Part shown: piece by piece, positions 1 to 64,000 of the stretch
Layout of the letters: every line of letters starts with the position of its first letter
Position numbering within the stretch: position 1 is the stretch's first letter
Assembly (NCBI RefSeq): GCF_000455345.1
Contig: NZ_HG315690.1
Span: forward strand, 1,377,742-1,441,741
From: Halopiger goleimassiliensis
Lineage (GTDB): Archaea > Halobacteriota > Halobacteria > Halobacteriales > Natrialbaceae
Reading direction: 5' to 3'
Length of the DNA stretch: 64,000 bases
The notes under the pieces: model-generated
What the model was told of the DNA's origin: nothing
The model's input: the letters and a program-made list of their open reading frames with translations, nothing else
Databases searched by the model: none
Program-made: the position numbers and the translations under genes

Positions 1-98
1 GCGGCGTCGCCCACGCCGAACGCGAGTACGTCCGCCTCGCCGACGTGCGGGCGGCCGCGGACGCCCTCGAGGAGACGCTGCGGGCGCTCACCGGGTGA
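1..98 (+). CDS. C-terminal end of an unidentified protein (partial)
   Basis: The third frame reads open from the window edge for 31 codons and stops with TGA at 96-98. The visible peptide is an Ala/Glu/Arg-rich, probably helical tail (AHAEREYVRLADVR... ending in LRALTG). Codon use is strongly GC3-biased like the neighbouring genes, so it looks like the end of a real gene. Too little is present to name a family. Confidence 0.55.
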   Translation, partial: GVAHAEREYVRLADVRAAADALEETLRALTG

Positions 99-200
99 GC
101 AACGGTGACCCGTCGAACGTGTGGCCGACGGAACACTAGCCGAAGCACACTATAGGACGCGTTCGAAACTCTTCCGGACGATCTATCGACCCTCCGTTCC

Positions 201-2525
201 ATGACAAGCACCTGCTCCGTTCTCCTCGTCGACGCCGCTCCGGGAGCCGATTCGATCGCGGCCCGACTCGAGTCCGACGCCGAGCGACTCGCGGTCGAAC
301 GCGTCGCAAACGCCGCGGCGACTCTCGCCCGACTCGAAGCGGGTGATGTCGACTGTCTCGTCGTCGGAGACGCGCTCCCCGACCGGGACCCTCTCGTCGT
401 TCTCGAGACCGTCCGGGACCGGTATCCGTCGCTGCCGATCGTCTGCTATCCGGCGGACGGATCCGAGCAGTTCGCGGAGGAGACGATCGCACGAGGCGTG
501 ACGGCCTACGTCGGCCGACGGCCGGACGACGACCGGATCGCCACGCTCCGGGCGCGGATCGACGACGCCGTCGACGACTCGCGGGCCGATCGCGGGGCGC
601 GACTGCTGACCGAACTGGCCGAGAACACGGACCGGGTGCTGTACGTCTTCTCGGCCGACTGGGAGGAGGTTCACTTCGTCAACGCCGCCTACGAGGACCT
701 CTGGGGACGATCGACGGAGGTACTTCGAGACGATCCCGTCGATTTCCTCGAGGGGATCCACCCGGACGACCGCGACCACGTCGAGGAGGCGATGGCGGCG
801 CTGTCGAGCGGGGAGTCCCTCGAGATCGATTTTCGGGTCGACGCGCGAACGGACTTCGAGCGGTGGGTGCGCGTCCACGGCGAACCGATCGTCGACGACG
901 GCACCGTCGTCCGGATCGGTGGCGTCGCGAGCGAGATCACCGCGGAGAAACGACGGGAGCGGGAGCTCCGAGAGACGAAACGGCAACTCGAGTCGGCGAT
1001 CCAGGCTGGTGCCGTCGGGACCTGGGAGTGGCACGTGCCGGAGGATCGGCTCGCGGCCGGTCCGGAGTTCGCCCGGACGTTCGGCGTCGATCCCGCCGCC
1101 GCACGCGAGGGGGTCCCGCTCGATCGGTTCGTCTCGTCGATTCACGAGGACGATCGCGACCGCGTCGAGGCGGAGATCGAGGCGGCGATCGCGGACGGGG
1201 ACGAGTACGAGGCCGAGTACCGGGTCTGGGACGCGGACGACGACCGTCGCTGGGTGCTCGCCCGCGGCCACGTCGAGTACGACGACGGCGATCCGATCCG
1301 GTTCGCCGGAACGCTGACCGACATCACGGAGCGAAAACGGGAGGAACGAAAGCGCCAGTCGACGATCGAGTTCCTCCAGCAGCTGTACGACGTGACGACC
1401 GATCCCGAACTCGCGCTCGAGGCGAAGGTCGCTCGCATGCTGGAACTGGGCTGTGATCGACTCGACCTTCCCTACGGCTTCCTCGCCCGGATCGACCTCG
1501 AGACGGACGAGGACGGCGCGGCCCAGGCTGGTAGTGAATCCATCGACGGCACCCAGACGATCATCGAGGCCCACGGGTCCCACGACCTGTTGCAGGCAGG
1601 CAACTCCTGTCCGCTCTCGGAGACCTACTGTCGGCAGACGCTCGAGACGGAGGGGCTAACGGCGATCCCGGACGTTTCCCAGTCGGTTCTCGCAGGAAGC
1701 TCCGCGCAGGAGCGGTTCGAACTGGGTCGGTACGTCGGCTCCCGCGTGACTGTCGACGGTGAACTCTACGGGACGCTCTGTTTCGCCGGCGGCGATCCGT
1801 CCGCCGAGCCGTTTACGGACGCCGACCGGACCATCGTCCGGCTGATGACCCAGTGGGTGAGTTACGAACTCGAGCGCCACCGGGCGCGCATCGCGCTCGA
1901 GCGAACCAACGAGCGCCTCGAGGCGTTCGCGAGCGTCGTCTCCCACGACCTCCGCAACCCGCTGAACGTCGCGTCGGGCCACCTCGAGGCGGCCCGGGCC
2001 GACTCCGACGGCGACCACCTCGCGGAGGTCGGCCGCTCGCTCGAGCGCATCGAGACGCTGATCGAGGACCTGTTGACGCTGGCTCGGCAGGGAAACAGCG
2101 CCATCGAGCCGGAACGGCTCGCGCTCGCGGACGTCTGTCGTCGCTGCTGGGAGCAGGTCGACACCGGTTCGTCGACGCTCGTCGTCGAGACCGACCGTAC
2201 CGTTCGCGCGGATCCGACGCGGGTGCGACAACTGTTCGAGAACCTCTTTCGGAACGCAATCGAACACGGCGACGCCGGCACCGTCACCGTCGTCGACCTC
2301 GCGGACGGGTTCGCCGTCGAGGACGACGGACCGGGCATCCCGCCGGACGAGCGCGAGCAGGTTCTCGAGACCGGTTACACGAACGCCGCCGACGGGACGG
2401 GGCTGGGCCTGAGCATCGTCGAGCAGGCGGCCCGCGCACACGACTGGCGGATCGACCCCGCCGACCCGACCGACGTCGGCGGTGGCGCTCGATTCGAGAT
2501 TACGGGGATCGACCGCCTCGAGTGA
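201..2525 (+). CDS. PAS/GAF sensor histidine kinase with N-terminal receiver-like domain
   Basis: A 774-aa, probably cytoplasmic, multi-domain sensor kinase without predicted membrane segments. In order: a receiver-like domain (about 5-125, with an Asp in the VVGDALPD stretch where the phospho-acceptor lies), two PAS domains (about 140-255 and 262-385, both ending in the typical ITAEKRRERE/ITERKREERK linker), a GAF-like domain (about 395-560), a HisKA helix with His582 in SVVSHDLRNPL, and a HATPase domain (about 665-770) with LFENLFRNAIEHG, DDGPGIP and GTGLGLSIV. It should autophosphorylate on His582 and pass phosphate to an unlinked regulator; none is adjacent. The usual receiver Lys is not clear (YVGRRPD), so the N-domain may be a degenerate receiver. 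The ligand cannot be read from sequence. Confidence 0.93.
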   Translation: MTSTCSVLLVDAAPGADSIAARLESDAERLAVERVANAAATLARLEAGDVDCLVVGDALPDRDPLVVLETVRDRYPSLPIVCYPADGSEQFAEETIARGVTAYVGRRPDDDRIATLRARIDDAVDDSRADRGARLLTELAENTDRVLYVFSADWEEVHFVNAAYEDLWGRSTEVLRDDPVDFLEGIHPDDRDHVEEAMAALSSGESLEIDFRVDARTDFERWVRVHGEPIVDDGTVVRIGGVASEITAEKRRERELRETKRQLESAIQAGAVGTWEWHVPEDRLAAGPEFARTFGVDPAAAREGVPLDRFVSSIHEDDRDRVEAEIEAAIADGDEYEAEYRVWDADDDRRWVLARGHVEYDDGDPIRFAGTLTDITERKREERKRQSTIEFLQQLYDVTTDPELALEAKVARMLELGCDRLDLPYGFLARIDLETDEDGAAQAGSESIDGTQTIIEAHGSHDLLQAGNSCPLSETYCRQTLETEGLTAIPDVSQSVLAGSSAQERFELGRYVGSRVTVDGELYGTLCFAGGDPSAEPFTDADRTIVRLMTQWVSYELERHRARIALERTNERLEAFASVVSHDLRNPLNVASGHLEAARADSDGDHLAEVGRSLERIETLIEDLLTLARQGNSAIEPERLALADVCRRCWEQVDTGSSTLVVETDRTVRADPTRVRQLFENLFRNAIEHGDAGTVTVVDLADGFAVEDDGPGIPPDEREQVLETGYTNAADGTGLGLSIVEQAARAHDWRIDPADPTDVGGGARFEITGIDRLE

Positions 2526-2578
2526 CCGGCCACGGCCATCGGTCCGGTCGCGTCGTCCGGGACGAACTCGAGCGACCC

Positions 2579-3829
2579 CTAGGTAGTGACCAGATCCGTC
2601 ACGGATCCCTTCTCCTCGAGGAACGCCAGGACGTGGCGGTGCTGTGGGCCGCGGTCCTCGAGACGGGTCTCGGCGTCCAGTTCGGGGATCAAGTCTACCT
2701 CGGTCAGGTAGCTCATACAGGCGAGACGATAGGCAGCGCTGGGATCGATCGGGTCTGTCTCGAGAGCGGGATCGACGACGGCCGTGAGGTCGCCCGCTGC
2801 TGGGGCCTCCGTCGTGCAGCGATCGACGACCGTCGCCAGCGTCTGCCCGTCGACGCGGTGGACGTCGAGCGTAGATCCGAACGGAACGATCCCGACGACG
2901 TCACCGCGAGTGACGGTTTTCGGGAGGCCGTCGCGGACGGACCCGCGTGGCACGACGCCGACGGCGGCGTCGGCACGCTCGCGGTACGCTCGAGCGACCA
3001 CCCGGGTCGCCGTCGGCCGATCGATGGCGTCCGGGAGCGTTGTCACCGTCGCGGCGAGTCCGGTCGCCTCGTAGCGTTCCCGGTAGGTGGACTCGATGCC
3101 CTCGTGACGGGGTTCGTCGTCGATCGTGCGGACCGCGACCGCGGGCGGGTCGGTCAGTCGAATCTCTTGAAACTCCCCAGCCTGTCCGCCCTCGGTTCGA
3201 GCGACGAGCGTTCCGTCGATCCGTTCGCACACCCGCTCGTGATCGTGCCCGCCGAGGACGAGGTCGACGTCGGTTTCGGCGGCAATCGTCGCGTCGAGCG
3301 ACCCGCAGTGCGAGAGGACGACGAGCCACTCGCAACCGCGGGAGCGAAGTCGATCGCTCGCCTCGCGAATCGCCGGGATCGGGTCGGTGAACGCGGCCTC
3401 GAGATCGATGCCGGAGATCTCGTCGGTTCTGGGGCCGGTCACGCCGACGAGACCGATCCGGGTGTCCGCGGCCTCGAGGATCGTGCTCGAATCGATCCCA
3501 TCGGTCGCGATCCCCTCGACGTTCGCGAGGAGGTGTCGTCCGGGCGTCGTCCGCGTCCACTCGACGGCACCGTCGGTACCGTAATCGAACTCGTGGTTGC
3601 CAAGGGTATCGGCGTCCGGGGCGATCGTCTCGTACAGCGGTCGGGCGAGTCCCCGTCCCTCCTCGCTGACGAACGCGAGCGCCCCCAGCGCCGTGGTGTC
3701 GCCGGATCCGACGACGAGCGTCCGTTCGTCGCGGCGGTCGCGGATCGCCCCGGCCAGGCGAGCGACTCGCTCCGGCTCGTCGTAGATCGTCTCGAGGTCG
3801 GCGAGGTGGACGAGTCGCGGCGTCGACAT
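2579..3829 (-). CDS. 5'-nucleotidase/UshA-type metallophosphoesterase
   Basis: A 416-aa protein of the bifunctional nucleotidase family. Metal-site motifs are visible in order: LADLE near the N-terminus, GSGDTT, GNHEFDYG, LSHCGS and GGHDHE. A second, substrate-binding domain follows (from about residue 230, with the RGSVRDGLPKTVTRGDVVGIVPFG core). The family hydrolyses nucleotides or related phospho-esters using two metal ions. The first motif is DxE rather than the usual DxH. No signal peptide is evident, so a cytoplasmic place is likely, unlike bacterial UshA. It converges on the upstream kinase gene with a 53-bp gap and does not look co-transcribed with anything. Confidence 0.88.
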   Translation of the reverse strand: MSTPRLVHLADLETIYDEPERVARLAGAIRDRRDERTLVVGSGDTTALGALAFVSEEGRGLARPLYETIAPDADTLGNHEFDYGTDGAVEWTRTTPGRHLLANVEGIATDGIDSSTILEAADTRIGLVGVTGPRTDEISGIDLEAAFTDPIPAIREASDRLRSRGCEWLVVLSHCGSLDATIAAETDVDLVLGGHDHERVCERIDGTLVARTEGGQAGEFQEIRLTDPPAVAVRTIDDEPRHEGIESTYRERYEATGLAATVTTLPDAIDRPTATRVVARAYRERADAAVGVVPRGSVRDGLPKTVTRGDVVGIVPFGSTLDVHRVDGQTLATVVDRCTTEAPAAGDLTAVVDPALETDPIDPSAAYRLACMSYLTEVDLIPELDAETRLEDRGPQHRHVLAFLEEKGSVTDLVTT

Positions 3830-3958
3830 CGCTCGAGTGTCCGTTCAGACGCGTGATAAGTGTCGGGGATCGGCGTTCGTCCGCCAGTACCGGCTACCGT
3901 CCTCGCGAATCGCAACGTAAGGGCACGCGAATTAGTACCCCGAGGCGCTACGCGGAGT

Positions 3959-4360
3959 ATGGCTTCGATCCCCGACGACTTCCACGACCTGTTCGAGAGG
4001 AAGACGTTCGCGCACGTCTCCACCCTGTTACCCGACGGAGCGCCCCACGTCACGCCGGTGTGGATCGACTACGACGCCGACGCCGATCGGCTACTGGTCA
4101 ACACCGAGCGGGATCGACGAAAGGAGAAAAACGCCCGCAACGATCCGCGCGTCGCCGTGAGCATGACCGATCCCGACAACCCCTACCGGATGCTCTCGGT
4201 GACGGGCGAGGTCGACGAGATCACCACGGAGAACGCGCGCGAGCACATCGACGAACTGGCCCAGCGGTACACGGGCGAAGACGAGTATCCGAATCCGATC
4301 GAGACCGAACGGGTCATCATCTCGATCGAACCCGAACGGGTGAGCGCGTTCGAGGGGTAA
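3959..4360 (+). CDS. PPOX-class (pyridoxamine oxidase-like/F420-dependent) family protein
   Basis: A 133-aa split-barrel protein. The start at ATG 3959 is preferred to an upstream in-frame codon at 3860, because homologous sequence begins only at the SIPDDFHDLFERKTFAHVSTL stretch and the upstream part looks non-coding. The family pattern is seen in HVSTLLPDGAPHVTPVWIDYD, then a basic segment RDRRKEKNARNDPRV that typically binds the phosphate of FMN or F420, and a C-terminal strand ending IISIEPERVSAFEG. Members reduce or oxidise small substrates with F420 or FMN; the substrate here is unknown. It lies 23 bp from the convergent purB end. Confidence 0.85.
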   Translation: MASIPDDFHDLFERKTFAHVSTLLPDGAPHVTPVWIDYDADADRLLVNTERDRRKEKNARNDPRVAVSMTDPDNPYRMLSVTGEVDEITTENAREHIDELAQRYTGEDEYPNPIETERVIISIEPERVSAFEG

Positions 4361-4383
4361 TCGCTCGAGTTCGGCGACGAACG

Positions 4384-5772
4384 CTATTCCAGATCGTCGA
4401 CCAGATCGCTCGCGACGCCCGTGTACCCCGCGGGCGTGAGCGCGCGCAGTTCCTCGCGGACCGACTCGTCGACCTCGAGGTCGTCGAACAGGTCCCGGAA
4501 GTCCTCGAGCGTCACGTCCTTCCCGCGGGTCAGCGCCTTGACCTGCTCGTAGGCATCTTCCTGCCCTTCGCGGCGGAGAATCGTCTGAACCGCCTCGCCG
4601 ATGATCTCGGGCGTCGACTCGAGGTCCTCGTGCATGACCCGCTCGTTGGGGACGACCTTCTCGAGGCCGGCGGCGGTCTTCGTGTAGCCGATCAGGCAGT
4701 GAGCGAACGCGGCACCGACGTTGCGCTTGACCGTCGAGTCCGAGAGGTCCCGCTGGAGCCGCGAGGTGGTGACGTAGTCGGCGAGAAAGGTCAGATCGGA
4801 GTTGGCCTTCGAGAGGTTGCCCTCGCTGTTCTCGAAGTCGATCGGGTTGACCTTGTGGGGCATCGTCGACGAGCCCGTCTCACCCGCGACGGCCTCCTGG
4901 CCGAGGTAGCGGTCGGAGACGTAGAGCCACATGTCGAGGTCGAGATCGAGGAGAACGTCGTTGGCCCCGCGGACGGCGTCGAACAGCGCCGCGAGGTCGT
5001 CGCAGGGGTTGACCTGCGTCGTGAGGGGTTCGAATCCCAGTCCAAGTTGGTCGGTCACGAACTTCTCGGCGAAGGCCTGCCAGTCGACGTCGGGATAGGC
5101 CGCAACGTGAGCGGCGTAGGTGCCCGAAGCGCCGCCGAGTTTGCCCCGGAGCGCGTCGTTCGCACGGTTGATCCGGCCGATGGCAGTCGCGAGGCGGGCC
5201 GCGTAGACGGCCATCTCCTTGCCGAAGGTCGTCGGCGTCGCCGGCTGGCCGTGCGTGCGGGCGAGCATCGGCAGGTCGCGATGCTCCCGGGCCATCGACG
5301 AGAGGGTGTCGGCGACGTCGCGCAGTTCCGGCAGCAGCACGTCGTCGACGGCATCGCGGACGAGCAGCCGGTGGGCGAGGTTGTTCACGTCCTCGCTGGT
5401 CAGCCCGAAGTGGATCCACGCCGAGGCGTCGCTGTCCTCGGGCAGGCGGTGGCGGACGAAGTACTCGACCGCCTTCACGTCGTGATTGGTCGCCTCGAAG
5501 CCGGCGTGGCCCTCCGTCTCGAGTTTCTTGATCAGTTGTGCGTCTTCCTCGGCGAACCCCTCGTACAGCCCCCGGAGGTGTGTGCGTTCCTCGGCGTCGA
5601 TCTCGAGCGGCGTCGCCTCGAGGTCGGCCAGCGCGATCAGGTACTCGACCTCGACGCGGACGCGGGCCCGCATGAGCGCGGCCTCGCTGACGTAGGGCGA
5701 CAGCGGAGCCGTTCGGCCGCTGTACCGGCCATCCAGCGGCGACACGGCGTACAGCGAATCTGTGTCGGTCAT
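4384..5772 (-). CDS. purB: adenylosuccinate lyase
   Basis: A 462-aa cytoplasmic enzyme of purine synthesis. It releases fumarate from SAICAR and from adenylosuccinate. The fumarase/aspartase superfamily signature GSSTMPHKVNP is at about residues 295-305, and the N-terminus reads SLYAVSPLDGRY as in other PurB proteins. The ATG at 5772 is chosen over upstream in-frame codons to 5829 because the family N-terminus starts there and an AGGTG ribosome-binding sequence lies about 8 nt ahead of it on this strand. It is divergent from the purN-purH fusion, so the 177-bp spacer probably serves both purine genes. Confidence 0.97.
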   Translation of the reverse strand: MTDTDSLYAVSPLDGRYSGRTAPLSPYVSEAALMRARVRVEVEYLIALADLEATPLEIDAEERTHLRGLYEGFAEEDAQLIKKLETEGHAGFEATNHDVKAVEYFVRHRLPEDSDASAWIHFGLTSEDVNNLAHRLLVRDAVDDVLLPELRDVADTLSSMAREHRDLPMLARTHGQPATPTTFGKEMAVYAARLATAIGRINRANDALRGKLGGASGTYAAHVAAYPDVDWQAFAEKFVTDQLGLGFEPLTTQVNPCDDLAALFDAVRGANDVLLDLDLDMWLYVSDRYLGQEAVAGETGSSTMPHKVNPIDFENSEGNLSKANSDLTFLADYVTTSRLQRDLSDSTVKRNVGAAFAHCLIGYTKTAAGLEKVVPNERVMHEDLESTPEIIGEAVQTILRREGQEDAYEQVKALTRGKDVTLEDFRDLFDDLEVDESVREELRALTPAGYTGVASDLVDDLE

Positions 5773-5949
5773 CGCCGACACCTTTTCAGTACAGGGGGAA
5801 AGGAATATCGGAACCGTCCGCGGGATCACCCACGAGCGTGTATATCACCGGTTCGGATCGATTCCATACCGCCCATTCGATCCACGAACGTGCACATATT
5901 TGCTCTCGAGACCGCAACGGCTTTGGCACTCGCGGGCGGGCGTCCAACC
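5773..5949. promoter_or_regulatory. divergent purB/purNH promoter region
   Basis: This 177-bp spacer separates two purine genes that read away from each other. On the minus strand a TATA-like GTGATATACAC lies around 5836-5847, about 65 bp ahead of purB. On the plus strand an A/T-rich CATATTTG lies around 5891-5898, ahead of purNH. No repeated operator was found, so shared regulation is only inferred from the arrangement. Confidence 0.5.
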
Positions 5950-7581
5950 ATGACGCGAATCGCCGGAATGGCCGGCAACCGAGGGCGTAACCTGTTGAAC
6001 ATCGCCGACAGACGGCCGGGCGGGGCCGAACTCGCCGTCGTCCTCACGAACGACCCGGACGCACCGGTGCTGGAGTCCGCCGCCGAGCGCGGGATCCCGA
6101 CCGAGGTCGTCCCGCTCGAGGACGGCATGAGCCGCGGCGAACACGAGAAAGCGGTGCTCGAGGCCCTCTCGGAATACGAGTTCGACCTGATCTGTCTCGA
6201 CGGCTACATGCGCATCCTCTCGGATACCTTCCTCGAGGACGCGCCCACCACGCTGAACGTCCACCCCTCGCTGCTGCCGTCGTTCCCGGGGATGGACGCC
6301 TGGGGGGACGCGCTCGAGGCGGGCGTCTCCGTCACCGGCTGTACGGTCCACGTCGTCACCGACGCGACCGACGAGAACGGCGACGTCCTCGAGAGCGAGG
6401 TCGACGCCGGGCCGATCGTCACTCAGGAGCCGATCCCGGTCTACGAGGGCGACGACGCGGAGACGCTGAAAGAACGGGTCCTCTACGAGGGCGAGTTCCG
6501 CGCGTACCCACGGGCCGTCAAGTGGTTCGCCGACGGTGCGGTCGAGGTCGACCGCGAGGCCGGCGAAGTCAGCGTCGAGGCCGACGCGCCCACGGCACCC
6601 GACGCCGAGGGCCTGCCGAACCGTCGCCTCGTCTCGAGCGACCGCGTCGACACGCTCCGCTACGGCGAGAACCCCCATCAGGACGCCGCCGTCTACGCCG
6701 ACTACACCTGCGACGAGGCCAGCGTCGTCCACGCCGAGCAGTTGAACGAGGGCGCGAAGGCGCTGTCGTACAACAACTACAACGACGCCGACGGCGCGCT
6801 CAACCTGATCAAGGAGTTCGATGAACCCGCCGCGGCGGTCATCAAGCACACCAACCCGGCGGGCTGTGCGACCGCCGACTCGCTGGCCGCGGCCTACGAG
6901 AAGGCCCTCTCGACGGACCCGATGAGCGCCTTCGGCGGCATCGTGGCGCTGAATCGGGAGTGCGACGCAGAAACGGCGGAGCAAATTATCGACTCGTTCA
7001 AGGAGGTCGTCGTCGCGCCCGGCTACACCGACGACGCGCTCGAGATCCTCTGCGAGAAGGAGAACCTGCGCGTGCTCGACGTCGGCGAGTTGGGTGAGCG
7101 CACCGAGCGATTCACCGAGAAACCGCTCGTCGGCGGCCGACTCGTGCAGGAGCGTGACCTCCAGTCGATCTCGGTCGACGACCTCGAGGTCGTCACCGAG
7201 CGCGAGCCGACAGAAGAGGAACTCGAGACGATGATCTTCGCCTGGCAGACGCTCAAGCACGTCAAGTCGAACGGCATCCTCTTCGCCGACGGAACGGAGA
7301 CGGTCGGCATCGGGATGGGACAGGTCTCCCGCGTCGACGCCGTCCGCCTGGCGGCGATGAAGGCGGACGAGCACGCCGAAGGAAAGGACGCCGAGGGAGC
7401 CGTGATGGCCTCTGACGCGTTCTTCCCGTTCCCGGACGGCATCGAGGAGGCCGCGACGGCGGGCATCGAGGCGGTCGTCCAGCCCGGCGGGTCGGTCAAC
7501 GACGACGACGTGATCGAGGCCGCGGACGAACACGACATAGCGATGGCGTTTACCGGTCAGCGGTCCTTCAGACACGATTGA
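5950..7581 (+). CDS. purH: fused PurN-PurH: GAR formyltransferase / AICAR formyltransferase
   Basis: A 543-aa fusion. Residues 1 to about 205 are a glycinamide ribonucleotide formyltransferase (catalytic Asn and His in LNVHPSLLPSFPG, Asp in DAGPIV). From about 215 to the end lies the AICAR transformylase domain of PurH, with KHTNPAGCA at about 298-306 and the final AMAFTGQRSFRHD. The IMP cyclohydrolase N-domain of bacterial PurH is absent, so ring closure must be done by another protein, expected to be PurO in archaea. Both domains use formyl-folate donors and act at two non-adjacent steps of IMP synthesis. The ATG at 5950 opens the PurN domain; the upstream open frame is not part of the gene. 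The last 13 codons are repeated downstream. Confidence 0.95.
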   Translation: MTRIAGMAGNRGRNLLNIADRRPGGAELAVVLTNDPDAPVLESAAERGIPTEVVPLEDGMSRGEHEKAVLEALSEYEFDLICLDGYMRILSDTFLEDAPTTLNVHPSLLPSFPGMDAWGDALEAGVSVTGCTVHVVTDATDENGDVLESEVDAGPIVTQEPIPVYEGDDAETLKERVLYEGEFRAYPRAVKWFADGAVEVDREAGEVSVEADAPTAPDAEGLPNRRLVSSDRVDTLRYGENPHQDAAVYADYTCDEASVVHAEQLNEGAKALSYNNYNDADGALNLIKEFDEPAAAVIKHTNPAGCATADSLAAAYEKALSTDPMSAFGGIVALNRECDAETAEQIIDSFKEVVVAPGYTDDALEILCEKENLRVLDVGELGERTERFTEKPLVGGRLVQERDLQSISVDDLEVVTEREPTEEELETMIFAWQTLKHVKSNGILFADGTETVGIGMGQVSRVDAVRLAAMKADEHAEGKDAEGAVMASDAFFPFPDGIEEAATAGIEAVVQPGGSVNDDDVIEAADEHDIAMAFTGQRSFRHD

Positions 7582-7584
7582 ACT

Positions 7585-7610
7585 GCCGCGAACGAAGTGA
7601 GCGGCTTTTT
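7585..7610 (+). terminator. hairpin plus T-tract after purH (unit 1)
   Basis: GCCGC (7585-7589) pairs with GCGGC (7601-7605) across an 11-nt loop and is followed by TTTTT. It lies 3 bp after the purH stop codon, so it is a likely transcription terminator. Confidence 0.6.
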
Positions 7611-7715
7611 GGTCGAGATTTTTCGAGGAGTGGTGAACGAAGTGAACCCGACGAGAAAAAGGTCGATGCCGCGATGGCGTTTACCGGTCAGCGGTCCTTC
7701 AGACACGATTGAACT

Positions 7716-7741
7716 GCCGCGAACGAAGTGAGCGGCTTTTT
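7716..7741 (+). terminator. hairpin plus T-tract (unit 2)
   Basis: This is the same hairpin and T-tract as at 7585-7610, displaced by exactly one 131-bp repeat unit. The third, partial repeat lacks it. Confidence 0.5.
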
Positions 7742-7843
7742 GGTCGAGATTTTTCGAAGAGTGGTGAACGAAGTGAACCCGACGAGAAAAAGGTCGATGC
7801 CGCGATGGCGTTTACGGGGCAGCGATCCTTCAGGCACGACTGA

Positions 7844-8061
7844 ACGAACGTGAAGCGTGCGACCAGCGCTGTAAACCACGAGACCCTCGAGCGGATCGGC
7901 GAGGTGATCGACGCCGATCCCTCGTCGCCGCGAGCCTGACAGCCACCGACGCGTTCGATGAGACTGCGCAGCAGAGACGAGCCGAACGCCTTCGGAAAAC
8001 GGCGGCGGACAGCCGACCGACGGAGATTTTGGCACCCCTAAATCGAACGACTTTTGAATTA
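7844..8061. other. spacer between purH tail repeats and iron-type lipoprotein gene
   Basis: With the repeats, this makes a 499-bp stretch without a convincing gene. A 29-codon open frame at 7850-7939 (GTG start, ending ...EVIDADPSSPRA) has haloarchaeal codon use but no recognisable family; it could be a remnant. The right end is A/T-rich (CTTTTGAATTATTA, 8051-8064) and probably holds the TATA box of the next gene. Confidence 0.4.
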
Positions 8062-8075
8062 TTAGGGGAGCCTAA
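8062..8075. promoter_or_regulatory. DtxR/IdeR-like iron box
   Basis: TTAGGGGAGCCTAA is a 5-bp inverted repeat (TTAGG/CCTAA, 4-bp centre) that fits the core of the DtxR/IdeR operator. A further half-site, CCCTAAATCG, lies at about 8036-8045. The box overlaps the expected TATA/initiator region 6 bp ahead of the start of a lipoprotein of the iron-binding type, so metal-dependent repression is a sound inference. Confidence 0.65.
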
Positions 8076-8080
8076 ATCGC

Positions 8081-9328
8081 ATGGACTCGAATCGGAACGG
8101 CGGACCGAGCCGTCGACAGTTCGTTGCGACGAGTATCGCAGTCGGCGGGACAGCGCTGGCCGGCTGTACGAGCGAGAGCGACGGGAACGGAACCGGGGGG
8201 AACGGGAACGGCGGGAACGGGGACACGAACGACGACGGATCGTCGGAAGGCGGCGATTCCGGAGCCGAATCCGACGGCTCGTACACGGTGTCGATGGCAC
8301 CCGTGGGGGAGGTCGAGTTCGACGCCGTCCCCGAGGACGTCTTCGTTACCTTCCCGCAGTACGCCGACATGGCGGTCGCCCTCGGTCACGGCGAGGGCGT
8401 GAACGCGCTGTTCTCGACCGAGATGGCCGGCACGACGATGAACAAGTTCTACGAGCACCTCGAGGGCGTCTCTTTCGACTGGGACGGGCTCCCGGACCCC
8501 CTCGCGGACGGGCTCTCCCGGGAGCAACTGTACGACCTCGACAGCGACGTTCACTTCCTCGACCCCTCGTATCCGGTGAAACACGACGACAACTGGGACG
8601 AAGACGACGTCGAGCAGATCGCCTCGACGCTGGGGCCGTGGCTCGGGAACTTCCACAGCGGCGTCCACAGCGAACCCGCCGAGGCGTACGCGGACGCCTA
8701 CGAGTACTACACGCTCTGGGAGATCTTCGAGCGCGTGGCGGCGGTCTTCCAGGAGCAGGAGCGCTACGAAGAGCTCAGGGCGGTGTACGATGACCTCCTC
8801 GCGGAGATCGAGTCGAATCTCCCCCCGGAGGACGAGCGGCCGACCGCCGCACGGGTGACGCTGGGTGACGGCCAGTTCTTCACCTACCACCTCAACACGC
8901 CCGGCTTCTGGCAGGCCGAAACGCGCCCGCTCGGCGCACGCGATGCGCTGGCCGACTACGACTGGTCGGGTGACTGGGGCACCGTCGACTACGAGACGAT
9001 GCTCGAAGCGGACCCGGACGTCATCCTCCACCTGTGGGGAATCACGTCCCGCTACTCGATCGACAGCGTCCGCGATCGGCTCGCGGACCACCCCGCCGGG
9101 AGCGACCTCGCGGCGGTGCAGAACGACCGGGTCGTCGCAAGCGGGATGCGCTACCAGGGTCCGATCATGAACCTCTTCCAGCTCGAGATGACGGCCAAAC
9201 AGCTCTACCCCGAGCAGTTCGGCGAGTGGCCCGGCTACGACCCCGGACAGCCATATCCGGAGATACCGAGCGAGGAACAGCTGTTCGACCGAGAACGGGT
9301 CGCCGAGATCGTTCGCGGAGAGCGCTAG
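8081..9328 (+). CDS. ABC transporter substrate-binding lipoprotein, iron/siderophore type
   Basis: A 415-aa secreted protein. The N-terminus has twin arginines at 11-12 (SRRQFVA) and a lipobox TALAGC with Cys29, followed by a Gly/Asn/Ser/Asp-rich linker to about residue 70. This predicts Tat export and lipid anchoring on the outer membrane face. The body resembles the periplasmic-binding-protein-2 fold (PF01497) that binds Fe3+-siderophores or cobalamin. No permease or ATPase gene is adjacent, so it must use a partner encoded elsewhere. The DtxR-like box immediately upstream supports iron as the relevant metal. The exact ligand is not readable from sequence. Confidence 0.85.
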   Translation: MDSNRNGGPSRRQFVATSIAVGGTALAGCTSESDGNGTGGNGNGGNGDTNDDGSSEGGDSGAESDGSYTVSMAPVGEVEFDAVPEDVFVTFPQYADMAVALGHGEGVNALFSTEMAGTTMNKFYEHLEGVSFDWDGLPDPLADGLSREQLYDLDSDVHFLDPSYPVKHDDNWDEDDVEQIASTLGPWLGNFHSGVHSEPAEAYADAYEYYTLWEIFERVAAVFQEQERYEELRAVYDDLLAEIESNLPPEDERPTAARVTLGDGQFFTYHLNTPGFWQAETRPLGARDALADYDWSGDWGTVDYETMLEADPDVILHLWGITSRYSIDSVRDRLADHPAGSDLAAVQNDRVVASGMRYQGPIMNLFQLEMTAKQLYPEQFGEWPGYDPGQPYPEIPSEEQLFDRERVAEIVRGER

Positions 9329-9337
9329 GGCGGCAGA

Positions 9338-9356
9338 AGCCGCAGTAACGGCGGCT
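9338..9356 (+). terminator. possible hairpin terminator
   Basis: AGCCGC (9338-9343) pairs with GCGGCT (9351-9356), 10 bp after the stop of the binding-protein gene. There is no T-tract, so its strength as a terminator is doubtful. The rest of 9357-9543 shows no gene or repeat. Confidence 0.35.
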
Positions 9357-9543
9357 CTGTCGACGACGTGCTCGAGGTCGCGGACGAGCACGGGATGGAA
9401 ACGGACCGCGAGGACGCGAACGGACGCACGTCGTTGCACTGTTTTCATCCGATCGTCGGCGGGAGGAGTCGCCGCAGCGAACCGGTCAAAGAACCGTTTC
9501 ACCTTGGCGAAGGTCCATGTAGGTATCGTTCGAACCGACTGAT

Positions 9544-10299
9544 ATGGATCGACGACAGTTCCTCGCCGCGTCGACCGTCGCCGTCGCGGCGGTCGCCGGC
9601 TGTACGAGCAGCGCCCAGGAAGAGACGCCCGAGGGGGAAATCCGCGGAGCCGCCCCGGAGGGTCCCGCCGAACGGGCGATCGAGGTGAGCGCCGTCGGCG
9701 AGGTCGAAGCCGAACCGGATCGGGCCACGCTGAGCGTCGGCGTCGAGGCGACTGGCGAGAGCGCCGAGGCGGTCGAGTCCGAACTCGCCGAGAAGGCCGA
9801 CGCGCTGCGGGCGACGTTCGACGACCTCGGCATCCCCGACGAGAACGTCGAATCCGGGCGTTTCAGCGTCCGTCCCGAGTACGACGGCGACGGCTACCAG
9901 GGTGCCCACCGGTTCGAGGTCGTCGTCGACGACGTCGACAGCGTGGGCGACGTGATCGACGCGGTCGCCGCCGACGCCGACGACATCGGCCGAGTCAGCT
10001 TCGGACTGACCGACGAGACCCGCGCCGAGTTGCGCGACCAGGCCCTCGAGCAGGCCCTCGAGAACGCCGACGAGGAGGCGAGCTACATCGCCGAGAACCG
10101 CAACGTCGCCATCACGGGAACGCGGTCCGTCTCGACGCGCAACGTCGACGTCGTCCCGGTCCGAGCCGACCACGGGTACGTGGCCGAGGCCGACGCCGCC
10201 GACGACGGCGGAGCGGCCCCGACGACCGAAATCGACTCGGGACCGGTCACCGTGACCGCCTCGGTCGACGTCAGCTACGGGTTCGAGGACGCCGACTGA
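9544..10299 (+). CDS. SIMPL-domain (DUF541) lipoprotein
   Basis: A 251-aa exported protein. It opens with a short Tat signal (MDRRQFLAAS) and a lipobox AVAGC with Cys20. From about residue 45 it has the SIMPL/DUF541 fold: an IEVSAVGEVEAEPDRATLSVGVE strand pair, a helical middle, a conserved QALEQALENADEEASYIAENRNV helix and a final VTVTASVDVSYGF strand. Bacterial relatives are envelope proteins linked to oxidative-stress protection, but the biochemical function is unknown. It stands alone, in the same direction as the iron-type binding protein but 215 bp away. The nested inverted repeat that follows it may end its transcript. Confidence 0.87.
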   Translation: MDRRQFLAASTVAVAAVAGCTSSAQEETPEGEIRGAAPEGPAERAIEVSAVGEVEAEPDRATLSVGVEATGESAEAVESELAEKADALRATFDDLGIPDENVESGRFSVRPEYDGDGYQGAHRFEVVVDDVDSVGDVIDAVAADADDIGRVSFGLTDETRAELRDQALEQALENADEEASYIAENRNVAITGTRSVSTRNVDVVPVRADHGYVAEADAADDGGAAPTTEIDSGPVTVTASVDVSYGFEDAD

Positions 10300-10305
10300 G
10301 ACGGT

Positions 10306-10373
10306 TTACTGTAAGTCATTTCCGGCGCACCCGCGATCCGGGCTGCGGGTGCGCCGGTAAATCGTTACAGTAA
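10306..10373. repeat. nested perfect inverted repeat (strong hairpin)
   Basis: The outer arms TTACTGTAA (10306-10314) and TTACAGTAA (10365-10373) are exact reverse complements. The inner arms are a perfect 13-bp match, CCGGCGCACCCGC (10322-10334) with GCGGGTGCGCCGG (10345-10357), around a 10-nt loop. An ATTT/AAAT pair lies next to the inner stem with one bulged base. It sits 6 bp after a stop codon, so it could be a terminator, but the second, AT-rich arm pair is unusual for that role. Confidence 0.9.
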
Positions 10374-10450
10374 TCCGTATGTGACGGACTGCCGTATCCG
10401 CTCTCGGCTACGAGTCGAGAACCACGAGCACGCCCCTTCTCGACCCGGTG

Positions 10451-10456
10451 TTTATT
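10451..10456 (+). promoter_or_regulatory. TATA box for UspA gene
   Basis: TTTATT lies 24 bp ahead of the ATG at 10480. That spacing places the transcription start at or next to the start codon, the usual leaderless pattern. It also favours this ATG over the in-frame codon at 10381. Confidence 0.55.
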
Positions 10457-10479
10457 CGGTGCGGTGTCGTACGAGACGT

Positions 10480-10899
10480 ATGCTCGATCGAGTTCTCGTT
10501 CCGATGGGTGGCTCCGAAATGGCCGAACGTGCGCTCGAGTACGCACTGGAGAATCACCCCGACGCCGACGTGACGGTGCTCACCGTCGTCGCCGAACCGA
10601 CCGGACTGATGGGCGACGCGATGGGGCTCGCGCTCGAGGACGACTTCGAGGCGGCCGCCACCGAACGCGCCGAGGCGGTACTGGAGCGGGCGCAGGAACT
10701 GGCTGCCGAGCACGACGCGGAGATCGACACCGTGATCGCGGTCGGGCGGCCGGCCCGAGAGATCGTCCGACGCGCCGAGGACTACGACGCGATCGCGATC
10801 GGTACCCACGGCGGGAGCCTCGCCGATCGACTGTTCGTCGGCAACGTCGCGAAGACCGTCTTCCAGCGCTCGCCGGTGCCGGTCATCACGGTCCGATAG
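10480..10899 (+). CDS. universal stress protein UspA family
   Basis: A 139-aa single-domain cytoplasmic protein. It begins MLDRVLVPMGGSEMAERALEYA, where the LVPxDGS-like strand and following helix form the nucleotide pocket. The ATP-binding pattern appears in the second half as GTHGGSLADRLFVGNVAKTVFQRSPVPVITV, matching G-x2-G-x9-G(S/T). ATP-binding members dimerise and modulate stress survival; the target is unknown. The start at 10480 is supported by the family N-terminus and by a TATA box 24 bp upstream. It converges on carA. Confidence 0.93.
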   Translation: MLDRVLVPMGGSEMAERALEYALENHPDADVTVLTVVAEPTGLMGDAMGLALEDDFEAAATERAEAVLERAQELAAEHDAEIDTVIAVGRPAREIVRRAEDYDAIAIGTHGGSLADRLFVGNVAKTVFQRSPVPVITVR

Positions 10900-11008
10900 T
10901 CGCGTCGAGAGCGGAGACCACCGAGTCGGCGACGCTGGCGAGCGGTACGAAATTCGAAATGCGGCTGTCGATCCCGAAACGGGCGGTCGACGGCGGGACG
11001 GCGGCCGA

Positions 11009-12085
11009 TCAGTCGTCGGCGGGAACGGCCGTGGACGCTCGCGGGTCGGCCATCGCGAGCACGTCGTCGAAGAAGTCGAGGGTGTCCTCCGGGCCGGGGT
11101 TGGCTTCGGGGTGGTACTGGCGGGTGATGACGTCGTACTCGACGCCGTCGAGTCCTTCCGGCGTGTCGTCGTTGACGTTGATCTGAGTCACCTCGAGGTG
11201 TTCGCCCGGATCGTCGACGGTGTAGCCGTGGTTCTGCGTGGTCATCACGACCTGCCCCGACTCGAGGTCGAGCACGGGCTGGTTGACGCCGCGGTGACCG
11301 AAGGTCATCTTCTCGGTCGAACCGCCGAGCGCCTCGGCGACGATCTGCTGCCCGAGGCAGATGCCGGCGACGGGCGTGTCCGCGACGAACTCCTGGACGA
11401 GGTCGATCGCCGCCTCGTAGTTCGCGGGGTCACCGGGTCCGTTGGAGATGAACAGAACGTCGGGATCGACGGCCTCGACGTCCGCGGGCGTCGCGTCGTA
11501 GGGGAGGACGTGGACCTCGGCGTCGCGGGCCAGCAGCGAGTCGACGATCGAGCCCTTCGCGCCGCAGTCGACGAGCGCGACGGTCTCGCCGCCGTTGTCT
11601 TCGCCGTGGACGACGGGGTCGTCGACGCTGACCTGTGCGCCGATGTCGGTGTGCTCGCTCATCGCCTTGCACTGCTCGAGTTCGGCCAGGGCGTCCGCCT
11701 CGGTGACGTCCTCGCCGACGGCGATGCCGCACTTCATCGCGCCCTCGTCGCGGATGTCCGTGACGATTTCGCGGGTGTCGAGGTGGTCGACCGCCGGGAC
11801 GCCCTCCGACGCGAGCCAGTCGGCGACGTCGGCGGTGAACTCCTTGGCGATCGCCGCACGCGGGTGGACGCGGTCGTCCTCGAACCGCTCTTCGCGGACG
11901 CCGTAGTTGCCGATCAGCGGGTAGGAGAAGGTCAGGACCTGTTCCTCGTAGGACGGGTCGGTCAGGCTCTCCTCGTAGCCGGTGTAGGCCGTCGTGAAGA
12001 CCAGTTCGCCGCGTGCTGTGCCCGGAGCACGACCACGCCCCTCGAGTACGTGGCCGCCTTCCAGTGCAACGTAGGCCGGTGTCAT
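11009..12085 (-). CDS. carA: carbamoyl-phosphate synthase small subunit
   Basis: A 358-aa glutamine amidotransferase subunit. It hydrolyses glutamine and passes ammonia to the CarB synthetase for pyrimidine and arginine synthesis. The N-terminal CarA domain (about 1-170) contains TTAYTGYEESLTDPSY. The class I GATase domain follows, with the nucleophile Cys243 in GICLGQQ and the His/Glu of the triad near the C-terminus (RQYHPEANPGP). carB is not in the window. Its promoter faces that of an Lrp-family gene, and a palindromic motif overlaps the start region, which suggests control by that regulator. TATA-like CTTATGG at about 12110-12116 on this strand predicts a leaderless transcript. Confidence 0.97.
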   Translation of the reverse strand: MTPAYVALEGGHVLEGRGRAPGTARGELVFTTAYTGYEESLTDPSYEEQVLTFSYPLIGNYGVREERFEDDRVHPRAAIAKEFTADVADWLASEGVPAVDHLDTREIVTDIRDEGAMKCGIAVGEDVTEADALAELEQCKAMSEHTDIGAQVSVDDPVVHGEDNGGETVALVDCGAKGSIVDSLLARDAEVHVLPYDATPADVEAVDPDVLFISNGPGDPANYEAAIDLVQEFVADTPVAGICLGQQIVAEALGGSTEKMTFGHRGVNQPVLDLESGQVVMTTQNHGYTVDDPGEHLEVTQINVNDDTPEGLDGVEYDVITRQYHPEANPGPEDTLDFFDDVLAMADPRASTAVPADD

Positions 12086-12099
12086 TACGAACTACGTAT
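12086..12099. promoter_or_regulatory. operator candidate at the carA start
   Basis: TTACGAACTACGTA is a near-copy of the perfect palindrome at 12137-12151. It lies between the carA TATA-like box and its start codon, so a bound protein would block carA initiation. Confidence 0.5.
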
Positions 12100-12136
12100 C
12101 GGACACACCGCCATAAGTGTTGTCTTCGAAGCTCAG

Positions 12137-12151
12137 TTACGAAATTCGTAA
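12137..12151. promoter_or_regulatory. palindromic operator candidate (Lrp type)
   Basis: TTACGAAATTCGTAA is a perfect 7-bp inverted repeat around one base, 36 bp ahead of the Lrp-family gene and 52 bp ahead of carA on the other strand. Lrp/AsnC proteins often bind such palindromes in their own promoter. A weaker related core, TACGAAATTCG, also occurs at 10946-10956. Confidence 0.55.
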
Positions 12152-12187
12152 TCGGTAAGTGGCCGTTGGTGCTACACTCGCATCTCC

Positions 12188-12601
12188 ATGGACGAACTGG
12201 ACCGGCAGATTCTCGACATCCTGCGGCGAGACGCCCGGACGCCGTACACCGAGATCGCCGACGAGATCGGCACGAGCGAGGGGACCGTCCGCAACCGCGT
12301 CGAACGGATGATGGACGACGACGTCATCGAACGGTTCACGATTTCGACGCGGACGGGCAACGTCAAGGCGATGATCGAGGTCAGCGTCGCGGTCGACGTC
12401 GACACGAAGGCCGTCGCCGAGCGGATGGCCGAGTGGGACGAGGTCGACTTCGTCTGGATGGTCTCGGGCGAGCAGGACGTGGTCCTCGTCGTCGACGCCG
12501 CCGACACGCGCGGCGTGAACGACCTCATCACCCAGGCCCGCGATCAGGAAGAGGTGGTCAGCACGAAGACGCGACTGATCCTCGACGAGGAACTGGGCTG
12601 A
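12188..12601 (+). CDS. Lrp/AsnC family transcriptional regulator
   Basis: A 137-aa DNA-binding protein. An N-terminal winged helix-turn-helix (about 1-55, MDELDRQILDILRRDARTPY then EIADEIGTSEGTVRNRVERM) is followed by a RAM-type ligand-binding domain (about 60-135, with the VWMVSGEQDVVLVVDA segment). Such proteins form dimers to octamers that respond to amino acids. Divergent position to carA with a shared operator-like spacer suggests that it controls its own gene and possibly carA, linking glutamine or amino-acid status to carbamoyl-phosphate supply. The effector is unknown. Confidence 0.93.
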   Translation: MDELDRQILDILRRDARTPYTEIADEIGTSEGTVRNRVERMMDDDVIERFTISTRTGNVKAMIEVSVAVDVDTKAVAERMAEWDEVDFVWMVSGEQDVVLVVDAADTRGVNDLITQARDQEEVVSTKTRLILDEELG

Positions 12602-12617
12602 GAGCGGGCAGTCCGCC

Positions 12618-13331
12618 TCAGTCGTCCGTCTCGCCCGGCGGCGTCCCGACCCCCGGCGTCGGCTCCTCGAGCGCGTCGATCACGCCCTTCTTGCGGTGGA
12701 CCGTCCGGTAGCCGCGTCTGAGCAGTCGATCGAACGAGGAGCGAGCGACGCGAGCGCGCACCCGGCCGTCGCGGACCGCGTCGACGACCGCCCCGGGCGT
12801 GAGCCGGTCGGCGTCGACGATGGTGTAGGCCCGTCCCACCTCGAAGGGGTAGTGGGCGTCGCTGCCGCCGACCAGCGGGAGGTCGCGGCTCTCGGCCAGT
12901 TCCTCGACGAGCGGCTGCGATCGGGGGTGTTTGCCGTTGACCTCGATCGCGTCGAAGGGGACGTCCTCGAGTTCGCGGACCGTGCTGTTGCGAAACGGGT
13001 GGGCGACGATCGCCACGCAGTCGCGGTCGTGGGCCAGCTCCGCCGCCTCGGCCGGTGTGAGCGCACCGGGCTCCGTCTCCCGGGGCGGGTCCGGCCCGAC
13101 GACGAGGACGTGGCCCCGGTCGGTCGTGATCTCGATGCCGGGAATCGTCTCGACGTCGCCGGGCGGATCGAGCGGGGTGTAGTAGTCGTGGTTCGTCGTC
13201 GCGACGCCCTGGAGACCACGCCAGGCGGCCGCTCCGGCGAGTAGTCGGACGCCGAGCGGGTCGAAGCGGTCGCCGAGGGAGCGGCGACCGTGGAAGAAGC
13301 GCGTGTGGGCGTGCAGGTCGATGGCGTACAC
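12618..13331 (-). CDS. PHP-domain metal-dependent phosphoesterase family protein
   Basis: A 237-aa protein of the PHP fold, with metal-binding motifs in order: DLHAHT near the N-terminus, TNHD, PGIEITT, VAHPFR, and GGSDAHYP. PHP proteins hydrolyse phosphoesters such as nucleotides or histidinol phosphate; the substrate is not apparent. GTG at 13331 is taken as the start because it precedes the YAIDLHAHT strand directly, while the longer frame to 13976 runs antisense through the next gene. A basic tail (RLLRRGYRTVHRKKG) is present. It is convergent with the Lrp gene and divergent from the lipid-kinase-like gene. Confidence 0.85.
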   Translation of the reverse strand: MYAIDLHAHTRFFHGRRSLGDRFDPLGVRLLAGAAAWRGLQGVATTNHDYYTPLDPPGDVETIPGIEITTDRGHVLVVGPDPPRETEPGALTPAEAAELAHDRDCVAIVAHPFRNSTVRELEDVPFDAIEVNGKHPRSQPLVEELAESRDLPLVGGSDAHYPFEVGRAYTIVDADRLTPGAVVDAVRDGRVRARVARSSFDRLLRRGYRTVHRKKGVIDALEEPTPGVGTPPGETDD

Positions 13332-13385
13332 GAGAGCGCATACGCCGGGCAGGCCCTTTTGCGCACGGCCGGCGTTTCCCGCGGC

Positions 13386-14345
13386 ATGGGATCCGATGCG
13401 AGCGACGGCCCCGGCTCGAACCCCTCCCGCGTCCTCGTGCTCAATCCGGTCAGCGGGAGCCAGGATCACGTCGACGACGCAGTCGAACTGGCGGGCGAGT
13501 ACGGCTTCGAGGTCCGACGAACGGAGGAGGGCGGCGACGCCGAGCGGTTCGCCGAGGCGGCGGCCGACGAGGCCGACCTGATCGCCGCCGTCGGCGGCGA
13601 CGGCACCGTCAACGAGGTCGTCAACGGCGTCGTCAACGCGGACGCCCTCGAGTCGACGACGGTCGCCGTCGTCCCAGCCGGGACGGGCAACAACTTCGCG
13701 ACGAACGTCGGGATCGAGGGCCTCGAGCACGCGTTCGAACTGATCGAGGACGGTCGCCGCCGCGCGATCGACCTCGGATTCGCCAACGGCCGGGCGTTCG
13801 TCAACTCCTGTATCGGCGGCGTCACCGCCGAGGCCAGCGCCGAGACCTCCGCGGAGAGCAAGCGCGAACTCGGCGTGCTCGCGTACGTGAAAAACACTCT
13901 CGAGACCGTCCGGGAGTTCGACTCGCTTAGACTCGGCGTGGAGACAGCACCGGGACCGGACGACGAGCGGCCGCATCGCTGGGAAGGAGAGGCGCTGTTC
14001 GTCCTCGTCGGCAACTGCCGGCGGTTCAACGGGACGCGAACCGCCCAGGCCGACGTCGAGGACGGCTTCTTCGAAGTTACCGTCGTCGAGGACGCGGCGG
14101 CCACGGAACTGCTGGGCGACGCGGCCCTCGAGGGACTGTTCGGGAACGGGAGCCGCCTCGTTCGGCGGCGGACGCCGTCACTGGCCATCGAGAGCCGCGA
14201 TCGGGCCGTCGAGTACAGCCTCGACGGCGAGTTGCTCGAGACCGACGCGCTCGATCTCGAGACGCACGCGGGCGCGCTCGAGGTCGTCGTCGGCGACGGC
14301 TACCAGCCGGATCCCGACCAGGGCTGGCCGCTCGAGACGACGTAG
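13386..14345 (+). CDS. diacylglycerol kinase-type lipid kinase family protein
   Basis: A 319-aa protein of the DAGK catalytic superfamily. The N-domain opens with VLVLNPVSGS and has the ATP-site motif AAVGGDGTVNEVVNGVV, then VVPAGTGNNFATNVGI, the classic GTGN(D)FA signature. The C-terminal beta domain ends in the EYSLDGELLETD pattern typical of the family. Members phosphorylate diacylglycerol, sphingoid bases or other lipids. In haloarchaea a role in ether-lipid metabolism is plausible but unproved. ATG 13386 is the start because the upstream extension overlaps the divergent gene and lacks family similarity. It is followed 75 bp later by an idi-type gene. Confidence 0.85.
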   Translation: MGSDASDGPGSNPSRVLVLNPVSGSQDHVDDAVELAGEYGFEVRRTEEGGDAERFAEAAADEADLIAAVGGDGTVNEVVNGVVNADALESTTVAVVPAGTGNNFATNVGIEGLEHAFELIEDGRRRAIDLGFANGRAFVNSCIGGVTAEASAETSAESKRELGVLAYVKNTLETVREFDSLRLGVETAPGPDDERPHRWEGEALFVLVGNCRRFNGTRTAQADVEDGFFEVTVVEDAAATELLGDAALEGLFGNGSRLVRRRTPSLAIESRDRAVEYSLDGELLETDALDLETHAGALEVVVGDGYQPDPDQGWPLETT

Positions 14346-14420
14346 CGATCGTTGCCGAACGAACCGCGCCGACGACCGCGGGTCGATACTGGTTTCAAAG
14401 TCGTCTACGATGAGGTCGAT

Positions 14421-14981
14421 ATGAGCACGCACGACGACGGCCCGGTACACGAGAACGCGGGCCAAGACGTGATCGCCGTCGACGCCGACGACAACGAACT
14501 CGAGGTCGTCAACCGGCTCGAGGCCCACACGGGCGAGGGCATCCGCCACCGTGCGTTCACCTCGCTGGTCTTCGACGAGGACGACAACATCCTGCTCGCC
14601 CAGCGCGCGCCCGACAAGCGCCTGTGGGGCACCTACTGGGACGGTACCGTCGCCTCCCACCCCGTCGAGGGCCAGAGCCAGGAAGAGGCGACCCGGGAAC
14701 GGCTCGAGGAGGAACTGGGCATCACGCCCGACCAGTACGACGACCTCCGGCTGACGGACCGCTTCGAGTACAAGCGCTACTTCGAGAACGCTGGCGTCGA
14801 ACACGAGGTCTGTGCCGTCCTCAAACTGACCCTCTCCGACCGCAGCCTCGAGCCGAACGAGGAGGAGGTCGCCGGCCTCATGTGGGTCCCCTACGAGCGA
14901 CTCCACACCCACCCCGAGTGGTACCGACAGCTTCGCCTCTGTCCCTGGTTCGAGATCGCCATGCGCCGCGACACCCGGTAG
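14421..14981 (+). CDS. idi: type 1 isopentenyl-diphosphate isomerase-like NUDIX protein
   Basis: A 186-aa NUDIX protein. The fold is marked by WGTYWDGTVASHP and QSQEEATRERLEEELGI, a diverged NUDIX box, followed by the EHEVC segment that carries the two metal/catalytic glutamates of type 1 IDI. IDI interconverts IPP and DMAPP for isoprenoid ether lipids, fitting the lipid-kinase neighbour. The residue aligned with the catalytic Cys of the E. coli enzyme (SVCGHP) is Ala here (TVASHP), so the chemistry may differ or the protein may be a NUDIX hydrolase. ATG 14421 is the start; the upstream frame from 14352 has no family similarity. Confidence 0.8.
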   Translation: MSTHDDGPVHENAGQDVIAVDADDNELEVVNRLEAHTGEGIRHRAFTSLVFDEDDNILLAQRAPDKRLWGTYWDGTVASHPVEGQSQEEATRERLEEELGITPDQYDDLRLTDRFEYKRYFENAGVEHEVCAVLKLTLSDRSLEPNEEEVAGLMWVPYERLHTHPEWYRQLRLCPWFEIAMRRDTR

Positions 14982-15512
14982 TCGGTTCCTGTACTTCCTG
15001 CCGAACGTTCAGTCCAGCCCGTGTAAGTATCGTTCCGTCCTACCCCACCAGCCTGCGGTGGCGCGTGCTATCGAGCGGCCGACCGAGAGGGAGGTCGCTC
15101 GATGAAACCGCGCGAGGGATGAACGAGCGACTAGTGCGGGACCGAGGTCCCGCATACCATGCGAACGGGCACAACGTGCCCGTGAGCAGACGACGGGAGC
15201 GAGTGAATCGGCTGGGGAGGGTGTGGCCACTCCCCGTGTCCACGATAGCAGAACGCTTCAATTCGACATCCTCCGTTCGACCTCACCGTTCAGTGTCACG
15301 TAGGCCAGAGAGAGCGGACCGACCTCCCGCTACCAAGCTTTTCCGAGCCGTCAGACCGTCCAGACCGCTACATCGCCCGGAAACGAGCCCGGAAACGAGC
15401 CCGCGGATCGACCGACGGAACGCCGGTGGCGCGTGGTACCACGCAACAAGGCTTATTAGCACCCCCTTCGTAGCGTCGGGTGAGGACCGACGGAATCGGT
15501 CCGTGTGACGCA
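14982..15512. other. 531-bp gene-free region
   Basis: It contains the structured repeat described at 15008-15263. To its right are a doubled 12-mer CCCGGAAACGAG (15376-15387 and 15388-15399), the palindrome GCGTGGTACCACGC at about 15432-15445, and an A/T-rich GGCTTATTAGC near 15450-15460 that may be the promoter of the next gene. Open frames in the region are low-complexity and not convincing. Confidence 0.6.
15008..15263 (+). repeat. structured dispersed repeat, copy 1
   Basis: About 256 bp homologous to 43523-43773, which lies in the opposite orientation. Hairpins in order: TCGAGCGGCC/GGTCGCTCGA (15071-15080 and 15093-15102), TGCGGGACC/GGTCCCGCA (15135-15143 and 15146-15154), ACGGGCAC/GTGCCCGT (15165-15172 and 15176-15183) and GGGGAG/CTCCCC (15214-15219 and 15230-15235). 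The last lies in the best-conserved stretch (GGGGAGGGTGTGG...CCCCGTGTCCACGATAGC). It has no protein-coding character. It is probably a non-autonomous mobile element or structured RNA. Confidence 0.8.
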
Positions 15513-15824
15513 ATGAGTTCCCCAGCACCGGAACCCGAGACGCACGAGGTGACGCTCTCCAGAGAAGAGCAGTGGGTCGTCCACCACGCCCTGACGACCC
15601 GGATCGACGAGGCCATCGACGCCGACGAGGAGCCGCCCGAGTGGGCGCTCGAGGCCCTCGACGCGATCGAAGCCGGCCGGGAGACGTTTACCGGCCGCCA
15701 AGCGACGGCACTGGTCGACCTGCTCGAGCGCTATCTCGACGAAAAGCCAGTTCCGGAGTCCGACAGCGTCCACGGATCGGCCGTCCGCGACCGACTCGAG
15801 GACACCCTCGAGTCCCGAGCCTGA
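15513..15824 (+). CDS. small conserved haloarchaeal protein
   Basis: A 103-aa acidic cytoplasmic protein of a type I recognise as common in haloarchaea but without a known function. The core THEVTLSREEQWVVHHALTTRIDEAID is followed by an EWALEALDAIEAG helix and a TGRQATALVDLLERYLDE helix, so it looks all-helical. The ATG at 15513 is preferred over 15480 because the conserved region begins close to it and the upstream residues overlap the promoter-like stretch. It stands alone between the repeat-bearing spacer and a convergent membrane protein gene. Confidence 0.75.
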   Translation: MSSPAPEPETHEVTLSREEQWVVHHALTTRIDEAIDADEEPPEWALEALDAIEAGRETFTGRQATALVDLLERYLDEKPVPESDSVHGSAVRDRLEDTLESRA

Positions 15825-15841
15825 GCGCCGTTTTCCTCGCG

Positions 15842-16147
15842 TCAGGGACGCGTCGTCGCCCAGACTGCCGTCAACGCGAGTAGCAACGCGGGAAACAGCG
15901 GCAGGATGATCAGCGCGAACCGGTACTCGACGTCCGGCGGAATCAGGAGTATCAGGCCCGGCGCGATAATGAACGCGAACACGATGACGCCGACGAGGAG
16001 CCAGCCGCGCCAGTCGAACTCACGGTCGGCCGTCGCGGGGTGGGCCGGGTCGTCGACCCAGTCGTCGCCCTCGTCGTCCCGCCGAGCGCCGTCCTCGTCG
16101 AAATCCGACGGATCGTGCACGTAGCCGCCGTCGTCGCTCGAACTCAC
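15842..16147 (-). CDS. small two-helix membrane protein, haloarchaeal
   Basis: A 101-aa protein. The first 55 residues are very acidic and hydrophilic (SSSDDGGYVHDPSDFDEDG, then DDEGDDWVDDP). They are followed by DWRGWLLVGVIVFAFIIAPGLILLI and FALIILPLFPALLLALTAVWA, two membrane helices joined by a short loop with PPDVEYR. GTG at 16147 is chosen because SSSDDGGYV is a typical start; the frame continues further upstream without a good start. Function unknown. It may be a small membrane-associated adaptor, but nothing in the neighbourhood supports a role. Confidence 0.7.
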   Translation of the reverse strand: MSSSDDGGYVHDPSDFDEDGARRDDEGDDWVDDPAHPATADREFDWRGWLLVGVIVFAFIIAPGLILLIPPDVEYRFALIILPLFPALLLALTAVWATTRP

Positions 16148-16262
16148 GCCGGGTAGTTGCGACTCCCGTGTGAAAGCAGTCACGGTTTGGGACCGACTCC
16201 CAGGGGACGTGGGTCGTCCTCGAGCGCGCACGGCACCGACCGGGACGCGATACTGCCCCCGC

Positions 16263-17288
16263 CTAGCGTTCGCTGTCCGGCCGCACGACGACCTTGCCGA
16301 ACCCCTCGCGGTTCTCGATGATCTCGTGGGCGCGCGGGGTCTCGCTCATCGGCAGTTCCTCGCGGATGGCCGGCTCGAACGTGCCGTCCCAGACCAGTTC
16401 CATGACGTCGTCGACCTGGTCGGGCGTGGCCATCGTCGAGCCGATGATCTGGAGCTGTTCCCAGAAGATCCGCGGAATGTCCGTCTCGGGCCTGCCGCCA
16501 GCGGTGCCGCCGCAGGTGACGAGTCGGCCGCCCTTGGTGAGGCTCTTCAGCGAGTCGCGCCAGGTCGGCTCGCCGACGTGTTCGACGACGACGTCGACGC
16601 CGCGGCCGCCGGTCTCGTCGTATACCCAGTCGGCGAAGTTCTGCTCCTCGTAGTTACAGACGTAGTCCGCCCCGTGATCCTCGGCGTACTGGAGTTTCTC
16701 CTCGGTGCTGCCGGTGGCGTACACCTCCGCGCCCGCGTAGTCGGCGATCTGGAGGGCCGCGTGGCCGACGCCGCCGCTGGCCCCCAGCACCAGCACCGTC
16801 TCGCCGGCCTCGAGGTCGGCGCGGTCGATCAGCATCCGCCAGGCGGTCTGGAAGACCAGACAGCTCGAGCCGGCGACCGTCCAGTCGACGTCCTCGGGAA
16901 CCGGAATCAGGTTCTCCTCGGGGATGGCGGCGTACTCGGCGTGGATGCCGGGGACGTGTTCCCCGATGATGTAGTAGTTCGGGTCCATCGTCGGATCGTC
17001 CAGCCGCAGGTCGCCACAGCCGGCCGAGAGCGCGACGCGGTCACCTTCCTCGAACCGGGTGACGTCCTCGCCGACCGCCTCGACGATTCCCGCACCGTCA
17101 CTGCCCGGGATGTGAGGCATCTCGAGGTCAAGACCGGGCATCCCGCGGCGCGTCCAGATGTCCAGGTGGTTGAGCGCCGCGGCCTTGACGTCGACGAGGA
17201 CCTCGCCGCGCCCGACCTCCGGGTCCGGATACTCGTCGTACTCGATGACGTCGGTGTCGCCGTGCTCGCTGAATTGGACAGCCTGCAT
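16263..17288 (-). CDS. MDR-superfamily alcohol dehydrogenase/quinone oxidoreductase-like
   Basis: A 341-aa medium-chain dehydrogenase/reductase. The GroES-like N-domain has LDIWTRRGMPG and the GSDGAGIVEAVGEDV motif. The Rossmann domain has VLVLGASGGVGHAALQIADYAGA, the NAD(P)-binding loop in the AxxGGVG form usual for quinone oxidoreductases. The four-cysteine structural zinc lobe of classical alcohol dehydrogenases is missing, so a zinc-poor quinone reductase-like enzyme is more likely. The substrate is unknown. It is transcribed alone and divergent from moaB. Confidence 0.88.
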   Translation of the reverse strand: MQAVQFSEHGDTDVIEYDEYPDPEVGRGEVLVDVKAAALNHLDIWTRRGMPGLDLEMPHIPGSDGAGIVEAVGEDVTRFEEGDRVALSAGCGDLRLDDPTMDPNYYIIGEHVPGIHAEYAAIPEENLIPVPEDVDWTVAGSSCLVFQTAWRMLIDRADLEAGETVLVLGASGGVGHAALQIADYAGAEVYATGSTEEKLQYAEDHGADYVCNYEEQNFADWVYDETGGRGVDVVVEHVGEPTWRDSLKSLTKGGRLVTCGGTAGGRPETDIPRIFWEQLQIIGSTMATPDQVDDVMELVWDGTFEPAIREELPMSETPRAHEIIENREGFGKVVVRPDSER

Positions 17289-17416
17289 ACAGGTGGGTAG
17301 ACGGAAACGCGAGCCATAACGGTTGGGTCACGGGGCGCTCGGACGTCGTTCCGATCGACGATCGACGCCCGCCGCGACCGGCCAGCGTTTTATTCGTGGA
17401 CTGACGACACGGTCGT

Positions 17417-17974
17417 ATGGACGAGTCCAGCGCACGCGCGGGCACCGAGTCGGCCGACGAGCGTACGGCGTCGGCCGAGGAGGGGCTCGGAACGGGGCTG
17501 ATCACGATCTCGACGGACCGGTCGCTCGACACCGACGCCGCCGGCGAGCGGATCGAGACGGCGTTGGCCGAGGCGGGCCACGACATCGTCACGCGCGAAC
17601 ACGTCGTGAACGACCACGACCGCGTCCAGTCGATCGTGCTGCGGATTATCGACCGGGAGGACGTCGACCTCGTGATCACCGCCGGCGGGACAAGCATCGA
17701 ACCCGACGACGTGACCATCGAGGCCACGGAGCCGTTGCTCGAGAAACACCTCTCGGCGTTCCCCGAACTGTTCACCCAGCTAGCCTACGACGCGGTCGGC
17801 ACGCGGGTGGTCGCCGCGCGAACGCTCGCGGGCGTCGCCGAGGGGACGCCCGTGTTCTGTCTCCCCGGCAACGCCGACGCCGCCGGACTCGCGACCGAGG
17901 AGATCATCCTGCCCGAGGCGACGCATCTGACGACGCTCGCGGCGGTCGACGAACCGGACGAGGAGGACGAGTGA
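17417..17974 (+). CDS. moaB: MoaB/MogA-type molybdenum cofactor protein
   Basis: A 185-aa cytoplasmic protein of the MoaB family (molybdopterin adenylation step or relative). After a variable acidic N-terminus of about 30 residues, the fold shows GLITISTDRSLDTDAAGERI, a helix, and the signature VITAGGTSIEPDDVTIEATEPLL, then VFCLPGNADAAGLATEEIILP. The core TAGGTSIxPDDVT matches the family signature GGTG..P.D.T with Ser for Gly. The stop is followed at once by the next start (TGAGATG), so the two genes are probably one transcript. Confidence 0.9.
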   Translation: MDESSARAGTESADERTASAEEGLGTGLITISTDRSLDTDAAGERIETALAEAGHDIVTREHVVNDHDRVQSIVLRIIDREDVDLVITAGGTSIEPDDVTIEATEPLLEKHLSAFPELFTQLAYDAVGTRVVAARTLAGVAEGTPVFCLPGNADAAGLATEEIILPEATHLTTLAAVDEPDEEDE

Positions 17975-17975
17975 G

Positions 17976-18752
17976 ATGAGCAAGCCGGTCGAGAAGGACG
18001 CGATCCGAGAGCGCGTCTGGGACGACCTCGAGGACAGCGGCGTCGCGCGCTTCCCGTTTCCGCCCCACGGGCGCATCCCGAACTTCGAGGGGGCGAAGCG
18101 GGCGGCCGAGCGACTGGCCGACCAGCCCGAGTGGACGGCCGCCGAGACGATCAAGGCGAATCCGGACGCGCCCCAGTTGCCGGTCCGCAGGCGCGCACTG
18201 CGGGAGGGGAAGACGGTCTACATGGCCGTGCCGCGCCTGCGGGACGAGCAGTGTTTTCTAAAACTGGACCCCGCCGAACTCGAGGACTACGACGCGGCGA
18301 CGACGGTCTCGGGGTCTGCGGAACACGGCGAACAGGTCGGCCCCGACGCCGTCGAGGGGATCGATCTGATCGTCTCCGGTAGCGTGGCCGTTCGCGCCTC
18401 CCGAGGAGACGGGGCGAGCGGCGAGAGAAGCGAGCAGGACGGCGCTCGCATCGGCAAAGGGGAGGGCTACAGCGATCTCGAGTACGCCATCCTGCGCGAC
18501 CTCGGGTTGGTCGACGACCGGACGCCGGTCGCGACGACGGTCCACGAACGCCAGGTGATCGACGACCCCGTCGACACCGGGGAACACGACGTCCCGATGG
18601 ATCTGGTCGTGACGCCGGAGCGGGTCCTCCGCCCCGACGGCGGCGACCGGCCCGACGGCGTCGACTGGACGTTGCTCTCCGAGGACCGACTCGAGGAAAT
18701 CCCGGTGCTCCGGCGGCTTCGCGACGCGATCGACTGGACGGGAGACGGGTAA
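17976..18752 (+). CDS. 5-formyltetrahydrofolate cyclo-ligase family protein
   Basis: A 258-aa protein. The 5-FCL fold is seen in IRERVWDDLEDSGVARFPFPP, the KTVYMAVPRLRDEQCFLKLDP segment, and ARIGKGEGYSDLEYAILRDLG, where the GKGxGYxD motif binds the folate/phosphate. The enzyme makes 5,10-methenyl-THF from 5-formyl-THF using ATP. In archaea many members are of uncertain substrate. A charged 20-residue insert (SRGDGASGERSEQDG) just before the GKG motif looks like a surface loop. It is coupled to moaB with no intergenic gap. Start ATG 17976. Confidence 0.82.
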   Translation: MSKPVEKDAIRERVWDDLEDSGVARFPFPPHGRIPNFEGAKRAAERLADQPEWTAAETIKANPDAPQLPVRRRALREGKTVYMAVPRLRDEQCFLKLDPAELEDYDAATTVSGSAEHGEQVGPDAVEGIDLIVSGSVAVRASRGDGASGERSEQDGARIGKGEGYSDLEYAILRDLGLVDDRTPVATTVHERQVIDDPVDTGEHDVPMDLVVTPERVLRPDGGDRPDGVDWTLLSEDRLEEIPVLRRLRDAIDWTGDG

Positions 18753-19180
18753 GGGAGCCACGGTGGCTCCAGCGGACGACTGCGCGGTCGACCCGTCGGT
18801 CCGTCGTCAGAAACGAACTCGAGGCGGAACGTCCGCCCCGAGCGCCAGAACCGCAGGACGCGACGCGGACGTATGGAGGTCCGCGTCGAAACGGTATGGC
18901 AATGGTGGGGGGAAGGGTGCTGTGGTGGGATTGCTGGAAGTCACGGGAACAGGCGTGGGGTGCCTCGGTGGGGTCTGCCCGTCGACCTCCATCCGATGAA
19001 AGGGCCGGGACCCACTTGAACGGGGATGACGGTATACCGTTCTTACGACGAATTTCCGCCAAATTAACCCGAGTTCAATCGGCCGATAACAGCAGTCTAA
19101 CCGTTTATACCCGGAACTATCGGAATAACTGGTGATTTCTCACGATCGATAGCGCGAGTCGCGGCAACGAGCCGGACGTG
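18753..19180. other. 428-bp gene-free region between convergent operons
   Basis: Two convergent transcripts end here. It contains the hairpin at 18754-18770, long-range arms ATGGAGGT/ACCTCCAT (18873-18880 and 18985-18992), a 12-bp palindrome ACGGTATACCGT (19029-19040), and an A/T-rich block with GTTTATACCC at about 19103-19112. A minus-strand frame at 18807-18992 (61 aa, Pro/Thr-rich) lies downstream of that TATA-like block but has no family resemblance. I see no convincing protein gene; an untranslated RNA is possible. Confidence 0.5.
18754..18770 (+). terminator. hairpin after the cyclo-ligase gene
   Basis: GGAGCCAC (18754-18761) and GTGGCTCC (18763-18770) form a perfect 8-bp stem around one base, starting 2 bp after the stop codon. 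There is no T-tract. The position suggests a transcript end or 3' processing structure. Confidence 0.45.
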
Positions 19181-19519
19181 TTAGGCGAGCAACTCCTCGG
19201 CGACCATGCTCGCGTCGACCAGTCGCGGATCGACCGCCAGGTCGAGTTGGGCCGTGACGAACTCCGGAACCGTCTGGCGGTCGTAGACGACGGTCCGGAG
19301 GTCCTCGTTCAGGTCACAGACGATCGGAATCGTCGTCGCCTGGCCGACGTCGGTGAGCACGTAGAGGTCGGCCTCGAGAATCCCCGCGTCCTCGAGTTGC
19401 GGCCGGGAGATGACGCCGTCGACGCGCGTGACGTCCACGCCCTCGGCCTCGAGCGCCGAGCCGATGTCGTCCTCGTCGGGGCCGGCAACGATCGCCTGCG
19501 TTCCAGTTGCGTCGCTCAT
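19181..19519 (-). CDS. small Rossmann/TrkA-N-like protein linked to guaAB
   Basis: A 112-aa protein with an alternating strand-helix pattern: [22 protein letters not shown], then [39 protein letters not shown]. This resembles the N-terminal half of a TrkA-type nucleotide-binding domain without a clear GxGxxG loop. It is a haloarchaeal family of unknown function. Its ATG overlaps the TGA of guaAB (ATGA at 19516-19519), which implies translational coupling. It could sense or buffer a nucleotide made by the pyrG-guaAB operon, but that is inference from position only. Confidence 0.78.
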
Positions 19520-20433
19520 TCGTACTCGATGGTCGCGGGCGGTTTGTGCGTCACGTCGTAGACGACGCGGGCGACGTTCTCGTTGGTCCCGGTGATGCGC
19601 GACTGGATGCGCTGGAGGGTCTCCCAGTCGATCTCCTGGGCGCGGGCGGTCATCCCGTCCCGGGAGTCGACCGACCGGACGGAGACGACCCAGCCGTGGA
19701 CCCGGTTGTCGCCCTTGACGCCCGTCGCCTTGCCGATCACGGCCGCGAGCGCCTGCCAGGGCTCGTACTCCTCGAGTTCCTCCTCGACGACGTGGTTGGC
19801 CTCGCGGGCGACCTCGAGTTTCTCCTCGGTGACCTCGCCGATGACGCGGACTGCGAGGCCGGGGCCGGGGAACGGCATCCGCTCGGCGACGATCTCCTCT
19901 AATCCGAGGTGGCGGGCGACCTCGCGCACCTCGTCCTTGTAGAGGTCGCGGACGGGTTCGACGATCCCCTCGAAATCGACGACCTCGGGGAGGCCGCCGA
20001 CGTTGTGGTGGGATTTGATCCCGCCCTCGCTCTCGATGCGGTCGGGGTAGATCGTCCCCTGCACGAGGTAGTCCGCGTCGGCGTCTTTCGCCTCGCGCTC
20101 GAACTCACGGATGAACTGCTCGCCGATAACCGACCGCTTCTCCTCGGGATCGGTAACGCCCTCGAGGGCCTCGAGGAACCGGTCTTTGGCGTCGACGACC
20201 CGCAGCGACTCCATGTAGTCGAACGTCTCGCGGATCTGGTCGGTTTCTCCCTTGCGCATCAGCCCGGTGTCGACGTAGACCGGCGTCAGTCGGTCGCCGA
20301 TGGCCTCGTAGGCTAAGGCGGCGGCGACCGAGGAGTCGACCCCGCCCGAGAGGGCGATGACGGCGTTCGCGTCGCCGATTTCCTCGTCGATCTCTGCTAC
20401 TGCCTCCGGAACGAACGTCTCTGTCTCGACCAT
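19516..20433 (-). CDS. guaAB: GMP synthase subunit B (ATP pyrophosphatase)
   Basis: A 305-aa archaeal two-subunit-type GMP synthase. It carries the PP-loop [12 protein letters not shown] at about 29-40 and a dimerisation domain (from [20 protein letters not shown] to the end, [17 protein letters not shown]). It adenylates XMP and accepts ammonia from a separate glutaminase subunit (GuaAA), which is not in the window. ATG 20433 is the start; the longer frame to 20715 runs through pyrG. Its ATG overlaps the pyrG TGA by one base (TGATG), so translation is probably coupled. Confidence 0.96.
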
Positions 20434-22106
20434 CAGTGGGTTACCTCCGTTTCGGCGTCGTCGTCCGTATCGGTGTCGCCGGCCGGCGACTGCTCGAGGA
20501 TCGCCTCGACCAGTCCCAGGAAGGGCGGACTCGGCTGGCCCGGCCGGGACGTGTACTCGGGGTGGAACTGCGTCCCGAGGAAGTAGGGGTGGGCCTCGTG
20601 TTCGAGGATCTCCATGCGATTTCCGGCGGTGCCGGAGAAGGTCAGCGGCTCGTCCTCGAAGTGCTCGAAGTACTCGGGGTTGACCTCGTAGCGGTGCCGG
20701 TGGCGCTCCGAACACGAGGTGTCGCCGTACAGGTCGTACGCGAGCGTCTCGGGTTCGATGACGGTCGTGTGCTCGCCCAGCCGCATCGTCCCGCCCATGT
20801 CCTCGACCTCGTACTGCTCGGGCAGGATGTCGATGACGGGATGGGGCGTGTCCTCGTCCATCTCAGTGGAATGAGCGCCCTCGAGACCCAACACGTTCCG
20901 GGCGTACTCGACGACGGCCATCTGGAAGCCCAGACAGAGCCCCAGGAAGGGAACGTCGTTCTCGCGGGCGTACCGGACCGCGCGGATCTTCCCCTCGGTG
21001 CCGCGCATCCCGAAGCCGCCGGGGACGATGATCCCGTCGACGGCCTCGAGTTGGTCGTCGTACTCGTCGGCCATCCCGTCGGCGTGGACCCAGTGGACGT
21101 TCACGTCGACCCCGAGTTCGAAGCCGGCGTGTTTCAGCGACTCGTGGATCGACATGTACGCGTCCTCGAGATCGTACTTGCCGACGAGCGCGACGTCGAC
21201 CGCGCCCTCTTTCTCGGTGGTGACGATCTCGCGCCACTCGTTGGCCCGTTCGCCTTTCGGCAGGGCCTCGTCAGCCAGCCCGAAGTGCTCGAGGACGTAC
21301 TGGTCTAACCCTTCGTCCTCGACCATCAGCGGAACGTGATAGACGTCCTCGACGTCCGGGTTGGAGAACACCGCCTCGGTCGGAATGTCACAAAACAGGG
21401 CGATCTTCTCCTTGGTTTCGGGCTCGAGGCGGTCCTCACAGCGGCCGACGATGACGTCGGGCTGGAGGCCGATCGAGCGGACCTCCTTGACCGAGTGTTG
21501 CGTGGGCTTGGTCTTCTGTTCGCCGTTTTTCGAGTAGGGGACGAGCGTGACGTGAGCGAAGAGAATGTCGTCGTCGTCCTCCTCGTGGGCGAACTGTCGC
21601 AGCGCCTCGAGGTAGGGCATTCCCTCGATGTCGCCGACGGTGCCGCCGACTTCGACGATACAGACGTCGGTTCCCTCGGCGGCCTCGCGGATGCGGCGTT
21701 TGATGTCGTCGGTGACGTGGGGGATGATCTGGACCGTCTTGCCGAGGTAGTCCCCGGCGCGTTCGGCCTCGATGACGTGCTGGTAGGTCTTGCCCGTCGT
21801 GATGTTGTGGTCCGAGGTCATGTCGACGTCGAGGAACCGCTCGTAGTTCCCCAGATCGAGGTCGACCTCGCCGCCGTCTTTCAGGACGTAGACCTCGCCG
21901 TGTTGGTAGGGGTTCATCGTCCCCGCGTCGACGTTCAGGTACGGGTCGATCTTGACGGCGGTAACGTCGAACCCGGCGTTTTTCAGGAGTCGGCCGGTGC
22001 TGGCGGCCGTGATCCCCTTGCCGAGTCCCGACATGACGCCGCCGGTGACGAAGATGAACTTGTTCCCCAACGTGGGGTCATAATGGGTGTCCGAGTCCGT
22101 CGGCAT
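20433..22106 (-). CDS. pyrG: CTP synthase
   Basis: A 557-aa enzyme converting UTP to CTP with glutamine and ATP. The N-terminal amidoligase domain (about 1-275) has [20 protein letters not shown] with the P-loop, and the [22 protein letters not shown] segment. The C-terminal class I GATase domain (about 300-545) has the nucleophile Cys in [17 protein letters not shown] and [22 protein letters not shown] at the end. It is the first gene of a three-gene minus-strand operon with guaAB and a small Rossmann-like protein, all with overlapping ends. CTP and GMP synthesis share the glutamine/ATP requirement, which may explain the grouping. Confidence 0.98.
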
Positions 22107-22264
22107 ACCGAGTGTCCGCGCGACCGGTTGAAAACGATTTCGGGACCGTACCGGCTCCGACAGTCCTTGTCACTCCCGGCCGAACGCCCTCGAACCTGCC
22201 CCTTCCTCCCGCTCGCGTTCCGCGCAACGCCGCAGCACCGAATCGTTCACCTGGAGGACGACCG

Positions 22265-22272
22265 TATTTATT
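22265..22272 (+). promoter_or_regulatory. TATA box for the 22303 membrane protein
   Basis: TATTTATT, 31-38 bp ahead of the GTG at 22303, would place transcription start a few bases before that codon. This favours 22303 over in-frame codons at 22273 or 22294. Confidence 0.5.
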
Positions 22273-22302
22273 TTGTGGCCGGCGCTCGAACGTGTGCATA
22301 CT

Positions 22303-23199
22303 GTGTCATCTCACGGACGCGCACCGCCCCTCGAAGTGGACACCCCCGACATCGGCTTCCAGGCCGGCTTCGGGTTCTATCTCGGCGTCGTCGTGGTCGG
22401 CGTCGCAGCGATCGCGGGACTGGCCGCCGACGTGTCGACCGCGACGCTGCTTGGCGTGCTGCCGACCGCGCTGACGGTCGTCACGATCGCCGGCCACGTC
22501 ATCGCGAGACGAAGCCACGGTCTGCCCGAGCGGATCGGCCGCTCCCGCTGGCGACGAGCTGCCTGTTACGTGCCGCCGCTCGCGTTCGCCGTCACGTTGT
22601 TCGCTGCCACCTTCGAACTGATCGACCCCGGGACCCGGATCTACCTCGTTACGGTCGTGTTCGCCCTCCTGTCGGCCCCCGCGGCATACGGGATCGACCG
22701 CATGTCCCGCAACCGGTACGTCGAGGCGGCCACCGCCGACGAACCGGTGGCGACCTGGCAGTACCACCCGGTAGGGCTTCTCTCCGGCCGGACGTCTTTC
22801 ACCGTCGTTGTCGGTCTCCTGATCGGTCTCGGGATTCTCGGTGCCCTGCTGGGACGTCTCAGAGCGTTGTTGTGGCCGGTCTACGGCGTCGTCATGCTGG
22901 TCTCGACTCGGCTCGGCCGGCGGAACGCGGCCGACTCGAGCGGTCGATGGAACGTACCGACGCTCCGGGCACACCGGGCCGGACTGGTCGTCCAGCGACC
23001 CTTTGCGCGAACGCTCCTCCCCTGGGACGCTATCGAAGACGTCCGCCTGACCGACGACGAACTCGTCCTCGAGCGCAGACGCCGGTTCGACCTCCACTGT
23101 GATCGGGACCCAATCGACGATCCGGAGGCAGTGTGCGAGGCGATCGAACGCACCCGCGCCGGAACCGTCGACCCGATCGGTGCCTCGAGTTCCGTCTGA
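22303..23199 (+). CDS. multi-pass membrane protein with C-terminal PH-like domain
   Basis: About 298 aa. Hydrophobic segments: GFYLGVVVVGVAAIAGLAADV, LLGVLPTALTVVTIAGHVIA, AACYVPPLAFAVTLFAATFEL, IYLVTVVFALLSAPAAYGI, and SFTVVVGLLIGLGILGALLG plus LLWPVYGVVMLVSTRLG. The last 85 residues (RAHRAGLVVQRPFARTLLPWDAIEDVRLTDDELVLERR) have the strand pattern of a bacterial PH-like domain. GTG 22303 is favoured by the TATA spacing. It is divergent from pyrG and converges on the halocin-locus permease with a 33-bp gap. A part in halocin export or immunity cannot be excluded, but nothing directly supports it. Confidence 0.72.
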   Translation: MSSHGRAPPLEVDTPDIGFQAGFGFYLGVVVVGVAAIAGLAADVSTATLLGVLPTALTVVTIAGHVIARRSHGLPERIGRSRWRRAACYVPPLAFAVTLFAATFELIDPGTRIYLVTVVFALLSAPAAYGIDRMSRNRYVEAATADEPVATWQYHPVGLLSGRTSFTVVVGLLIGLGILGALLGRLRALLWPVYGVVMLVSTRLGRRNAADSSGRWNVPTLRAHRAGLVVQRPFARTLLPWDAIEDVRLTDDELVLERRRRFDLHCDRDPIDDPEAVCEAIERTRAGTVDPIGASSSV

Positions 23200-23232
23200 C
23201 CCTCCCTCTCCCTCGGCCGTGGACGACGCTCG

Positions 23233-24822
23233 TCACGCTATCTCGTATCGGCCGAATCTGTCCGTCGCGTACCGGAGCGAGAGTCCGGCCACCACGACAC
23301 AGGTCCCGAACAGCGCGATCCCACCCCACGTCCGAATCGCCTCGGTGGAGACGGACGGGACGACGATCCGGAACGCCGACGGCAAATACACGAGGAGTAA
23401 CCCACCCAGCCCGGCGACGCCGACGAGAAACGAGTAGCTCCCGATGACGCCGAGATGCGGGGTCGTGACGGTCCGACCGTCCGCCCGCGTCGATCGATGC
23501 GTCGCGGGGACCAGAGAACCGAGACCGCTGGCCACCGTCGTCGCCCAGATCGAGAGCAACGCCGTGAACCCGAGCAGCGTCGCCGTCTGCGATCCCGTGA
23601 TCGGTCCGGCGATTCCCGCCAGGCCGATCAGGAGCGACGCCGGCGGAAGCGTGACCGCCAGTCCGGCGAGCATCCGACCGAGGACGAAACAGCGCGTGGG
23701 AACGGTCGCCAGGGCGAGTTGCGAGTACATCGGTGCGCTATCGCCGATCGGATTGAGACAGAAGAGGGCACCGGCAGTCCACGCGGTCACAACCGACAGA
23801 AGCGGCGGGGCGACCAGCAGTGCGACCTCGAGCGGTTCCCCGATGAAAGAGACGACCGTCGGGAGCAACACGAAGGCAGCGACGAAGACGTGGCCCAGGC
23901 GTGCGGGGTTTCGGACGCCACGGAGCAGCTGTACCCACGCGACGTGAACCGACGGGAACCGACCGGTCGGGAGCCAGCCGCCACGGACCGACGTCGTCGA
24001 CTCGGAGTCGCTGGATCGATCGGGGAGCCACCAGACCGTGGGCGTGACCGCCCGGATCGCCCCGAGAAACGCGAGCGGAAGCCCGACCGCGACGACGATC
24101 GATCCCGCAACACGCGGGTCGAGCAGCGGCCCCGCCGACGAACCGAGAAGCGCGAGACGTGCGTACAGTGAAACCGGTGCCTCGAGGACGGACGTGGCGT
24201 CCGCGACGGCCGACGGAACCCGATCGATGGCGAGCATCGCCGCCGCGACGAGGGCTGCGACGAGAGCGTACCGAACGCGGCGGTCGATCCACCGGAGCGT
24301 CGGCGTCACGAGCAGTCCGAGGAGATAGCTACCGAGGACGCACGCGAGGAGGAACGCGGCGAGGGTCGCCCCGCCGGTGAGGACGAGCGCCGGCGAACCC
24401 GCTCCGAGAGCGAAGACGGACCAGACGGCGATCAGCGGCCCGCCCAGAACGAGCGTGACCCGAACGTACTCCGCGAGGGCCAGCCCCGTTGCGACGTCCG
24501 GCGCGGAGACCGCAAGCAGGACGAACGCCGGTTCGTCGGGATACCCCACCTCGAGGATCGTCCGAAGCACGACGAGAACGACGACGACACCGCCCAGTAC
24601 GGACAGTTGTCCGGTGAGAAGTTCGGCGAGGGGAATCGGCGACTCGCCGACGGACCACGCCCGACCGTACCGATACACGGCTCGAGCGCCGTAGTACCAC
24701 GCCGGCGTCGTGACGAGCAGGCCCGCGAACAACAGCAACAGTCGCCGTCGCTCGGCCGCCAGCCGACGGCCGCTACGGCGGAGCGCGACCGACCAGATTC
24801 GTCGGACGTGACTACTCCCCAT
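23233..24822 (-). CDS. large multi-pass membrane protein of the halocin locus (permease-like)
   Basis: A 529-aa protein that is almost entirely hydrophobic, with about 12-14 membrane segments (for example LLLLFAGLLVTTPAWYYGA near residue 30, LAAFLLACVLGSYLLGLLV, VFVAAFVLLPTVVSFIG, WGGIALFGTCVVVAGLSL near the end). A basic N-terminus (VRRIWSVALRRSGRRLAAERRR) precedes the first helix. The layout of two halves separated by a hydrophilic middle loop resembles ABC-2-type permeases, but I see no family motif. It overlaps the preceding small membrane gene by 11 bp, so the two are co-translated. Position makes it a candidate for export of, or immunity to, the halocin C8-like peptide encoded upstream. 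Confidence 0.75.
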   Translation of the reverse strand: MGSSHVRRIWSVALRRSGRRLAAERRRLLLLFAGLLVTTPAWYYGARAVYRYGRAWSVGESPIPLAELLTGQLSVLGGVVVVLVVLRTILEVGYPDEPAFVLLAVSAPDVATGLALAEYVRVTLVLGGPLIAVWSVFALGAGSPALVLTGGATLAAFLLACVLGSYLLGLLVTPTLRWIDRRVRYALVAALVAAAMLAIDRVPSAVADATSVLEAPVSLYARLALLGSSAGPLLDPRVAGSIVVAVGLPLAFLGAIRAVTPTVWWLPDRSSDSESTTSVRGGWLPTGRFPSVHVAWVQLLRGVRNPARLGHVFVAAFVLLPTVVSFIGEPLEVALLVAPPLLSVVTAWTAGALFCLNPIGDSAPMYSQLALATVPTRCFVLGRMLAGLAVTLPPASLLIGLAGIAGPITGSQTATLLGFTALLSIWATTVASGLGSLVPATHRSTRADGRTVTTPHLGVIGSYSFLVGVAGLGGLLLVYLPSAFRIVVPSVSTEAIRTWGGIALFGTCVVVAGLSLRYATDRFGRYEIA

Positions 24823-25189
24823 GCTCGTCGGAGCCGTTCAGGCCTGCGACGTCGCCGAAGACCGGTATCGAGACGACGACCCAGACGCCAGCAGCGACGA
24901 CGACCAACGCATCGCTCGTCGTGATCGGTGCGAGAACTGCCGTGAGTCCCGCCGCGAGGAGTGCTCCTAACCCCCCGCCTGCGAGGGATCGCGGCTGGTG
25001 ATCGAGTACCACCAACCCGATACCGTAACAGACGGCGGACAGGACCGCGAAGCCGGCCGCGATCCCGTTCCACGCCGACACGTCGGCGACGGAGAGACCG
25101 TACAGGACGAGTCCACAGAGGGCGAGGAGTACTCCGTTCCCGACGACGAGTTTATTCGACGTCAGTAACTCGAGGCGGCTTCGAGGCAT
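24812..25189 (-). CDS. small four-helix membrane protein of the halocin locus
   Basis: A 125-aa protein with four predicted membrane helices: VGNGVLLALCGLVLYGLSV, IAAGFAVLSAVCYGIGLVVL, GGGLGALLAAGLTAVLAPI and ALVVVAAGVWVVVSIPVFG. A short basic N-terminus (MPRSRLELLTSNKL) and an acidic tail (NGSDEHGE) flank them. It is followed by, and overlaps, the large membrane protein gene, and lies 98 bp downstream of the halocin precursor. An AAATATATTT block at about 25228-25237 on this strand suggests its own promoter. Function unknown; an accessory transport or immunity subunit is an inference from position. Confidence 0.72.
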   Translation of the reverse strand: MPRSRLELLTSNKLVVGNGVLLALCGLVLYGLSVADVSAWNGIAAGFAVLSAVCYGIGLVVLDHQPRSLAGGGLGALLAAGLTAVLAPITTSDALVVVAAGVWVVVSIPVFGDVAGLNGSDEHGE

Positions 25190-25221
25190 CCGACATCAAC
25201 CAATATTTCATTATCGGTCGG

Positions 25222-25240
25222 CGAGCAAATATATTTCGGT
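25222..25240 (-). promoter_or_regulatory. probable TATA element upstream of the halocin-locus membrane genes
   Basis: On the minus strand the block AAATATATTTG lies about 35-45 bp ahead of the ATG at 25189, within the 98-bp gap after the halocin precursor. It suggests that the two membrane genes can be transcribed separately from the precursor. Confidence 0.4.
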
Positions 25241-25287
25241 TATTGGGCTGGTGTGCTGGCTCAGCGGGGAGGACCGTTGGAACGGCG

Positions 25288-26079
25288 TCAACAGAGGCCG
25301 AGTTGCGGGTGGGAACAGATGTCTTCGGCGGGGGAATCACAGCCGATGGCCGCGATCGCCGTACAGGCGGCCTGTGTGAACGTGAAGCACGCGCCACCAG
25401 CGATAATACCGAGTCCGGAAAGGACGCCACAGATGAAGGCCGTCGACGCACCACAACCGATCTGGCAGATCTGCGTTACGGCGAGTTTACAGCCCGAACA
25501 CCCGATGTCGAACGCCGGTGCGACGGCGTCCGTCGACTCGAAGACCGACTCGTCCGCGTCGAACTGTATCTCGTGGACCGACTCCTCCATCCCGTCCAGC
25601 CCATCGACGACGCGGGCGGTGATCGTTCCTTCGACGTCGTCGACGGAGTCGACGTCCGCGGGCGATCGGTCGAAGGATTTCTCGACGTACTCGAGGGACG
25701 CGATGGTCACCCGCTGTGAATCGAGCGACCGACCGATCGTGAGGTGCGCTTCGTCGGCGTCCGCGTCCGTAATCGGAACCGAAACGAGTTCGAGTCGCTC
25801 GTCACCGGTTACCGTTCCGGCAGTGATGTCGTCGCCGAGCGAACCGCCGCGCTCGAGAACAGCCCGCTCGAGGCGCTCGAACTCGTCGGTCTCCCGGAGC
25901 CGTTCGTACAGCCGCGTCGCTTCCGCACCCGTAACTTCGTCGAACCCGGCCGGACGCTCCGCACTGACGGCGGGAACGCCGATACCGGTAAACGCAGCGG
26001 TCGCAGCGCTCATTCTGAGGACGTTTCGACGGTTGAACGACGCGTCGGCCGAATCCGCTTCGTCGTGGTGATCTGTCAT
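25288..26079 (-). CDS. halC8: halocin C8-like bacteriocin precursor
   Basis: A 263-aa precursor. Residues 1-45 hold a Tat-type signal (SFNRRNVLRMSAATAAF, ending near PAVSA). The middle (about 46-190) is an acidic, globular domain without Cys; in halocin C8 this part becomes the immunity protein. The last 73 residues start at FDIGCSGCKLA and contain ten Cys with spacing C-x2-C-x7-C-x3-C-x7-C for the first five. That agrees with halocin C8 as I recall it, as do the Gly-rich hydrophobic core and the GLC end. The mature peptide is expected to be secreted and active against other haloarchaea. ATG 26079 is chosen over a GTG at 26112 because a TATA-like sequence lies about 40 bp ahead of it. Confidence 0.93.
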   Translation of the reverse strand: MTDHHDEADSADASFNRRNVLRMSAATAAFTGIGVPAVSAERPAGFDEVTGAEATRLYERLRETDEFERLERAVLERGGSLGDDITAGTVTGDERLELVSVPITDADADEAHLTIGRSLDSQRVTIASLEYVEKSFDRSPADVDSVDDVEGTITARVVDGLDGMEESVHEIQFDADESVFESTDAVAPAFDIGCSGCKLAVTQICQIGCGASTAFICGVLSGLGIIAGGACFTFTQAACTAIAAIGCDSPAEDICSHPQLGLC

Positions 26080-26116
26080 TGGGTATCGACCCCGGGCGCG
26101 GCTACCATACACGATC

Positions 26117-26126
26117 GATTATAGTT
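26117..26126 (-). promoter_or_regulatory. TATA-like box of the halocin precursor gene
   Basis: On the minus strand AACTATAATC lies 38-47 bp ahead of the ATG at 26079, which predicts a short leader of roughly 10-20 nt. The triple 29-bp repeat lies about 70-150 bp further upstream. Confidence 0.45.
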
Positions 26127-26194
26127 ACTCGCTGATCGAATTTCACGCATCGAAACACGATTCAGCCGCTGCATCCCCTCGACGGGCCGGCTGA

Positions 26195-26278
26195 GATCGA
26201 CACCGACGGACTCGAGCGTGAGTGATCGACACCGACGGACTCGAGCGTGAGTGATCGACACCGACGGACTCGAGCGTG
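26195..26278. repeat. three tandem 29-bp repeats upstream of the halocin gene
   Basis: The unit GATCGACACCGACGGACTCG plus AGCGTG begins at 26195, 26224 and 26253, exactly 29 bp apart, and each copy contains the same 26 bases. It lies between the regulator stop and the halocin promoter. The rest of 26080-26335 contains no gene. The regular phasing, close to three helical turns, fits binding sites on one face of the DNA. Confidence 0.9.
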
Positions 26279-26335
26279 ACCGACGATGGGGGTGGAGCCA
26301 TGCAGTGGTCGAACCGTCGACCGTCGGTCGGGCGC

Positions 26336-27106
26336 TCACTGCGAAGGCTGCTCGGCGAACCGTCTGGCCGATGCCTTCTTCGACTCCGCGTACGACGCAA
26401 ACCAGCGTCGCAGTTCCTCGTTCGAACAGTCGATACAGACCCGCCCGGATCGGTCCGCGTCGTAGAGGATGGCCAGTGCGTTCCGTTCCGAAAGAACGAG
26501 CCCAATCGAAAGGTCTCCGGAATAGACGTAGAGATCGTCGGGAGCGACGGCTTTCAGCCATCGATCGGTCGTGACGTGGGATTCGAACGCCGATTCGACG
26601 ATCACGTCGACGGCGTCGTTCGCCTCGTACAGGTCCTGATGAACGTCGGTGAAGAGGGAGTTCACGATCGGATCGACGATGTAGCTCGGCTCGATCGATC
26701 GACTGGCGGCCTGTTCCCGATAGTAGAGGACGGGTGCGTGTGGCCGTTCGTCGGTTGGGACCACGATCGTACTTTCGGAAAGCGGCTGAAGCGGCGGTTC
26801 GTTTCCCGGATCGAATCGCCGAAGGACGGGTTCCGTTTCGAGGACCTGTTCGACGCGTGTGATGGCGTGGTCGTACGTCTCGAGGATTATCGCCCCCGCA
26901 GCGGTCAGATGATACTCCCCATCACGTTTCGTGATCCACCCGTGCGTCTCGAAATCGCTGAGGATTCGCTGGACGGTCGCTCGCGAAATGGAGTACCGAT
27001 CGACGAGTTCTGAGGGGGTGCTCGGCCGCTCGTCGATCGCTTCCAGGAGCAGCGGACGATTCGCAGATCGGGTCAAATACGATAACCGATCGTGGCACGA
27101 ACTCAT
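26336..27106 (-). CDS. winged-helix transcriptional regulator (DUF1724/FilR1-like)
   Basis: A 256-aa protein. The N-terminal winged helix (about 1-85) shows LLEAIDERPSTPSELVDRYSI, SRATVQRILSDFETHGWI and TKRDGEYHLTAAGAII. The C-terminal 165 residues match the pattern of haloarchaeal regulators with the DUF1724 (methanogenesis-regulator FilR1 middle) domain, with RSIEPSYIVDPIVNSLF and GLVLSERNALAILYDADRSGRV. It is on the same strand directly upstream of the halocin precursor, with three 29-bp tandem repeats between them. It is therefore a good candidate for controlling halocin expression. A minus-strand AATATATTAACC (about 27143-27154) is its likely TATA box. Confidence 0.85.
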   Translation of the reverse strand: MSSCHDRLSYLTRSANRPLLLEAIDERPSTPSELVDRYSISRATVQRILSDFETHGWITKRDGEYHLTAAGAIILETYDHAITRVEQVLETEPVLRRFDPGNEPPLQPLSESTIVVPTDERPHAPVLYYREQAASRSIEPSYIVDPIVNSLFTDVHQDLYEANDAVDVIVESAFESHVTTDRWLKAVAPDDLYVYSGDLSIGLVLSERNALAILYDADRSGRVCIDCSNEELRRWFASYAESKKASARRFAEQPSQ

Positions 27107-27248
27107 ATCTCTCGCTCTAACGGGTTTATTTTTCTAATTTTTGGTTAATATATTATGTTCCGTTGGAAGACGTATTCGTCGTGGACGGAAGCGACGACGG
27201 ATACCAGATTCACACCCCCGTGAGAGTACCCGCGAGGCCGGCTTCCCG

Positions 27249-27443
27249 TCACCCGTCCCGTGATGTCGCCCTGTCCGTCGATCGGTTGGCTCTCGAGAGG
27301 ACGAGCCACTGCGGAATCGCAAACACCAGTAACAGCACGCTCAGCAGGACGAACACTTCGAGTGCCCGGATCGCCAGACTGTAGACCAACCCGACGGCGA
27401 CGCCCGTGTAGACGGTCGCCAGCAGCCAGCCGAGTTGGTGCAT
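27249..27443 (-). CDS. small two-helix membrane protein
   Basis: A 64-aa frame with two clear hydrophobic segments, LGWLLATVYTGVAVGLVYSLAI and LEVFVLLSVLLLVFAIPQWLVL, and a basic polar tail (SRANRSTDRATSRDG). Hydrophobicity and codon use suggest a real gene rather than a shadow. It lies on the same strand ahead of the halocin regulator, with 142 bp between, so a link with the locus is possible but unproved. No family is recognised. Confidence 0.5.
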   Translation of the reverse strand: MHQLGWLLATVYTGVAVGLVYSLAIRALEVFVLLSVLLLVFAIPQWLVLSRANRSTDRATSRDG

Positions 27444-27544
27444 GCAAAACCGTTCACATTCGGAAACGATAAGATCACTGGCCAGTCCTCGCCACCGATG
27501 GTGATCGGGTCAACCGGCGATCGATAGCTGTGGACCCGGCGGTA

Positions 27545-27697
27545 TCAGGTCATGACCGAGGTCTCCTGCAACTCCCCGTCTTTGAACCGCCAGACGACCT
27601 CCTCGTCGCAGACGGTGCAGTAGGTCTCCTCGGTGTCGTAGTTGTCGCCATACGAACACGAACCACGGGGGGACGGCGAGAGCGGCAGCGAACTCAT
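27545..27697 (-). CDS. small CxxC zinc-finger-like protein
   Basis: A 50-aa protein: an Ser/Pro-rich start (MSSLPLSPSPRG), then SCSYGDNYDTEETYCTVCDEEVVWRF and a short tail. The CTVC pair and the earlier Cys suggest a metal-binding knuckle of the haloarchaeal small zinc-finger class, although only three Cys are present. The internal ATG at 27697 is preferred to 27739 because the upstream residues look non-coding. It is located 96 bp beyond the infB stop on the same strand. Confidence 0.6.
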   Translation of the reverse strand: MSSLPLSPSPRGSCSYGDNYDTEETYCTVCDEEVVWRFKDGELQETSVMT

Positions 27698-27793
27698 CGT
27701 TCGGCTCCTCGAAGGGTCAGCGAACGGGCAAACCGGCACGCTCGAGGGGCGTCGGGGGACGTCGACGGGGACGGGTGAGGGCCGGACCCTGAC

Positions 27794-29593
27794 TCACTTG
27801 CCCCAGAACGGATCGCGATTGCGCTGTTTCTCGAGGTACATGTTCAGCGCCTCGAGTTCGTCGCCGGGGATCTCGTCGGTGAGTTCCTGCTCTAAGATCT
27901 TGGCGTGTTTCTCTGGGATCTCGGTCCAGAGGCGGTCGCCCTCCTCGATGTCGCGGCCGACCGTGGGGCCGTCGATGGCGACCGAGACGCGGTCGCCGTT
28001 GCGGGCCTCGTCGATGTCCTCGCCCTGTTCCTGGATGCCCTTGATCCCGCCGACGCGTTCGGGTTCGTTACCGTCGAACTTCACGACCTGGGTGTTGTTC
28101 TGGAGGGTCCCGGCGTCGACCTCGACGCCGACGACCGCAGGGTCGTTCTGGCGGAAGGTGTGATCCGGCAGGATCCGGAACCGGGCGGGCCGGGTGATGT
28201 TCTCGAGGATGGTGTCCTGCTGGGCCTGTTCGATCTCCTCGACGAACGCCTCGTACTCCTCGACCACCTGGTAGATGACCGCATCGGTGAAGATGGTTAC
28301 GTCGTCCTGTTCGGCGCGTCGCTCGGCGTCGTCGAGCACGTCGACGTTGAACCCGAGAATGACCTGCTGTTTCGGATCGTCGGCCGTCGAGGCCACCGAG
28401 ACGTCACGTGGCGCGACGTCGCCGACCTCCGCGCGGACGATGGGGACCTCCGCTTCTTCGAGCGCGTCGGCCATCGCCTCGAGGCTCCCCAGGGTGTCGG
28501 CCTTGACGACGACGCCCTCCTCGGCGGTGTCGACGGCGATATCGGCGAGTTCGGCCCGGACCTCCGTGATGACCTCCTCGAGGTCGCGGTCGCGGACGAC
28601 ACGGACCGGCGCGCCGGCCATCGCCTCGTCCAACTCGGGCGCGGCGACCTTGATCCCGGCCGCTGCGCTGACCTCGTCGACTTTCTCGAACCGGCTCTCG
28701 GTGCGGATCTCCTCGAGCGGCCGGGGCTGGAGCAGCGCGCGGACGTCGGTGACGATCGGGTCGTTCTGCCCGCCGACCACGATCTTGTCGTCGGCCCGGA
28801 TCGTCCCGTCGTAGAGGACGATGTCGATCGTCGTCCCGAAGCCCTTCTCCTCTTTGACCTCGAGGACGGTGCCGACCCCCGGTCCCTGGACGTCGATCTC
28901 CATCTCCTCTTTCATGTACCGCTGGGACAGCCCCATCATCACCGCCAGCAGGTCCGGCACGCCCTCGCCGGTCATCGCGGAGACGGGGACGACGCCGACG
29001 TTGCGCTGGAAGTTCTGGACGCGCCAGTAGAGGTCGGCGGAGAAGCCCTCGTCCGAGAGGTTGCCGATGATCTCGTACAGTTGCTCGTCGAGGCGGGAGG
29101 TGACGCGATCGGACTGTCGCTCGTAGGTGTCGTTGATCGGCGAGTTCTCGTTGGCGTCCCACCCTGGCACGGTATCGATCTTGTTCGCGGCGACGATGAA
29201 GGGCGTCTGGGAACGTTTGAGAATGTCGAGCGCCTCGAGCGTCTGGGGCTGGAAGCCGTCGTTGACGTCGACGACGAGGATGGCGATGTCCGCGAGAGCA
29301 CCCCCGCGAGAGCGAAGCGTGGTAAAGGAGTGGTGTCCCGGCGTGTCGATAAAGAGCAGGCCGGGCAGGTCGAAGTCGTCCGGATCGACCAGATCACCCG
29401 CGATCGAGGAGACGACGTCTAGCGGGACGGCCGTAGCGCCGATGTGCTGGGTGATAGCGCCTGCTTCGCCCTCGATCACCGCTGAGCCACGGATCTTGTC
29501 GAGGAGACTCGTCTTCCCGTGATCGACGTGTCCGAGGACGGCGACGATCGGGGTCCTGAGAGATGTGGGGTCGCGCGTATCGGTATCCGACAT
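27794..29593 (-). CDS. infB: translation initiation factor IF-2 (aIF5B)
   Basis: A 599-aa GTPase that promotes ribosomal subunit joining. G-motifs: VLGHVDHGKTSLLDKI (G1) at about 18-33, the ITQHIGAT switch I segment, DTPGHHSF (G3) and AANKID (G4). Domains II-IV follow, with VEVDAGTLQNNTQVVKF and the archaeal/eukaryotic C-terminal helix ending in LEKQRNRDPFWGK. The length of about 600 is normal for archaeal aIF5B, which lacks the long N-terminal extension of eukaryotes. A minus-strand GTTTAACTA at about 29638-29646 is the likely TATA box. Confidence 0.97.
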   Translation of the reverse strand: MSDTDTRDPTSLRTPIVAVLGHVDHGKTSLLDKIRGSAVIEGEAGAITQHIGATAVPLDVVSSIAGDLVDPDDFDLPGLLFIDTPGHHSFTTLRSRGGALADIAILVVDVNDGFQPQTLEALDILKRSQTPFIVAANKIDTVPGWDANENSPINDTYERQSDRVTSRLDEQLYEIIGNLSDEGFSADLYWRVQNFQRNVGVVPVSAMTGEGVPDLLAVMMGLSQRYMKEEMEIDVQGPGVGTVLEVKEEKGFGTTIDIVLYDGTIRADDKIVVGGQNDPIVTDVRALLQPRPLEEIRTESRFEKVDEVSAAAGIKVAAPELDEAMAGAPVRVVRDRDLEEVITEVRAELADIAVDTAEEGVVVKADTLGSLEAMADALEEAEVPIVRAEVGDVAPRDVSVASTADDPKQQVILGFNVDVLDDAERRAEQDDVTIFTDAVIYQVVEEYEAFVEEIEQAQQDTILENITRPARFRILPDHTFRQNDPAVVGVEVDAGTLQNNTQVVKFDGNEPERVGGIKGIQEQGEDIDEARNGDRVSVAIDGPTVGRDIEEGDRLWTEIPEKHAKILEQELTDEIPGDELEALNMYLEKQRNRDPFWGK

Positions 29594-29810
29594 GGTGAAC
29601 CACCCGAGAAGGTCTTGCCTAGAGCGTCCGCAGGACGGTAGTTAAACCCATCGTCATGCGTGCTGGCTGCGATGGCCCACTGCGTGGATCGAGCGCCCGC
29701 ACGCGATCGGTTACTTCGGCCCCGGAGGCAGGTTTCGGTCCCGGACGCAGGGACGGGGTACGTCCCCCGTCGAAATCGCGGCCGTCGCGGTTTGTTGCGC
29801 GTCCCCGTGG

Positions 29811-29820
29811 TTTTTAATAC
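29811..29820 (+). promoter_or_regulatory. TATA box for the PRC-barrel/nob1 transcript
   Basis: TTTTTAATAC lies 23-32 bp ahead of the ATG at 29843, the usual distance for a leaderless haloarchaeal message. The spacer 29594-29842 also holds the infB promoter on the other strand. Confidence 0.6.
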
Positions 29821-29842
29821 CGACTAGTCAGTACGGGGTAGC

Positions 29843-30088
29843 ATGAGCGAGATACTCGCCGAAAACCTCTCGGGCAAATCGGTCATGGGCTCGGACGGAA
29901 CCGAGCTCGGACTCCTCTACAACATCACGATGGACGTCAAATCGGGCAAACTCCACGATCTCATCGTCGACCCCGACGAGGAGGTACCGACGCACAAGAT
30001 CGACTTCGACGTCGACGAAGACGGTCGCTTTCGCGTCCCCGTCAACCGCGTGCAGGCGGTGAAAGATTACATCGTCGTCAAGCGTTAA
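29843..30088 (+). CDS. PRC-barrel domain protein
   Basis: An 81-aa, single-domain beta-barrel protein: MSEILAENLSGKSVMGSDG, ELGLLYNITMDVKSGKLHDLIV, and RVPVNRVQAVKDYIVVKR are the usual strands. PRC-barrel proteins of this size occur in most archaea; one class has been tied to cell division (CdpB-like), and others to RNA metabolism by analogy with RimM. The gene is 4 bp ahead of nob1 and shares its promoter, so a link to ribosome maturation is plausible but inferred. Confidence 0.9.
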   Translation: MSEILAENLSGKSVMGSDGTELGLLYNITMDVKSGKLHDLIVDPDEEVPTHKIDFDVDEDGRFRVPVNRVQAVKDYIVVKR

Positions 30089-30092
30089 CGAT

Positions 30093-30551
30093 ATGTACGT
30101 CCTCGATTCTTCGGCGTTTATTCACGACTTCCACACGTCAGAACAGACTGCGACCATCCCGCTCGTTCGTGACGAGCTCGAAGACGAAAGCGCCTACCGC
30201 TACGACGCGATGGAAGGCTCCGGGATGCACATCCACATTCCGAACGACGACACCACGGAGAAAGTCGAGCGGGCCGCCCGCGAGTCGGGCGACCTCGAGG
30301 TACTCTCGGAAACCGACGTGCGCCTCATCGCCGCGAGTTTCGAACTCGACGGCGTACTGGTCACGGACGATTACGCGATGCAAAACGTCGCGGAGAAGCT
30401 AAACGTCGACGTCGAAGTGATCGCCCGAGAGGGAATCGACGAGCAACGCCACTGGAACTACCAGTGTCAGGGCTGTGGACGGGAGTTCGACGAGGAGAAA
30501 GACCGCTGTCCGATCTGTGGCACCGGCGTCGCGCGGAAGAATCCCCAGTAA
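30093..30551 (+). CDS. nob1: rRNA maturation endonuclease Nob1
   Basis: A 152-aa protein with a PIN domain (about 1-100; acidic residues in VLDSSAFIHDF, the EL helix at LVRDELEDESAYRY, SETDVRLIAA and VLVTDDYAMQNVA) followed by a zinc ribbon (CQGCGREFDEEKDRCPICG). This order is that of archaeal Nob1, which makes the final cut at the 3' end of 16S rRNA in late small-subunit assembly. It is in a likely operon with the PRC-barrel gene. The length is normal for the family. Confidence 0.95.
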   Translation: MYVLDSSAFIHDFHTSEQTATIPLVRDELEDESAYRYDAMEGSGMHIHIPNDDTTEKVERAARESGDLEVLSETDVRLIAASFELDGVLVTDDYAMQNVAEKLNVDVEVIAREGIDEQRHWNYQCQGCGREFDEEKDRCPICGTGVARKNPQ

Positions 30552-30587
30552 GTAGCCCACACTCCAGTTCGACGTTCCCGGCGGCCG

Positions 30588-31706
30588 TTAGATACCGGCG
30601 ATTAGCAGGAACTGCACCGCGTTGAACACGCCGTGTGCCAGCGCCGGGACGAGCAGGTTGTCCGTCCGTTCGTAGATCGTCCCCAGCACCAGCGACAGCC
30701 CGAAGATCATCGTCAGACTGGCGAGTATCTCCCCCGGACCGGCGGTCGCGTACGCCAAGAGGTGGACGGACGCGAAGACGAGGCTCGCGGCGACGACCGC
30801 ACCGTACCGCGAGAACGTCTCGTAGAGCGACTTCTGGACGACGTTCCGGTACACGAGTTCCTCGAACGGGCCGACGATCAGCACCATCGCGGGCAAGATG
30901 ACGAACAGCAGTTCGGGGTTCTGCTCGGCCTCGAGGACGGTCCCGTGGTCGGCAGTCTCGACGCCGGCGGCGGTCATCACCAGCGACGCCCCGATCAGCA
31001 GCCCGAACAGGGCGAGGACCCCCGCGATCATCCAGCCGGCGTCTCGGAGCGTCGGCAGCCGGAGGTCGACGAACGATCGATCCCGATCGGTCACCAGGAG
31101 GTAGCCGCCGGCGACCGCGCCGAGGCCGACGGCGATCGAGAGGTAGTTCAGCAGTTCGAACCCCAGCACCGAAGGTTCGCCGAACAGCACCAGCGTCGGC
31201 ACGGCGAGCAAGTCGAGTGCGATATCCATCGAGAGCAGACCAACCGCGCCGACGACGAAGGTTTCGACCAGCCGTATCGCGCGCCTGCGGAGGCCACGAC
31301 CGGTCAGGCCCGCGTACTCTGCCACGCCGATGCCGACGACCGCGACCCCGACGAGAAACGCCCCGAAGACGAACGAGAGCGACTGCTCGAGTCCGGGTAC
31401 GACCACCGATCCCGTCGCGCCGACGTTGATCGCGTAGACGGAGCACGCGACGACCGCCAGGCCGGATCCGGCCGCGAGGAGGCCGCCGATCGATCGCTCG
31501 AGAACGCCCTGGCGTCGACCGAGGAACGCGGCCGTCGCGAGCGCGGCGAACCCGGCCGCGAGCAGCACCGGGAGGGCGTCCGTGCCGTCTCGAATCGGTA
31601 CGCCGATCGCGACGAGTAATACCGCAGCGAGGACGAGACCGACCCCGGGGACGACGGTCGCATCCGGGTCGGACGACGGCGTCTCGTCCAGCGTCGCTTC
31701 TGTCAT
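30588..31706 (-). CDS. CPBP-family intramembrane metalloprotease
   Basis: A 372-aa multi-pass membrane protein. The conserved C-terminal ABI/CPBP domain shows GPFEELVYRNVVQKSLYE (the EExxxR motif), then VFASVHLLAYA and VPALAHGVFNAVQFLL, giving the two metal-ligand His motifs. About ten membrane helices are predicted. CPBP proteins act as type II CAAX prenyl endopeptidases, regulators of signalling, or bacteriocin self-immunity proteins. No cognate substrate is adjacent, and the halocin locus is about 4 kb away with infB between, so an immunity link is not supported. ATG 31706 is chosen as the start. Confidence 0.9.
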   Translation of the reverse strand: MTEATLDETPSSDPDATVVPGVGLVLAAVLLVAIGVPIRDGTDALPVLLAAGFAALATAAFLGRRQGVLERSIGGLLAAGSGLAVVACSVYAINVGATGSVVVPGLEQSLSFVFGAFLVGVAVVGIGVAEYAGLTGRGLRRRAIRLVETFVVGAVGLLSMDIALDLLAVPTLVLFGEPSVLGFELLNYLSIAVGLGAVAGGYLLVTDRDRSFVDLRLPTLRDAGWMIAGVLALFGLLIGASLVMTAAGVETADHGTVLEAEQNPELLFVILPAMVLIVGPFEELVYRNVVQKSLYETFSRYGAVVAASLVFASVHLLAYATAGPGEILASLTMIFGLSLVLGTIYERTDNLLVPALAHGVFNAVQFLLIAGI

Positions 31707-31811
31707 CACGATAGTGTTCTCGCGGGGATAAATAGGCCCACCGTTTCCAGAGGTGGGACCGGCGACGGATTCGGCGCGAGGAGTCGATACCGACCGAACG
31801 CTCGAGGTGGC

Positions 31812-31892
31812 ATACGAACCGCCGTAACGAGTGCCCGGCGCAACCGCACCATAGTCGAGGTTGCGACGGGAGCGATTGACGGCGGTTCGTAT
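31812..31892. repeat. 81-bp hairpin element between pgi and CPBP gene
   Basis: The outer arms ATACGAACCGCCGT (31812-31825) and ACGGCGGTTCGTAT (31879-31892) are perfect 14-bp reverse complements. Inside, CGCAACC pairs with GGTTGCG, and a CCCG/CGGG pair lies next to it, so most of the 81 bp folds into one imperfect hairpin. It reaches the last base of the pgi stop codon. It could be a pgi terminator or a small palindromic mobile element. Confidence 0.85.
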
Positions 31893-33196
31893 CAGCGATC
31901 GACGCGGAGTTCGGTCTTCTCGGCGACGGCGTCGGCTTCTTCGAACTCCCCGCCACCCAGGAGGCCGCGAGTCGCCTTCTTCGCCCACTCGACGGCCGGC
32001 TGGTCGAACGTGGAGACGCCGTAGAGTTCGCCCGCGAGGACGCAGGCCGCCTCCATGCCGTACAGGAGTCCGCCGAGTTCGGTGGCGTCGACGCGCTCGA
32101 GTTCGATCCGGACGTTGGGCCGGCCGGCGGCCGCGAGGCTGGCCTCGGTCGCCTCGAACTCCGCCTCGAGCAACTCACCGAGGCCCGAATCGCCCAGGTA
32201 AGCGAGGGCCGCGACGTCCGTCTCGGGGATCGGACGCGTCTCCCGGTCCCGCGGCGTGACGAAGGTGACGAGTTTGTCCCGCGGGCCGGCTCGATAGAGC
32301 TGGAGCTGGGAGTGCTGGTCGGTCGCGCCCAGCGCGCGGACCGGCGTCTGCCCGAGTTCGTCCTTGCCGAGGCTCTCGGCCCAGAGCTGGGCGAACCACT
32401 CGGCGAACGTCTCGAGCGACTCCGCGTAGGGCATCACGGCGTTCGCGGCGGCCCCCCGCTGGTCCAGCGCGTAGCTCGTCGCGCCGTAGGCGTAGGCCGG
32501 ACACTCGAACAGCGATCCCGAAAGCGTCTCGCGCTCGGCGGCGGCCCCCTCGAGCAACGCCTCGAGATCGAGGTCACAGACCGCAGCGGCGACGAGACCG
32601 ACGGGCGACAGCGCGGAGTAGCGCCCCGGCACGCCATCGGGGACCGAAAGCGCGGGGAGGTCGTGGCGGTCGGCGAGGTCCCGGAGCGGGCCGGACTCGC
32701 CGGTCGTGACGATCGTTCGCTCGGTCCAGTCGACGCCCGCCGACTCGAAGGTCTCGCGGACCACGAGGAAGTTCGCCAGCGTCTCGGCCGTCGTCCCCGA
32801 GCGGGAGACGACGTTGATCGCCGTCCGTTCGAGCGGCAGCGAGTCGAGTCGGCGCGAGACCCACGCGGGATCGACGTTGTCGAGGAACACGGTTTCGGTG
32901 CCGTCGCCCGCCGCCTCGAGCGCGTCGACGATGGTCGCCGCGCCGAGGGCGCTGCCGCCGATCCCGACCGTGATCAACGCTTCGCAGTCGGCGACCGGCT
33001 CGACGGCCGCCCGGATCTCGTCGGGGTCCGTCCGTTCCGGCAGGTTCAGCGCCTCGTAGCCGTGCTCCGCGTTCGCCATCCCCTCGGCGATGCGCTCGTG
33101 GGCCTCGGCCACCCGGCCGTCCAGGCGCTCGAGGCTCGCCCGCGAGACGCCCGGCGAACTGACCGACGCCAGGGCGTTCCCGATGTCGACGTCCAT
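31892..33196 (-). CDS. pgi: glucose-6-phosphate isomerase
   Basis: A 434-aa cytoplasmic sugar isomerase. It interconverts glucose 6-phosphate and fructose 6-phosphate, mainly for gluconeogenesis and the semi-phosphorylated pathways of haloarchaea. Two SIS domains are seen: VGIGGSALGAATIVDAL and NVVSRSGTTAETLANFLV in the first, and the catalytic ATDQHSQLQLY plus a C-terminal Lys region (VEWAKKATRG) in the second. ATG 33196 is the family start; the longer frame to 33604 is antisense to the next gene. A hairpin element abuts the stop codon. Confidence 0.96.
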   Translation of the reverse strand: MDVDIGNALASVSSPGVSRASLERLDGRVAEAHERIAEGMANAEHGYEALNLPERTDPDEIRAAVEPVADCEALITVGIGGSALGAATIVDALEAAGDGTETVFLDNVDPAWVSRRLDSLPLERTAINVVSRSGTTAETLANFLVVRETFESAGVDWTERTIVTTGESGPLRDLADRHDLPALSVPDGVPGRYSALSPVGLVAAAVCDLDLEALLEGAAAERETLSGSLFECPAYAYGATSYALDQRGAAANAVMPYAESLETFAEWFAQLWAESLGKDELGQTPVRALGATDQHSQLQLYRAGPRDKLVTFVTPRDRETRPIPETDVAALAYLGDSGLGELLEAEFEATEASLAAAGRPNVRIELERVDATELGGLLYGMEAACVLAGELYGVSTFDQPAVEWAKKATRGLLGGGEFEEADAVAEKTELRVDR

Positions 33197-33302
33197 GTGC
33201 GAGTGGGCGACGGCTCGCGGTAAAGGCGTTCCGTCATTCGCCGAACGGGCGGCGCGCGGCCGAGGCGAAACCCGGAAAACCGCGCTGTGCCTACGACCGA
33301 CC

Positions 33303-33776
33303 ATGAGCGAAAAGACGGGTACGTTCGTCGTCACCAACGCCGAGGCGGAGTCGGCGGTCCTCCGCGACGTCGAGACCAGCCAGGTCCACACCCTCGGATC
33401 GAACCCCGGCCTCGAGGTCGACGACGTCCTCGAGGCGACCGTCGCGCCGGAACCACCGCTGGAAGTGACGTGGCAGGTGATCGAGATCGAGAACCGACGG
33501 CGGATCGAACTGGTCGACAGCGACCTCGAGCCGACCCAGCACGCGAAGGAACTCGCTGGCGACGCCGAGGTCGGCGACCTCGTCACCGAGGAGCGGGCCG
33601 GCACCGGCGAAATTCACGTCCTCCCGCTGCCGGGCGAGGAGGTCGAGTCGGCGGCCGAGGACGTCCTCGCGGACGAGGAGACGATCGCCCGCGCGGCGCG
33701 GCTGGACGCGGTCCGCGTCGAGGTCCGTCGGTCGGTCGATGACGGCGTGTTGAGCGTTCGCTACCTGCCTGACTGA
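33303..33776 (+). CDS. conserved haloarchaeal protein (DUF5812-like)
   Basis: A 157-aa acidic cytoplasmic protein found widely in haloarchaea, to which no function is assigned. It starts MSEKTGTFVVTNAEAESAVLRDV and contains ASVHTLGSNP-like and EVTWQVIEIENRRRIELVDSD strands, then a long acidic C-terminal helix region (PLPGEEVESAAEDVLADEETIARAARLDAVRVEV). The pattern is that of a single alpha/beta domain, and the TFVVTN strand is the best conserved part. It is divergent from pgi and convergent with the next small gene. ATG 33303 is the family start. Confidence 0.78.
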   Translation: MSEKTGTFVVTNAEAESAVLRDVETSQVHTLGSNPGLEVDDVLEATVAPEPPLEVTWQVIEIENRRRIELVDSDLEPTQHAKELAGDAEVGDLVTEERAGTGEIHVLPLPGEEVESAAEDVLADEETIARAARLDAVRVEVRRSVDDGVLSVRYLPD

Positions 33777-33814
33777 CCGCGACGAGCCGACGGCCTCGAG
33801 CCGGCGAACCGATC

Positions 33815-34183
33815 TCAGGGCCGATCCGGGCCGTCCTCGCTCTGGACGAGCCAGCCGCCTTCGATTCCGCAGGCCTCGCGGACCGCGTACTCGATTTCGG
33901 TCGACTCGTCGATCCGGGTCCCGCCCTCGAGCCGTTCGACTCGCAGCGGGACGTCCAGCGAGTCGCCACAGCAGCCGACGCCGACGAACTCCTCCCAGAC
34001 GTCGCCCTCGCGGGCTCGATCGCGGGTTCGCCGGAGGAACGCGCGGAACGAGGGTTTCTCGACCTGAAAGCGACCCCAGTCAGAGAGGTCAGCGGGGTAA
34101 GAGACGACGACGCGTGCGGCCGTCGACACCTCGTCGTCGCCTCGGGACCTCGCGTCCGCGTCGTGACGTGATTCACCCGACAT
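33815..34183 (-). CDS. small haloarchaeal protein of unknown function
   Basis: A 122-aa protein with no recognised family. After a polar start (MSGESRHDADARSRGDDE) the body is one small alpha/beta unit, VVVSYPADLSDWGRFQVEKPSF, RAFLRRTRDRAREGDVWEEF, VGVGCCGDSLDVPLRVERLEGG. The CC pair followed by GDSLDVP may be a metal or redox site. The ATG at 34183 is preferred to 34240, which would read into the secF upstream region. It is divergent from secF. Confidence 0.65.
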   Translation of the reverse strand: MSGESRHDADARSRGDDEVSTAARVVVSYPADLSDWGRFQVEKPSFRAFLRRTRDRAREGDVWEEFVGVGCCGDSLDVPLRVERLEGGTRIDESTEIEYAVREACGIEGGWLVQSEDGPDRP

Positions 34184-34302
34184 TCGGTGTGGATACGGCC
34201 CGGAGACGGTTAAACGACGCGCGTCGACGGTATCGTTCACGCCGGGAAGATACTGGAGAAATTGAGAAGGCTTACTTTGGGGGGTCCCCAGTGGTCCGAT
34301 AC

Positions 34303-35196
34303 ATGGGGTCTTTCGACGTACCGGAAGTCAACTACACCCGGTACAGTAACCGCCAACTCGCAGCCGTGCCGCTCGCGGTTCTCGCGGTCGCCGTGCTGGT
34401 GTTGAGCGGGTCGTTTCTGATCTACGGAACGCCGGTGGAGCTGGGAATGGACTTCGCCGGCGGTGCGGAACTGACGGTACAGACGACCTCCTCGGAGGAG
34501 GCCATCCAGACCGCGTTCGACGTCGAACCGGACTCGATCCAGGCGGCGTACTCGCCCGACGCGGACAACCAGTACATCGTGCAGTTCGCGGGACTCGAGC
34601 AGTCCGAGATGCAGGACCTCGCCAACCAGGCCCGGGACAACCTCGATGCCGATGGAGACGCGGAGATCGTCCAGCAGGAGTCGACGGCGTCGCCGAGTTT
34701 CGCCGCACAGACCCAGCAGACGGCGTTGCTCGGGCTCGCCGTGGCGTTTCTCGGGATGAGCGTCATCGCCTTCCTGCTGTTCCGGACCTTCGTGCCGTCG
34801 ATCGCGATCGTGGTGTCGGCGTTCTCCGACATCGTGATCCCGCTTGCGTTCATGTCGATCGCCGGCATTCAGCTCTCGCTGGGGACCGTCGCCGCGCTCC
34901 TGATGCTGATCGGCTACTCGGTCGACTCGGACATCCTGTTGAACAACCACATCCTCCGACGGGAGGGTGACTTCTACGAGAGCACCCGCCGCGCGATGCG
35001 GACGGGGATCACGATGACGCTGACGTCGATGATGGCGATGCTCGTGATGGGCGTCGTCGCGTACTACTTCGGCGTCGAGTTGCTGGCCTCGATCGGGATC
35101 ATCCTCTTCGTCGGCCTCGCCGCCGACCTGATGAACACCTACATGTTGAACCTGAGCATGCTGCGGTGGTACAAGTTCCACGGGGTACGATCATGA
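34303..35196 (+). CDS. secF: protein-export membrane protein SecF
   Basis: A 297-aa inner-membrane protein of the Sec accessory complex that, with SecD, aids export through SecYE. It has the N-terminal helix LAVLAVAVLVLSGSFLIYG, a conserved GMDFAGGAELTVQT strand, an extracellular loop of about 90 residues, then five helices including FLGMSVIAFLLFRTFVPS and the VDSDILLNNHILRREGDF motif, typical of SecF. ATG 34303 is the start because MGSFDVPEVNYTRYSNRQL is the haloarchaeal N-terminus. Its TGA overlaps the secD ATG, so both are co-translated, in the order secF-secD. Confidence 0.96.
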   Translation: MGSFDVPEVNYTRYSNRQLAAVPLAVLAVAVLVLSGSFLIYGTPVELGMDFAGGAELTVQTTSSEEAIQTAFDVEPDSIQAAYSPDADNQYIVQFAGLEQSEMQDLANQARDNLDADGDAEIVQQESTASPSFAAQTQQTALLGLAVAFLGMSVIAFLLFRTFVPSIAIVVSAFSDIVIPLAFMSIAGIQLSLGTVAALLMLIGYSVDSDILLNNHILRREGDFYESTRRAMRTGITMTLTSMMAMLVMGVVAYYFGVELLASIGIILFVGLAADLMNTYMLNLSMLRWYKFHGVRS

Positions 35197-36833
35197 TGGG
35201 GCCGAAGGCGTTTCTCAAGGAGTACTGGCGGATCCTGATCATCGTCTTCTTCCTCAGCTTCGCGCTCGTGGCGCTGTTCATCCCGGGCGGCATCTTCGCC
35301 GAGGAGTCGATCGCGGACGACGACGCCGTCGACCAGGGGCTGACGAACCTCGAGTACGGCCTCGGCCTCGAGGGCGGCTCACGCGTTGCCGCGCCGCCGA
35401 CCGGAATGATGGTCGACGACCTCGACATCGAACCCGGCACCGACCACGAGGTCGAGTCGGCGATCCTCGAGTACGACTACGAGAACGCGGACCTCGAGGG
35501 GGCCGACGCGCGGGTGCTCTACCACCAGGACGACGGCGAGTACACCGCCGAAGTGTTCACCTACAACGTCACCCAGGCGGAGTTCGCCGACGCGCTCCAG
35601 TCGGCCGGCCTCGACGTCACCGAGGACGACGTCGAATTCGACGTCACCGACCAGACCCGCGAGGAGATCGTCCAGACGCTCGAGTCGCGGATCAACGAGG
35701 GCGGCCTCGACGGGGGCCAGGTCTACCAGGAGTCGACGCTCGACGGCACCACCTACATCGTCACCGAGGTGCCCGGCATGGACGCCCAGGAACTCCGGGA
35801 CATCCTGACCGCCCGCGGCGAGGTCCGGATCGACGCCTACCACCCCGACGGCGAGGGCGGCCAGACCAACACCACGGTGCTGGAAGGCGACGAGATCGCC
35901 GACCCCGGCATGGCGTCGTTCAACAACCAAGAGGGGTACCACTACGTGCCCGTGACCATCGACGGCACCGAGGGTCCCGACGGAACGAGCCCTGCCGAGG
36001 AGTATCAGTCGGCGATGGTCGACCTCGGGTTCACCGGCGAGGGGCAGGGCCGGTGTGCACAGTCGGTGTACGACCGGGATACCGGCGAGTTCTCCGACGA
36101 TCACGCCAATCCCCAGTGGTGTCTGCTGACGGTCGTCGACGACGAGGTGGTCGACGCCCACCCGATGGGGTACGACCTCGCCCAGAGCATGGCCAGCGGG
36201 CAGTGGGTCCACGGGCCGACGTTCGAGATGATCGTCCCCACCCAGCAGGACGCCCACCGGCTCTCGGTCAATCTGAACTCGGGGTCGCTGACCGCGCCGC
36301 TGGATTTCAGCCAGGAACAGGTGTTCTCGCTCGAGCCGGCGCTCGCGGATCAGTTCAAGCTCTACTCGCTGATCATCGGCGGCCTCGCGGTGTTGACCGT
36401 CAGCGGGATGGTCTTCCTGCGCTACCGGAACCCCAAGGTCGCGGTACCGATGATCCTCACCGCTTCCGCCGAGGTGGTGATACTGCTTGGCTTCGCGGCG
36501 GCGATCCGGATGCCGCTCGACCTCTCTCACGTCGCCGGCTTCGTCGCCGTCGTCGGGACCGGGGTCGACGACCTGGTCATCATCGCCGACGAGGTGCTAG
36601 ACGACGGCCAGGTGAACTCGAGGCGGGTGTTCGAGTCGCGCTTCCGGAAGGCGTTCTGGGTCATCGGCGCGGCGGCGGCGACGACGATCATCGCGCTCTC
36701 GCCGCTGGCCGTGTTGAGCCTGGGCGACCTGCGCGGGTTCGCCATCATCACGATCCTCGGCGTCCTGATCGGCGTCTTCGTCACCCGGCCCGCCTACGGG
36801 GACATCCTCCAGCGGCTGCTGACGGACCGGTAA
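35193..36833 (+). CDS. secD: protein-export membrane protein SecD
   Basis: A 546-aa partner of SecF. It has the first helix (RILIIVFFLSFALVALFIPGG), the LEYGLGLEGGSRVAAPPTG motif that corresponds to the bacterial GLDLxGG, a large extracellular domain of about 330 residues rich in Asp/Glu, and five C-terminal helices with VAVVGTGVDDLVIIADEVLD and SRFRKAFWVIGAAAATTIIAL. ATG 35193 is taken as the start, directly overlapping the secF stop; ATG 35196 is an alternative. Length and order are typical for haloarchaea. Confidence 0.95.
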   Translation: MMGPKAFLKEYWRILIIVFFLSFALVALFIPGGIFAEESIADDDAVDQGLTNLEYGLGLEGGSRVAAPPTGMMVDDLDIEPGTDHEVESAILEYDYENADLEGADARVLYHQDDGEYTAEVFTYNVTQAEFADALQSAGLDVTEDDVEFDVTDQTREEIVQTLESRINEGGLDGGQVYQESTLDGTTYIVTEVPGMDAQELRDILTARGEVRIDAYHPDGEGGQTNTTVLEGDEIADPGMASFNNQEGYHYVPVTIDGTEGPDGTSPAEEYQSAMVDLGFTGEGQGRCAQSVYDRDTGEFSDDHANPQWCLLTVVDDEVVDAHPMGYDLAQSMASGQWVHGPTFEMIVPTQQDAHRLSVNLNSGSLTAPLDFSQEQVFSLEPALADQFKLYSLIIGGLAVLTVSGMVFLRYRNPKVAVPMILTASAEVVILLGFAAAIRMPLDLSHVAGFVAVVGTGVDDLVIIADEVLDDGQVNSRRVFESRFRKAFWVIGAAAATTIIALSPLAVLSLGDLRGFAIITILGVLIGVFVTRPAYGDILQRLLTDR

Positions 36834-36845
36834 CTCCCCGCCCTT

Positions 36846-36950
36846 TTAGCGGTCGCGACAGCGCGGACACCACTCGACCGTTCCGTCCTCGCCGTAGACG
36901 CGCGCGAAATCGAGAGAGACCGGCTCGCCGCAGTTCGTACAGAGAGGCAT
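36846..36950 (-). CDS. 34-aa zinc-ribbon micro-protein
   Basis: A 34-residue frame, MPLCTNCGEPVSLDFARVYG followed by EDGTVEWCPRCRDR. Two CxxC pairs (CTNC and CPRC) are placed 20 residues apart, the arrangement of a zinc ribbon. Such very short proteins are widespread in haloarchaea (a DUF7563-like group, recalled from memory). The function is unknown. Codon use is normal and the ATG is clean. It converges on secD with 12 bp between stops. Confidence 0.8.
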   Translation of the reverse strand: MPLCTNCGEPVSLDFARVYGEDGTVEWCPRCRDR

Positions 36951-37043
36951 GGTATCAGCACAACGGCCGCGACCGACGGGCAAAAACGCCCAGCCTGCTC
37001 GTGCACCTTCTGCGCGTACGAACGCGAGGACGGCGACCGCGAT

Positions 37044-38057
37044 TCAGCTCGGCACGACGGTCGTAACGCCGACGCTCTCGAGGACGAGCCAGACGACGAA
37101 CAGGCCGTAGACGCCGAGCAACAGCCTGGCTTCCCGATCGGACAGCAGCATGTCGGTGCGGGCGATCGCGAAGAAGACGATCGTCGCGAGGACCAGAAAG
37201 CCCATCATGGGGACGACGTGGTCGAACGTGATATCGAGGGTGCCGGCGATGACGACGCCGATCGGCACCGCGACGAGCAGGTCGAAGATGTTGCTCCCGA
37301 GGACGTTCGCGAGGCTGACCGACGCCCGCCCCGACCGGGCGGCGACGACGCTGACGAACGCGTCGGGGATGCTCGAGCCGGCGGCGACGACGGTCATCCC
37401 CCAGAGGAACGCGGGCGTGCCGAAGGCCTCGCCCAGGCCGATCGCGGCCCGGACCAGTCCCTCGACGCCGACGATGATCACCACCAGCCCGAGGACGAAC
37501 CACAGCCAGGCCCGGCCGCGGGCGATCGATTCGTCGGCCGCCGTGTCGTCCTCGGCCGTATCGAGGTACTGGGTGAACAGATAGAGGACGTACAGGGCCA
37601 GCGGGAACAGCGCGAGCGGTCGGGTGACCGTCCCCTGGAGGCCCGGGCCGGCGGCCGGGTAGTAGATGACCGCCAGCGAGAACGTCAGCAGGAGCGAGGC
37701 GACCGCGAGCATGTAGAACAGCGCCTCCTTGTAGACGAGCGCGCGACCCGTCTCCATGCCGTCGCTCTCGACGGCCAGCACCGACACTGCCGGCACGACG
37801 AGCAGGTTGAACACCGCCGAGCCGACGATAGCGCCGACGCCGACCTCGAACTCCTCGTGGAGGAACGTCGAGACCAGCACGCTGACCAGTTCCGGCATGC
37901 TCGAGCCGGCGGCGGCGATGATCGCGCCCTGGACGACCGCGGGAACGCCGTAGCCGGCCGCGAGCTGGTTGGCCGACGTCTCGAGCCAGTCACTTCCCTT
38001 CCAGACGACGGCCGTTCCGATTGCGGCGAGCGCCAGTAGCGCGAGTACGTCGAGCAC
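37044..38057 (-). CDS. sodium/calcium exchanger (CaCA family)
   Basis: A 337-aa membrane antiporter with about ten helices in two inverted halves. Each half has the family's alpha-repeat: AAAGSSMPELVSVLVSTF with VGAIVGSAVFNLLVVPA in the first, and VAAGSSIPDAFVSVVAARSG with LANVLGSNIFDLLVAVP in the second. The acidic residues E (SSMPELV) and D (SSIPDAF) sit at the ion-binding positions. It should exchange Na+ for Ca2+ or another cation across the cell membrane. A GTG at 38057 is the start. An acidic loop (DTAEDDTAADE) lies between the halves. Confidence 0.93.
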   Translation of the reverse strand: MLDVLALLALAAIGTAVVWKGSDWLETSANQLAAGYGVPAVVQGAIIAAAGSSMPELVSVLVSTFLHEEFEVGVGAIVGSAVFNLLVVPAVSVLAVESDGMETGRALVYKEALFYMLAVASLLLTFSLAVIYYPAAGPGLQGTVTRPLALFPLALYVLYLFTQYLDTAEDDTAADESIARGRAWLWFVLGLVVIIVGVEGLVRAAIGLGEAFGTPAFLWGMTVVAAGSSIPDAFVSVVAARSGRASVSLANVLGSNIFDLLVAVPIGVVIAGTLDITFDHVVPMMGFLVLATIVFFAIARTDMLLSDREARLLLGVYGLFVVWLVLESVGVTTVVPS

Positions 38058-38121
38058 GCGTTACCCACTGCTGGATCCGGCGAGACTATAAATCGGTCGA
38101 CACGTCGCGGCCACGACGTGC

Positions 38122-38790
38122 TCAGAACCCCTCGAGGCTGGTTTGCTGGGCGTCTGCGAGTAGGTCCTGACAGGTCGACCACGATTCGCGGGCGCAGGCG
38201 GGTAACTCGCCGTGGTCGTCGACGTAGGCCTCGAGGAACTCGCGCGTGGTCGGGTCGCCGGGGTAGCCGCTGCCGACCGGGCCGTACTCCTCGGCCAGCG
38301 CGTCGACGTGGGCGTCGCGCTCGACCTTCGCGACGATGCTGGCCGCGCCGACGATCGGCGCGTCGTCGTCGGCCCCGTGGCGGGCGTCGACCTCGAGATT
38401 CGCCTCGAGTCCGTCCGGACAGGCCTCCCGAACCCGCCTCGCGAACCGATCGGCGTCGGTATCGCAGGCGTCACAGAGGGCGGACACGGGGGACTCGCGG
38501 TCCCACGCCTCGAGACAGTCGGCGATCGCGTCGGCGTGGGCCGCGACCGCCAGCGAGTTCATGTCGGTCTCGGGGTCGTCGATCCGCGCGGGCGTGATCT
38601 CGGCGACGCCGACGGCGATCCGGTCGTCCGCGCGCAGTCGGTCCGCCAGTTGCTCCCGTCGGGACGGCTCGAGGCGCTTCGAGTCGGCGATGCCCGCCGG
38701 GAGCGCGTCTGGATCGGGACAGGAGACGGCTGCGGCGAACATCGATCCCAGCGCCGGCCCCTTCCCCGCCTCGTCGACGCCGAGTGGCAT
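38122..38790 (-). CDS. rnhB: ribonuclease HII
   Basis: A 222-aa enzyme that cuts the RNA strand in RNA-DNA hybrids, aiding removal of ribonucleotides. Catalytic acids are in LGVDEAGKGPALG (Asp-Glu), then DARHGADDDAPIVGAASIVAKVERD with further acidic residues. The C-terminal helices include GYPGDPTTREFLEAYVDDHG, as in archaeal RNase HII. It contains several Cys (about five), which is high for a haloarchaeal protein but not unusual for this family. It is a monocistronic minus-strand gene. Confidence 0.95.
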   Translation of the reverse strand: MPLGVDEAGKGPALGSMFAAAVSCPDPDALPAGIADSKRLEPSRREQLADRLRADDRIAVGVAEITPARIDDPETDMNSLAVAAHADAIADCLEAWDRESPVSALCDACDTDADRFARRVREACPDGLEANLEVDARHGADDDAPIVGAASIVAKVERDAHVDALAEEYGPVGSGYPGDPTTREFLEAYVDDHGELPACARESWSTCQDLLADAQQTSLEGF

Positions 38791-38943
38791 ACCTCGAGGA
38801 TCCGTCGCGGGGTACTAACCCGTTGCGTTGTCCGATCGGTCGCTGCCGAGGCGGCACCCGGACCGTCCACCGGCGTCCGTTGGTGTGGTATTTTCTCCCA
38901 CGGTCGGGAAACACCTATTAGCCGTCGTTGAAATGGTGAGTGC

Positions 38944-41067
38944 GTGACAGAACGCAGCGAGTTACCGCTCGAGTCGTACTACGACCTCACCGAGATAACG
39001 GACGTCGCGACGTCGCCCGACGGGGATCGGGTCGCGTTCACCGCGACGGAGTACGACCAGTCCGCCGAGGAGGCCGTCACCTCGCTGTTCGTCGTGCCGA
39101 CGGACGGCTCCCGGGAGCCACACCGCCTGACGACAGTCGCCGGGGCGGCGAACCCGACCTGGAGCCCCGAGGGGGACCGACTGGCCTTCCTCGCCGCACG
39201 CGAGACCGACGTCGACCGGCGCGTCGGCTGGCAGGACCGTGACGAGGACGACGCCGAGACGAACGACGACGAGGACAACGAGGACGAGGAGGACGCCGAA
39301 AGCGAGACGGACGAGACCCCCGACGGGGGGAACGGCGACGACGAGCCGAAACGGCAGGTCTGGCTGTTCGACCTCGCCCGCGGCGGCGACGCCCGGCAGG
39401 TGACCGAGCGTGAGGACGGCGTCACGGGATTCGACTGGTCGCCCGACGGCGACCGTCTCGTGATCGCCGCGCGGGACCCGACCGACGACGAGCAGGAGTA
39501 CCTCGAGCAGGTCCGGGAGGGCGGCCCTGTCGAGACGACGCGACTCCAGCACAAGGTCGACGGCGCGGGCTGGACCGACGAGGTGACGAGCTACCTGTTC
39601 GTCGTCGACCTCGCGACCGACGAGACGACGCGACTGGACGACGCCTACGGCGGCGGCGCGTTCGAGGACCTCGAGGGCATGCAGCCCCGGTGGGGGCCGA
39701 CCGATCGCATCGCGTTCCTCTCCTGTCGGCTCGAGCGCCCCGACGACACGATGGTCCGTGACGTCTACACGATCGCACCGGACGGCTCGGACCTCAGGCG
39801 GGTGACCGACGGCGAACTCCAGTGCTCGCGACCGACCTGGCGTCCGGACGGCGGCCTCGGGTTCGTCGCCAGCGATCCCGAGAACTGGTGTCGACCCGCC
39901 GAAGTGTACTACGACGACGGCGAGGAACTCCGGTCGCTGACGGCCGACCTCGATCGAACCGTCGCCTTCTGGGGAACGATCGAGTGGGCCGACGACGCGG
40001 CTTACACGCTCGTCGGCGACGAGGCGCGCACCAGGATCGTCCGTGCGGGACTGGACGGTACCGTCGACCGCGTCTTCGAGGCCCAGGGCGACGACCGGGC
40101 GATCCTCGGCCTCGACGTCGCCGACGACGGCGAGACCGCCGCCCTCATCTTCTCCCATCCGCAGGAGGGGACGGACGTCCACGCCGTCGCGGTCGACGAC
40201 CTCGAGGCGGCGACCGAACCCGACTCGCTCCGTCGGCTGTCGGCGGTCAACGACGACCTGCTCGAGCGGTATCCGATGCCGGCGGTCCGGCGCGTCGAGT
40301 GGGAGTCCGACGGCTGGACGCTCGACGGCGTCGTCTACCACGACCCCGACGTCGACCTCGCCGATGGTCCGCACCCGGTCGTGGTCGCGATCCACGGCGG
40401 GCCGATGTCCTACGACGAACCGGTCTTCAGCTTCAACCACGCCGTACTGACCAGTCGCGGCTACGTCGTCTTCCGGCCGAACTACCGCGGCGGCACCTCG
40501 CGGGGCCGCGAGTTCGCCGAGGTGCTTCGCGGGCGCTGGGGCACCGCGGAGGTCGAGGACGTCGTCGCCGGCGTCGACGCGCTCGTCGACCGAGGGTGGG
40601 CCGATCCCGACCGGGTCTTCGGCTACGGCTTCTCCTACGGCGGGATCGCCCAGGGCTATCTCGTCACCCAGACGGACCTGTTTACCGCCGCCGTGCCGGA
40701 ACACGGGATCTACGACCTCCGCTCGGAGTTCGGCACCAGCGACTCGCACAACTGGACGGAGGCCGACTTCGGCCTCCCCTGGGAGAACCCCGAGACCTAC
40801 GACGACGCCTCCGCCATCCTCGACGCCGGCGAGATCGAGACGCCGCTGCTCGTGATGGCCGGCGGGAAGGACTGGCGGTGTCCGCCCACCCAGTCCGAAC
40901 AGCTGTACGTCGCCGCGCGCAAGCAGGGCGTCGACGCGAAACTCGTCGTCTACCCCGACGAACACCACAACATCGGCGACCCCGACCGCGCGATCCACCG
41001 ACTCGAGGAGATCCTCGAGTGGTACGAGACGCACGATCCGGCCCGCGAGACGACGGAATCGGACTGA
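38944..41067 (+). CDS. S9 prolyl-oligopeptidase family serine peptidase
   Basis: A 707-aa protein, probably cytoplasmic as no signal is seen. The N-terminal two thirds form a WD/TolB-like beta-propeller (SPDGDRVAF and WSPDGDRL repeats). It has an unusually acidic insert at about 99-134 (a run of Glu/Asp/Asn). The C-terminal alpha/beta hydrolase domain has the nucleophile Ser564 in GYGFSYGGIAQGYL, HGGPMSYDEPVFSFNHAVL (the oxyanion side), the Asp region in KDWRCPP and the His in YPDEHHNIGDP. It should cleave short peptides, like dipeptidyl or acylaminoacyl peptidases. GTG 38944 is the start. Confidence 0.93.
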   Translation: MTERSELPLESYYDLTEITDVATSPDGDRVAFTATEYDQSAEEAVTSLFVVPTDGSREPHRLTTVAGAANPTWSPEGDRLAFLAARETDVDRRVGWQDRDEDDAETNDDEDNEDEEDAESETDETPDGGNGDDEPKRQVWLFDLARGGDARQVTEREDGVTGFDWSPDGDRLVIAARDPTDDEQEYLEQVREGGPVETTRLQHKVDGAGWTDEVTSYLFVVDLATDETTRLDDAYGGGAFEDLEGMQPRWGPTDRIAFLSCRLERPDDTMVRDVYTIAPDGSDLRRVTDGELQCSRPTWRPDGGLGFVASDPENWCRPAEVYYDDGEELRSLTADLDRTVAFWGTIEWADDAAYTLVGDEARTRIVRAGLDGTVDRVFEAQGDDRAILGLDVADDGETAALIFSHPQEGTDVHAVAVDDLEAATEPDSLRRLSAVNDDLLERYPMPAVRRVEWESDGWTLDGVVYHDPDVDLADGPHPVVVAIHGGPMSYDEPVFSFNHAVLTSRGYVVFRPNYRGGTSRGREFAEVLRGRWGTAEVEDVVAGVDALVDRGWADPDRVFGYGFSYGGIAQGYLVTQTDLFTAAVPEHGIYDLRSEFGTSDSHNWTEADFGLPWENPETYDDASAILDAGEIETPLLVMAGGKDWRCPPTQSEQLYVAARKQGVDAKLVVYPDEHHNIGDPDRAIHRLEEILEWYETHDPARETTESD

Positions 41068-41112
41068 TCGACGGACTGGGACTCGAGCACCAGCGGTCCG
41101 TCTGCGTAACGG

Positions 41113-41137
41113 CTATCCGGATAGGCGTACAACGTAC
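41113..41137. promoter_or_regulatory. operator candidate of the toxin-antitoxin pair
   Basis: The perfect palindrome CTATCCGGATAG (41113-41124) is followed by the short inverted repeat GTACAACGTAC (41127-41137), ending 5 bp ahead of the GTG start of the antitoxin gene. Ribbon-helix-helix antitoxins commonly bind such repeats in their own promoter. Confidence 0.5.
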
Positions 41138-41142
41138 ACACA

Positions 41143-41445
41143 GTGAGTTCCGAGAAGAAACGCGTGCAGTTTCGCGCCCCTGATCGTCTCATCGATCGAG
41201 CGGATGCACTCGCGACGGTACTCGGTTCGGATCGGACGGACGTCCTCGTGACCGCGCTTCGCGAATACCTCCGTGAAGCGACCCACGACGACGACCTCAA
41301 ACAGGAGATCGCAGCCGCGTACTACGACGACGAGATCACCTTCGAGCAACTTGTCGACCTCGTCGGTCGGGAGGAAGCGGCGAACTTCCGGGTCCTCAAG
41401 CGGCAGCTCGACGACGACTACATCGACGAACTCGCCGAACTATAG
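41143..41445 (+). CDS. ribbon-helix-helix antitoxin-like protein
   Basis: A 100-aa protein starting with GTG. Residues about 5-45 (KKRVQFRAPDRLIDRADALATVLGSDRTDVLVTALREYL) read as a ribbon-helix-helix DNA-binding domain: a short strand, then two helices. The acidic C-terminus (DEITFEQLVDLVGREEAANFRVLKRQL) resembles the UPF0175-type antitoxin tail that contacts the toxin. The next gene starts at the base after the TAG stop. It should neutralise the PIN toxin and repress the pair through the palindromes upstream. Confidence 0.82.
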   Translation: MSSEKKRVQFRAPDRLIDRADALATVLGSDRTDVLVTALREYLREATHDDDLKQEIAAAYYDDEITFEQLVDLVGREEAANFRVLKRQLDDDYIDELAEL

Positions 41446-41958
41446 ATGCCGGAGCTGGTCGCCGATACGTCGGCACTCGTCAGCCTCGGGATCGCCGACG
41501 ACCACGAGCCCGCTCCGCTCGAGCTACTCGAGGAGGCGTACGAACTCGTCGTTCCGCAGCCCGTCGACCGTGAACTCGAGGAGATCGCCTCGTACGACGA
41601 CGAACACGGCACCGCGGCGGGGAACGTTCTCGAGCACGTCTCCGACGAACGGTTGTACGACGTCGCCCTCGACGAAACGTTTCCCCTCGACGAGGGCGAG
41701 AACGCGGCCGTGAGTCTGGCGAACGAACGGGAGAGCGACGTCCTCCTGTGCGACGAGTTCAACAGTCTCGGACTCATCCACGCGTCGCTCGCCGACACCC
41801 GCCTCGTAACGACGCCGACGCTGCTCTCGTCGTTTACGCGGCGTGGAAGGCTGTCCCCAAACGAGGCGATGTCACTGCTGGATACGATCGCAACCGCACG
41901 GAGCTGGGACGGGAACACCTACGTTAGCCGGGTTCGGTCTCGTCTCGAGGCGGACTGA
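41446..41958 (+). CDS. PIN-domain toxin (VapC-like)
   Basis: A 170-aa protein of the PIN fold. Acidic metal-binding residues appear in the usual order: VADTSALVSLG at the N-terminus, PVDRELEEIASYDDEHG, LDEGENAAVSLANERESD and LLCDEFNSLGLI. PIN toxins are ribonucleases that cut tRNA or mRNA. At 170 aa it is longer than typical VapC (about 130), with an extra helical C-terminus. It is abutted to the antitoxin gene, so one message is likely. The target RNA is unknown. Confidence 0.85.
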   Translation: MPELVADTSALVSLGIADDHEPAPLELLEEAYELVVPQPVDRELEEIASYDDEHGTAAGNVLEHVSDERLYDVALDETFPLDEGENAAVSLANERESDVLLCDEFNSLGLIHASLADTRLVTTPTLLSSFTRRGRLSPNEAMSLLDTIATARSWDGNTYVSRVRSRLEAD

Positions 41959-41993
41959 TCGACCGCGGTCGGACACGCCCATCGTCACTGGAA

Positions 41994-43340
41994 TCAGGAC
42001 CGAGGGTCGTCCCGGAAGTACGCCTCCTGTTCGAACGGTTCCTCCTCGCCCTCGACGCCGGTGACGTCCAGCGCCGTCACCTCGGCGTCGGTCTCGAGCA
42101 GGCCGGCCAGACTCGGCTCCGTACGCCCGTCGTCGCTGCTGATCAGTTCCTTGACGTAGAGACCGCCCTCGCCGTGGAGGCGAACTTCGGCCTCGGTGGG
42201 TGACTCGAGGTCCCCGTCGATGTCGTAGACGGTCCGCTCGCGGGTGAGGTTCGCCCGCCGGTGATCGACCCGCTGGGGCGTGTACTGCTCGACGGTCGTC
42301 CCCGAGAGTTCCGCGAGGGCGGTCTCGAACTCGGCCTCGTCGACGGGGTCGGCGAACGCGACGGCGGCGCGGTAGCGCTTGCTCGCGTCGTGTTCCTTGA
42401 CGCGCTCGACCATCTCGTAGGTGGCCAGCCGTAGCCCCTCGACCTCGACGCCGTCGGCCACCTCGTTGATCTCGCGCTCGAGCGCCGCGACGTCCGGCTC
42501 GCGCACGCGCGGGCGTTTCACCTCGAGGACGAACGGCCGACCCTCGCCGAGCATCCGCGCGTCGACGTCCTCGCGGCCCGCACCGTGGAACTTCCCCTCG
42601 TCGCCGTCCATCGCCTCGACGACGTGGGGTCTGACGGTCTCCTCGACGCTGGTCTCGTACATGTAGCCGGTTCCGTCGCAGTATTCGCAGGGCTCCTCGC
42701 CGTCGTCGGCAAGCTGAACGCCGCTGCCGCCACACTCCCGGCAGGGCCACTCCGTCTGGGGGATGTCGCGCTCGAGCTTGCGGTAGCGGCCGTAGACGAA
42801 CGCCGGGTTGAGCTGGACGTCGACCGCGTGGCCCGTTACCGACCCCGACTCGAGGGCCTCGAGCGGGTCGAACCCCTCGAGGTCGACGACCGCGAGCACG
42901 TCCGGCCGGTCGAAGTCCACGTCTGCGCCCGTCTTCGCGCCGAGGCGGCGGCCGACCTCGCGGTTGACCTCGCGTTTCATCGACTCGCCGACGTCCGGAT
43001 CCAGGCCGGCGTCCTCCCGGAGCAGGCGCTCGTTCTCCTCGACCAGCGGCGGCACGCGGGTTCCCACCTGGTAGGTCGAGAAGTCGACCCCCTCGAGCGC
43101 GTCGACGATGGCCGACGCGACGGCGTCGAACGTCCCGCAGTACCCCTCGCAAACCCAGCAGTCTGCGGGGTCGTCGGGCTCGTAGTCGGCGTCGTCCTCG
43201 AGGGCGATGGTCGTCCGCAGCGCCCGGCCGCGGTCGACGTTGGTCAACCCGAAACTCCGGTCGGCGAAGGGGCGGCCGAGACAGGAATCGCAGACGGGGT
43301 CCGTCTCGAGCAACGCGCGGGCGTCGTCCAGCACGGTCAT
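41994..43340 (-). CDS. pus10: tRNA pseudouridine synthase Pus10
   Basis: A 448-aa tRNA-modifying enzyme that makes pseudouridine 54 (and 55) in the T-loop of archaeal tRNAs. The N-terminal zinc/THUMP part has CDSCLGRPFADRSFG and CWVCEGYCGTF. A central cysteine cluster CRECGGSG...CEYCDGTG resembles a DnaJ-type zinc knuckle. The catalytic domain shows GREDVDARMLGEGRPFVLEV, whose Asp in REDVD is the nucleophile position in this family. A thumb-like C-terminus follows. Length is typical. It converges on the toxin-antitoxin genes. Confidence 0.94.
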   Translation of the reverse strand: MTVLDDARALLETDPVCDSCLGRPFADRSFGLTNVDRGRALRTTIALEDDADYEPDDPADCWVCEGYCGTFDAVASAIVDALEGVDFSTYQVGTRVPPLVEENERLLREDAGLDPDVGESMKREVNREVGRRLGAKTGADVDFDRPDVLAVVDLEGFDPLEALESGSVTGHAVDVQLNPAFVYGRYRKLERDIPQTEWPCRECGGSGVQLADDGEEPCEYCDGTGYMYETSVEETVRPHVVEAMDGDEGKFHGAGREDVDARMLGEGRPFVLEVKRPRVREPDVAALEREINEVADGVEVEGLRLATYEMVERVKEHDASKRYRAAVAFADPVDEAEFETALAELSGTTVEQYTPQRVDHRRANLTRERTVYDIDGDLESPTEAEVRLHGEGGLYVKELISSDDGRTEPSLAGLLETDAEVTALDVTGVEGEEEPFEQEAYFRDDPRS

Positions 43341-43973
43341 GTCCCATCACTCGGTGCGGCGGGCGTAACACGTTTTCCTTTCGTCGGACGTTTCGAGACC
43401 GTTCAGTTACGGGGGCCGAGAATCGAGGGGACATTCTCAGCATCGACGACGTCGGATCGAACGACGCGTCGGTCGGTCCCTTTGTCCGAGTATTGATCGG
43501 GGTGTTCGTTAGAGGACTCGGTGAAACGAAGCGTCCCGCTATCGTGGACACGGGGAGTAGCCACACCCTCCCCAACCGATTCGTTCGGTCGCTACGCTCC
43601 CTCACTCATCCACTGGAAGACGCAAGCGTCTTCCAAGCCTTCGTTCGCTCAGCTCACGAAGACCTCGCGCGATTTCGTCGATCGACCTCGTAGTCACTCG
43701 GTCGATCGACAGCACGCGCCACTACAGACTGCCAGGCGAGGTACGAAACGATATCTACACGACCTGTACTGAGCGTTGTCCCGATCAGCGTCCGGATATG
43801 CGAACCGTTCTACGTCACCCGTTGGCGTTGCGACGACAGGCGCGGCATCGATAGACGGGGTAAACCAACGAGTCGAGCGAGTGGATCCGAACGCCGTCCG
43901 TAACATCCTCCGTTCGCGGCCCGCGAAGGCGGGCGTAAGAGACATACAGCCCCAACCCTTGGTAGCTACACAC
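43341..43973. other. 633-bp gene-free region
   Basis: It holds the structured repeat, copy 2 (43523-43773). The left part (43341-43522) and right part (43774-43973) contain no convincing gene; frames there are shadows. On the right, the promoter of the following metalloprotease-like gene should lie near 43930-43970. Confidence 0.6.
43523..43773 (-). repeat. structured dispersed repeat, copy 2
   Basis: About 251 bp, homologous to 15008-15263 in reverse orientation. The shared stem is TCGATCGACC (43678-43687) with GGTCGATCGA (43700-43709), which is copy 1's TCGAGCGGCC/GGTCGCTCGA with a compensatory G-C to T-A change. A GGAAGACGC/GCGTCTTCC hairpin (43615-43623 and 43626-43634) replaces the two hairpins of copy 1. 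The CTATCGTGGACACGGGG...CCACACCCTCCCC block is the best-conserved part. No protein-coding character. Confidence 0.8.
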
Positions 43974-44738
43974 ATGGATATACGCGTTCAGGGCCCCGGG
44001 CCCACGTCTCCGTTTCTCAGCGCGCGTGACCTCTTCGAAACCGAACACGACCTCTCGCTGCCGGTCCGCGTCCAGTTACGGGACGACCCCGACGAGCGGA
44101 CCTGGGCCGGCCACTACGACGACCACCACGTGCTGAACATCTCCCGCCAGGCCGCCTCGAGCGCCATGGCCCGCGAACTCGTCCTCCACGAGCTGGCCCA
44201 CATGGCCAGGTACGAACAGGAACACCCCTCTCACACGCAGTCGATCGAGGAGGTCCTCTACCTCGCGCTGGCCGGCAAGAGCGTCGAGCGACGGAAACTC
44301 GCCCACTGCTACCAGATCGCCAACCACATGAAAGACATCTACGCCGACGACATCACCCTCTCGGTCGGTCCCGGCGAGAAACTCCTCTCGTACCTCGAGT
44401 CGAGCCTCGCGACCGCAGTCGCCGACCGTCCCCAGACGCCCTCGCGTCCGGGTCTCCAGCGGCTCTCGGCCAGCGCCGATCCCGAGATCACGGCGGTCAA
44501 CGCGGCGTTCGCGCTGGCGCTTGCGGAGCGCCACGACCTCGTCGACGACGACCACCGGCTGTACGACCTCGCACACGTCGCCGCGATGGACGCCCCGGGC
44601 GTCGATTTCGAGGGGTTCAAACGCCGGTTCAAGGAACTCGGCAGGGAACCGGACGCGAGCACGTACCGGAAGGCGCTCGTCGACGCCACGCGAGCGTACG
44701 TGACCGGTAGAAACGCGGGTGTCAGCGCGGCCGATTGA
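43974..44738 (+). CDS. HELAH metalloprotease-like protein (DUF5781-like)
   Basis: A 254-aa cytoplasmic protein. VLHELAHMARYEQEH at about residues 71-85 has the HExxH zinc-binding motif. An upstream GHYDDHHVLNISRQAASS and a downstream SIEEVLYLALAGKSVERRKLAHCYQIANHMKDIYADD complete the fold, with Glu on the second helix as a possible third ligand. It is a haloarchaeal family without known substrate. It might be a peptidase or only retain the fold. ATG 43974 is chosen because MDIRVQGPGP is the family start. Confidence 0.8.
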   Translation: MDIRVQGPGPTSPFLSARDLFETEHDLSLPVRVQLRDDPDERTWAGHYDDHHVLNISRQAASSAMARELVLHELAHMARYEQEHPSHTQSIEEVLYLALAGKSVERRKLAHCYQIANHMKDIYADDITLSVGPGEKLLSYLESSLATAVADRPQTPSRPGLQRLSASADPEITAVNAAFALALAERHDLVDDDHRLYDLAHVAAMDAPGVDFEGFKRRFKELGREPDASTYRKALVDATRAYVTGRNAGVSAAD

Positions 44739-44819
44739 CCGGGGGAGCCGGCGGTTTTTCGGGGAAACGACGATTGTGGGGCGTCGGTCCAGTGCGAACC
44801 CGTTTCGATTCGGCCGGGA

Positions 44820-46067
44820 TCACGTCGATCCGGCCGACTGGTCGACTGGTTCCGGGCCCGCGGTCCAGCGGAGGGCGACTCCGGGTGCGAGCAACAGGAA
44901 CGCCACCCCGAGCCACGCGACGGTCGAGACCGGGCCGACGACGTCGGCGGCGAATCCGGCGAGCGGCATCACCGGCGCGCGAACGAGTGCGTACGCCATC
45001 GACGCCGCACTCAGTACGGTCGCCCGACCGGCCGATCCGGTCGCGTCGTTGAGATACTGGGTGACGAGCGGTTCCCAGAGCGCCGACGCTCCCTTCATGG
45101 CGAGAAACACCGGGATCGCGAGCAACGGCACCAGCCGCGGAAGGAGTAAACAGCCCGCGACGGCGATCGGAAGCCACACTACCGTTCGCCGAAGCCCGAC
45201 CAGGTCGCGGACCGTCTCCGCGTGATAGCTCGCAACGGCGGCGAGGAGTGCGAAACCCGCGTACAGAAATCCCAGCGTCGTTTCTTCGGGGATCGCTCCG
45301 GCGAGCGACACCGCCTCGAAGGCCGCCTCGAGAACGTCGGTCGTGATCGGCTGAATGTACTCGTCGGCGGTCCGGGTGACGGCGAAAAACAGGGCCACGT
45401 AGGCGACGAACGACCGGAGTCCGGGTCGCGTGAACTCCGCTCGGACGAGTTCCAGCGACTGACGGGGACCGAGCCGGTCGGCCGCGACCCCGTCGTCTCG
45501 AAACCGGGAGTTTCGCGGCATCGTGAGCACGATCACGACCCCGGCCGCGTTCAGTACGGCCGACGCGAAGAACGGGTAGGTCGGGTGAACGACGTAGAGG
45601 AATCCGCCGAGGATCATCGTCACCCCCGACGTCCACTGATAGACCGCACCGCCCCGTCCGCGGATCCGCGTAAACTCCTCGTCCCGGAGGGCTTCGGAGA
45701 GGGTGTCGTACAGCCAGGCGTCCGCCGTTCCGGACTGGAGCGCCAACGATACCGACCAGAACGCGTAGAGAACCACGAACTCGAGAAACGTCGTCGCGAC
45801 GACGAAGCCAGCGATCGATACCGTCATCGCTCCCATCCCGAGTGCCATCGCGTTCCGCCGGCCGATTCGGTCCGCCACGTAGCCGGTCGGCACCTCGAGA
45901 CCGACCACGAGAACTGCCGAAATAGCACTCAGCGCCCCGATCTGGGCGTACGTGAGATCGTTCCACAGCAGAAAGAGCGTAAACACCGGCCAGATGAAGC
46001 CGACGGAGTCAGCGGCCTGGTAGCCGTAGTACTTGAGTATCGTCCCACGAGGGAGCGTCCGCGTCAT
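44820..46067 (-). CDS. MFS transporter
   Basis: A 415-aa permease with 12 predicted helices. The signature between helices 2 and 3 is seen in VPTGYVADRIGRRNAMALG (G-x3-D-R-x-G-R-R pattern). A central hydrophilic loop (PRNSRFRDDGVAADRLGPRQS) separates the two halves. Members transport drugs, sugars or other small molecules; nothing local suggests a substrate. ATG 46067 (MTRTLPRGTIL) is preferred to 46094. It lies 404 bp downstream of the rps7 end on the same strand. Confidence 0.88.
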   Translation of the reverse strand: MTRTLPRGTILKYYGYQAADSVGFIWPVFTLFLLWNDLTYAQIGALSAISAVLVVGLEVPTGYVADRIGRRNAMALGMGAMTVSIAGFVVATTFLEFVVLYAFWSVSLALQSGTADAWLYDTLSEALRDEEFTRIRGRGGAVYQWTSGVTMILGGFLYVVHPTYPFFASAVLNAAGVVIVLTMPRNSRFRDDGVAADRLGPRQSLELVRAEFTRPGLRSFVAYVALFFAVTRTADEYIQPITTDVLEAAFEAVSLAGAIPEETTLGFLYAGFALLAAVASYHAETVRDLVGLRRTVVWLPIAVAGCLLLPRLVPLLAIPVFLAMKGASALWEPLVTQYLNDATGSAGRATVLSAASMAYALVRAPVMPLAGFAADVVGPVSTVAWLGVAFLLLAPGVALRWTAGPEPVDQSAGST

Positions 46068-46471
46068 CGTCCCGTACCTGTCGCGCCCGGACAAAAACGG
46101 TTCCCTGCAGCCAGTTTCAGTAACTCAGTTGATACGAGTGGTGGTAGCAGCCGGGTCGCGATACGTTTGCCACACTATCGGTCCGGATGGCCGACGGGGG
46201 GTCCACGCCGATGCCCGAGTCCGGCGGGCGTGCCGTCCGACGCGTCGCGGTACTCGGCTACGAACACCGCGAATCGATCCGGGCGCACCGTCGGGCGTTC
46301 AGTCCCCGTCTCGCTTCGACGGCGTCGAACGTAGACTCGAGGAGCGACGGCTCCGGTAGAGACGTCGCTTCCCGTTCGGTCATCGATCGGCGAGTCGAAC
46401 TCCCGCCGTCTCCATGGATGGAGCGAGCAGGTGCTCTCGAGTGACCCAGCGAAACAGAAGCGAGAACCGCG
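46068..46471. other. 404-bp region between rps7 and the MFS gene
   Basis: I see no convincing gene here. A plus-strand frame at 46187-46444 (85 aa, Arg/Ser-rich) has no family resemblance or promoter-like sequence and is probably chance. In many haloarchaea the elongation factor 2 gene follows rps7; it is not present here. Confidence 0.6.
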
Positions 46472-47080
46472 TTAGCGGGCAGCAGCCGCGACGCGCTCTT
46501 TCTCTTCTTTCTGACTGACGGCGTAGGTCTGCACGTCGTTGTTGGCCGCGCCGATGAGCTGGGAGGCGATGGCCTCCTCGACGGGCGTCGTCGTCTTGAA
46601 CGAGTCGTTGTAGACGCCTTCGGCGAGGAACTTCAGGGCCTGGTCGACGCGCCGCTGCGGGGCGACGTCGACGGCCTTCGGGACCGAGATACCACCGTAT
46701 TTGAGGCGGACGGTCTCCTCGCGCGGAGCCGCGTTCTCGACCGCGCTCACGAGTACCTGGACGGGGTTCTCCTCGGTGCGCTCGTGGACGATCTCGAAGG
46801 CCTCACGGACGAAGTTGAGCGTCTGCTGTTTCTTGCCCGTGTTCTCCTCGGTCTGCATCAGGCGGTTGATGAACCGCTCGACGATGGAGATCTGGGACTT
46901 CTTGAACTGCTTGCTGGCGTGGCGACCGGCGGTGTGAGCGATCGGCGTCACCGTGATGTAGCGCTCGGTCGAGGGATCGGAGTACTCGATCTCGCCGATC
47001 TCCCACTCGCCGAACAGCTTCGCGCCGACGTCCGTTCCTCCCGCGGGGGCGTCCGGATCGGGTTGGTCTTCCACTGCCAT
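46472..47080 (-). CDS. rps7: 30S ribosomal protein S7
   Basis: A 202-aa small-subunit head protein that binds 16S rRNA and contacts tRNA in the E site. The body shows AHTAGRHASKQFKKSQISIVERFINRLM, ENTGKKQQTLNFVREAFEIV, APREETVRLKYGGISVPKAVDVAPQRRVDQAL and the C-terminal IASQLIGAANNDVQTYAVSQKEEKERVA, as in archaeal S7. The N-terminal acidic extension (EDQPDPDAPAGGTDVG) is a haloarchaeal feature. It is downstream of rps12 by 2 bp. ATG 47080 is the start. Confidence 0.97.
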   Translation of the reverse strand: MAVEDQPDPDAPAGGTDVGAKLFGEWEIGEIEYSDPSTERYITVTPIAHTAGRHASKQFKKSQISIVERFINRLMQTEENTGKKQQTLNFVREAFEIVHERTEENPVQVLVSAVENAAPREETVRLKYGGISVPKAVDVAPQRRVDQALKFLAEGVYNDSFKTTTPVEEAIASQLIGAANNDVQTYAVSQKEEKERVAAAAR

Positions 47081-47082
47081 GG

Positions 47083-47511
47083 TTAGCGCACCGGTTTCTC
47101 GGCGTTCCCGCGAACGAGTTCGATGAGCGCGACGCCGTTGACCTTGTCGACCTTGTAGTTGACGCCGGAGAGGTCGCCCATCGCACGACCCTTGGCCCCA
47201 CCGATACCGGCGATGGTGACCTCGTCGTGTTCGTCGATGAACGAGATGGCACCGTCGCCGGGACAGAAGGCGGTGACCTGCTTCCCGTTCTTGATCAGCT
47301 GGACCCGGACGCACTTCCGGATCGCCGAGTTGGGCTGTTTCGCCTCGATGCCGACCTTCTCCAGTACGATACCTCGAGCCTGCGGCGCACCCTCGAGCGG
47401 GTCGGATTTCTCCCGAAGCCCACGGGCGCGGCGCGCGTAGTCCGAGTCGGACCACCGCTGCTCCTGGCGGTCCTTCTTGAGCTTGCGCGCGGCGTACTTG
47501 CCGTTTGCCAT
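47083..47511 (-). CDS. rps12: 30S ribosomal protein S12
   Basis: A 142-aa decoding-site protein. The core [23 protein letters not shown] and [16 protein letters not shown] carry the residues that line the decoding centre, and the end [17 protein letters not shown] is typical of archaea. The ATG at 47511 ([20 protein letters not shown]) is the family start; the longer frame to 47586 is upstream leader. The usual upstream neighbour nusA is about 6.5 kb away, interrupted by the chemoreceptor and aldehyde dehydrogenase genes. Confidence 0.98.
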
Positions 47512-47709
47512 AGTACCCGTCGCTATCCGACGAAGGCACTTAAGCGACCCGTTTCGATTCGGCGTTACGGCTCGAGAGCGCTCCATCGGGGTCAGCGAAG
47601 GAATCTGAGCGCGTTTCGGTACCGAGCGATCGTTCTCGAGGCGTCCGAAGTGCGAGACGGTAGGGGACGGTAGGAGCTGTCACGCACCGATGCGTGAGGT
47701 CGGACCGCC

Positions 47710-50112
47710 TTACCTGGAGGGATCGGCCGATTGCTGGGTCGACGCCGTCCCCGACGCGGGGTCGTCGCCTGCGGCGGGGTCGATCCCCGTCTCGAACCGT
47801 TCGAGACGATCCGAGAGGGCGGCGGCCTGGTCCGCGAGGCCGCTGACGCTCTCGGTAACTTCCGTCAGGGAGGCGGTCTGTTCCTCCGCCGCCGCGGAGA
47901 CGGTGCCCGCCTCGGTCGCGGACTCCTCGCTCGAGGCCGCGACGTCGTCGACGGCGGCCACGACCTCCTCGGCCGACGCAGCCTGGTCGTCGGTCGCGGC
48001 GGAGATCTCCTGGACGCCCTCGTTGGTCTCCTCGGCGTAGGTCGCGATGTCCTCGAGGGCGTCGACGGCCGGTTCGACGGCCTCGGTTCCCTGTCGAACC
48101 CTGTCGCTGGTCGTCTCGACGACGCCGACGGATTCCTCGGTTCGTTCGCGGATCGTTTCGATCCGCTCTTCGATCTCCGCCGCCGCCTCCTTGGCGTCGG
48201 CCGAGAGCGCCTTGACCTCGTCGGCGACGACGGCGAACCCGTCGCCCTCACCGCCTGCGTCCGCAGCCTCGATGGAGGCGTTGAGCGCGAGCAGGCTCGT
48301 CTGGTCGGCCACGTCGGAGATCGCCTCGACCAGTTCGTCGATCCGCTCGACCTCGCTCTCGAGCGACCGGATCGTCTCGACCGCTCGTTCGGCCTCGGCC
48401 TCGACTTCGTTCATCTCGTCGATGGCGTCCCGGGCCGCCTCGTGGCCGTGCTCGCTCGAGTCGACGGTGCGTTCGGCGACGCGTGCGACCTCGCTCGCCG
48501 TCGACGCGATCTCCTCGGTACTCGCCGAGAGCCCCGACATCTCCGACTGGATCGTCCCGAGTTGCTCGCTCTGTCGGTCGGCGACGTCCGAAATCTCCTG
48601 GACGGACTCCGAGACCTGCTCGCTGGCGGTCTTGACCTCCTCGCTCGAGGCCGTCACCTGCTCGCTGGCCGCGGCGACGTCGGTCGCGAACCGCTTGACC
48701 TCGCCGACGGCGTCCTCGAGTTCCGCGAGCATCGCGTTGAACTCCTCGCCGATCTCGCGCATCTGCTCGTTGTCGGTGTCGACCGTCGCACGGACGGTGA
48801 GGTCACCGTTGGCTGCGGCGCGCATGGTGTCGCCGTACTGGTCGGCCACCCGCCTGAGTTCCTCCATCATCGACGCGATCCGCTCGCGTTCGGCTTCGGC
48901 CTCCTCCCGGGCGGTTTCGGCCTCGGACTGGGCCCGTTCGGCGTCCTGCTGAGCCGATTCGGCCTCCGCTTTCGCCTCCTCGGCGGCCGTGATCCGAGCG
49001 TCGAGCGACGTCCGCATCTCGTCGAACGCCCGGTAGAGACGGCCGACCTCGTCGATGCGATCCGTCTCGAGGTCGACCGACCGGTCGCCCTCTTCCATCC
49101 GTCGCGCCCGATCCCGGAGGGTCTCGAGCGGCGTGACGGTCTGGCGCGCGAGCACGAAGCCAGCCCCCAGCAACGCGACGAGGCCGACGCCGATCACCGA
49201 GAGGACGGTCCATCCGACGGCGTTACTGGCCGCAAACGCCTGCTCGGCGGGGACCGTCGTCACCGCTACCCAGTCGTTGTTCGTGGTCGCGGCGTAGGCG
49301 GCGACGAGGTCGGATTCCTCGTCGTGTTCGAACGCGGTGCCGTCGCGCGTCTCCCCGAGTTCGGCGACGAGGTCCGGATCCGGCTCTCCCCGAAGTTCGT
49401 CGCTCGCGAGGACGGTCTCGCCGTCGGTATTGACGATCAGCGTCTCCTGATCGTCGTGTAACTGTCGGAGGCCGTCGACGCGGTACTCGATCGTTCCGAC
49501 GACGACGGCGATCCGTGCCTCGTCGCCCTCGATGGGGCTGGCGAACGAGATGACCTGGTCCTCGACGGTGTCGTCCGTGTAGGCCGTCGGCGAGTGCCAG
49601 ACGTCGGTGGCTGCGGTCAGGTCTATCCCCGGTTCGATCTCGGTCCAGGGTTCGTCGACGGCGTCGACGGACGCACCACGCAGTTCGCCGTTCGTACTCG
49701 TCAGAACGTTGCCGTCGTTCGTATCGACCACGTGGATCGCACGGACGTCGACGGGTAACTTCGCCTGTTCCTGGATGACGTGAGCGTGGGCCGTTTCGGC
49801 GTCCGCGCCGGCCAGTGCCTGCGCCGACGAGAGCGAGCGCGTGTGCGACTCCATCGAGATCATCCACTCGTCGATCGAGTCGGCGTGCATATCGACCGTC
49901 GCGGTCAGTTGCTGCTCCGCGTCGGCCTCGACCGTCCGTTCGGCATCGACGTAGCCGATTCCCCCGACCAGCGAAATGACGAGCAGCACGGCGACGATCG
50001 TGATCACGAACTTCGCACGGTAGCTCCGCCGGACGAACGTGGGAACCAGCCCCCGAGCCAGCCGACCGACGCTCGAGTCGGGCGACGACGCCGCGTCTCC
50101 GTCGTCGGTCAT
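47710..50112 (-). CDS. methyl-accepting chemotaxis transducer (BasT-like)
   Basis: An 800-aa membrane receptor. It has a first membrane helix (FVITIVAVLLVISLVGGIGYV, about 35-55), an extracellular Cache-like sensor domain (about 60-290), and a second helix (WTVLSVIGVGLVALLGAGFVLA, about 297-320). HAMP segments then lead into a long coiled-coil signalling domain, whose hairpin tip includes ISDVADQTSLLALNASIEAADAG. Glu/Gln-rich flanks are the methylation regions. Its gene overlaps the upstream binding protein gene by 4 bp. In Halobacterium, BasT works with lipoprotein BasB for branched-chain amino acids; this pair fits that model, but the ligand is inferred. Confidence 0.92.
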   Translation of the reverse strand: MTDDGDAASSPDSSVGRLARGLVPTFVRRSYRAKFVITIVAVLLVISLVGGIGYVDAERTVEADAEQQLTATVDMHADSIDEWMISMESHTRSLSSAQALAGADAETAHAHVIQEQAKLPVDVRAIHVVDTNDGNVLTSTNGELRGASVDAVDEPWTEIEPGIDLTAATDVWHSPTAYTDDTVEDQVISFASPIEGDEARIAVVVGTIEYRVDGLRQLHDDQETLIVNTDGETVLASDELRGEPDPDLVAELGETRDGTAFEHDEESDLVAAYAATTNNDWVAVTTVPAEQAFAASNAVGWTVLSVIGVGLVALLGAGFVLARQTVTPLETLRDRARRMEEGDRSVDLETDRIDEVGRLYRAFDEMRTSLDARITAAEEAKAEAESAQQDAERAQSEAETAREEAEAERERIASMMEELRRVADQYGDTMRAAANGDLTVRATVDTDNEQMREIGEEFNAMLAELEDAVGEVKRFATDVAAASEQVTASSEEVKTASEQVSESVQEISDVADRQSEQLGTIQSEMSGLSASTEEIASTASEVARVAERTVDSSEHGHEAARDAIDEMNEVEAEAERAVETIRSLESEVERIDELVEAISDVADQTSLLALNASIEAADAGGEGDGFAVVADEVKALSADAKEAAAEIEERIETIRERTEESVGVVETTSDRVRQGTEAVEPAVDALEDIATYAEETNEGVQEISAATDDQAASAEEVVAAVDDVAASSEESATEAGTVSAAAEEQTASLTEVTESVSGLADQAAALSDRLERFETGIDPAAGDDPASGTASTQQSADPSR

Positions 50113-51365
50113 GGCGACACCTCCGAGGGAGTCAGTTCGTCACGAACCTCGAGTTCGCCGTCGGCGAACGCGAAGTACTCGTACTCGACCGAGCCGCCGT
50201 CGCCGTTCTCGTCGAACTCGATCTCGCCGGAGGCACCCCTGTACCGGATCGGCTCACCCGCCGCCGCGAGGTCGATCCCCTCGGCGAGTTCGCCGGGCAG
50301 TACCTCCGTCCCCTCGCCGGCCGTCACCGTGTACATCCGGTCGGCGATCGCCGTGCCATCGTTTTCGCCGGCCGCGGCGTTGGCCAGCAGCACCGTCGCC
50401 GCGGCGTCGTAACAGTTCGCGGCGAACAGTCCCGGATCGTCGCCGTACTCCGACCGATACAGCGAGCGAAACGCCGACCGACCGGGACCGCTCGAGGTCG
50501 GGGCGGTCCCGTACGCGCCGATGCGAGCGCCGAGTTCGTCGACGACCACCTCGTTTTGCATCCCGTCACTGACGAACAGCGTCTCCTCGCCCGCGTGTCC
50601 GTCGTAGTACTCCTCGAGCAGCGGCACGCCGCTTTCGGGATAGCAGATCAGAAAGAACACGTCGGGATCGTCTGCCAGTGCTGTCGCCAGCGCCTCGTCG
50701 TAGCCGTCGGCTTCGGGGTCGAACGAGACCTGACGCTGGACGGCTCCGTCGAACGACGCCGAGAACGCGCCCGAGAGCTGTCGTCCGTAGTCCCCCGTCG
50801 CATACAGCGTCGCCGCGGAGTTCGCTCCGTGTTCGGTGGCGGCGAGTCGCGCCGCGATCACTGCCTGCAACGAATCGACCGGGGCCGTCCGAAACGAGTA
50901 GCCGCGATCGTTCACGATCGACAGCGTCGGCGTCGTACTCGCCGGCGAACAGGAGACGACGCCCGACGGAATCGTCGCTCGCTGTACCATCTGTAACGTC
51001 ACGTCGGAGGACGCCGCGCCGACGATGGCGGGAACGCCGTCGTCGATCAGCGACCCCGCCGCCTCGACCGCACGCGTCGGCGACGTCTCGGAGTCGGCGA
51101 CCTCGTGTTCGACGTCGGCCGCCAGCGACGCATCCTCGAGTTCGATTTCGGGAAGCGATGCGCCGTTCAGTATCGTCTTCCCCGCCTGCTCGAGTTCACC
51201 CGAAAGCGGGAGGACGCTTCCGTACCGGAGCGTCCGCTCCGAAAGCGGCGGCCGATTCTCCGCGTGACCGTCGGCGTCGGTACCGCCGAGACAGCCACCC
51301 AAAACGGAAACGGTGGCTCCCCCGACCGCGCCGAGATACCGACGGCGATTCCAGTGGCGACTCAT
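50109..51365 (-). CDS. amino-acid-type substrate-binding lipoprotein paired with the transducer (BasB-like)
   Basis: A 418-aa exported protein: Tat-like RRR at 7-9, lipobox LGGC with Cys25, then a Leu/Ile/Val-binding (PF13458-type) fold with LRYGSVLPLSGELEQAGKTI, VPAIVGAASSDVTLQMVQ, YGRQLSGAFSASFDG and GYDEALATALADDPDVFFLI. No permease or ATPase gene accompanies it, whereas its end overlaps the chemotaxis transducer gene (ATGA). This suggests that it feeds ligand to the receptor rather than to transport, like BasB. The ligand may be a branched-chain amino acid, but the sequence does not prove it. Confidence 0.88.
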   Translation of the reverse strand: MSRHWNRRRYLGAVGGATVSVLGGCLGGTDADGHAENRPPLSERTLRYGSVLPLSGELEQAGKTILNGASLPEIELEDASLAADVEHEVADSETSPTRAVEAAGSLIDDGVPAIVGAASSDVTLQMVQRATIPSGVVSCSPASTTPTLSIVNDRGYSFRTAPVDSLQAVIAARLAATEHGANSAATLYATGDYGRQLSGAFSASFDGAVQRQVSFDPEADGYDEALATALADDPDVFFLICYPESGVPLLEEYYDGHAGEETLFVSDGMQNEVVVDELGARIGAYGTAPTSSGPGRSAFRSLYRSEYGDDPGLFAANCYDAAATVLLANAAAGENDGTAIADRMYTVTAGEGTEVLPGELAEGIDLAAAGEPIRYRGASGEIEFDENGDGGSVEYEYFAFADGELEVRDELTPSEVSP

Positions 51366-51682
51366 CGTTCGTTCGCTGTCGACCTGCGATTGCGTCGACG
51401 ATGCTGCGTGACCATACTACCAGTTCGATGGATGAACTCGGTTAGCAGCGCTTCAGTATTCCGGCCATTTAGTTGAACGAATTTCATATTCTCGGCAGCA
51501 TGACGACGAACACACCAAATACGCCCCCACATAAGAAATATATTAAACGTCCGGCCAGGAAAGCGAAAGCGGTCCGGTCGGAGTGGCGGACGAACCGTCC
51601 CGTATCGACACCGGTCGTACCCTCGAGTCGGCGATACGTTACTACAAAGTATTAGTTAGATCGGTCAAATGCTCTACTCAGT
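51366..51682. other. 317-bp spacer ahead of the BasB-like and V4R-like genes
   Basis: A divergent promoter region. It contains A/T-rich TAAGAAATATATTAAAC at about 51532-51548 and AGTATTAGTTAG at about 51648-51659, the latter 23-34 bp ahead of the ATG at 51683 and so the probable TATA box of that gene. A 60-aa basic frame at 51473-51655 (Lys/Arg/Thr/Pro-rich) has no recognisable family, and I regard it as doubtful. Confidence 0.5.
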
Positions 51683-52336
51683 ATGGCTACACTCGCGACG
51701 GTGCTCATCAACACGTCCTGGTTCAAGCGACTGATCGGCCGGTCCGACGACGATCCGGAGTCCGACGACGAGCCCCCCGAGGTGGCGGACCGAATCGGGT
51801 GGAAAGGATCGCTCGAGGACGCGGAGGTGATCGGGCGAAGCCCGCTCTCGTACGTCGCAGCGGGCGAATCGGTGTCGTCGTTCGTTGGCAAAGAGATCTC
51901 CAGCAAACTCGCCCACTACGGCCTCGAGGAGATCGAACCGGAGGAGTGGTATCCCCTGGCGATCCCGCTGGCCATGCTGTACGACATGCGCGACGAGTAC
52001 GGCGACGTCAGAATGCGAAACATGGGGCAGAACGTCCCCCAACACGTCGAGTTCCCGCCGGAACTGTCGGCGGTCGACGACGCCCTCCGGGCGATCGATC
52101 AGGCCTATCACCAGAACCACCGCGGCGAGGAAATCGGCTTCTACGAGTTCGAAACGACCGGCGAGACGGAAGGCGTCATGACCTGCGAGACGCCCTACCC
52201 CTGTGAGTTCGACAAGGGACTCATCAAAGGCGTCGCAAAGAAGTTCGCCGACAATCCCGTCCAGGTCGAGGAGATCGGCGACAGCTGTCGGAAAGAGGGC
52301 GATTACCGCTGTGAGTACCGCGTTAACTGGTTCTGA
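51683..52336 (+). CDS. V4R-like small-molecule-binding protein
   Basis: A 217-aa protein with an acidic N-terminal linker (RSDDDPESDDEPPEV) and a conserved C-terminal part (from about residue 60). The end PYPCEFDKGLIKGVAKKF, VQVEEIGDSCRKEGDYRCEYRVNWF has the Cys and Arg/Gly pattern of 4-vinyl-reductase (V4R)-type sensor domains, which bind hydrophobic small molecules or metals. No DNA-binding domain is present. It is divergent from the BasB-like gene and convergent with the aldehyde dehydrogenase gene. Function is not known; the family call is tentative. Confidence 0.68.
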   Translation: MATLATVLINTSWFKRLIGRSDDDPESDDEPPEVADRIGWKGSLEDAEVIGRSPLSYVAAGESVSSFVGKEISSKLAHYGLEEIEPEEWYPLAIPLAMLYDMRDEYGDVRMRNMGQNVPQHVEFPPELSAVDDALRAIDQAYHQNHRGEEIGFYEFETTGETEGVMTCETPYPCEFDKGLIKGVAKKFADNPVQVEEIGDSCRKEGDYRCEYRVNWF

Positions 52337-52375
52337 ACGTCGCCGGTAACGCTGACTGTTCCGACCGCGACCCCG

Positions 52376-53884
52376 TCAGTACGGGTACTCCCGGGGTTCA
52401 CGCTGGACCGAGATCCACTTGGTCGTCGTCAGGATCTCCAGGATCCACTCGTCGTTGTACCGACCCATCCCCGACGCGCCGACGCCGCCGAACGGAACGT
52501 GTGGTTCGTCGTTCAGCGGCTGATCGTTGATATGAACCATTCCGGTCTCGAGGGCGTCGGCCACGTCGCGCGCTCGCTCGAGGTCCGTCGAGTGGACCGA
52601 TCCCGAGAGGCCGTACTCGGTGTCGTTGGCGATCCGGATCGCCTCCTCGTCGCTTTCGAACGGGATGACCGGCGCGACCGGGCCGAAGTGTTCGTTACAG
52701 GCGACCGGCATGTCGGCACTGACGCCCGACAGCACCGTCGGCTCGACGAACAGGCCGTCGTGGTCACCGCCCGCCTCGATCGTCGCGCCCCGTTCGACCG
52801 ACTCCTCGAGGAAGCCGACGATCTTGTCACGCTGGCTCTCGTTGATGACCGGCCCGACGAGGGACCCCTCCTCGAGCGGATCGCCGATGGGGAGCGAAGC
52901 GGCACGGTCGGCCAGTCCGGCCACGTACTCGTCGTACAGCGACTCGTGGACCAGGTGGCGATTGATCGAGATACACTCCTGTCCCTGGTGGGTGAACGAG
53001 CCGAACGCGCCGGCGTCGATCGCCCGCTCGAGGTCGGCGTCCTCCAGGACGACGTGGGCGTTGTTCCCGCCGAGCTCGAGCGCGGGTTCCGTGTAGGAGC
53101 CGACGGCGTGCTGGCCGACGCGACGACCGATCTCCGAGGAGCCGGTGAAAGACATCACCGAAGGGGTCGGATGGCCGGAGAAGTGGTCCCCGATCTCGTC
53201 GCCGTAGCCGGGCACGACGTTCAACACGCCGTCGGGCAGCCCGGCCTCCTCGAAGACCTTCGCGAGGACGAGCCCGCCCGTCACCGGGGTATGCTCGTCG
53301 GGCTTGATCACGACGCTGTTACCGAGCGCGAGGGCGGGGGCGACGACGCGACTGGTGAGGTACAGCGGGAAGTTCCAGGGGGTGATGACCCCGACGACGC
53401 CCGCCGGTTCGCGTACCACCAAGTTCTCCTTGCCCGGCGTGACCGACTGTTTGTGTCGACCGCTGGCCCGCATCGCCAGTCCGGCACCGACGTCGATCGT
53501 CCCCTGTGCGAGCTGGATCTCGAAGTCGGCTTTCAACTGCACGCCACCGCACTCGAGTGCGAACAGCGTCGCGAGGTCGTCCGCGTACGAACCCAGCAGG
53601 TCGCCGGCCTCGGAGACGATCGCCGCACGCTCCTGGGGCGGTCGCTTGGCCCACTCCTCCTGGGCCGTTTCCGCGACCGCGAACGCCTCGTCGACGTCGT
53701 CCTCGGTCGCGTGGGGAACCGTCGTCACTGTCGATCGCGTCGCGGGGTCCTCGACCGGGATGGCGTCCCGGTCACCGCCAGCCACCCACTCCCCGTCGAG
53801 ATACAGCGCGTTCCAGCCGGCTTCCGGCGCGATCTCGAGGGCGTCTACGTCATCCCGTTCGACGAACGAATCGATATTCGTCAT
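52376..53884 (-). CDS. NAD(P)-dependent aldehyde dehydrogenase
   Basis: A 502-aa enzyme of the ALDH superfamily that oxidises aldehydes to acids. Motifs: GVITPWNFPLYLTSRVVAPALALGNSVVIKPDEHTPVT (cofactor-binding), SFTGSSEIGRRVGQHA, catalytic Glu in LELGGNNAHVVLEDAD, nucleophile Cys304 in HQGQECISINRHLV, and PFGGVGASGMGRYNDEWIL near the end. It is closest in pattern to benzaldehyde/vanillin dehydrogenases, but the substrate is unknown. ATG 53884 (MTNIDSF) is the likely start, with minus-strand AATGAATATACGG at about 53905-53917 as TATA box. It lies between nusA and rps12, outside their usual order. Confidence 0.93.
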   Translation of the reverse strand: MTNIDSFVERDDVDALEIAPEAGWNALYLDGEWVAGGDRDAIPVEDPATRSTVTTVPHATEDDVDEAFAVAETAQEEWAKRPPQERAAIVSEAGDLLGSYADDLATLFALECGGVQLKADFEIQLAQGTIDVGAGLAMRASGRHKQSVTPGKENLVVREPAGVVGVITPWNFPLYLTSRVVAPALALGNSVVIKPDEHTPVTGGLVLAKVFEEAGLPDGVLNVVPGYGDEIGDHFSGHPTPSVMSFTGSSEIGRRVGQHAVGSYTEPALELGGNNAHVVLEDADLERAIDAGAFGSFTHQGQECISINRHLVHESLYDEYVAGLADRAASLPIGDPLEEGSLVGPVINESQRDKIVGFLEESVERGATIEAGGDHDGLFVEPTVLSGVSADMPVACNEHFGPVAPVIPFESDEEAIRIANDTEYGLSGSVHSTDLERARDVADALETGMVHINDQPLNDEPHVPFGGVGASGMGRYNDEWILEILTTTKWISVQREPREYPY

Positions 53885-54072
53885 ACGTAGCAACTCTCAC
53901 GGAATCCGTATATTCATTTGGTTCTGACCGAAAGCGCCGGAGGACTGGCGCTGGCACCACGCGACGCGTTCACTGCCGTCACGTCGACGCGAATGGGCCG
54001 TACGAACGGGAGCGAGCGACGAGGAACCAGAAGGGACGAAGAAAACCGATCCACTGCGCCCGATTAGGGCGG

Positions 54073-54531
54073 TCAGATCAACTGTACGTCGTCGATGTCG
54101 AAGTGCCGATCGGCGAGTTCACGGGCGGTTTCGATCGTCCGCCCGTTCGAGCCGATAGCGACGCCGCGGTCCTGGTCGGCGACTTCGACGTAGGCGACGG
54201 TGTCCTCGTTCTCGCTGATGGTCACGTTGTAGACGGCCGCCGGCGCGAGCGCGTTCGCGACGAACGTCTCGGGATCGTCGGCGGCTTCGACGAGTCGTAC
54301 CGGCATCTCGACGCGATCCTCGAAGCGGGTGACCGTCCGTCCGCCGGGGCCGATCGCTTCCCCCATCTCCCCGCTCGCGACGACGACGATCAGCCGTTCG
54401 TCGGCGTCAACGTCGGCGTCAGCGTCGGTACCGTCGACAGACTCGAGGAGACAGTCGATCCCTGTCGCCCCCGTTACCTCCTCGAACAGCGCGAGCTGGC
54501 GACGGGCCTCGTCGTCGAGGGAGACGGGCAT
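54073..54531 (-). CDS. nusA: archaeal transcription elongation factor NusA
   Basis: A 152-aa protein of two KH RNA-binding domains. Each has a GxxG loop: AIGPGGRTVTRFEDRV in the first and AIGSNGRTIETARELA in the second. The S1 domain and N-terminal domain of bacterial NusA are missing, which is normal for archaea. An acidic 15-residue insert (ESVDGTDADADVDADE) is within the first KH domain. It is 3 bp downstream of rpoA2 and co-directional with the polymerase genes. Confidence 0.95.
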   Translation of the reverse strand: MPVSLDDEARRQLALFEEVTGATGIDCLLESVDGTDADADVDADERLIVVVASGEMGEAIGPGGRTVTRFEDRVEMPVRLVEAADDPETFVANALAPAAVYNVTISENEDTVAYVEVADQDRGVAIGSNGRTIETARELADRHFDIDDVQLI

Positions 54532-54534
54532 CGA

Positions 54535-55728
54535 TCAGTCGGCCTGGCTGCTGGGACCCGTCGACCCCATCCGCAGGTCGACGTCGCCGGTGCCGAGCTT
54601 GATCGGCTTGCCGACGATCACGTTCTCCGTGACGCCCTGCAGTTCGTCGACCTCGCCGTGGATGGCGGCGTTGAGCAGGTGGTTGACCGTCACCTCGAAC
54701 GCCGCACGAGCGAGCACCGAGTCCTTCGAGCCGGAGATGCCGTGGCGGCCGATCGACTCGATCTCGCCGTTGTTGGTCATGATGTCCGCGACGAGCATGA
54801 GGTGACGAACGTTGACGTCGTCCAGGCCCTGTTCGGCCAGCGTGTTGTTCGTCTCCTCGATGATCGCCTCGCGGGCGGCCTCGACGCCCAGGTTGCGGTA
54901 GATCTCGTGGATGTTGTTACACGTGGTCCGGGAGGCGTCGACGCCCTCGATCTCGAGCACGTCGCCGAAGGCCGAGCCCTCGGTGTAGAGGACGAACTCC
55001 TCGCTGCCGTCGTCCATCTCCTCGCGGCGGATGACGACCCGGGAGATGTCCTCGATGCCCTTGAACGTGATGTCGCGTAGCTCCTCGACGAGTTGCAGAA
55101 GGTCGCGATACGAGGGTTCCTCGGGGCCGAACTCGATCTGAGTTCCCTGCTGGACGGTGTCGACGCCGAGGTGGTCCTCGATCGTCTCGGCGACCTCCTC
55201 GGGCTCGATCATCCGCTCGGTGAGGGTGTCCTCGTTGAGCGCGATCTGGACGCGCATGTCCGCGACGTTCGTCGAGACGTCGCCCAGCGCGAGGATCTTG
55301 GTGGCCTCGATCTTCCAGACGACCTCGTGGGCCTTCTCGCGCTCGGTGGCGTACTCGTCCTCGAGGTGGACGGTCATCATCGGCGTGTCCGGGGTCTTCC
55401 GGGCGTCGACCAGCTCGATCAGCCGGGGCAGGCCCTGGGTGACGTCGATCTCCGCCACGCCGGCGTAGTGGAACGTGTTCATCGTCAGCTGCGTCCCCGG
55501 TTCGCCGATCGACTGCGCGGAGACGGTCCCGACGGGGTCGAGTGGATCGACCCGGGTGTCGACGTAGCGCGTCTCGACCGCTTTCGCGAGTTCGTCGGCG
55601 TCCTCGACGGTCGCGTCCTCGCGGCTCTCGAGTTCCTCGTAGACCTCGTCCTTGAGCCGCCGGGGGAGGTCGGCGTCCTCCACGACGGCGATCATGTCGT
55701 CGGTGACGTCGTAGTCGACCTCAGTCAT
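54535..55728 (-). CDS. rpoA2: RNA polymerase subunit A''
   Basis: A 397-aa protein holding the C-terminal part of the largest RNAP subunit, including the trigger-loop region ([25 protein letters not shown]) and the jaw/clamp parts ([28 protein letters not shown]). In archaea the largest subunit is split into A' and A''. The gene begins inside the end of rpoA1 (an 8-bp overlap, 55721-55728), implying translational coupling. It ends 3 bp ahead of nusA. Confidence 0.98.
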
Positions 55729-58645
55729 CGGAGGTCACCTCCGGACCGTCGACGGAGAGGCGATCGTCGGCGTGCTCGGAGAGGTTCGTCGGCCGCGGCC
55801 GCCGGCCGAGGAACTCCTGTTTCTCCTCCTCGGAGTCGAACTCCGAGTCGAGGACGCGATCCGCGATGTGGGCGACGTCGATGTCGTTGTCGTCGCCCGA
55901 GGAGACCTTGACCGGCGAGGTGCCGTCCTCGCCGAACTCGAACTGGACGATCGTATCGGACGTATCGCGGACCGTGCCGTCGTACTGGGTCTCGAGTTCC
56001 GACAGCGCGTTGATCAGGCGACGCTGCAGGTAACCGGACTTCGACGTTCGGACTGCGGTGTCGACCAGCCCCTCGCGGCCACCCATCGCGTGGAAGAAGA
56101 ACTCCCGCGGCGTCAGACCGCTCGTGTAGGAGTTCTCGACGAAGCCGTGGGCCTCCGCGGAGAGGTCGTTCTCCTTGTAGTGGGAGAGAGTGCGGTTCTC
56201 GTAGCCGCGGTTGATGCGCTCGCCGCGAACCGCCTGCTGGCCGACGCAGCCGGCCATCTGGGTCAGGTTCAGCATCGAGCCACGCGCCCCGGATTCGGCC
56301 ATGACGACCGCCGGGTTCTCGTCCGTGAAGTGCTCGTCGGCGATGTTCCCGGCGTTGTCACGTGCCCGCGAGAGCGTCTGCATGATCTTCATCTCGAGGG
56401 TCTCGTCGATCGTCCGGCCGGGCAGGGTCTCGAGTTCGCCGCGTTCGTAGGCCTCGATGAGTTCCTGGACGCGGTCGTAGGCGTCGTCGATCGTCTCGTC
56501 GATGCGCTCCTGGGCCTCCGTCGGGATCGTCTCGTCGTCGATCCCGATCGAGAAGCCGAAGTGCATGATCGAGCGCATCGCCAGCGACGCGACCTCGTTG
56601 ATGAAGATCCGGGCGCGGGTCTTGCCGTAGATCTTCGTGATCGTGTCGACGATCTCGCCGCCGAACTCGCCGACCTCGTCCTCGGCGATGGTCCCCTCGA
56701 CGAGCTGGCCGTCCTCGATGACGACCTGCTCGCCGACGGTGCCCGTGAACTCGAGGTTCAGGTCGTCGGGCAGCAGCTCCGAGAAGACGTCGTAGCCGGT
56801 CCAGAACGGCTCGCCTTCGTCGTCGATGCCGCTGGGTTCGGGCAGTTCGTCGATCCGGGTCGCCCGCAGCAGGTCCAGCGCCTGCGTCTCGTTGAATCGG
56901 GGGTTGTTGTGGGTCAGGAGGTAGGTCCCGGAGATGTGGTCTTGGATGGCCCCGATGATGTTCTCGCCGAAGCGCGGCGAGAGGATCTGCTCCTGGACGC
57001 GCATGAGCACGCGGGCCTCCGCGCGGGCCTCCTCGTTCTGGAGCGCGTGCATGTTCATCTCGTCGCCGTCGAAGTCGGCGTTGTACGGCGGACAGACGAC
57101 GGTGTTCAGGCGGAAGGTCTTGTACGGCATGACCACGACCTCGTGGGCCATGATCGACATCCGGTGCAGCGACGGCTGGCGGTTGAAGATGACGATGTCG
57201 CCGTCGACGAGGTGGCGGTTGACCTCCCAGCCGGCCTCGACCTTCTCCGCGAGCTGTTCGCAGTTCTTCTCGGTCACCTTCAGCCGGCGTCCGTCCGGCC
57301 GGCGGACGTAGTTCGCGCCGGGGTGGGCCTCGGGCCCGTTCGCCACGTAGCGGCGGGCCTCCTCTAAGTTGCGCTCGGTGACGTTCATCGTCTGGGTCAT
57401 CTCCTTGGCCACGCGGTCCGGAACGCCGACCTCGTTCAGCGAGAGGGTCGGGTCCGGCGAGATGACGGTACGCGCGGAGAAGTTGACGCGCTTCCCGGAC
57501 AGCGAGCCGCGGAAACGCCCCTCCTTGCCCTTCAGCCGCTGGGAGAGGGTCTTGAGCGGTCGCCCGGAGCGGTGCCGGGCCGGCGGCGTCCCCGAGATCT
57601 CGTTGTCCATGAAGGTGGTGACGTGGTACTGGAGCAGTTCCCAGAGGTCCTCGATGATCAGTTGCGGCGCGCCGGCCTCGCGGTTCTCCATGAACCGCTG
57701 GTTGATCCGGATGATGTCGACCAGCTTGTGGGTGAGGTCGTCCTCGGATCGCTGGCCGTTGTCGAGCGTGATCGAGGGCCGCGCGGTGACCGGCGGCACC
57801 GGCAGCACCGTCAGGATCATCCACTCGGGACGGGAGCGCTCGGGGTCGATGCCCAGCACTTCGATGTCCTCGTCCGGGATGTCCTCGAACCAGTCCCGAA
57901 TATCGGAGGGCATCAGCTTGTTCGTGTCCTCCTCGGTCAGGTCGATGTCCAGGGCCTTCTCGATGGCCTTGCGCTGGCTCTCGCGCGGGCGGAACGACCC
58001 CGAGAGGATCTCGTTGATCCGCCCGAGGTCGATGTCGGTCTCCTCGGCGAGTTCGTCCGGCGACATCCGCTCGCCGTCCTCGCCGCCCTGCATCGCGCCG
58101 GCGATCCGCTGGGAGTACTCGCTCGTGAGGACCTGCTGGACCTCGTAGTAGGTGGTCGGCTTCTCGTGGTCGATGTCGTACTGGATCTCGCCACAGAAGG
58201 GACAGCGATCCTTCTTGCGGGCCTGTCGGATCGCGGCCTTCGTGACGTCGTTCAGGTCGCGTCCGAGTTTCCGCGTCTGGTCGATCTGTTCGCGGAACTC
58301 GACGCGCTCGTCCTCCGTGAGCAGGAGTCGGGAACACTCCCGACAGGTACCGCGCAGGAGGCGGCGAATGAGCTTCGTGAAGCCGACGTGGATGACCGGC
58401 GCGGCCAGTTCGATGTGCCCGAAGTGGCCGTTACACGAGCCGGAGTGTTTGCCGCAGGTCTTGCACTCGAGCCCCGGATCGATCACGCCCAGACGCGGGT
58501 CCATCAGCCCCATGTCGATGGGGAACCCGTCGTCGTCGTAGGTGTCGGCGGTGATGATCTTCGTCGCGCTCATCTCCCGATACTCCTCGGGCTCCATGAG
58601 CCCGAAGTTGATCTTCCCGATGTCTTTTGGTGTGTTGTTTCGCAT
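55721..58645 (-). CDS. rpoA1: RNA polymerase subunit A'
   Basis: A 974-aa large catalytic subunit of RNA polymerase. The N-terminal zinc sites [21 protein letters not shown] and CRECSRLLL / CPFCGEIQ lie in the clamp. The active-site Mg2+ motif is [19 protein letters not shown]. The [14 protein letters not shown]-type motif ([12 protein letters not shown]) and the bridge-helix region ([23 protein letters not shown]) are intact. It is preceded 3 bp away by rpoB1 and overlaps rpoA2. The residue length is normal for halophiles, with acidic inserts. Confidence 0.98.
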
Positions 58646-58648
58646 GCG

Positions 58649-60478
58649 TTAGACGGCGTCCTCGAGTTCCAGTCGTGGCGCGATACCCAGAGCCTTCATC
58701 TCGTCGAGCAACAGCTTGAACGCGTAGCTCATCTCGATCTCGTGGATGTCGGTCTCCTCGTCGCAGTTCGGACAGTAGACCCGGCGTTGCTCGACGTTCT
58801 CGACCGCGCTCATCCCACACTGCCCACAGATCGGGATGTACTCGCGGTCGGACTCGTCGAGCAGGCGCTCTTTGAGGGTCATCGCCGCGCCGTGGCCGAT
58901 GAAGACGTCCCGTTCCATCTCCCCGATACGGAGACCGCCCTCGCGGGCGCGACCCTCCGTCGGCTGGCGAGTCAGCACCTGCACCGGCCCACGCGAGCGG
59001 GCGTGCAGCTTGTTCGAGACCATGTGGTAGAGCTTCTGGTAGAAGATCACGCCCACGAAGATCTCGGCCTCGATCTTCTCGCCGGTGATGCCGGAGTACA
59101 TCGTCTCCTTGCCGGCCGAGTCGAAGCCGGCCTCCTCGAGGCCCTCGCGCAGCGCGGACTCGTCCTCGCCGAGGAACGGCGTGCCGTCGACGCGCCGGCC
59201 CTCGAGCGAGCCGAGTTTGCCGCCGATCATCTCGAGGATGTGCCCGACGGTCATCCGGGAAGGCAGGGCGTGGGGATTGAGCACGAGGTCCGGCACGACG
59301 CCGTCCTCGGTGAATGGCATGTCCTCCTGGGGAGCCAGGTGGCCGACGACGCCCTTCTGCCCGTGGCGGCTGGCGAACTTGTCCCCGAGTTCGGGGATGC
59401 GCTCGTCCCGAACGCTCACTTTCGAGAGTTTCGAGCCGTCCTCCCCCTCCATCAGCGTGACGGTGTCGACGACCCCGCTCTCACCGGAGCGCATCGTGAC
59501 CGACGTTTCCCGGCGCTTCTGGGGCGAGAGGCCGCCCATGTCGTCGGGTTCCTCGAGGAATCGCGGCGGGGAGGTCTTGCCCAGCAGGACGCTGTTCTCG
59601 TCGACCTCCGTCTCGGGGTTGACGAGGCCGTCCTCGTCGAGATGCGAGTAGGCTTCCTCGCCGCGGGCACCACGGACGTCCTGGGAGGGAATCTCGAAGC
59701 GGTCCTCCTGGCCGCCTGGGTAGCGCCGTTCCTCGCCCTCGTAGGTCCGGAAGAAGTGCGAGCGGGCGAGCGCACGCTCGACGCTGGCCTTGTTCATGAC
59801 CAGCGCGTCCTCGATGTTGAACCCCTCGTAGCTCATCACGGCGACGACGAAGTTCTGGGCGGCTGGCCGGTCGTCGAAGCCGATCTGTTCGGTCGTCTGG
59901 GTCTTGACCATCGAGAGCTGCGGGTAGTGCAGCAGGTGCTGGCGCGTGTCCGGCCGGATCCGATAGTTGGCCGACGGCAGCCCCAGCGACTGCTTGATCA
60001 TCCCCGCCCCCATCGTAATGCGCGGGCTGGCGTTGTGCTCGGGGTAGGGGATCATCCCCGCACCGATCCCGAAGATCAGCGACGGGTCGATCTCGAGGTG
60101 CGTGTGGTCCTCGGTGAGGTCCTCCTCGTCGACGGCCACGAGGATGTCCTCCTCCTCTTCGGCGTCGATGAACTCGACGTAGCCGTGGTCGACGAGGTCC
60201 TCGAACTCGAGGTCGCCGTTTTTGAGCGCCTCGATCTCCTCGTTGGAGATGCGCGGCTCGCCGTCCTCGACGACCAGGAGCGGCCGCCGGGCGCGGCCGG
60301 CGTCGGCGTTGATGATCACTTCGCGGGTGCGCTCTTTGACCGAGACGTTGACCATCTCGCTCACGTCGCCGATTCGTCGCGCTTCCCGGATCTGTTCGGC
60401 CAGTTCGTGCGGGTCGGGGTGGGTCCCGACCAGCGACCCGTTGACGTATACTTTGGCGTCTCGCTGTTGGCTGCTCAT
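58649..60478 (-). CDS. rpoB1: RNA polymerase subunit B'
   Basis: A 609-aa protein corresponding to the C-terminal half of the second-largest RNAP subunit. The conserved pattern includes [47 protein letters not shown], and the hybrid-binding and zinc region [24 protein letters not shown] near the end. In haloarchaea and many methanogens the B subunit is split into B'' (N) and B' (C); this is B'. It follows rpoB2 with a 3-bp gap and precedes rpoA1 by 3 bp. Confidence 0.98.
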
Positions 60479-60481
60479 GGA

Positions 60482-62059
60482 TTAGTCGTCCGCTGGAGTC
60501 GATCGCTCGATGCCCTCGAGGCCCGGAATGCCCTCGACGCCCATCGATGCCAGTTCGCGTTTGAGTGCCTGTTCGTCCTCGATGTTCTGGGAGAGTTCCA
60601 TCGCCTGCGCGAAGTTCTTCACCAGCCCACAGTTGGGTCCCTCCGGCGTCTCGGAGGGACAGATGCGCCCCCACTGGGTCGCGTGGAGGTCCCGCGCCTC
60701 GAAGTGGGGCTGGCTGCGCGAGAGCGGACTGCGGAGACGACGGAGGTGCGAAAGCACGCCCATGAAGTCGGTCCGGTCCACGAGTTGGGAGACGCCCGAG
60801 CGGCCGCCCACCCAGTTGCCCGTCGCGATCGGGTGCTCTAAGCGCTCGGTCAGGACGTCCGACCGGACGACCGTCGAGACCGAGAGGTTACGATTCCGCA
60901 TGTTGGCGCGCTCGAGCTGGTACTTGACGTCCCGCGCGAGCTTGTTCAGCGCGGTCCGGAACAGGTCCTTCATCAGGTCGCCCGACACCTTGAGGCGCTT
61001 GTTGGCGTAGTGGTCCTTGTCGTCGGCCTCGCGCCGCCCCAGCGCGAGTTCGAAACAGGCCTCGGCCATCCGACAGAGGTAGTGAGCCTTGTTGATACGG
61101 ACGTCCTCCTCGGGAACCCCGTCCTCGTGGAGGTGCGGCAGGAGGTACCGGTCGATCACGTAGTTCGCACGCTTGAGCTGGTAGTTCTTGCCCTGGCCGG
61201 AGGCGACGCGCTTCCCGAGGGCCTCGATGGCCTCTTCCTCGGTCTGGACCTCTGCCTCCTCTAAGTTCTCGAGCATGTACTTGACGACCTCGGGATCGTT
61301 CGAGACCTTGTGGACGATCTCCTCGTCGCTCTCCAAGCCCAGTGCACGCACGAGCGTCACGAAGTTGATCGATCCGGAGACGGAGGGGAACGACACCTCG
61401 AGCAGACCGTCGCGGGTCCGTTCACAGAGCACCAAGGCCCGGTAGCCACGGCGCTGCGAGAAGGTCTTGGCGACCTGGATCTCGTCGCCGTACTTGGTGT
61501 CGTACTCGGCGAGGATCTTGTTGGGCGCGAGGTCCTCACTGGTCATCAGCACCCGCTCGGAGCCGTTGACGATGAAGTAGCCGCCGGGGTCGGCGGGGTC
61601 CTCGCCGATCTCGATGAGTTCCTCGTCGGAGAAGCCCGCGATGTTACACTTCTCCGATCCCACCATGATCGGCATCCGACCGATCTTCGTTTCCGTCGAG
61701 TCGACGACCCGCTCGTCGCCCTCCTCGCCCTTGACGATGCTCATCTCCATGAACACCGGCGCTGAGTAGGTAATGTTCCGGAGGCGGGCCTCCTGCGGGT
61801 AGAGCAGTTCCTCGGAGCCGTCGGCCTCGCGGACCCGCGGCGTCACGACGCGCACGTCGCCCAGTTCGACGTGTACGGGTTCTTCGCCTTCCTTGTCGCC
61901 GATGTCCGTGTCGATCGTCTCCTTCTCGTCGACGACCTCCTGCATCCCCCGGTTGAGGAAGGCGTTAAAGGAGCGGTAGTGGTGTTCGGCGAGCCGTTCC
62001 CTCGAGAAGTATTCGCGCGAAATTTCCCGTCGTTCGTCTCGGTCGAGTTCCATTGCCAT
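60482..62059 (-). CDS. rpoB2: RNA polymerase subunit B''
   Basis: A 525-aa protein corresponding to the N-terminal half of the second-largest RNAP subunit, including the lobe and protrusion. It opens MAMELDRDERREISREYFS and contains FIVNGSERVLMTSEDLAPNKIL, and the fork/rifampicin-type region WGRICPSETPEGPNCGLVKNFAQ. The end (PGLEGIERSTPADD) leads into rpoB1. The first ATG at 62059 is directly after the rpoH stop; a second ATG two codons later is an alternative. Co-transcription with rpoH is clear from the absence of a gap. Confidence 0.98.
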   Translation of the reverse strand: MAMELDRDERREISREYFSRERLAEHHYRSFNAFLNRGMQEVVDEKETIDTDIGDKEGEEPVHVELGDVRVVTPRVREADGSEELLYPQEARLRNITYSAPVFMEMSIVKGEEGDERVVDSTETKIGRMPIMVGSEKCNIAGFSDEELIEIGEDPADPGGYFIVNGSERVLMTSEDLAPNKILAEYDTKYGDEIQVAKTFSQRRGYRALVLCERTRDGLLEVSFPSVSGSINFVTLVRALGLESDEEIVHKVSNDPEVVKYMLENLEEAEVQTEEEAIEALGKRVASGQGKNYQLKRANYVIDRYLLPHLHEDGVPEEDVRINKAHYLCRMAEACFELALGRREADDKDHYANKRLKVSGDLMKDLFRTALNKLARDVKYQLERANMRNRNLSVSTVVRSDVLTERLEHPIATGNWVGGRSGVSQLVDRTDFMGVLSHLRRLRSPLSRSQPHFEARDLHATQWGRICPSETPEGPNCGLVKNFAQAMELSQNIEDEQALKRELASMGVEGIPGLEGIERSTPADD

Positions 62060-62287
62060 TTATTCCACCACGAGTCGGTATACGATCGCCTCGTCGGTCG
62101 TTCGCGAGTCTCGAACGATCTTCACCACGTCGCCGACCTCCGCCTCGTCCGGCAACGCGGGATCGGTACGTTTGATCTTCGGCAAGTCTGTGCGGTCGAT
62201 GTCGTACTCCGCGAGCACCTCCTCGAGTTCGTCTTCCTCGAGCAGGGTGTGCTCCGGAACGAGTTCGTGTTTGCTTACGTCTACCAT
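62060..62287 (-). CDS. rpoH: RNA polymerase subunit H
   Basis: A 75-aa subunit homologous to the C-terminal domain of eukaryotic RPB5. The pattern [29 protein letters not shown] followed by [42 protein letters not shown] is diagnostic. It is the first gene of the polymerase operon. On this strand an upstream AACGCTTAACTG at about 62372-62383 is a TATA-like element, which would give a leader of about 60 nt. Confidence 0.97.
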
Positions 62288-62678
62288 GTGTCGGTTGGGG
62301 TGTGCGTGTGGGCTATCGGGAGAGAAGTGGCTGTCACGAGATACTACAGATAGCTATCGCGGGCACGCAGTTAAGCGTTTCTAACTGACCTCGAGAAGCG
62401 TGGCTAACCGGCCGGGCGGACCTGACCGGGTGAGCCGATCACGTGTGTGAGTATCCGACTATCGGTTAAATTCCTTGCGGGACCTGTCACTTTCTGTCAC
62501 TGTTCGCAGGAGCCGCTGGCACGTGAGGCGAGCGAGACGACCACTCGAGAGCTGTATCGACAGTTTCGGGTGAGGAAGGAGGAACCGTTCGAGTCGCCCG
62601 TCGTGCCGAGATTCACCGTACCACACGGTAGTCGATTGGAAAGCCTTAATACTCTCACCGGGAAACGATGAGTTGCAA
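62288..62678. other. 391-bp spacer between rpoH and the first tRNA-Asp
   Basis: A divergent promoter region. The left part holds the rpoH promoter on the minus strand. A CCTTAATACTCTC at about 62644-62656 is the TATA region of the first tRNA gene. The open frames 62447-62671 and 62459-62704 overlap on opposite strands and have no family resemblance, so I do not call them. A doubled CTGTCAC (62487-62505) is the only small repeat seen. Confidence 0.5.
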
Positions 62679-62751
62679 GCCCGGGTGGTGTAGTGGCCCA
62701 TCATACAACCCTGTCACGGTTGTGACGCGGGTTCAAATCCCGCCTCGGGCG
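62679..62751 (+). tRNA. tRNA-Asp (GUC), copy 1
   Basis: 73 nt without encoded CCA. Acceptor stem GCCCGGG pairs with CTCGGGC (one G-U), discriminator G73. Anticodon stem CAACC/GGTTG surrounds the loop CTGTCAC with anticodon GTC. T-arm GCGGG/CCCGC encloses TTCAAAT. The TATA-like CTTAATA lies about 30 bp upstream. Confidence 0.97.
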
Positions 62752-62960
62752 CTTTCTCCGACTCTCAGCCCGCAAGTGAAGGCATCGTTCTCCCACGATC
62801 GCTACAACCCACATGACCAGAGACGGCTATTGACAGGATTTAGATTAGTCTCGGTCGATATCGTAGCAGTAATTGGTCCTATTGATGAGGAATACCAAAC
62901 AATTCCGATGAGTGTGGAACAAAACCCTTAATACTCTCACCGGGAAATGACGAGTTGCGA
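62752..62960. other. spacer between the two tRNA-Asp genes
   Basis: 209 bp with no gene. Its right end, from about 62926, repeats the promoter block of copy 1 (CCTTAATACTCTCACCGGG), so the tRNA was duplicated together with its promoter. The rest is AT-richer than the surrounding genes. Confidence 0.6.
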
Positions 62961-63033
62961 GCCCGGGTGGTGTAGTGGCCCATCATACAACCCTGTCACG
63001 GTTGTGACGCGGGTTCAAATCCCGCCTCGGGCG
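62961..63033 (+). tRNA. tRNA-Asp (GUC), copy 2
   Basis: 73 nt identical to copy 1 at 62679-62751, offset by 282 bp. The anticodon loop CTGTCAC gives GTC. The upstream promoter block is nearly identical too, with a few base changes nearest the gene (GGGAAATGACGAGTTGCGA versus GGGAAACGATGAGTTGCAA). Confidence 0.97.
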
Positions 63034-63108
63034 CTTTCTGTCGACGTCAATTCGTGAGCGAGAAGCGTAGCGACGAGCGAACGACGACGCCGACGAAACG
63101 CTAACGAA

Positions 63109-63182
63109 GGGATTTGAATTACGGAACGAGCGAACGAAGTGAGCGACGTTCAGGTGGTTCAAATCCCGCCTCAGGCGCTTTC
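63109..63182 (+). pseudogene. tRNA-Asp 3'-end remnant with inverted T-arm fragment
   Basis: GGTTCAAATCCCGCCTC then AGGCGCTTTC (63156-63182) matches the tRNA-Asp T-arm, acceptor 3' strand and downstream flank with one mismatch. There is no 5' half. GGGATTTGAA (63109-63118) is the exact reverse complement of TTCAAATCCC (63158-63167), so an inverted T-arm fragment precedes it. This looks like an integration or recombination scar. The rest of 63034-63329 contains no gene. Confidence 0.85.
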
Positions 63183-63329
63183 CTCGACCCTTACTGGATA
63201 AACAGCATCGAAGCCGTATCACGGGACCGAAGACTGGACTACGTTTCGTGTTGAACTACCGGCTTGCTCTCGAGCGAGACTGGCCGGTTGGTCCCGACGT
63301 TTTTACATAATTACCGGGGTAACGCGGCC

Positions 63330-63740
63330 ATGCAAAATTCGAAAGCGATCGGTGACGAGACCGAAGCGAAGGCGATCGCAACGCTCGTCGAGGCCGGGTA
63401 CACCGTGTCGGTCCCCTTTGGTGACAACGACAAGTACGACCTCGTGGTCGACGACGGAACGCTCTATCGCATCCAATGTAAGACGGCATGGCCGAACAAA
63501 GCGGAGACAATCCGATTCAATACTCACTCGCAGACGACGCGAAACGGCTCGTACTACGAGCAAACGTATCAAGGAACGATCGATGCGTTTTTCGTTCGTG
63601 ATCCAGCGACGGAGACCTTCTACTGGATCGATGCTGCGGACGCGACGGAACAAAAGATGGAGCTACGATTCGACGGGGAAATCGATCACCATTCGATAAA
63701 CTGGGCTCGCGATTACGAATTCACTGGCGAGATTCCATGA
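63330..63740 (+). CDS. PD-(D/E)XK endonuclease, group I intron-associated type
   Basis: A 136-aa nuclease-fold protein. The start IGDETEAKAIATLVEAGYTVSVPFGDNDKYDLVVDDG, then YRIQCKTAWPNKAETIRF gives the catalytic E...D-x(n)-QxK core (D in KYDLVV, Q-C-K in IQCKTA) of the PDDEXK_5 family. It ends INWARDYEFTGEIP. Such single-domain proteins are common in haloarchaea without any intron; their role is not known. A TATA-like TTTTACATAA lies about 20-30 bp ahead of ATG 63330, which is chosen over 63264. Position next to a tRNA remnant suggests mobile origin. Confidence 0.87.
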   Translation: MQNSKAIGDETEAKAIATLVEAGYTVSVPFGDNDKYDLVVDDGTLYRIQCKTAWPNKAETIRFNTHSQTTRNGSYYEQTYQGTIDAFFVRDPATETFYWIDAADATEQKMELRFDGEIDHHSINWARDYEFTGEIP

Positions 63741-63851
63741 GTGAGCCGGTGCCGAAATTCGGTCGACGCCGACCGATCGGCTAACGCGATCAACGCTAAT
63801 TATTTAGTACTCGTCTCTCATTGCCAAGCAACTGATCCGGGCAGCTAATCC

Positions 63852-64000
63852 ATGTCACAGTCGATTTCAGTTCTCGTGGTCGACAACGAAACCGGATTCG
63901 CCGAACTCGTGGCGGAGATGCTCGAGCGCGAACGCGACGACGTCGTCGCCGAGGCGGCGACGAGTGGAGCAGAAGCCCTCGAGGTGCTCGAGCGGCGGCC
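63852..64000 (+). CDS. response-regulator receiver domain protein (partial, 3' end cut by the window)
   Basis: 49 codons are visible from ATG 63852: SISVLVVDNETGFAELVAEMLER, then DDVVAEAATSGAEALEVLERR. This is the first strand, acidic pocket (VVDNE) and first helices of a receiver domain. In haloarchaea such starts belong to receiver-PAS-kinase or receiver-Bat-type proteins. The full domain order cannot be read here. A TATA-like TAATTATTTAG at about 63797-63807 precedes it. Confidence 0.75.
   Translation, partial: MSQSISVLVVDNETGFAELVAEMLERERDDVVAEAATSGAEALEVLERR

Follow-up and report, generated by a model that had tools for sequence, protein, structure and literature searches.

The window analysed here is a stretch of 64,000 nucleotides from the genome of Halopiger goleimassiliensis (the host genome below), and it contains two copies of a structured repeat. 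Copy 1 is found inside the 534-bp gap between a NUDIX gene and a DUF7853 gene. The initial annotation had already placed both copies, in opposite orientation, and their limits as found here are slightly longer at the 3′ side (Table 1). A conserved 5′ leader, shared by over 20 genomes of the family, is also observed before the DUF7853 gene (GAGGACCGACggaaTCGGTCCGTGTGACGNAATG, hairpin GGACCGA/TCGGTCC), at 15484-15513 of the window and at the orthologous sites L338-L366; it may be a small regulatory leader or a translation element.

Table 1. Positions of the two element copies and of the parts of copy 1 (window numbering; R1, covariance model of the element)
Feature	Position	Strand	Remarks
Copy 1, whole element	15006-15299	+	limits approximate, where similarity between copies ends (flank alignments, 39 copies); R1 hit 15052-15259 (E 1.4e-26)
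5′ tail of copy 1	15006-15055	+	conserved CGWTCAGTACAGGyyGTGTAGnTAnCGTTCCG...; its first motif, CGTTCAGT, is found again at the 3′ end
Closing stem P1, 5′ strand GCGCG	15061-15065	+	partner 15109-15113; 99% paired in 20 copies, changes G.U only
Main covarying stem P2	15071-15080/15093-15102 (part 15071-15102)	+	covariation in host-genome and diverse copies
P2 interior	tandem GA 15081-15082/15091-15092; inner 2 bp 15083-15084/15089-15090	+	loop GAGA
P1 3′ strand CGCGC and near-invariant GCGAGG	15109-15117	+	host-genome copy alignment
Variable middle	15118-15205	+	perfect hairpin 15135-15142/15147-15154; GA-interrupted hairpin 15161-15187
21-nt block AATCGGCTGGGGAGGGTGTGG	15206-15226	+	conserved across haloarchaeal genera
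3′ hairpin	15207-15246	+	ATCG 15207-15210/CGAT 15243-15246; GGGGAG 15214-15219/CTCCCC 15230-15235; 96-97% paired in host genome
3′ tail GTGTCCACGATAGCAGAACGCTTC...CACCGTTCAGTGTCAC	15236-15299	+	flank alignments
Copy 2, whole element (locus L069)	43490-43775	-	limits approximate; R1 hit 43528-43728 (E 3.8e-23)

The element is about 225-450 bp long across copies. Its core consists of a hairpin closed by GCGCG/CGCGC and carrying tandem GA/GA mismatches, a variable middle with perfect hairpins, and an invariant AATCGGYTGGGGAGGGYGTGG block. The family layout starts with a 5′ tail (CGWTCAGTACAGG...), followed by GGCGCGCGCTG, a roughly 10-bp hairpin with a sequence that varies from copy to copy, and CGCGCGAGG; the middle, 23 to 246 nt long, then leads to the block and the 3′ tail, whose end motif resembles the 5′ start. 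Copies of the Natrialbaceae type have a hairpin and TCCACGATAGC between the block and the 3′ tail. Copies in other haloarchaeal families keep the 21-nt block with a different downstream sequence, at loci that were chosen by that block. Many hairpins share one pattern of a stem, a GA/GA tandem mismatch, 2 bp and a small loop, in which the inner 2 bp vary (CC/GG, AC/GT, GT/AC, GC/GC). Extra hairpin modules occupy one of three places: the middle, the first hairpin's loop or the loop of the 3′ hairpin. An outer stem GCGGT/ACCGC was considered as the closing stem and rejected, being 90% paired and thus weaker than GCGCG/CGCGC. The 3′ tail motif (GATAGCAGGACGCTTC...) is tandemly repeated with a spacing of 30-60 nt on the 3′ side of some copies (L041, L045, L046, L049, L051, L053), and three units are seen in the 3′ flank of L046.

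Our DNA search identified at least 40 element loci in the host genome. This is a lower bound, since about five weaker copies came to light when 400 kb of copy-rich chromosome were rescanned with the model; in 400 kb of copy-poor chromosome the model scan found no clear copy. Tandem or split weaker copies are observed at G000:C1:2621080-2621377 and 2627411-2627728. The first 40 loci are split 33:7 between the strands, from which we claim no strand bias along the chromosome because they are 40 of 79 candidates and the 400-kb rescan found further, mainly minus-strand copies. The GC skew of the chromosome gave no replication direction. With the covariance model R1, built from 20 host-genome cores, matches are found in 87 of 121 genomes and 22 of 29 genera of the family and in 108 of 293 genomes of the order, and in the phylum sample searched none lies outside the order. 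This search, which the initial annotation had proposed, thus extends two copies to a large family with covariation, present among others in Natrinema, Haloterrigena, Natronococcus, Natronorubrum, Haladaptatus, Halorussus, Halogranum, Halobium, Halococcus and Halolamina. In Haladaptatus and Halolamina (L195 5400-6000, L234 7816-7970, L255) the block is followed by GCGGTGCGGTTGC and by GTGGGACTGAAAGGGGC-like or GCGGGATTGAAAGGGGC-like motifs. They represent a second haloarchaeal repeat, which presumably resembles the 3′ end of CRISPR repeats.

The copies have no match in Rfam 15 at the gathering score, nor at E<=1 or 0.5, and their reading frames on either strand have none in Pfam or NCBIfam. Neither the core sequence nor a description of the element turned up in the open literature searched, a search that lay apart from subscription papers, supplements and ISfinder. 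The suggestion of a possibly undescribed element is therefore supported, and the family is apparently an undescribed, abundant structured repeat of haloarchaea. A viral origin was rejected: two pattern matches in viral_contigs (L099, L100) are unrelated phage-like coding sequence, and no phage record matched.

The main stem was said to covary between the two window copies, and this is exact. It is formed by TCGAGCGGCC/GGTCGCTCGA in copy 1 and TCGATCGACC/GGTCGATCGA in copy 2, where a G-C pair is replaced by T-A and a G.T wobble by A-T. A compatible change claimed for a second stem (CAC versus TAC opposite GTG) had to be dropped as not structure-preserving, because other copies have A or G at this position. 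Among the 20 host-genome cores, 95% of the alignment cells are paired and 9 pairs are changed on both sides, with a covariation of 0.283, compared with 0.141 after shuffling and no more than 0.08 after sliding. For 47 diverse copies, in an alignment that leans towards the structure because it was fitted to the model, the value is 0.384 against 0.142 in shuffles, and changes on both sides occur in 21 of 27 pairs (187 cells against 63 in shuffles). Single-sequence folding gives z scores of -4.9 for copy 1 and -3.3 for copy 2.

The wobbles are strand-specific, with 37 G.U against 6 A.C. The plus strand is predicted to be more stable than its complement in 204 of 210 cases with RNA parameters and in 201 of 210 with DNA parameters; the mean z scores against dinucleotide shuffles are -2.41 for the plus and -1.80 for the minus strand (70 copies), so that part of this difference is base composition. 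One strand of the element is under selection to fold. The selected RNA structure originally proposed thus holds as a selected fold, with covariation above that of shuffles, while its RNA nature does not follow from covariation alone because the folded single-stranded DNA of a mobile element gives the same signal. The folding data fit single-stranded RNA and single-stranded DNA equally and do not discriminate between them.

The middle hairpins of the two window copies differ as described in the initial annotation, which supports the idea of a variable arm. The middle module of copy 1 is 97-98% identical in the copies L033 and L036, and copy 2 carries an alternative module with a GGAAGACG/CGTCTTCC hairpin. 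Copy pairs whose middles are 90-99% identical are mostly far less alike outside them. In L031/L034 the middle is 97.6% identical, the 5′ domain 74% and the 5′ flank 72%; in L033/L070 the values are 96.7%, 72% and 80%. L032/L040 is an exception and similar throughout. As middles are alike while 5′ halves are mostly less so, modules have been exchanged between copies. In addition, loops of hairpins that have the same arms occur as reverse complements (TCC/GGA, TCT/AGA, GCCA/TGGC, AAC/GTT) in 10 pairs, together with no reverse-only and one complement-only pair. The pooled null gives 5.0 pairs and reached 10 in 16 of 2000 trials. Such reverse-complement loops are suggestive of palindrome inversion at the DNA level.

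Among the loci retrieved, 23 other genomes have the NUDIX and DUF7853 genes side by side, and none of these carries the element. Since copy 1 is missing at all 23 syntenic orthologous sites, it is a lineage-specific insertion. At a site downstream of rnhA in Natrinema, the element is present in 11 of 29 genomes, two of them with remnants that have deletions, while 14 show a compact gap and four other surroundings. The inner modules at this site differ by species, and in all 28 species pairs formed by the eight intact copies divergence is greater for the element than for rnhA. The element's presence there may alternatively reflect retention combined with repeated losses. At the Pus10-DUF5781 site, synteny is absent in 29 relatives.

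All 49 tabulated copies are intergenic. Their orientations relative to the neighbours are (+,+) 17, (+,-) 14, (-,-) 10 and (-,+) 8, with a tandem split of 17:10 and no clear preference. Neither a TATA-like AT peak at a fixed place nor a T-run is found in the composition up- and downstream of the copies. These observations are more readily explained by insertion between genes than by a gene that has its own promoter. We detected no target duplication at the copy flanks, where the 5′/3′ similarity is 9.4 within a copy and 9.3 between copies, and the motifs at the element ends resemble each other in direct, not in inverted, orientation. Empty orthologous sites are too diverged for alignment across the junction, and no near-identical recent insertions are seen among the copies. 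Convergent pairs with 3′ ends facing each other at about 45 bp are observed at G104:C1:470607-470942, G104:C1:487181-487514 and G119:C11:73865-74198, and at 94 bp in L154. In these pairs, the tails that face each other make up a long inverted repeat.

A tnpB-less IS200/IS605-type element with a guide-RNA-like end had been offered as the identity of the repeat, together with the check whether relatives flank tnpB genes. R1 matches nothing at 30 tnpB loci in 6 genomes (best E 0.86), and what follows the structured core on its 3′ side in 39 copies is not a copy-specific guide but a conserved tail. The Y1 transposase (PF01797) is absent from the host genome and from 12 of 34 high-copy genomes with at least 19 model hits each, which rules it out as a required partner. 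The offered identity was therefore abandoned. A reverse transcriptase was rejected as a required partner as well, PF00078 (RVT_1) being found in only 2 of 121 genomes. With Y1, tnpB loci and RVT_1 examined, neither a mobilising enzyme nor an autonomous relative was found, so that mobilisation in trans is a step which we infer.

We interpret the repeats, with a probability of about 0.6, as a haloarchaea-specific family of mobile repeats that are structured and non-autonomous and are mobilised in trans by a putative enzyme. The folded plus strand, most likely as single-stranded DNA, would be recognised by this enzyme, which would be neither a Y1 transposase resident in the host genome nor a reverse transcriptase. 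Recognition would rest on P1, P2 and the invariant block, with the middle as tolerated cargo whose palindromic modules may be gained, lost and swapped by gene conversion among copies. Selection on still-mobile copies would maintain the structure, and copies at fixed sites would drift or be deleted.

A multiplied non-coding RNA useful to the host, either regulatory or in 3′-UTRs, whose transcript folds and whose conserved parts bind a protein, is an unlikely alternative. It would account for the strong covariation with strand polarity and for the 21-nt block that is invariant across genera. Tandem GA mismatches are typical of RNA, and they are present in the element. However, promoter-like AT peak and terminator are both lacking, orientation relative to the neighbours shows no preference, no common neighbouring gene was seen, copy 1 is missing in 23 of 23 syntenic relatives, and the element diverges faster than the adjacent gene.

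That the repeats are degenerate, PATE-like ends of IS200/IS605-type transposons, structured as single-stranded DNA and formerly moved by a Y1 enzyme that now acts in trans or has been lost, seems to us quite improbable. None of the 30 tnpB loci has the element, and Y1 is missing from the host genome and the 12 high-copy genomes, although strand-polar folding suits a single-strand mechanism and parallels with PATEs exist (PMC3119063). A structural repeat acting at the DNA level, such as a cruciform or a REP-like site serving replication, recombination or a nucleoid protein, with gene conversion as its sole means of spread, is very improbable. A double-stranded cruciform would favour neither strand, yet the plus strand beats the minus strand in 204 of 210 cases; on the other side stand the convergent pairs and the excess of reverse-complement loop alleles (10 pairs against 5.0, 16 of 2000). 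Returning to mobile repeats, it is rather doubtful, though conceivable, that the family represents a new haloarchaea-only class of transposable elements, in which a self-folding single strand with an enzyme in trans carries swappable palindromic cassettes, or else a functional RNA whose modules would set its specificity.

The PATEs of Haloquadratum walsbyi are transposase-free and palindromic, cause no target duplication and are themselves hit by small palindromic elements (PMC3119063). The present element is similarly haloarchaeal, with many diverged copies, palindromes and palindromic units inside palindromes; it is too short for a transposase gene and has neither terminal inverted repeats nor target duplication. 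By analogy, its mode of action may be PATE-like. However, the IS605-related termini of PATEs were not recovered at the 30 tnpB loci, a survey of tnpB loci and not of other IS605 loci, and for this reason we refrain from classing the element among the PATEs. It further differs in its long ordered core, invariant 21-nt block and strong covariation, the PATEs being compared by description and not by sequence. With IS200/IS605 elements and the TnpB omega RNA it shares a strand-specific fold at the element end, but it has no tnpA or tnpB, has no copy-specific guide and was not found at the 30 tnpB loci. Like REP/REPIN and BIME repeats it is intergenic and palindromic, and these bacterial repeats often occur in inverted pairs, comparable to the convergent pairs here; the element is however about 10 times longer than the REP palindromes of 20-40 bp, and its host genome has no Y1/RAYT gene. 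MITEs are likewise short, non-autonomous and dispersed, but the element has no terminal inverted repeats and no target duplication was found. A retro-mobilised element is not indicated, with RVT_1 in so few genomes.

The family lends itself as a natural test case for two processes: the spread of structured DNA or RNA repeats that have no recognisable transposase, and the gain, flipping and exchange of perfect hairpins in archaea. Annotation would benefit too: reading frames of 66-83 aa across copies were considered as short protein genes, but none of the evidence found here marks them as genes. Elsewhere in the window, at 41143-41958, a small antitoxin-like gene precedes a PIN-like gene, and judging from the sequence the two could form a VapBC-type pair.

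Follow-up and report, generated by a model that had tools for sequence, protein, structure and literature searches.

A probable halocin C8-type precursor in a conserved four-gene cassette of Halopiger goleimassiliensis

Halocin C8 is described as one gene that supplies both the toxin and the immunity to it. To go by the title of a 2005 study by Sun et al., its immunity reportedly derives from this one gene. The precursor, pro-C8, has a published length of 283 aa, and Tat-dependent export is reported for halocin C8 (PMC11509114). The maturation protease of HalC8 has been described as unidentified (PMC12893001). Our search of the open literature, which most subscription papers lie outside, found no paper describing a permease beside halC8. 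The cassette described here makes protection by membrane transport testable.

The DNA that we analysed (the window) comprises 64,000 nucleotides of contig NZ_HG315690.1 from Halopiger goleimassiliensis. An earlier note on this DNA had read one of its genes as a halocin C8-like precursor. This reading is supported by our analysis, but the note had missed the conserved neighbour genes. The cassette contains, in this order, a FilR1-family regulator, the precursor, a small protein with four transmembrane segments (4-TM) and a 12-TM ABC-2-like permease. Its features are the following.

26336..27106, minus strand: regulator, FilR1/HVO_A0261-family winged-helix protein, 256 aa (PF25213, 90.1 bits; PF08350, 32.8 bits)
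26123-26118, minus strand: TATA-like box TATAAT, 38 nt 5' of the precursor ATG (comparison with L090-L093)
25288..26079, minus strand: pro-halocin C8-like precursor gene, 263 aa, from the ATG at 26079 to the last base of the stop codon at 25288; putative Tat-type signal at residues ~1-40, HalI-like domain at ~41-190, ten-Cys halocin peptide at ~191-263
25510..25959, minus strand: HalI-like (immunity) domain, acidic and Cys-free (profile-profile comparison with the canonical HalI region; AlphaFold2 secondary structure)
25288..25509, minus strand: predicted mature halocin, residues 191-263, with ten Cys; cleavage site placed by alignment only
25227..25233, minus strand: TATA-like box TATATTT, 37 nt 5' of the ATG of the 4-TM protein (comparison with L090/L091)
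24812..25189, minus strand: 4-TM membrane protein, 125 aa (hydropathy; homologues at the matching place in L090-L093)
23233..24822, minus strand: 12-TM ABC-2-like permease, 529 aa (hydropathy; Foldseek; relatives beside ABC ATPases)

The ATG at 26079 is favoured over an in-frame GTG at 26112 because of the TATA-like box 38 nt upstream and because the relatives are alike: similar boxes precede the precursor start in four of them (L090-L093). The GTG lies too near the box and was ruled out. The second TATA-like box stands before the two membrane genes, which may therefore be expressed independently of the precursor. A perfect 29-bp tandem repeat (26195-26279, 2.9 copies) lies between the halocin promoter and the regulator gene; the corresponding region of L090-L093 does not show it. 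The repeat may have expanded recently by slippage, or it may serve as an array of operators.

The precursor matches TIGR04449, the NCBIfam model of the halocin C8 domain, over 69 of 69 model positions with 50.6 bits (cut-off 24, E 2.9e-13), and by this score the match is not due to chance. The match to PF22862 (Hac8_like_N) is weak, with 22.1 bits and a cut-off of 27, and the equivalog model for halocin C8 precursor-like proteins, NF040679, gives 17.5 bits where 200 are required. As canonical control we used Natrinema altunense AJ2 (L054/L094), in which the precursor frame reads 283 aa. BLASTP aligns the two proteins over nearly their whole length with 32% identity (E 6e-25), so the divergence from halocin C8 that had been noticed before is real. 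The Cys alignment proposed earlier as a check places all ten positions in register with this precursor, and the ten columns are invariant in our alignments A1 and A2. The N-domains are also related when compared on their own (BLASTP E 3e-6; profile-profile E 5.3e-10, probability 96.6%). This homology to the HalI region supports the proposal that a putative immunity domain and the halocin share one precursor.

Taken together, the alignment with the canonical protein, the ten Cys and the N-domain homology, along with a score short of the NF040679 cut-off, argue that the gene very probably encodes a divergent halocin C8-type precursor. Since it already falls within a public family model, we regard it, on sequence grounds, as a diverged representative of an established family and not as a new kind of system. 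The halocin C8-like identity is borne out by the relatives that were found with the TIGR04449 profile, the whole-genome family search and the alignment. That its target range differs from that of halocin C8 is speculation. The divergent core does provide a second natural sequence for mapping the residues by which halocin and HalI recognize each other.

The architecture is the same as in halocin C8, with a putative Tat-type signal, an acidic Cys-free domain and a C-terminal ten-Cys peptide. An RR pair is present at residues 17-18 (FNRRNVLRM), as expected from the Tat signal noted before, and is invariant in the alignment, although the match to TAT_signal (PF10518) is weak (16.6 bits, cut-off 22.7). 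There is no Cys in residues 1-190 and the net charge of the middle domain is -26, in agreement with the acidic, Cys-free middle that the earlier note had described. In the AlphaFold2 model of the precursor, residues 51-76, which stand at the N terminus of the HalI-like domain, are predicted to form a helix-loop-helix, and beta strands come after it. A helix-loop-helix motif is reportedly essential for HalI immunity, judging by the title of a 2008 study by Mei et al. The ten Cys fall within residues 194-263 with the spacing 2-7-3-7-13-7-7-7-7, which includes the C-x2-C-x7-C-x3-C-x7-C start reported earlier. The first six spacings (2-7-3-7-13-7) are identical to those of halocin C8, whereas the last are 7-7-7 here and 8-8-5 in the canonical peptide. 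For the 73 residues from D191 with five disulfides we computed a mass of ~7.06 kDa, which corrects the earlier 7.3 kDa. Foldseek with the precursor model returned nothing significant, and neither the precursor profile nor the permease profile matched any PDB sequence beyond chance level.

We could find the same gene order at four other loci: Natrinema mahii H13 (L090), Natrinema pallidum DSM 3751 (L091), Halostella pelagica DL-M4 (L092) and Haladaptatus sp. DYF46 (L093). The precursors of these uncharacterised cassettes are 43-67% identical to that of the window, and regulator orthologues stand at the matching place in all of them. The Cys spacing is the same in Natrinema and Halostella; in Haladaptatus, the core contains an additional Cys. 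In Natrinema the cassette occupies the infB-pyrG site as it does in the window. The Halostella pelagica cassette abuts pyrG, with no infB match, and neither pyrG nor infB was found near the Haladaptatus cassette. A further window-type cassette (L079, 7515-8400) is decayed: the precursor frame is broken and one core Cys is changed to Trp, the 4-TM protein is intact and the permease was not detected.

The canonical C8 clusters likewise have a homologous FilR1-family regulator and an ABC-2-like permease near halC8, but they differ from the window cassette in several respects. The membrane genes lie downstream of the precursor in the window cassette and upstream of it in canonical C8. The 4-TM protein was not recognised in the canonical clusters. 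Conversely, the window cassette has no MacB-like ATPase/FtsX pair, which in the canonical loci is found upstream of the permease.

In relatives (other Natrialbaceae) without a halocin at this site, all four genes are missing between infB and ph308/pyrG. In the relatives' loci L129-L148, compared with 22106-27794 of the window, the pyrG-infB interval holds ph308 only, nothing, or other ORFs that by eye appear glycosyltransferase-like or acyltransferase-like. The site is thus variable, lacking the cassette in some genomes and carrying unrelated ORFs in others. We ruled out ph308 as a member of the cassette, as it is kept beside pyrG without the cassette. A bPH_6-domain protein (22312-23199, plus strand) is convergent with the cassette and is kept beside pyrG in halocin-less relatives. 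On the other side, a 64-aa protein without a Pfam family (27249-27443, minus strand) adjoins infB and is shared by several relatives, with 44-57% identity to counterparts in L131, L132 and L142.

The 4-TM gene overlaps the start of the permease gene by a few bases, and the two are likely translationally coupled. No Pfam family was found for the permease, and AlphaFold2 modelled it with low confidence (pLDDT 60.5). Foldseek ranked a mycobacterial efflux pump first, with chains of NosY, CcmABCD, PmtCD and Wzm-Wzt lower. Like the tandem ABC-2-type efflux permeases (8k1n-8k1p and haloarchaeal relatives), the protein is of double length with ~12 TM (Foldseek probability 1.00); however, the TM-scores are only ~0.33 on a low-confidence model, and the cassette has no ATPase. 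Of 381 genomes, 289 have a member of the wider permease family. The paralogue in the source genome and each of ten further family members that we examined have an ABC ATPase gene nearby, always of one type. No ABC ATPase was found in the cassette, nor does any ORF of at least 150 aa in the whole window contain the motif GxxGxGK[ST]. As the relatives stand beside an ATPase and the cassette copies do not, we read the permease as a former ABC exporter half. It may use an ATPase in trans or work without one. The family is found near a halocin at all five intact window-type loci, at all six canonical-C8 loci and at two others, of ~58 loci.

Going by its homology with halocin C8, the precursor would be exported via the Tat pathway and cleaved near residue 190. 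The released ten-Cys peptide of ~7.06 kDa, probably with five disulfides, would kill or inhibit other haloarchaea, and the released HalI-type middle domain would neutralise it for the producer. No protease gene was found in the cassette, and seven loci for S8 peptidases occur in the source genome. Judged by gene context alone, the upstream FilR1-family regulator may control expression. The 4-TM protein and the permease are probably co-expressed from their own promoter; as far as gene context goes, this pair would most likely clear the peptide from the membrane with an ATPase encoded elsewhere. Transport in trans is assumed here because there is no adjacent ATPase.

We considered whether producers might rely on more than single-gene immunity, a question that our analysis adds together with the conserved cassette itself. 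A homologous permease beside canonical halC8 bears on the question of protection by membrane transport. We tentatively take the membrane pair for a second immunity layer, while giving this somewhat less than even weight. With the same reserve, it is possible that halocin C8-type systems have a dedicated second immunity arm in general: an ABC-2-like permease (here with a 4-TM partner) that borrows its ATPase from the cell, moves together with the toxin in one cassette and, once the toxin is gone, can persist as an orphan resistance locus. One such locus may be contig 41 of a Natrinema pallidum genome (G034; L179, 4597-10086). The ATPase, FtsX, permease and small protein, all of canonical type, have been kept there, but all that remains of halC8 is a 237-nt fragment covering residues 84-162; no match to the canonical regulator was found. 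A transporter kept after toxin loss fits a resistance role, but this is a single case, and the deletion may simply be recent. Nor is the permease spared whenever a cassette decays: that of L079 went undetected next to an intact 4-TM gene. Given the one-gene immunity reported for halocin C8, a second layer would also not be required. The same pair might instead serve export or maturation of the peptide. Its conservation beside the precursor and its membership of an ABC-2-like transporter family would suit this role too. Nevertheless, we consider it rather unlikely: an RR signal is already present in the precursor, Tat export has been reported for halocin C8 (PMC11509114), the transporter genes of the G034 remnant persist although the precursor gene there is no longer intact, and most other halocin C8-like loci have no permease.

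Two further explanations concern the precursor itself. Many diverged TIGR04449 proteins, this subfamily included, are putative halocins, and halocin H4 of Haloferax mediterranei has been linked to DNA uptake (PMC6759562), so the protein might act in self-signalling or have another envelope function instead of being a toxin. This seems very improbable to us, as the ten Cys line up with those of a proven antibiotic, the core shares its reading frame with a conserved immunity-type domain, and the patchy distribution and decayed copies resemble those of a competition gene. We give hardly any more credit, indeed marginally less, to a decayed or silent copy without present function. The precursor does differ by 33% from the closest relative found, and decayed copies of the family exist elsewhere (L079, L179); here, however, all four frames of the cassette are intact, the ten Cys and the RR are kept, and the TATA-like boxes are in place. 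A halocin C8-type toxin precursor with built-in immunity thus remains our preferred reading of the gene.

A whole-genome family search found the TIGR04449 domain in 43 of 391 Halobacteria genomes, with one copy in the source genome. Nearly all cores whose spacing could be read begin with the same C-x2-C-x7-C-x3-C-x7-C arrangement, which the search pattern partly preselects. The best relatives of the precursor are from Natrinema (67% identity), Halostella (56%) and Haladaptatus (43%). When 49 precursors were placed in a tree, the window protein grouped with those of Natrinema pallidum and N. mahii (99/91). These three form a clade of six (100/100) with the precursors of Halostella and Haladaptatus and the decayed copy of G191, and this clade stands apart from that of canonical C8; support for the deeper branching order is weak. 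A single-sequence scan of genome contigs returned no relative, and an alignment-based scan returned seven. Plasmid-borne relatives are distant (25%). A distant halocin C8-like protein with 26% identity to the window protein is encoded on plasmid NZ_EU080936.1 (131984-132736) of Halobacterium sp. GN101, a strain that is listed as the producer of halocin R1 (PMC11509114).
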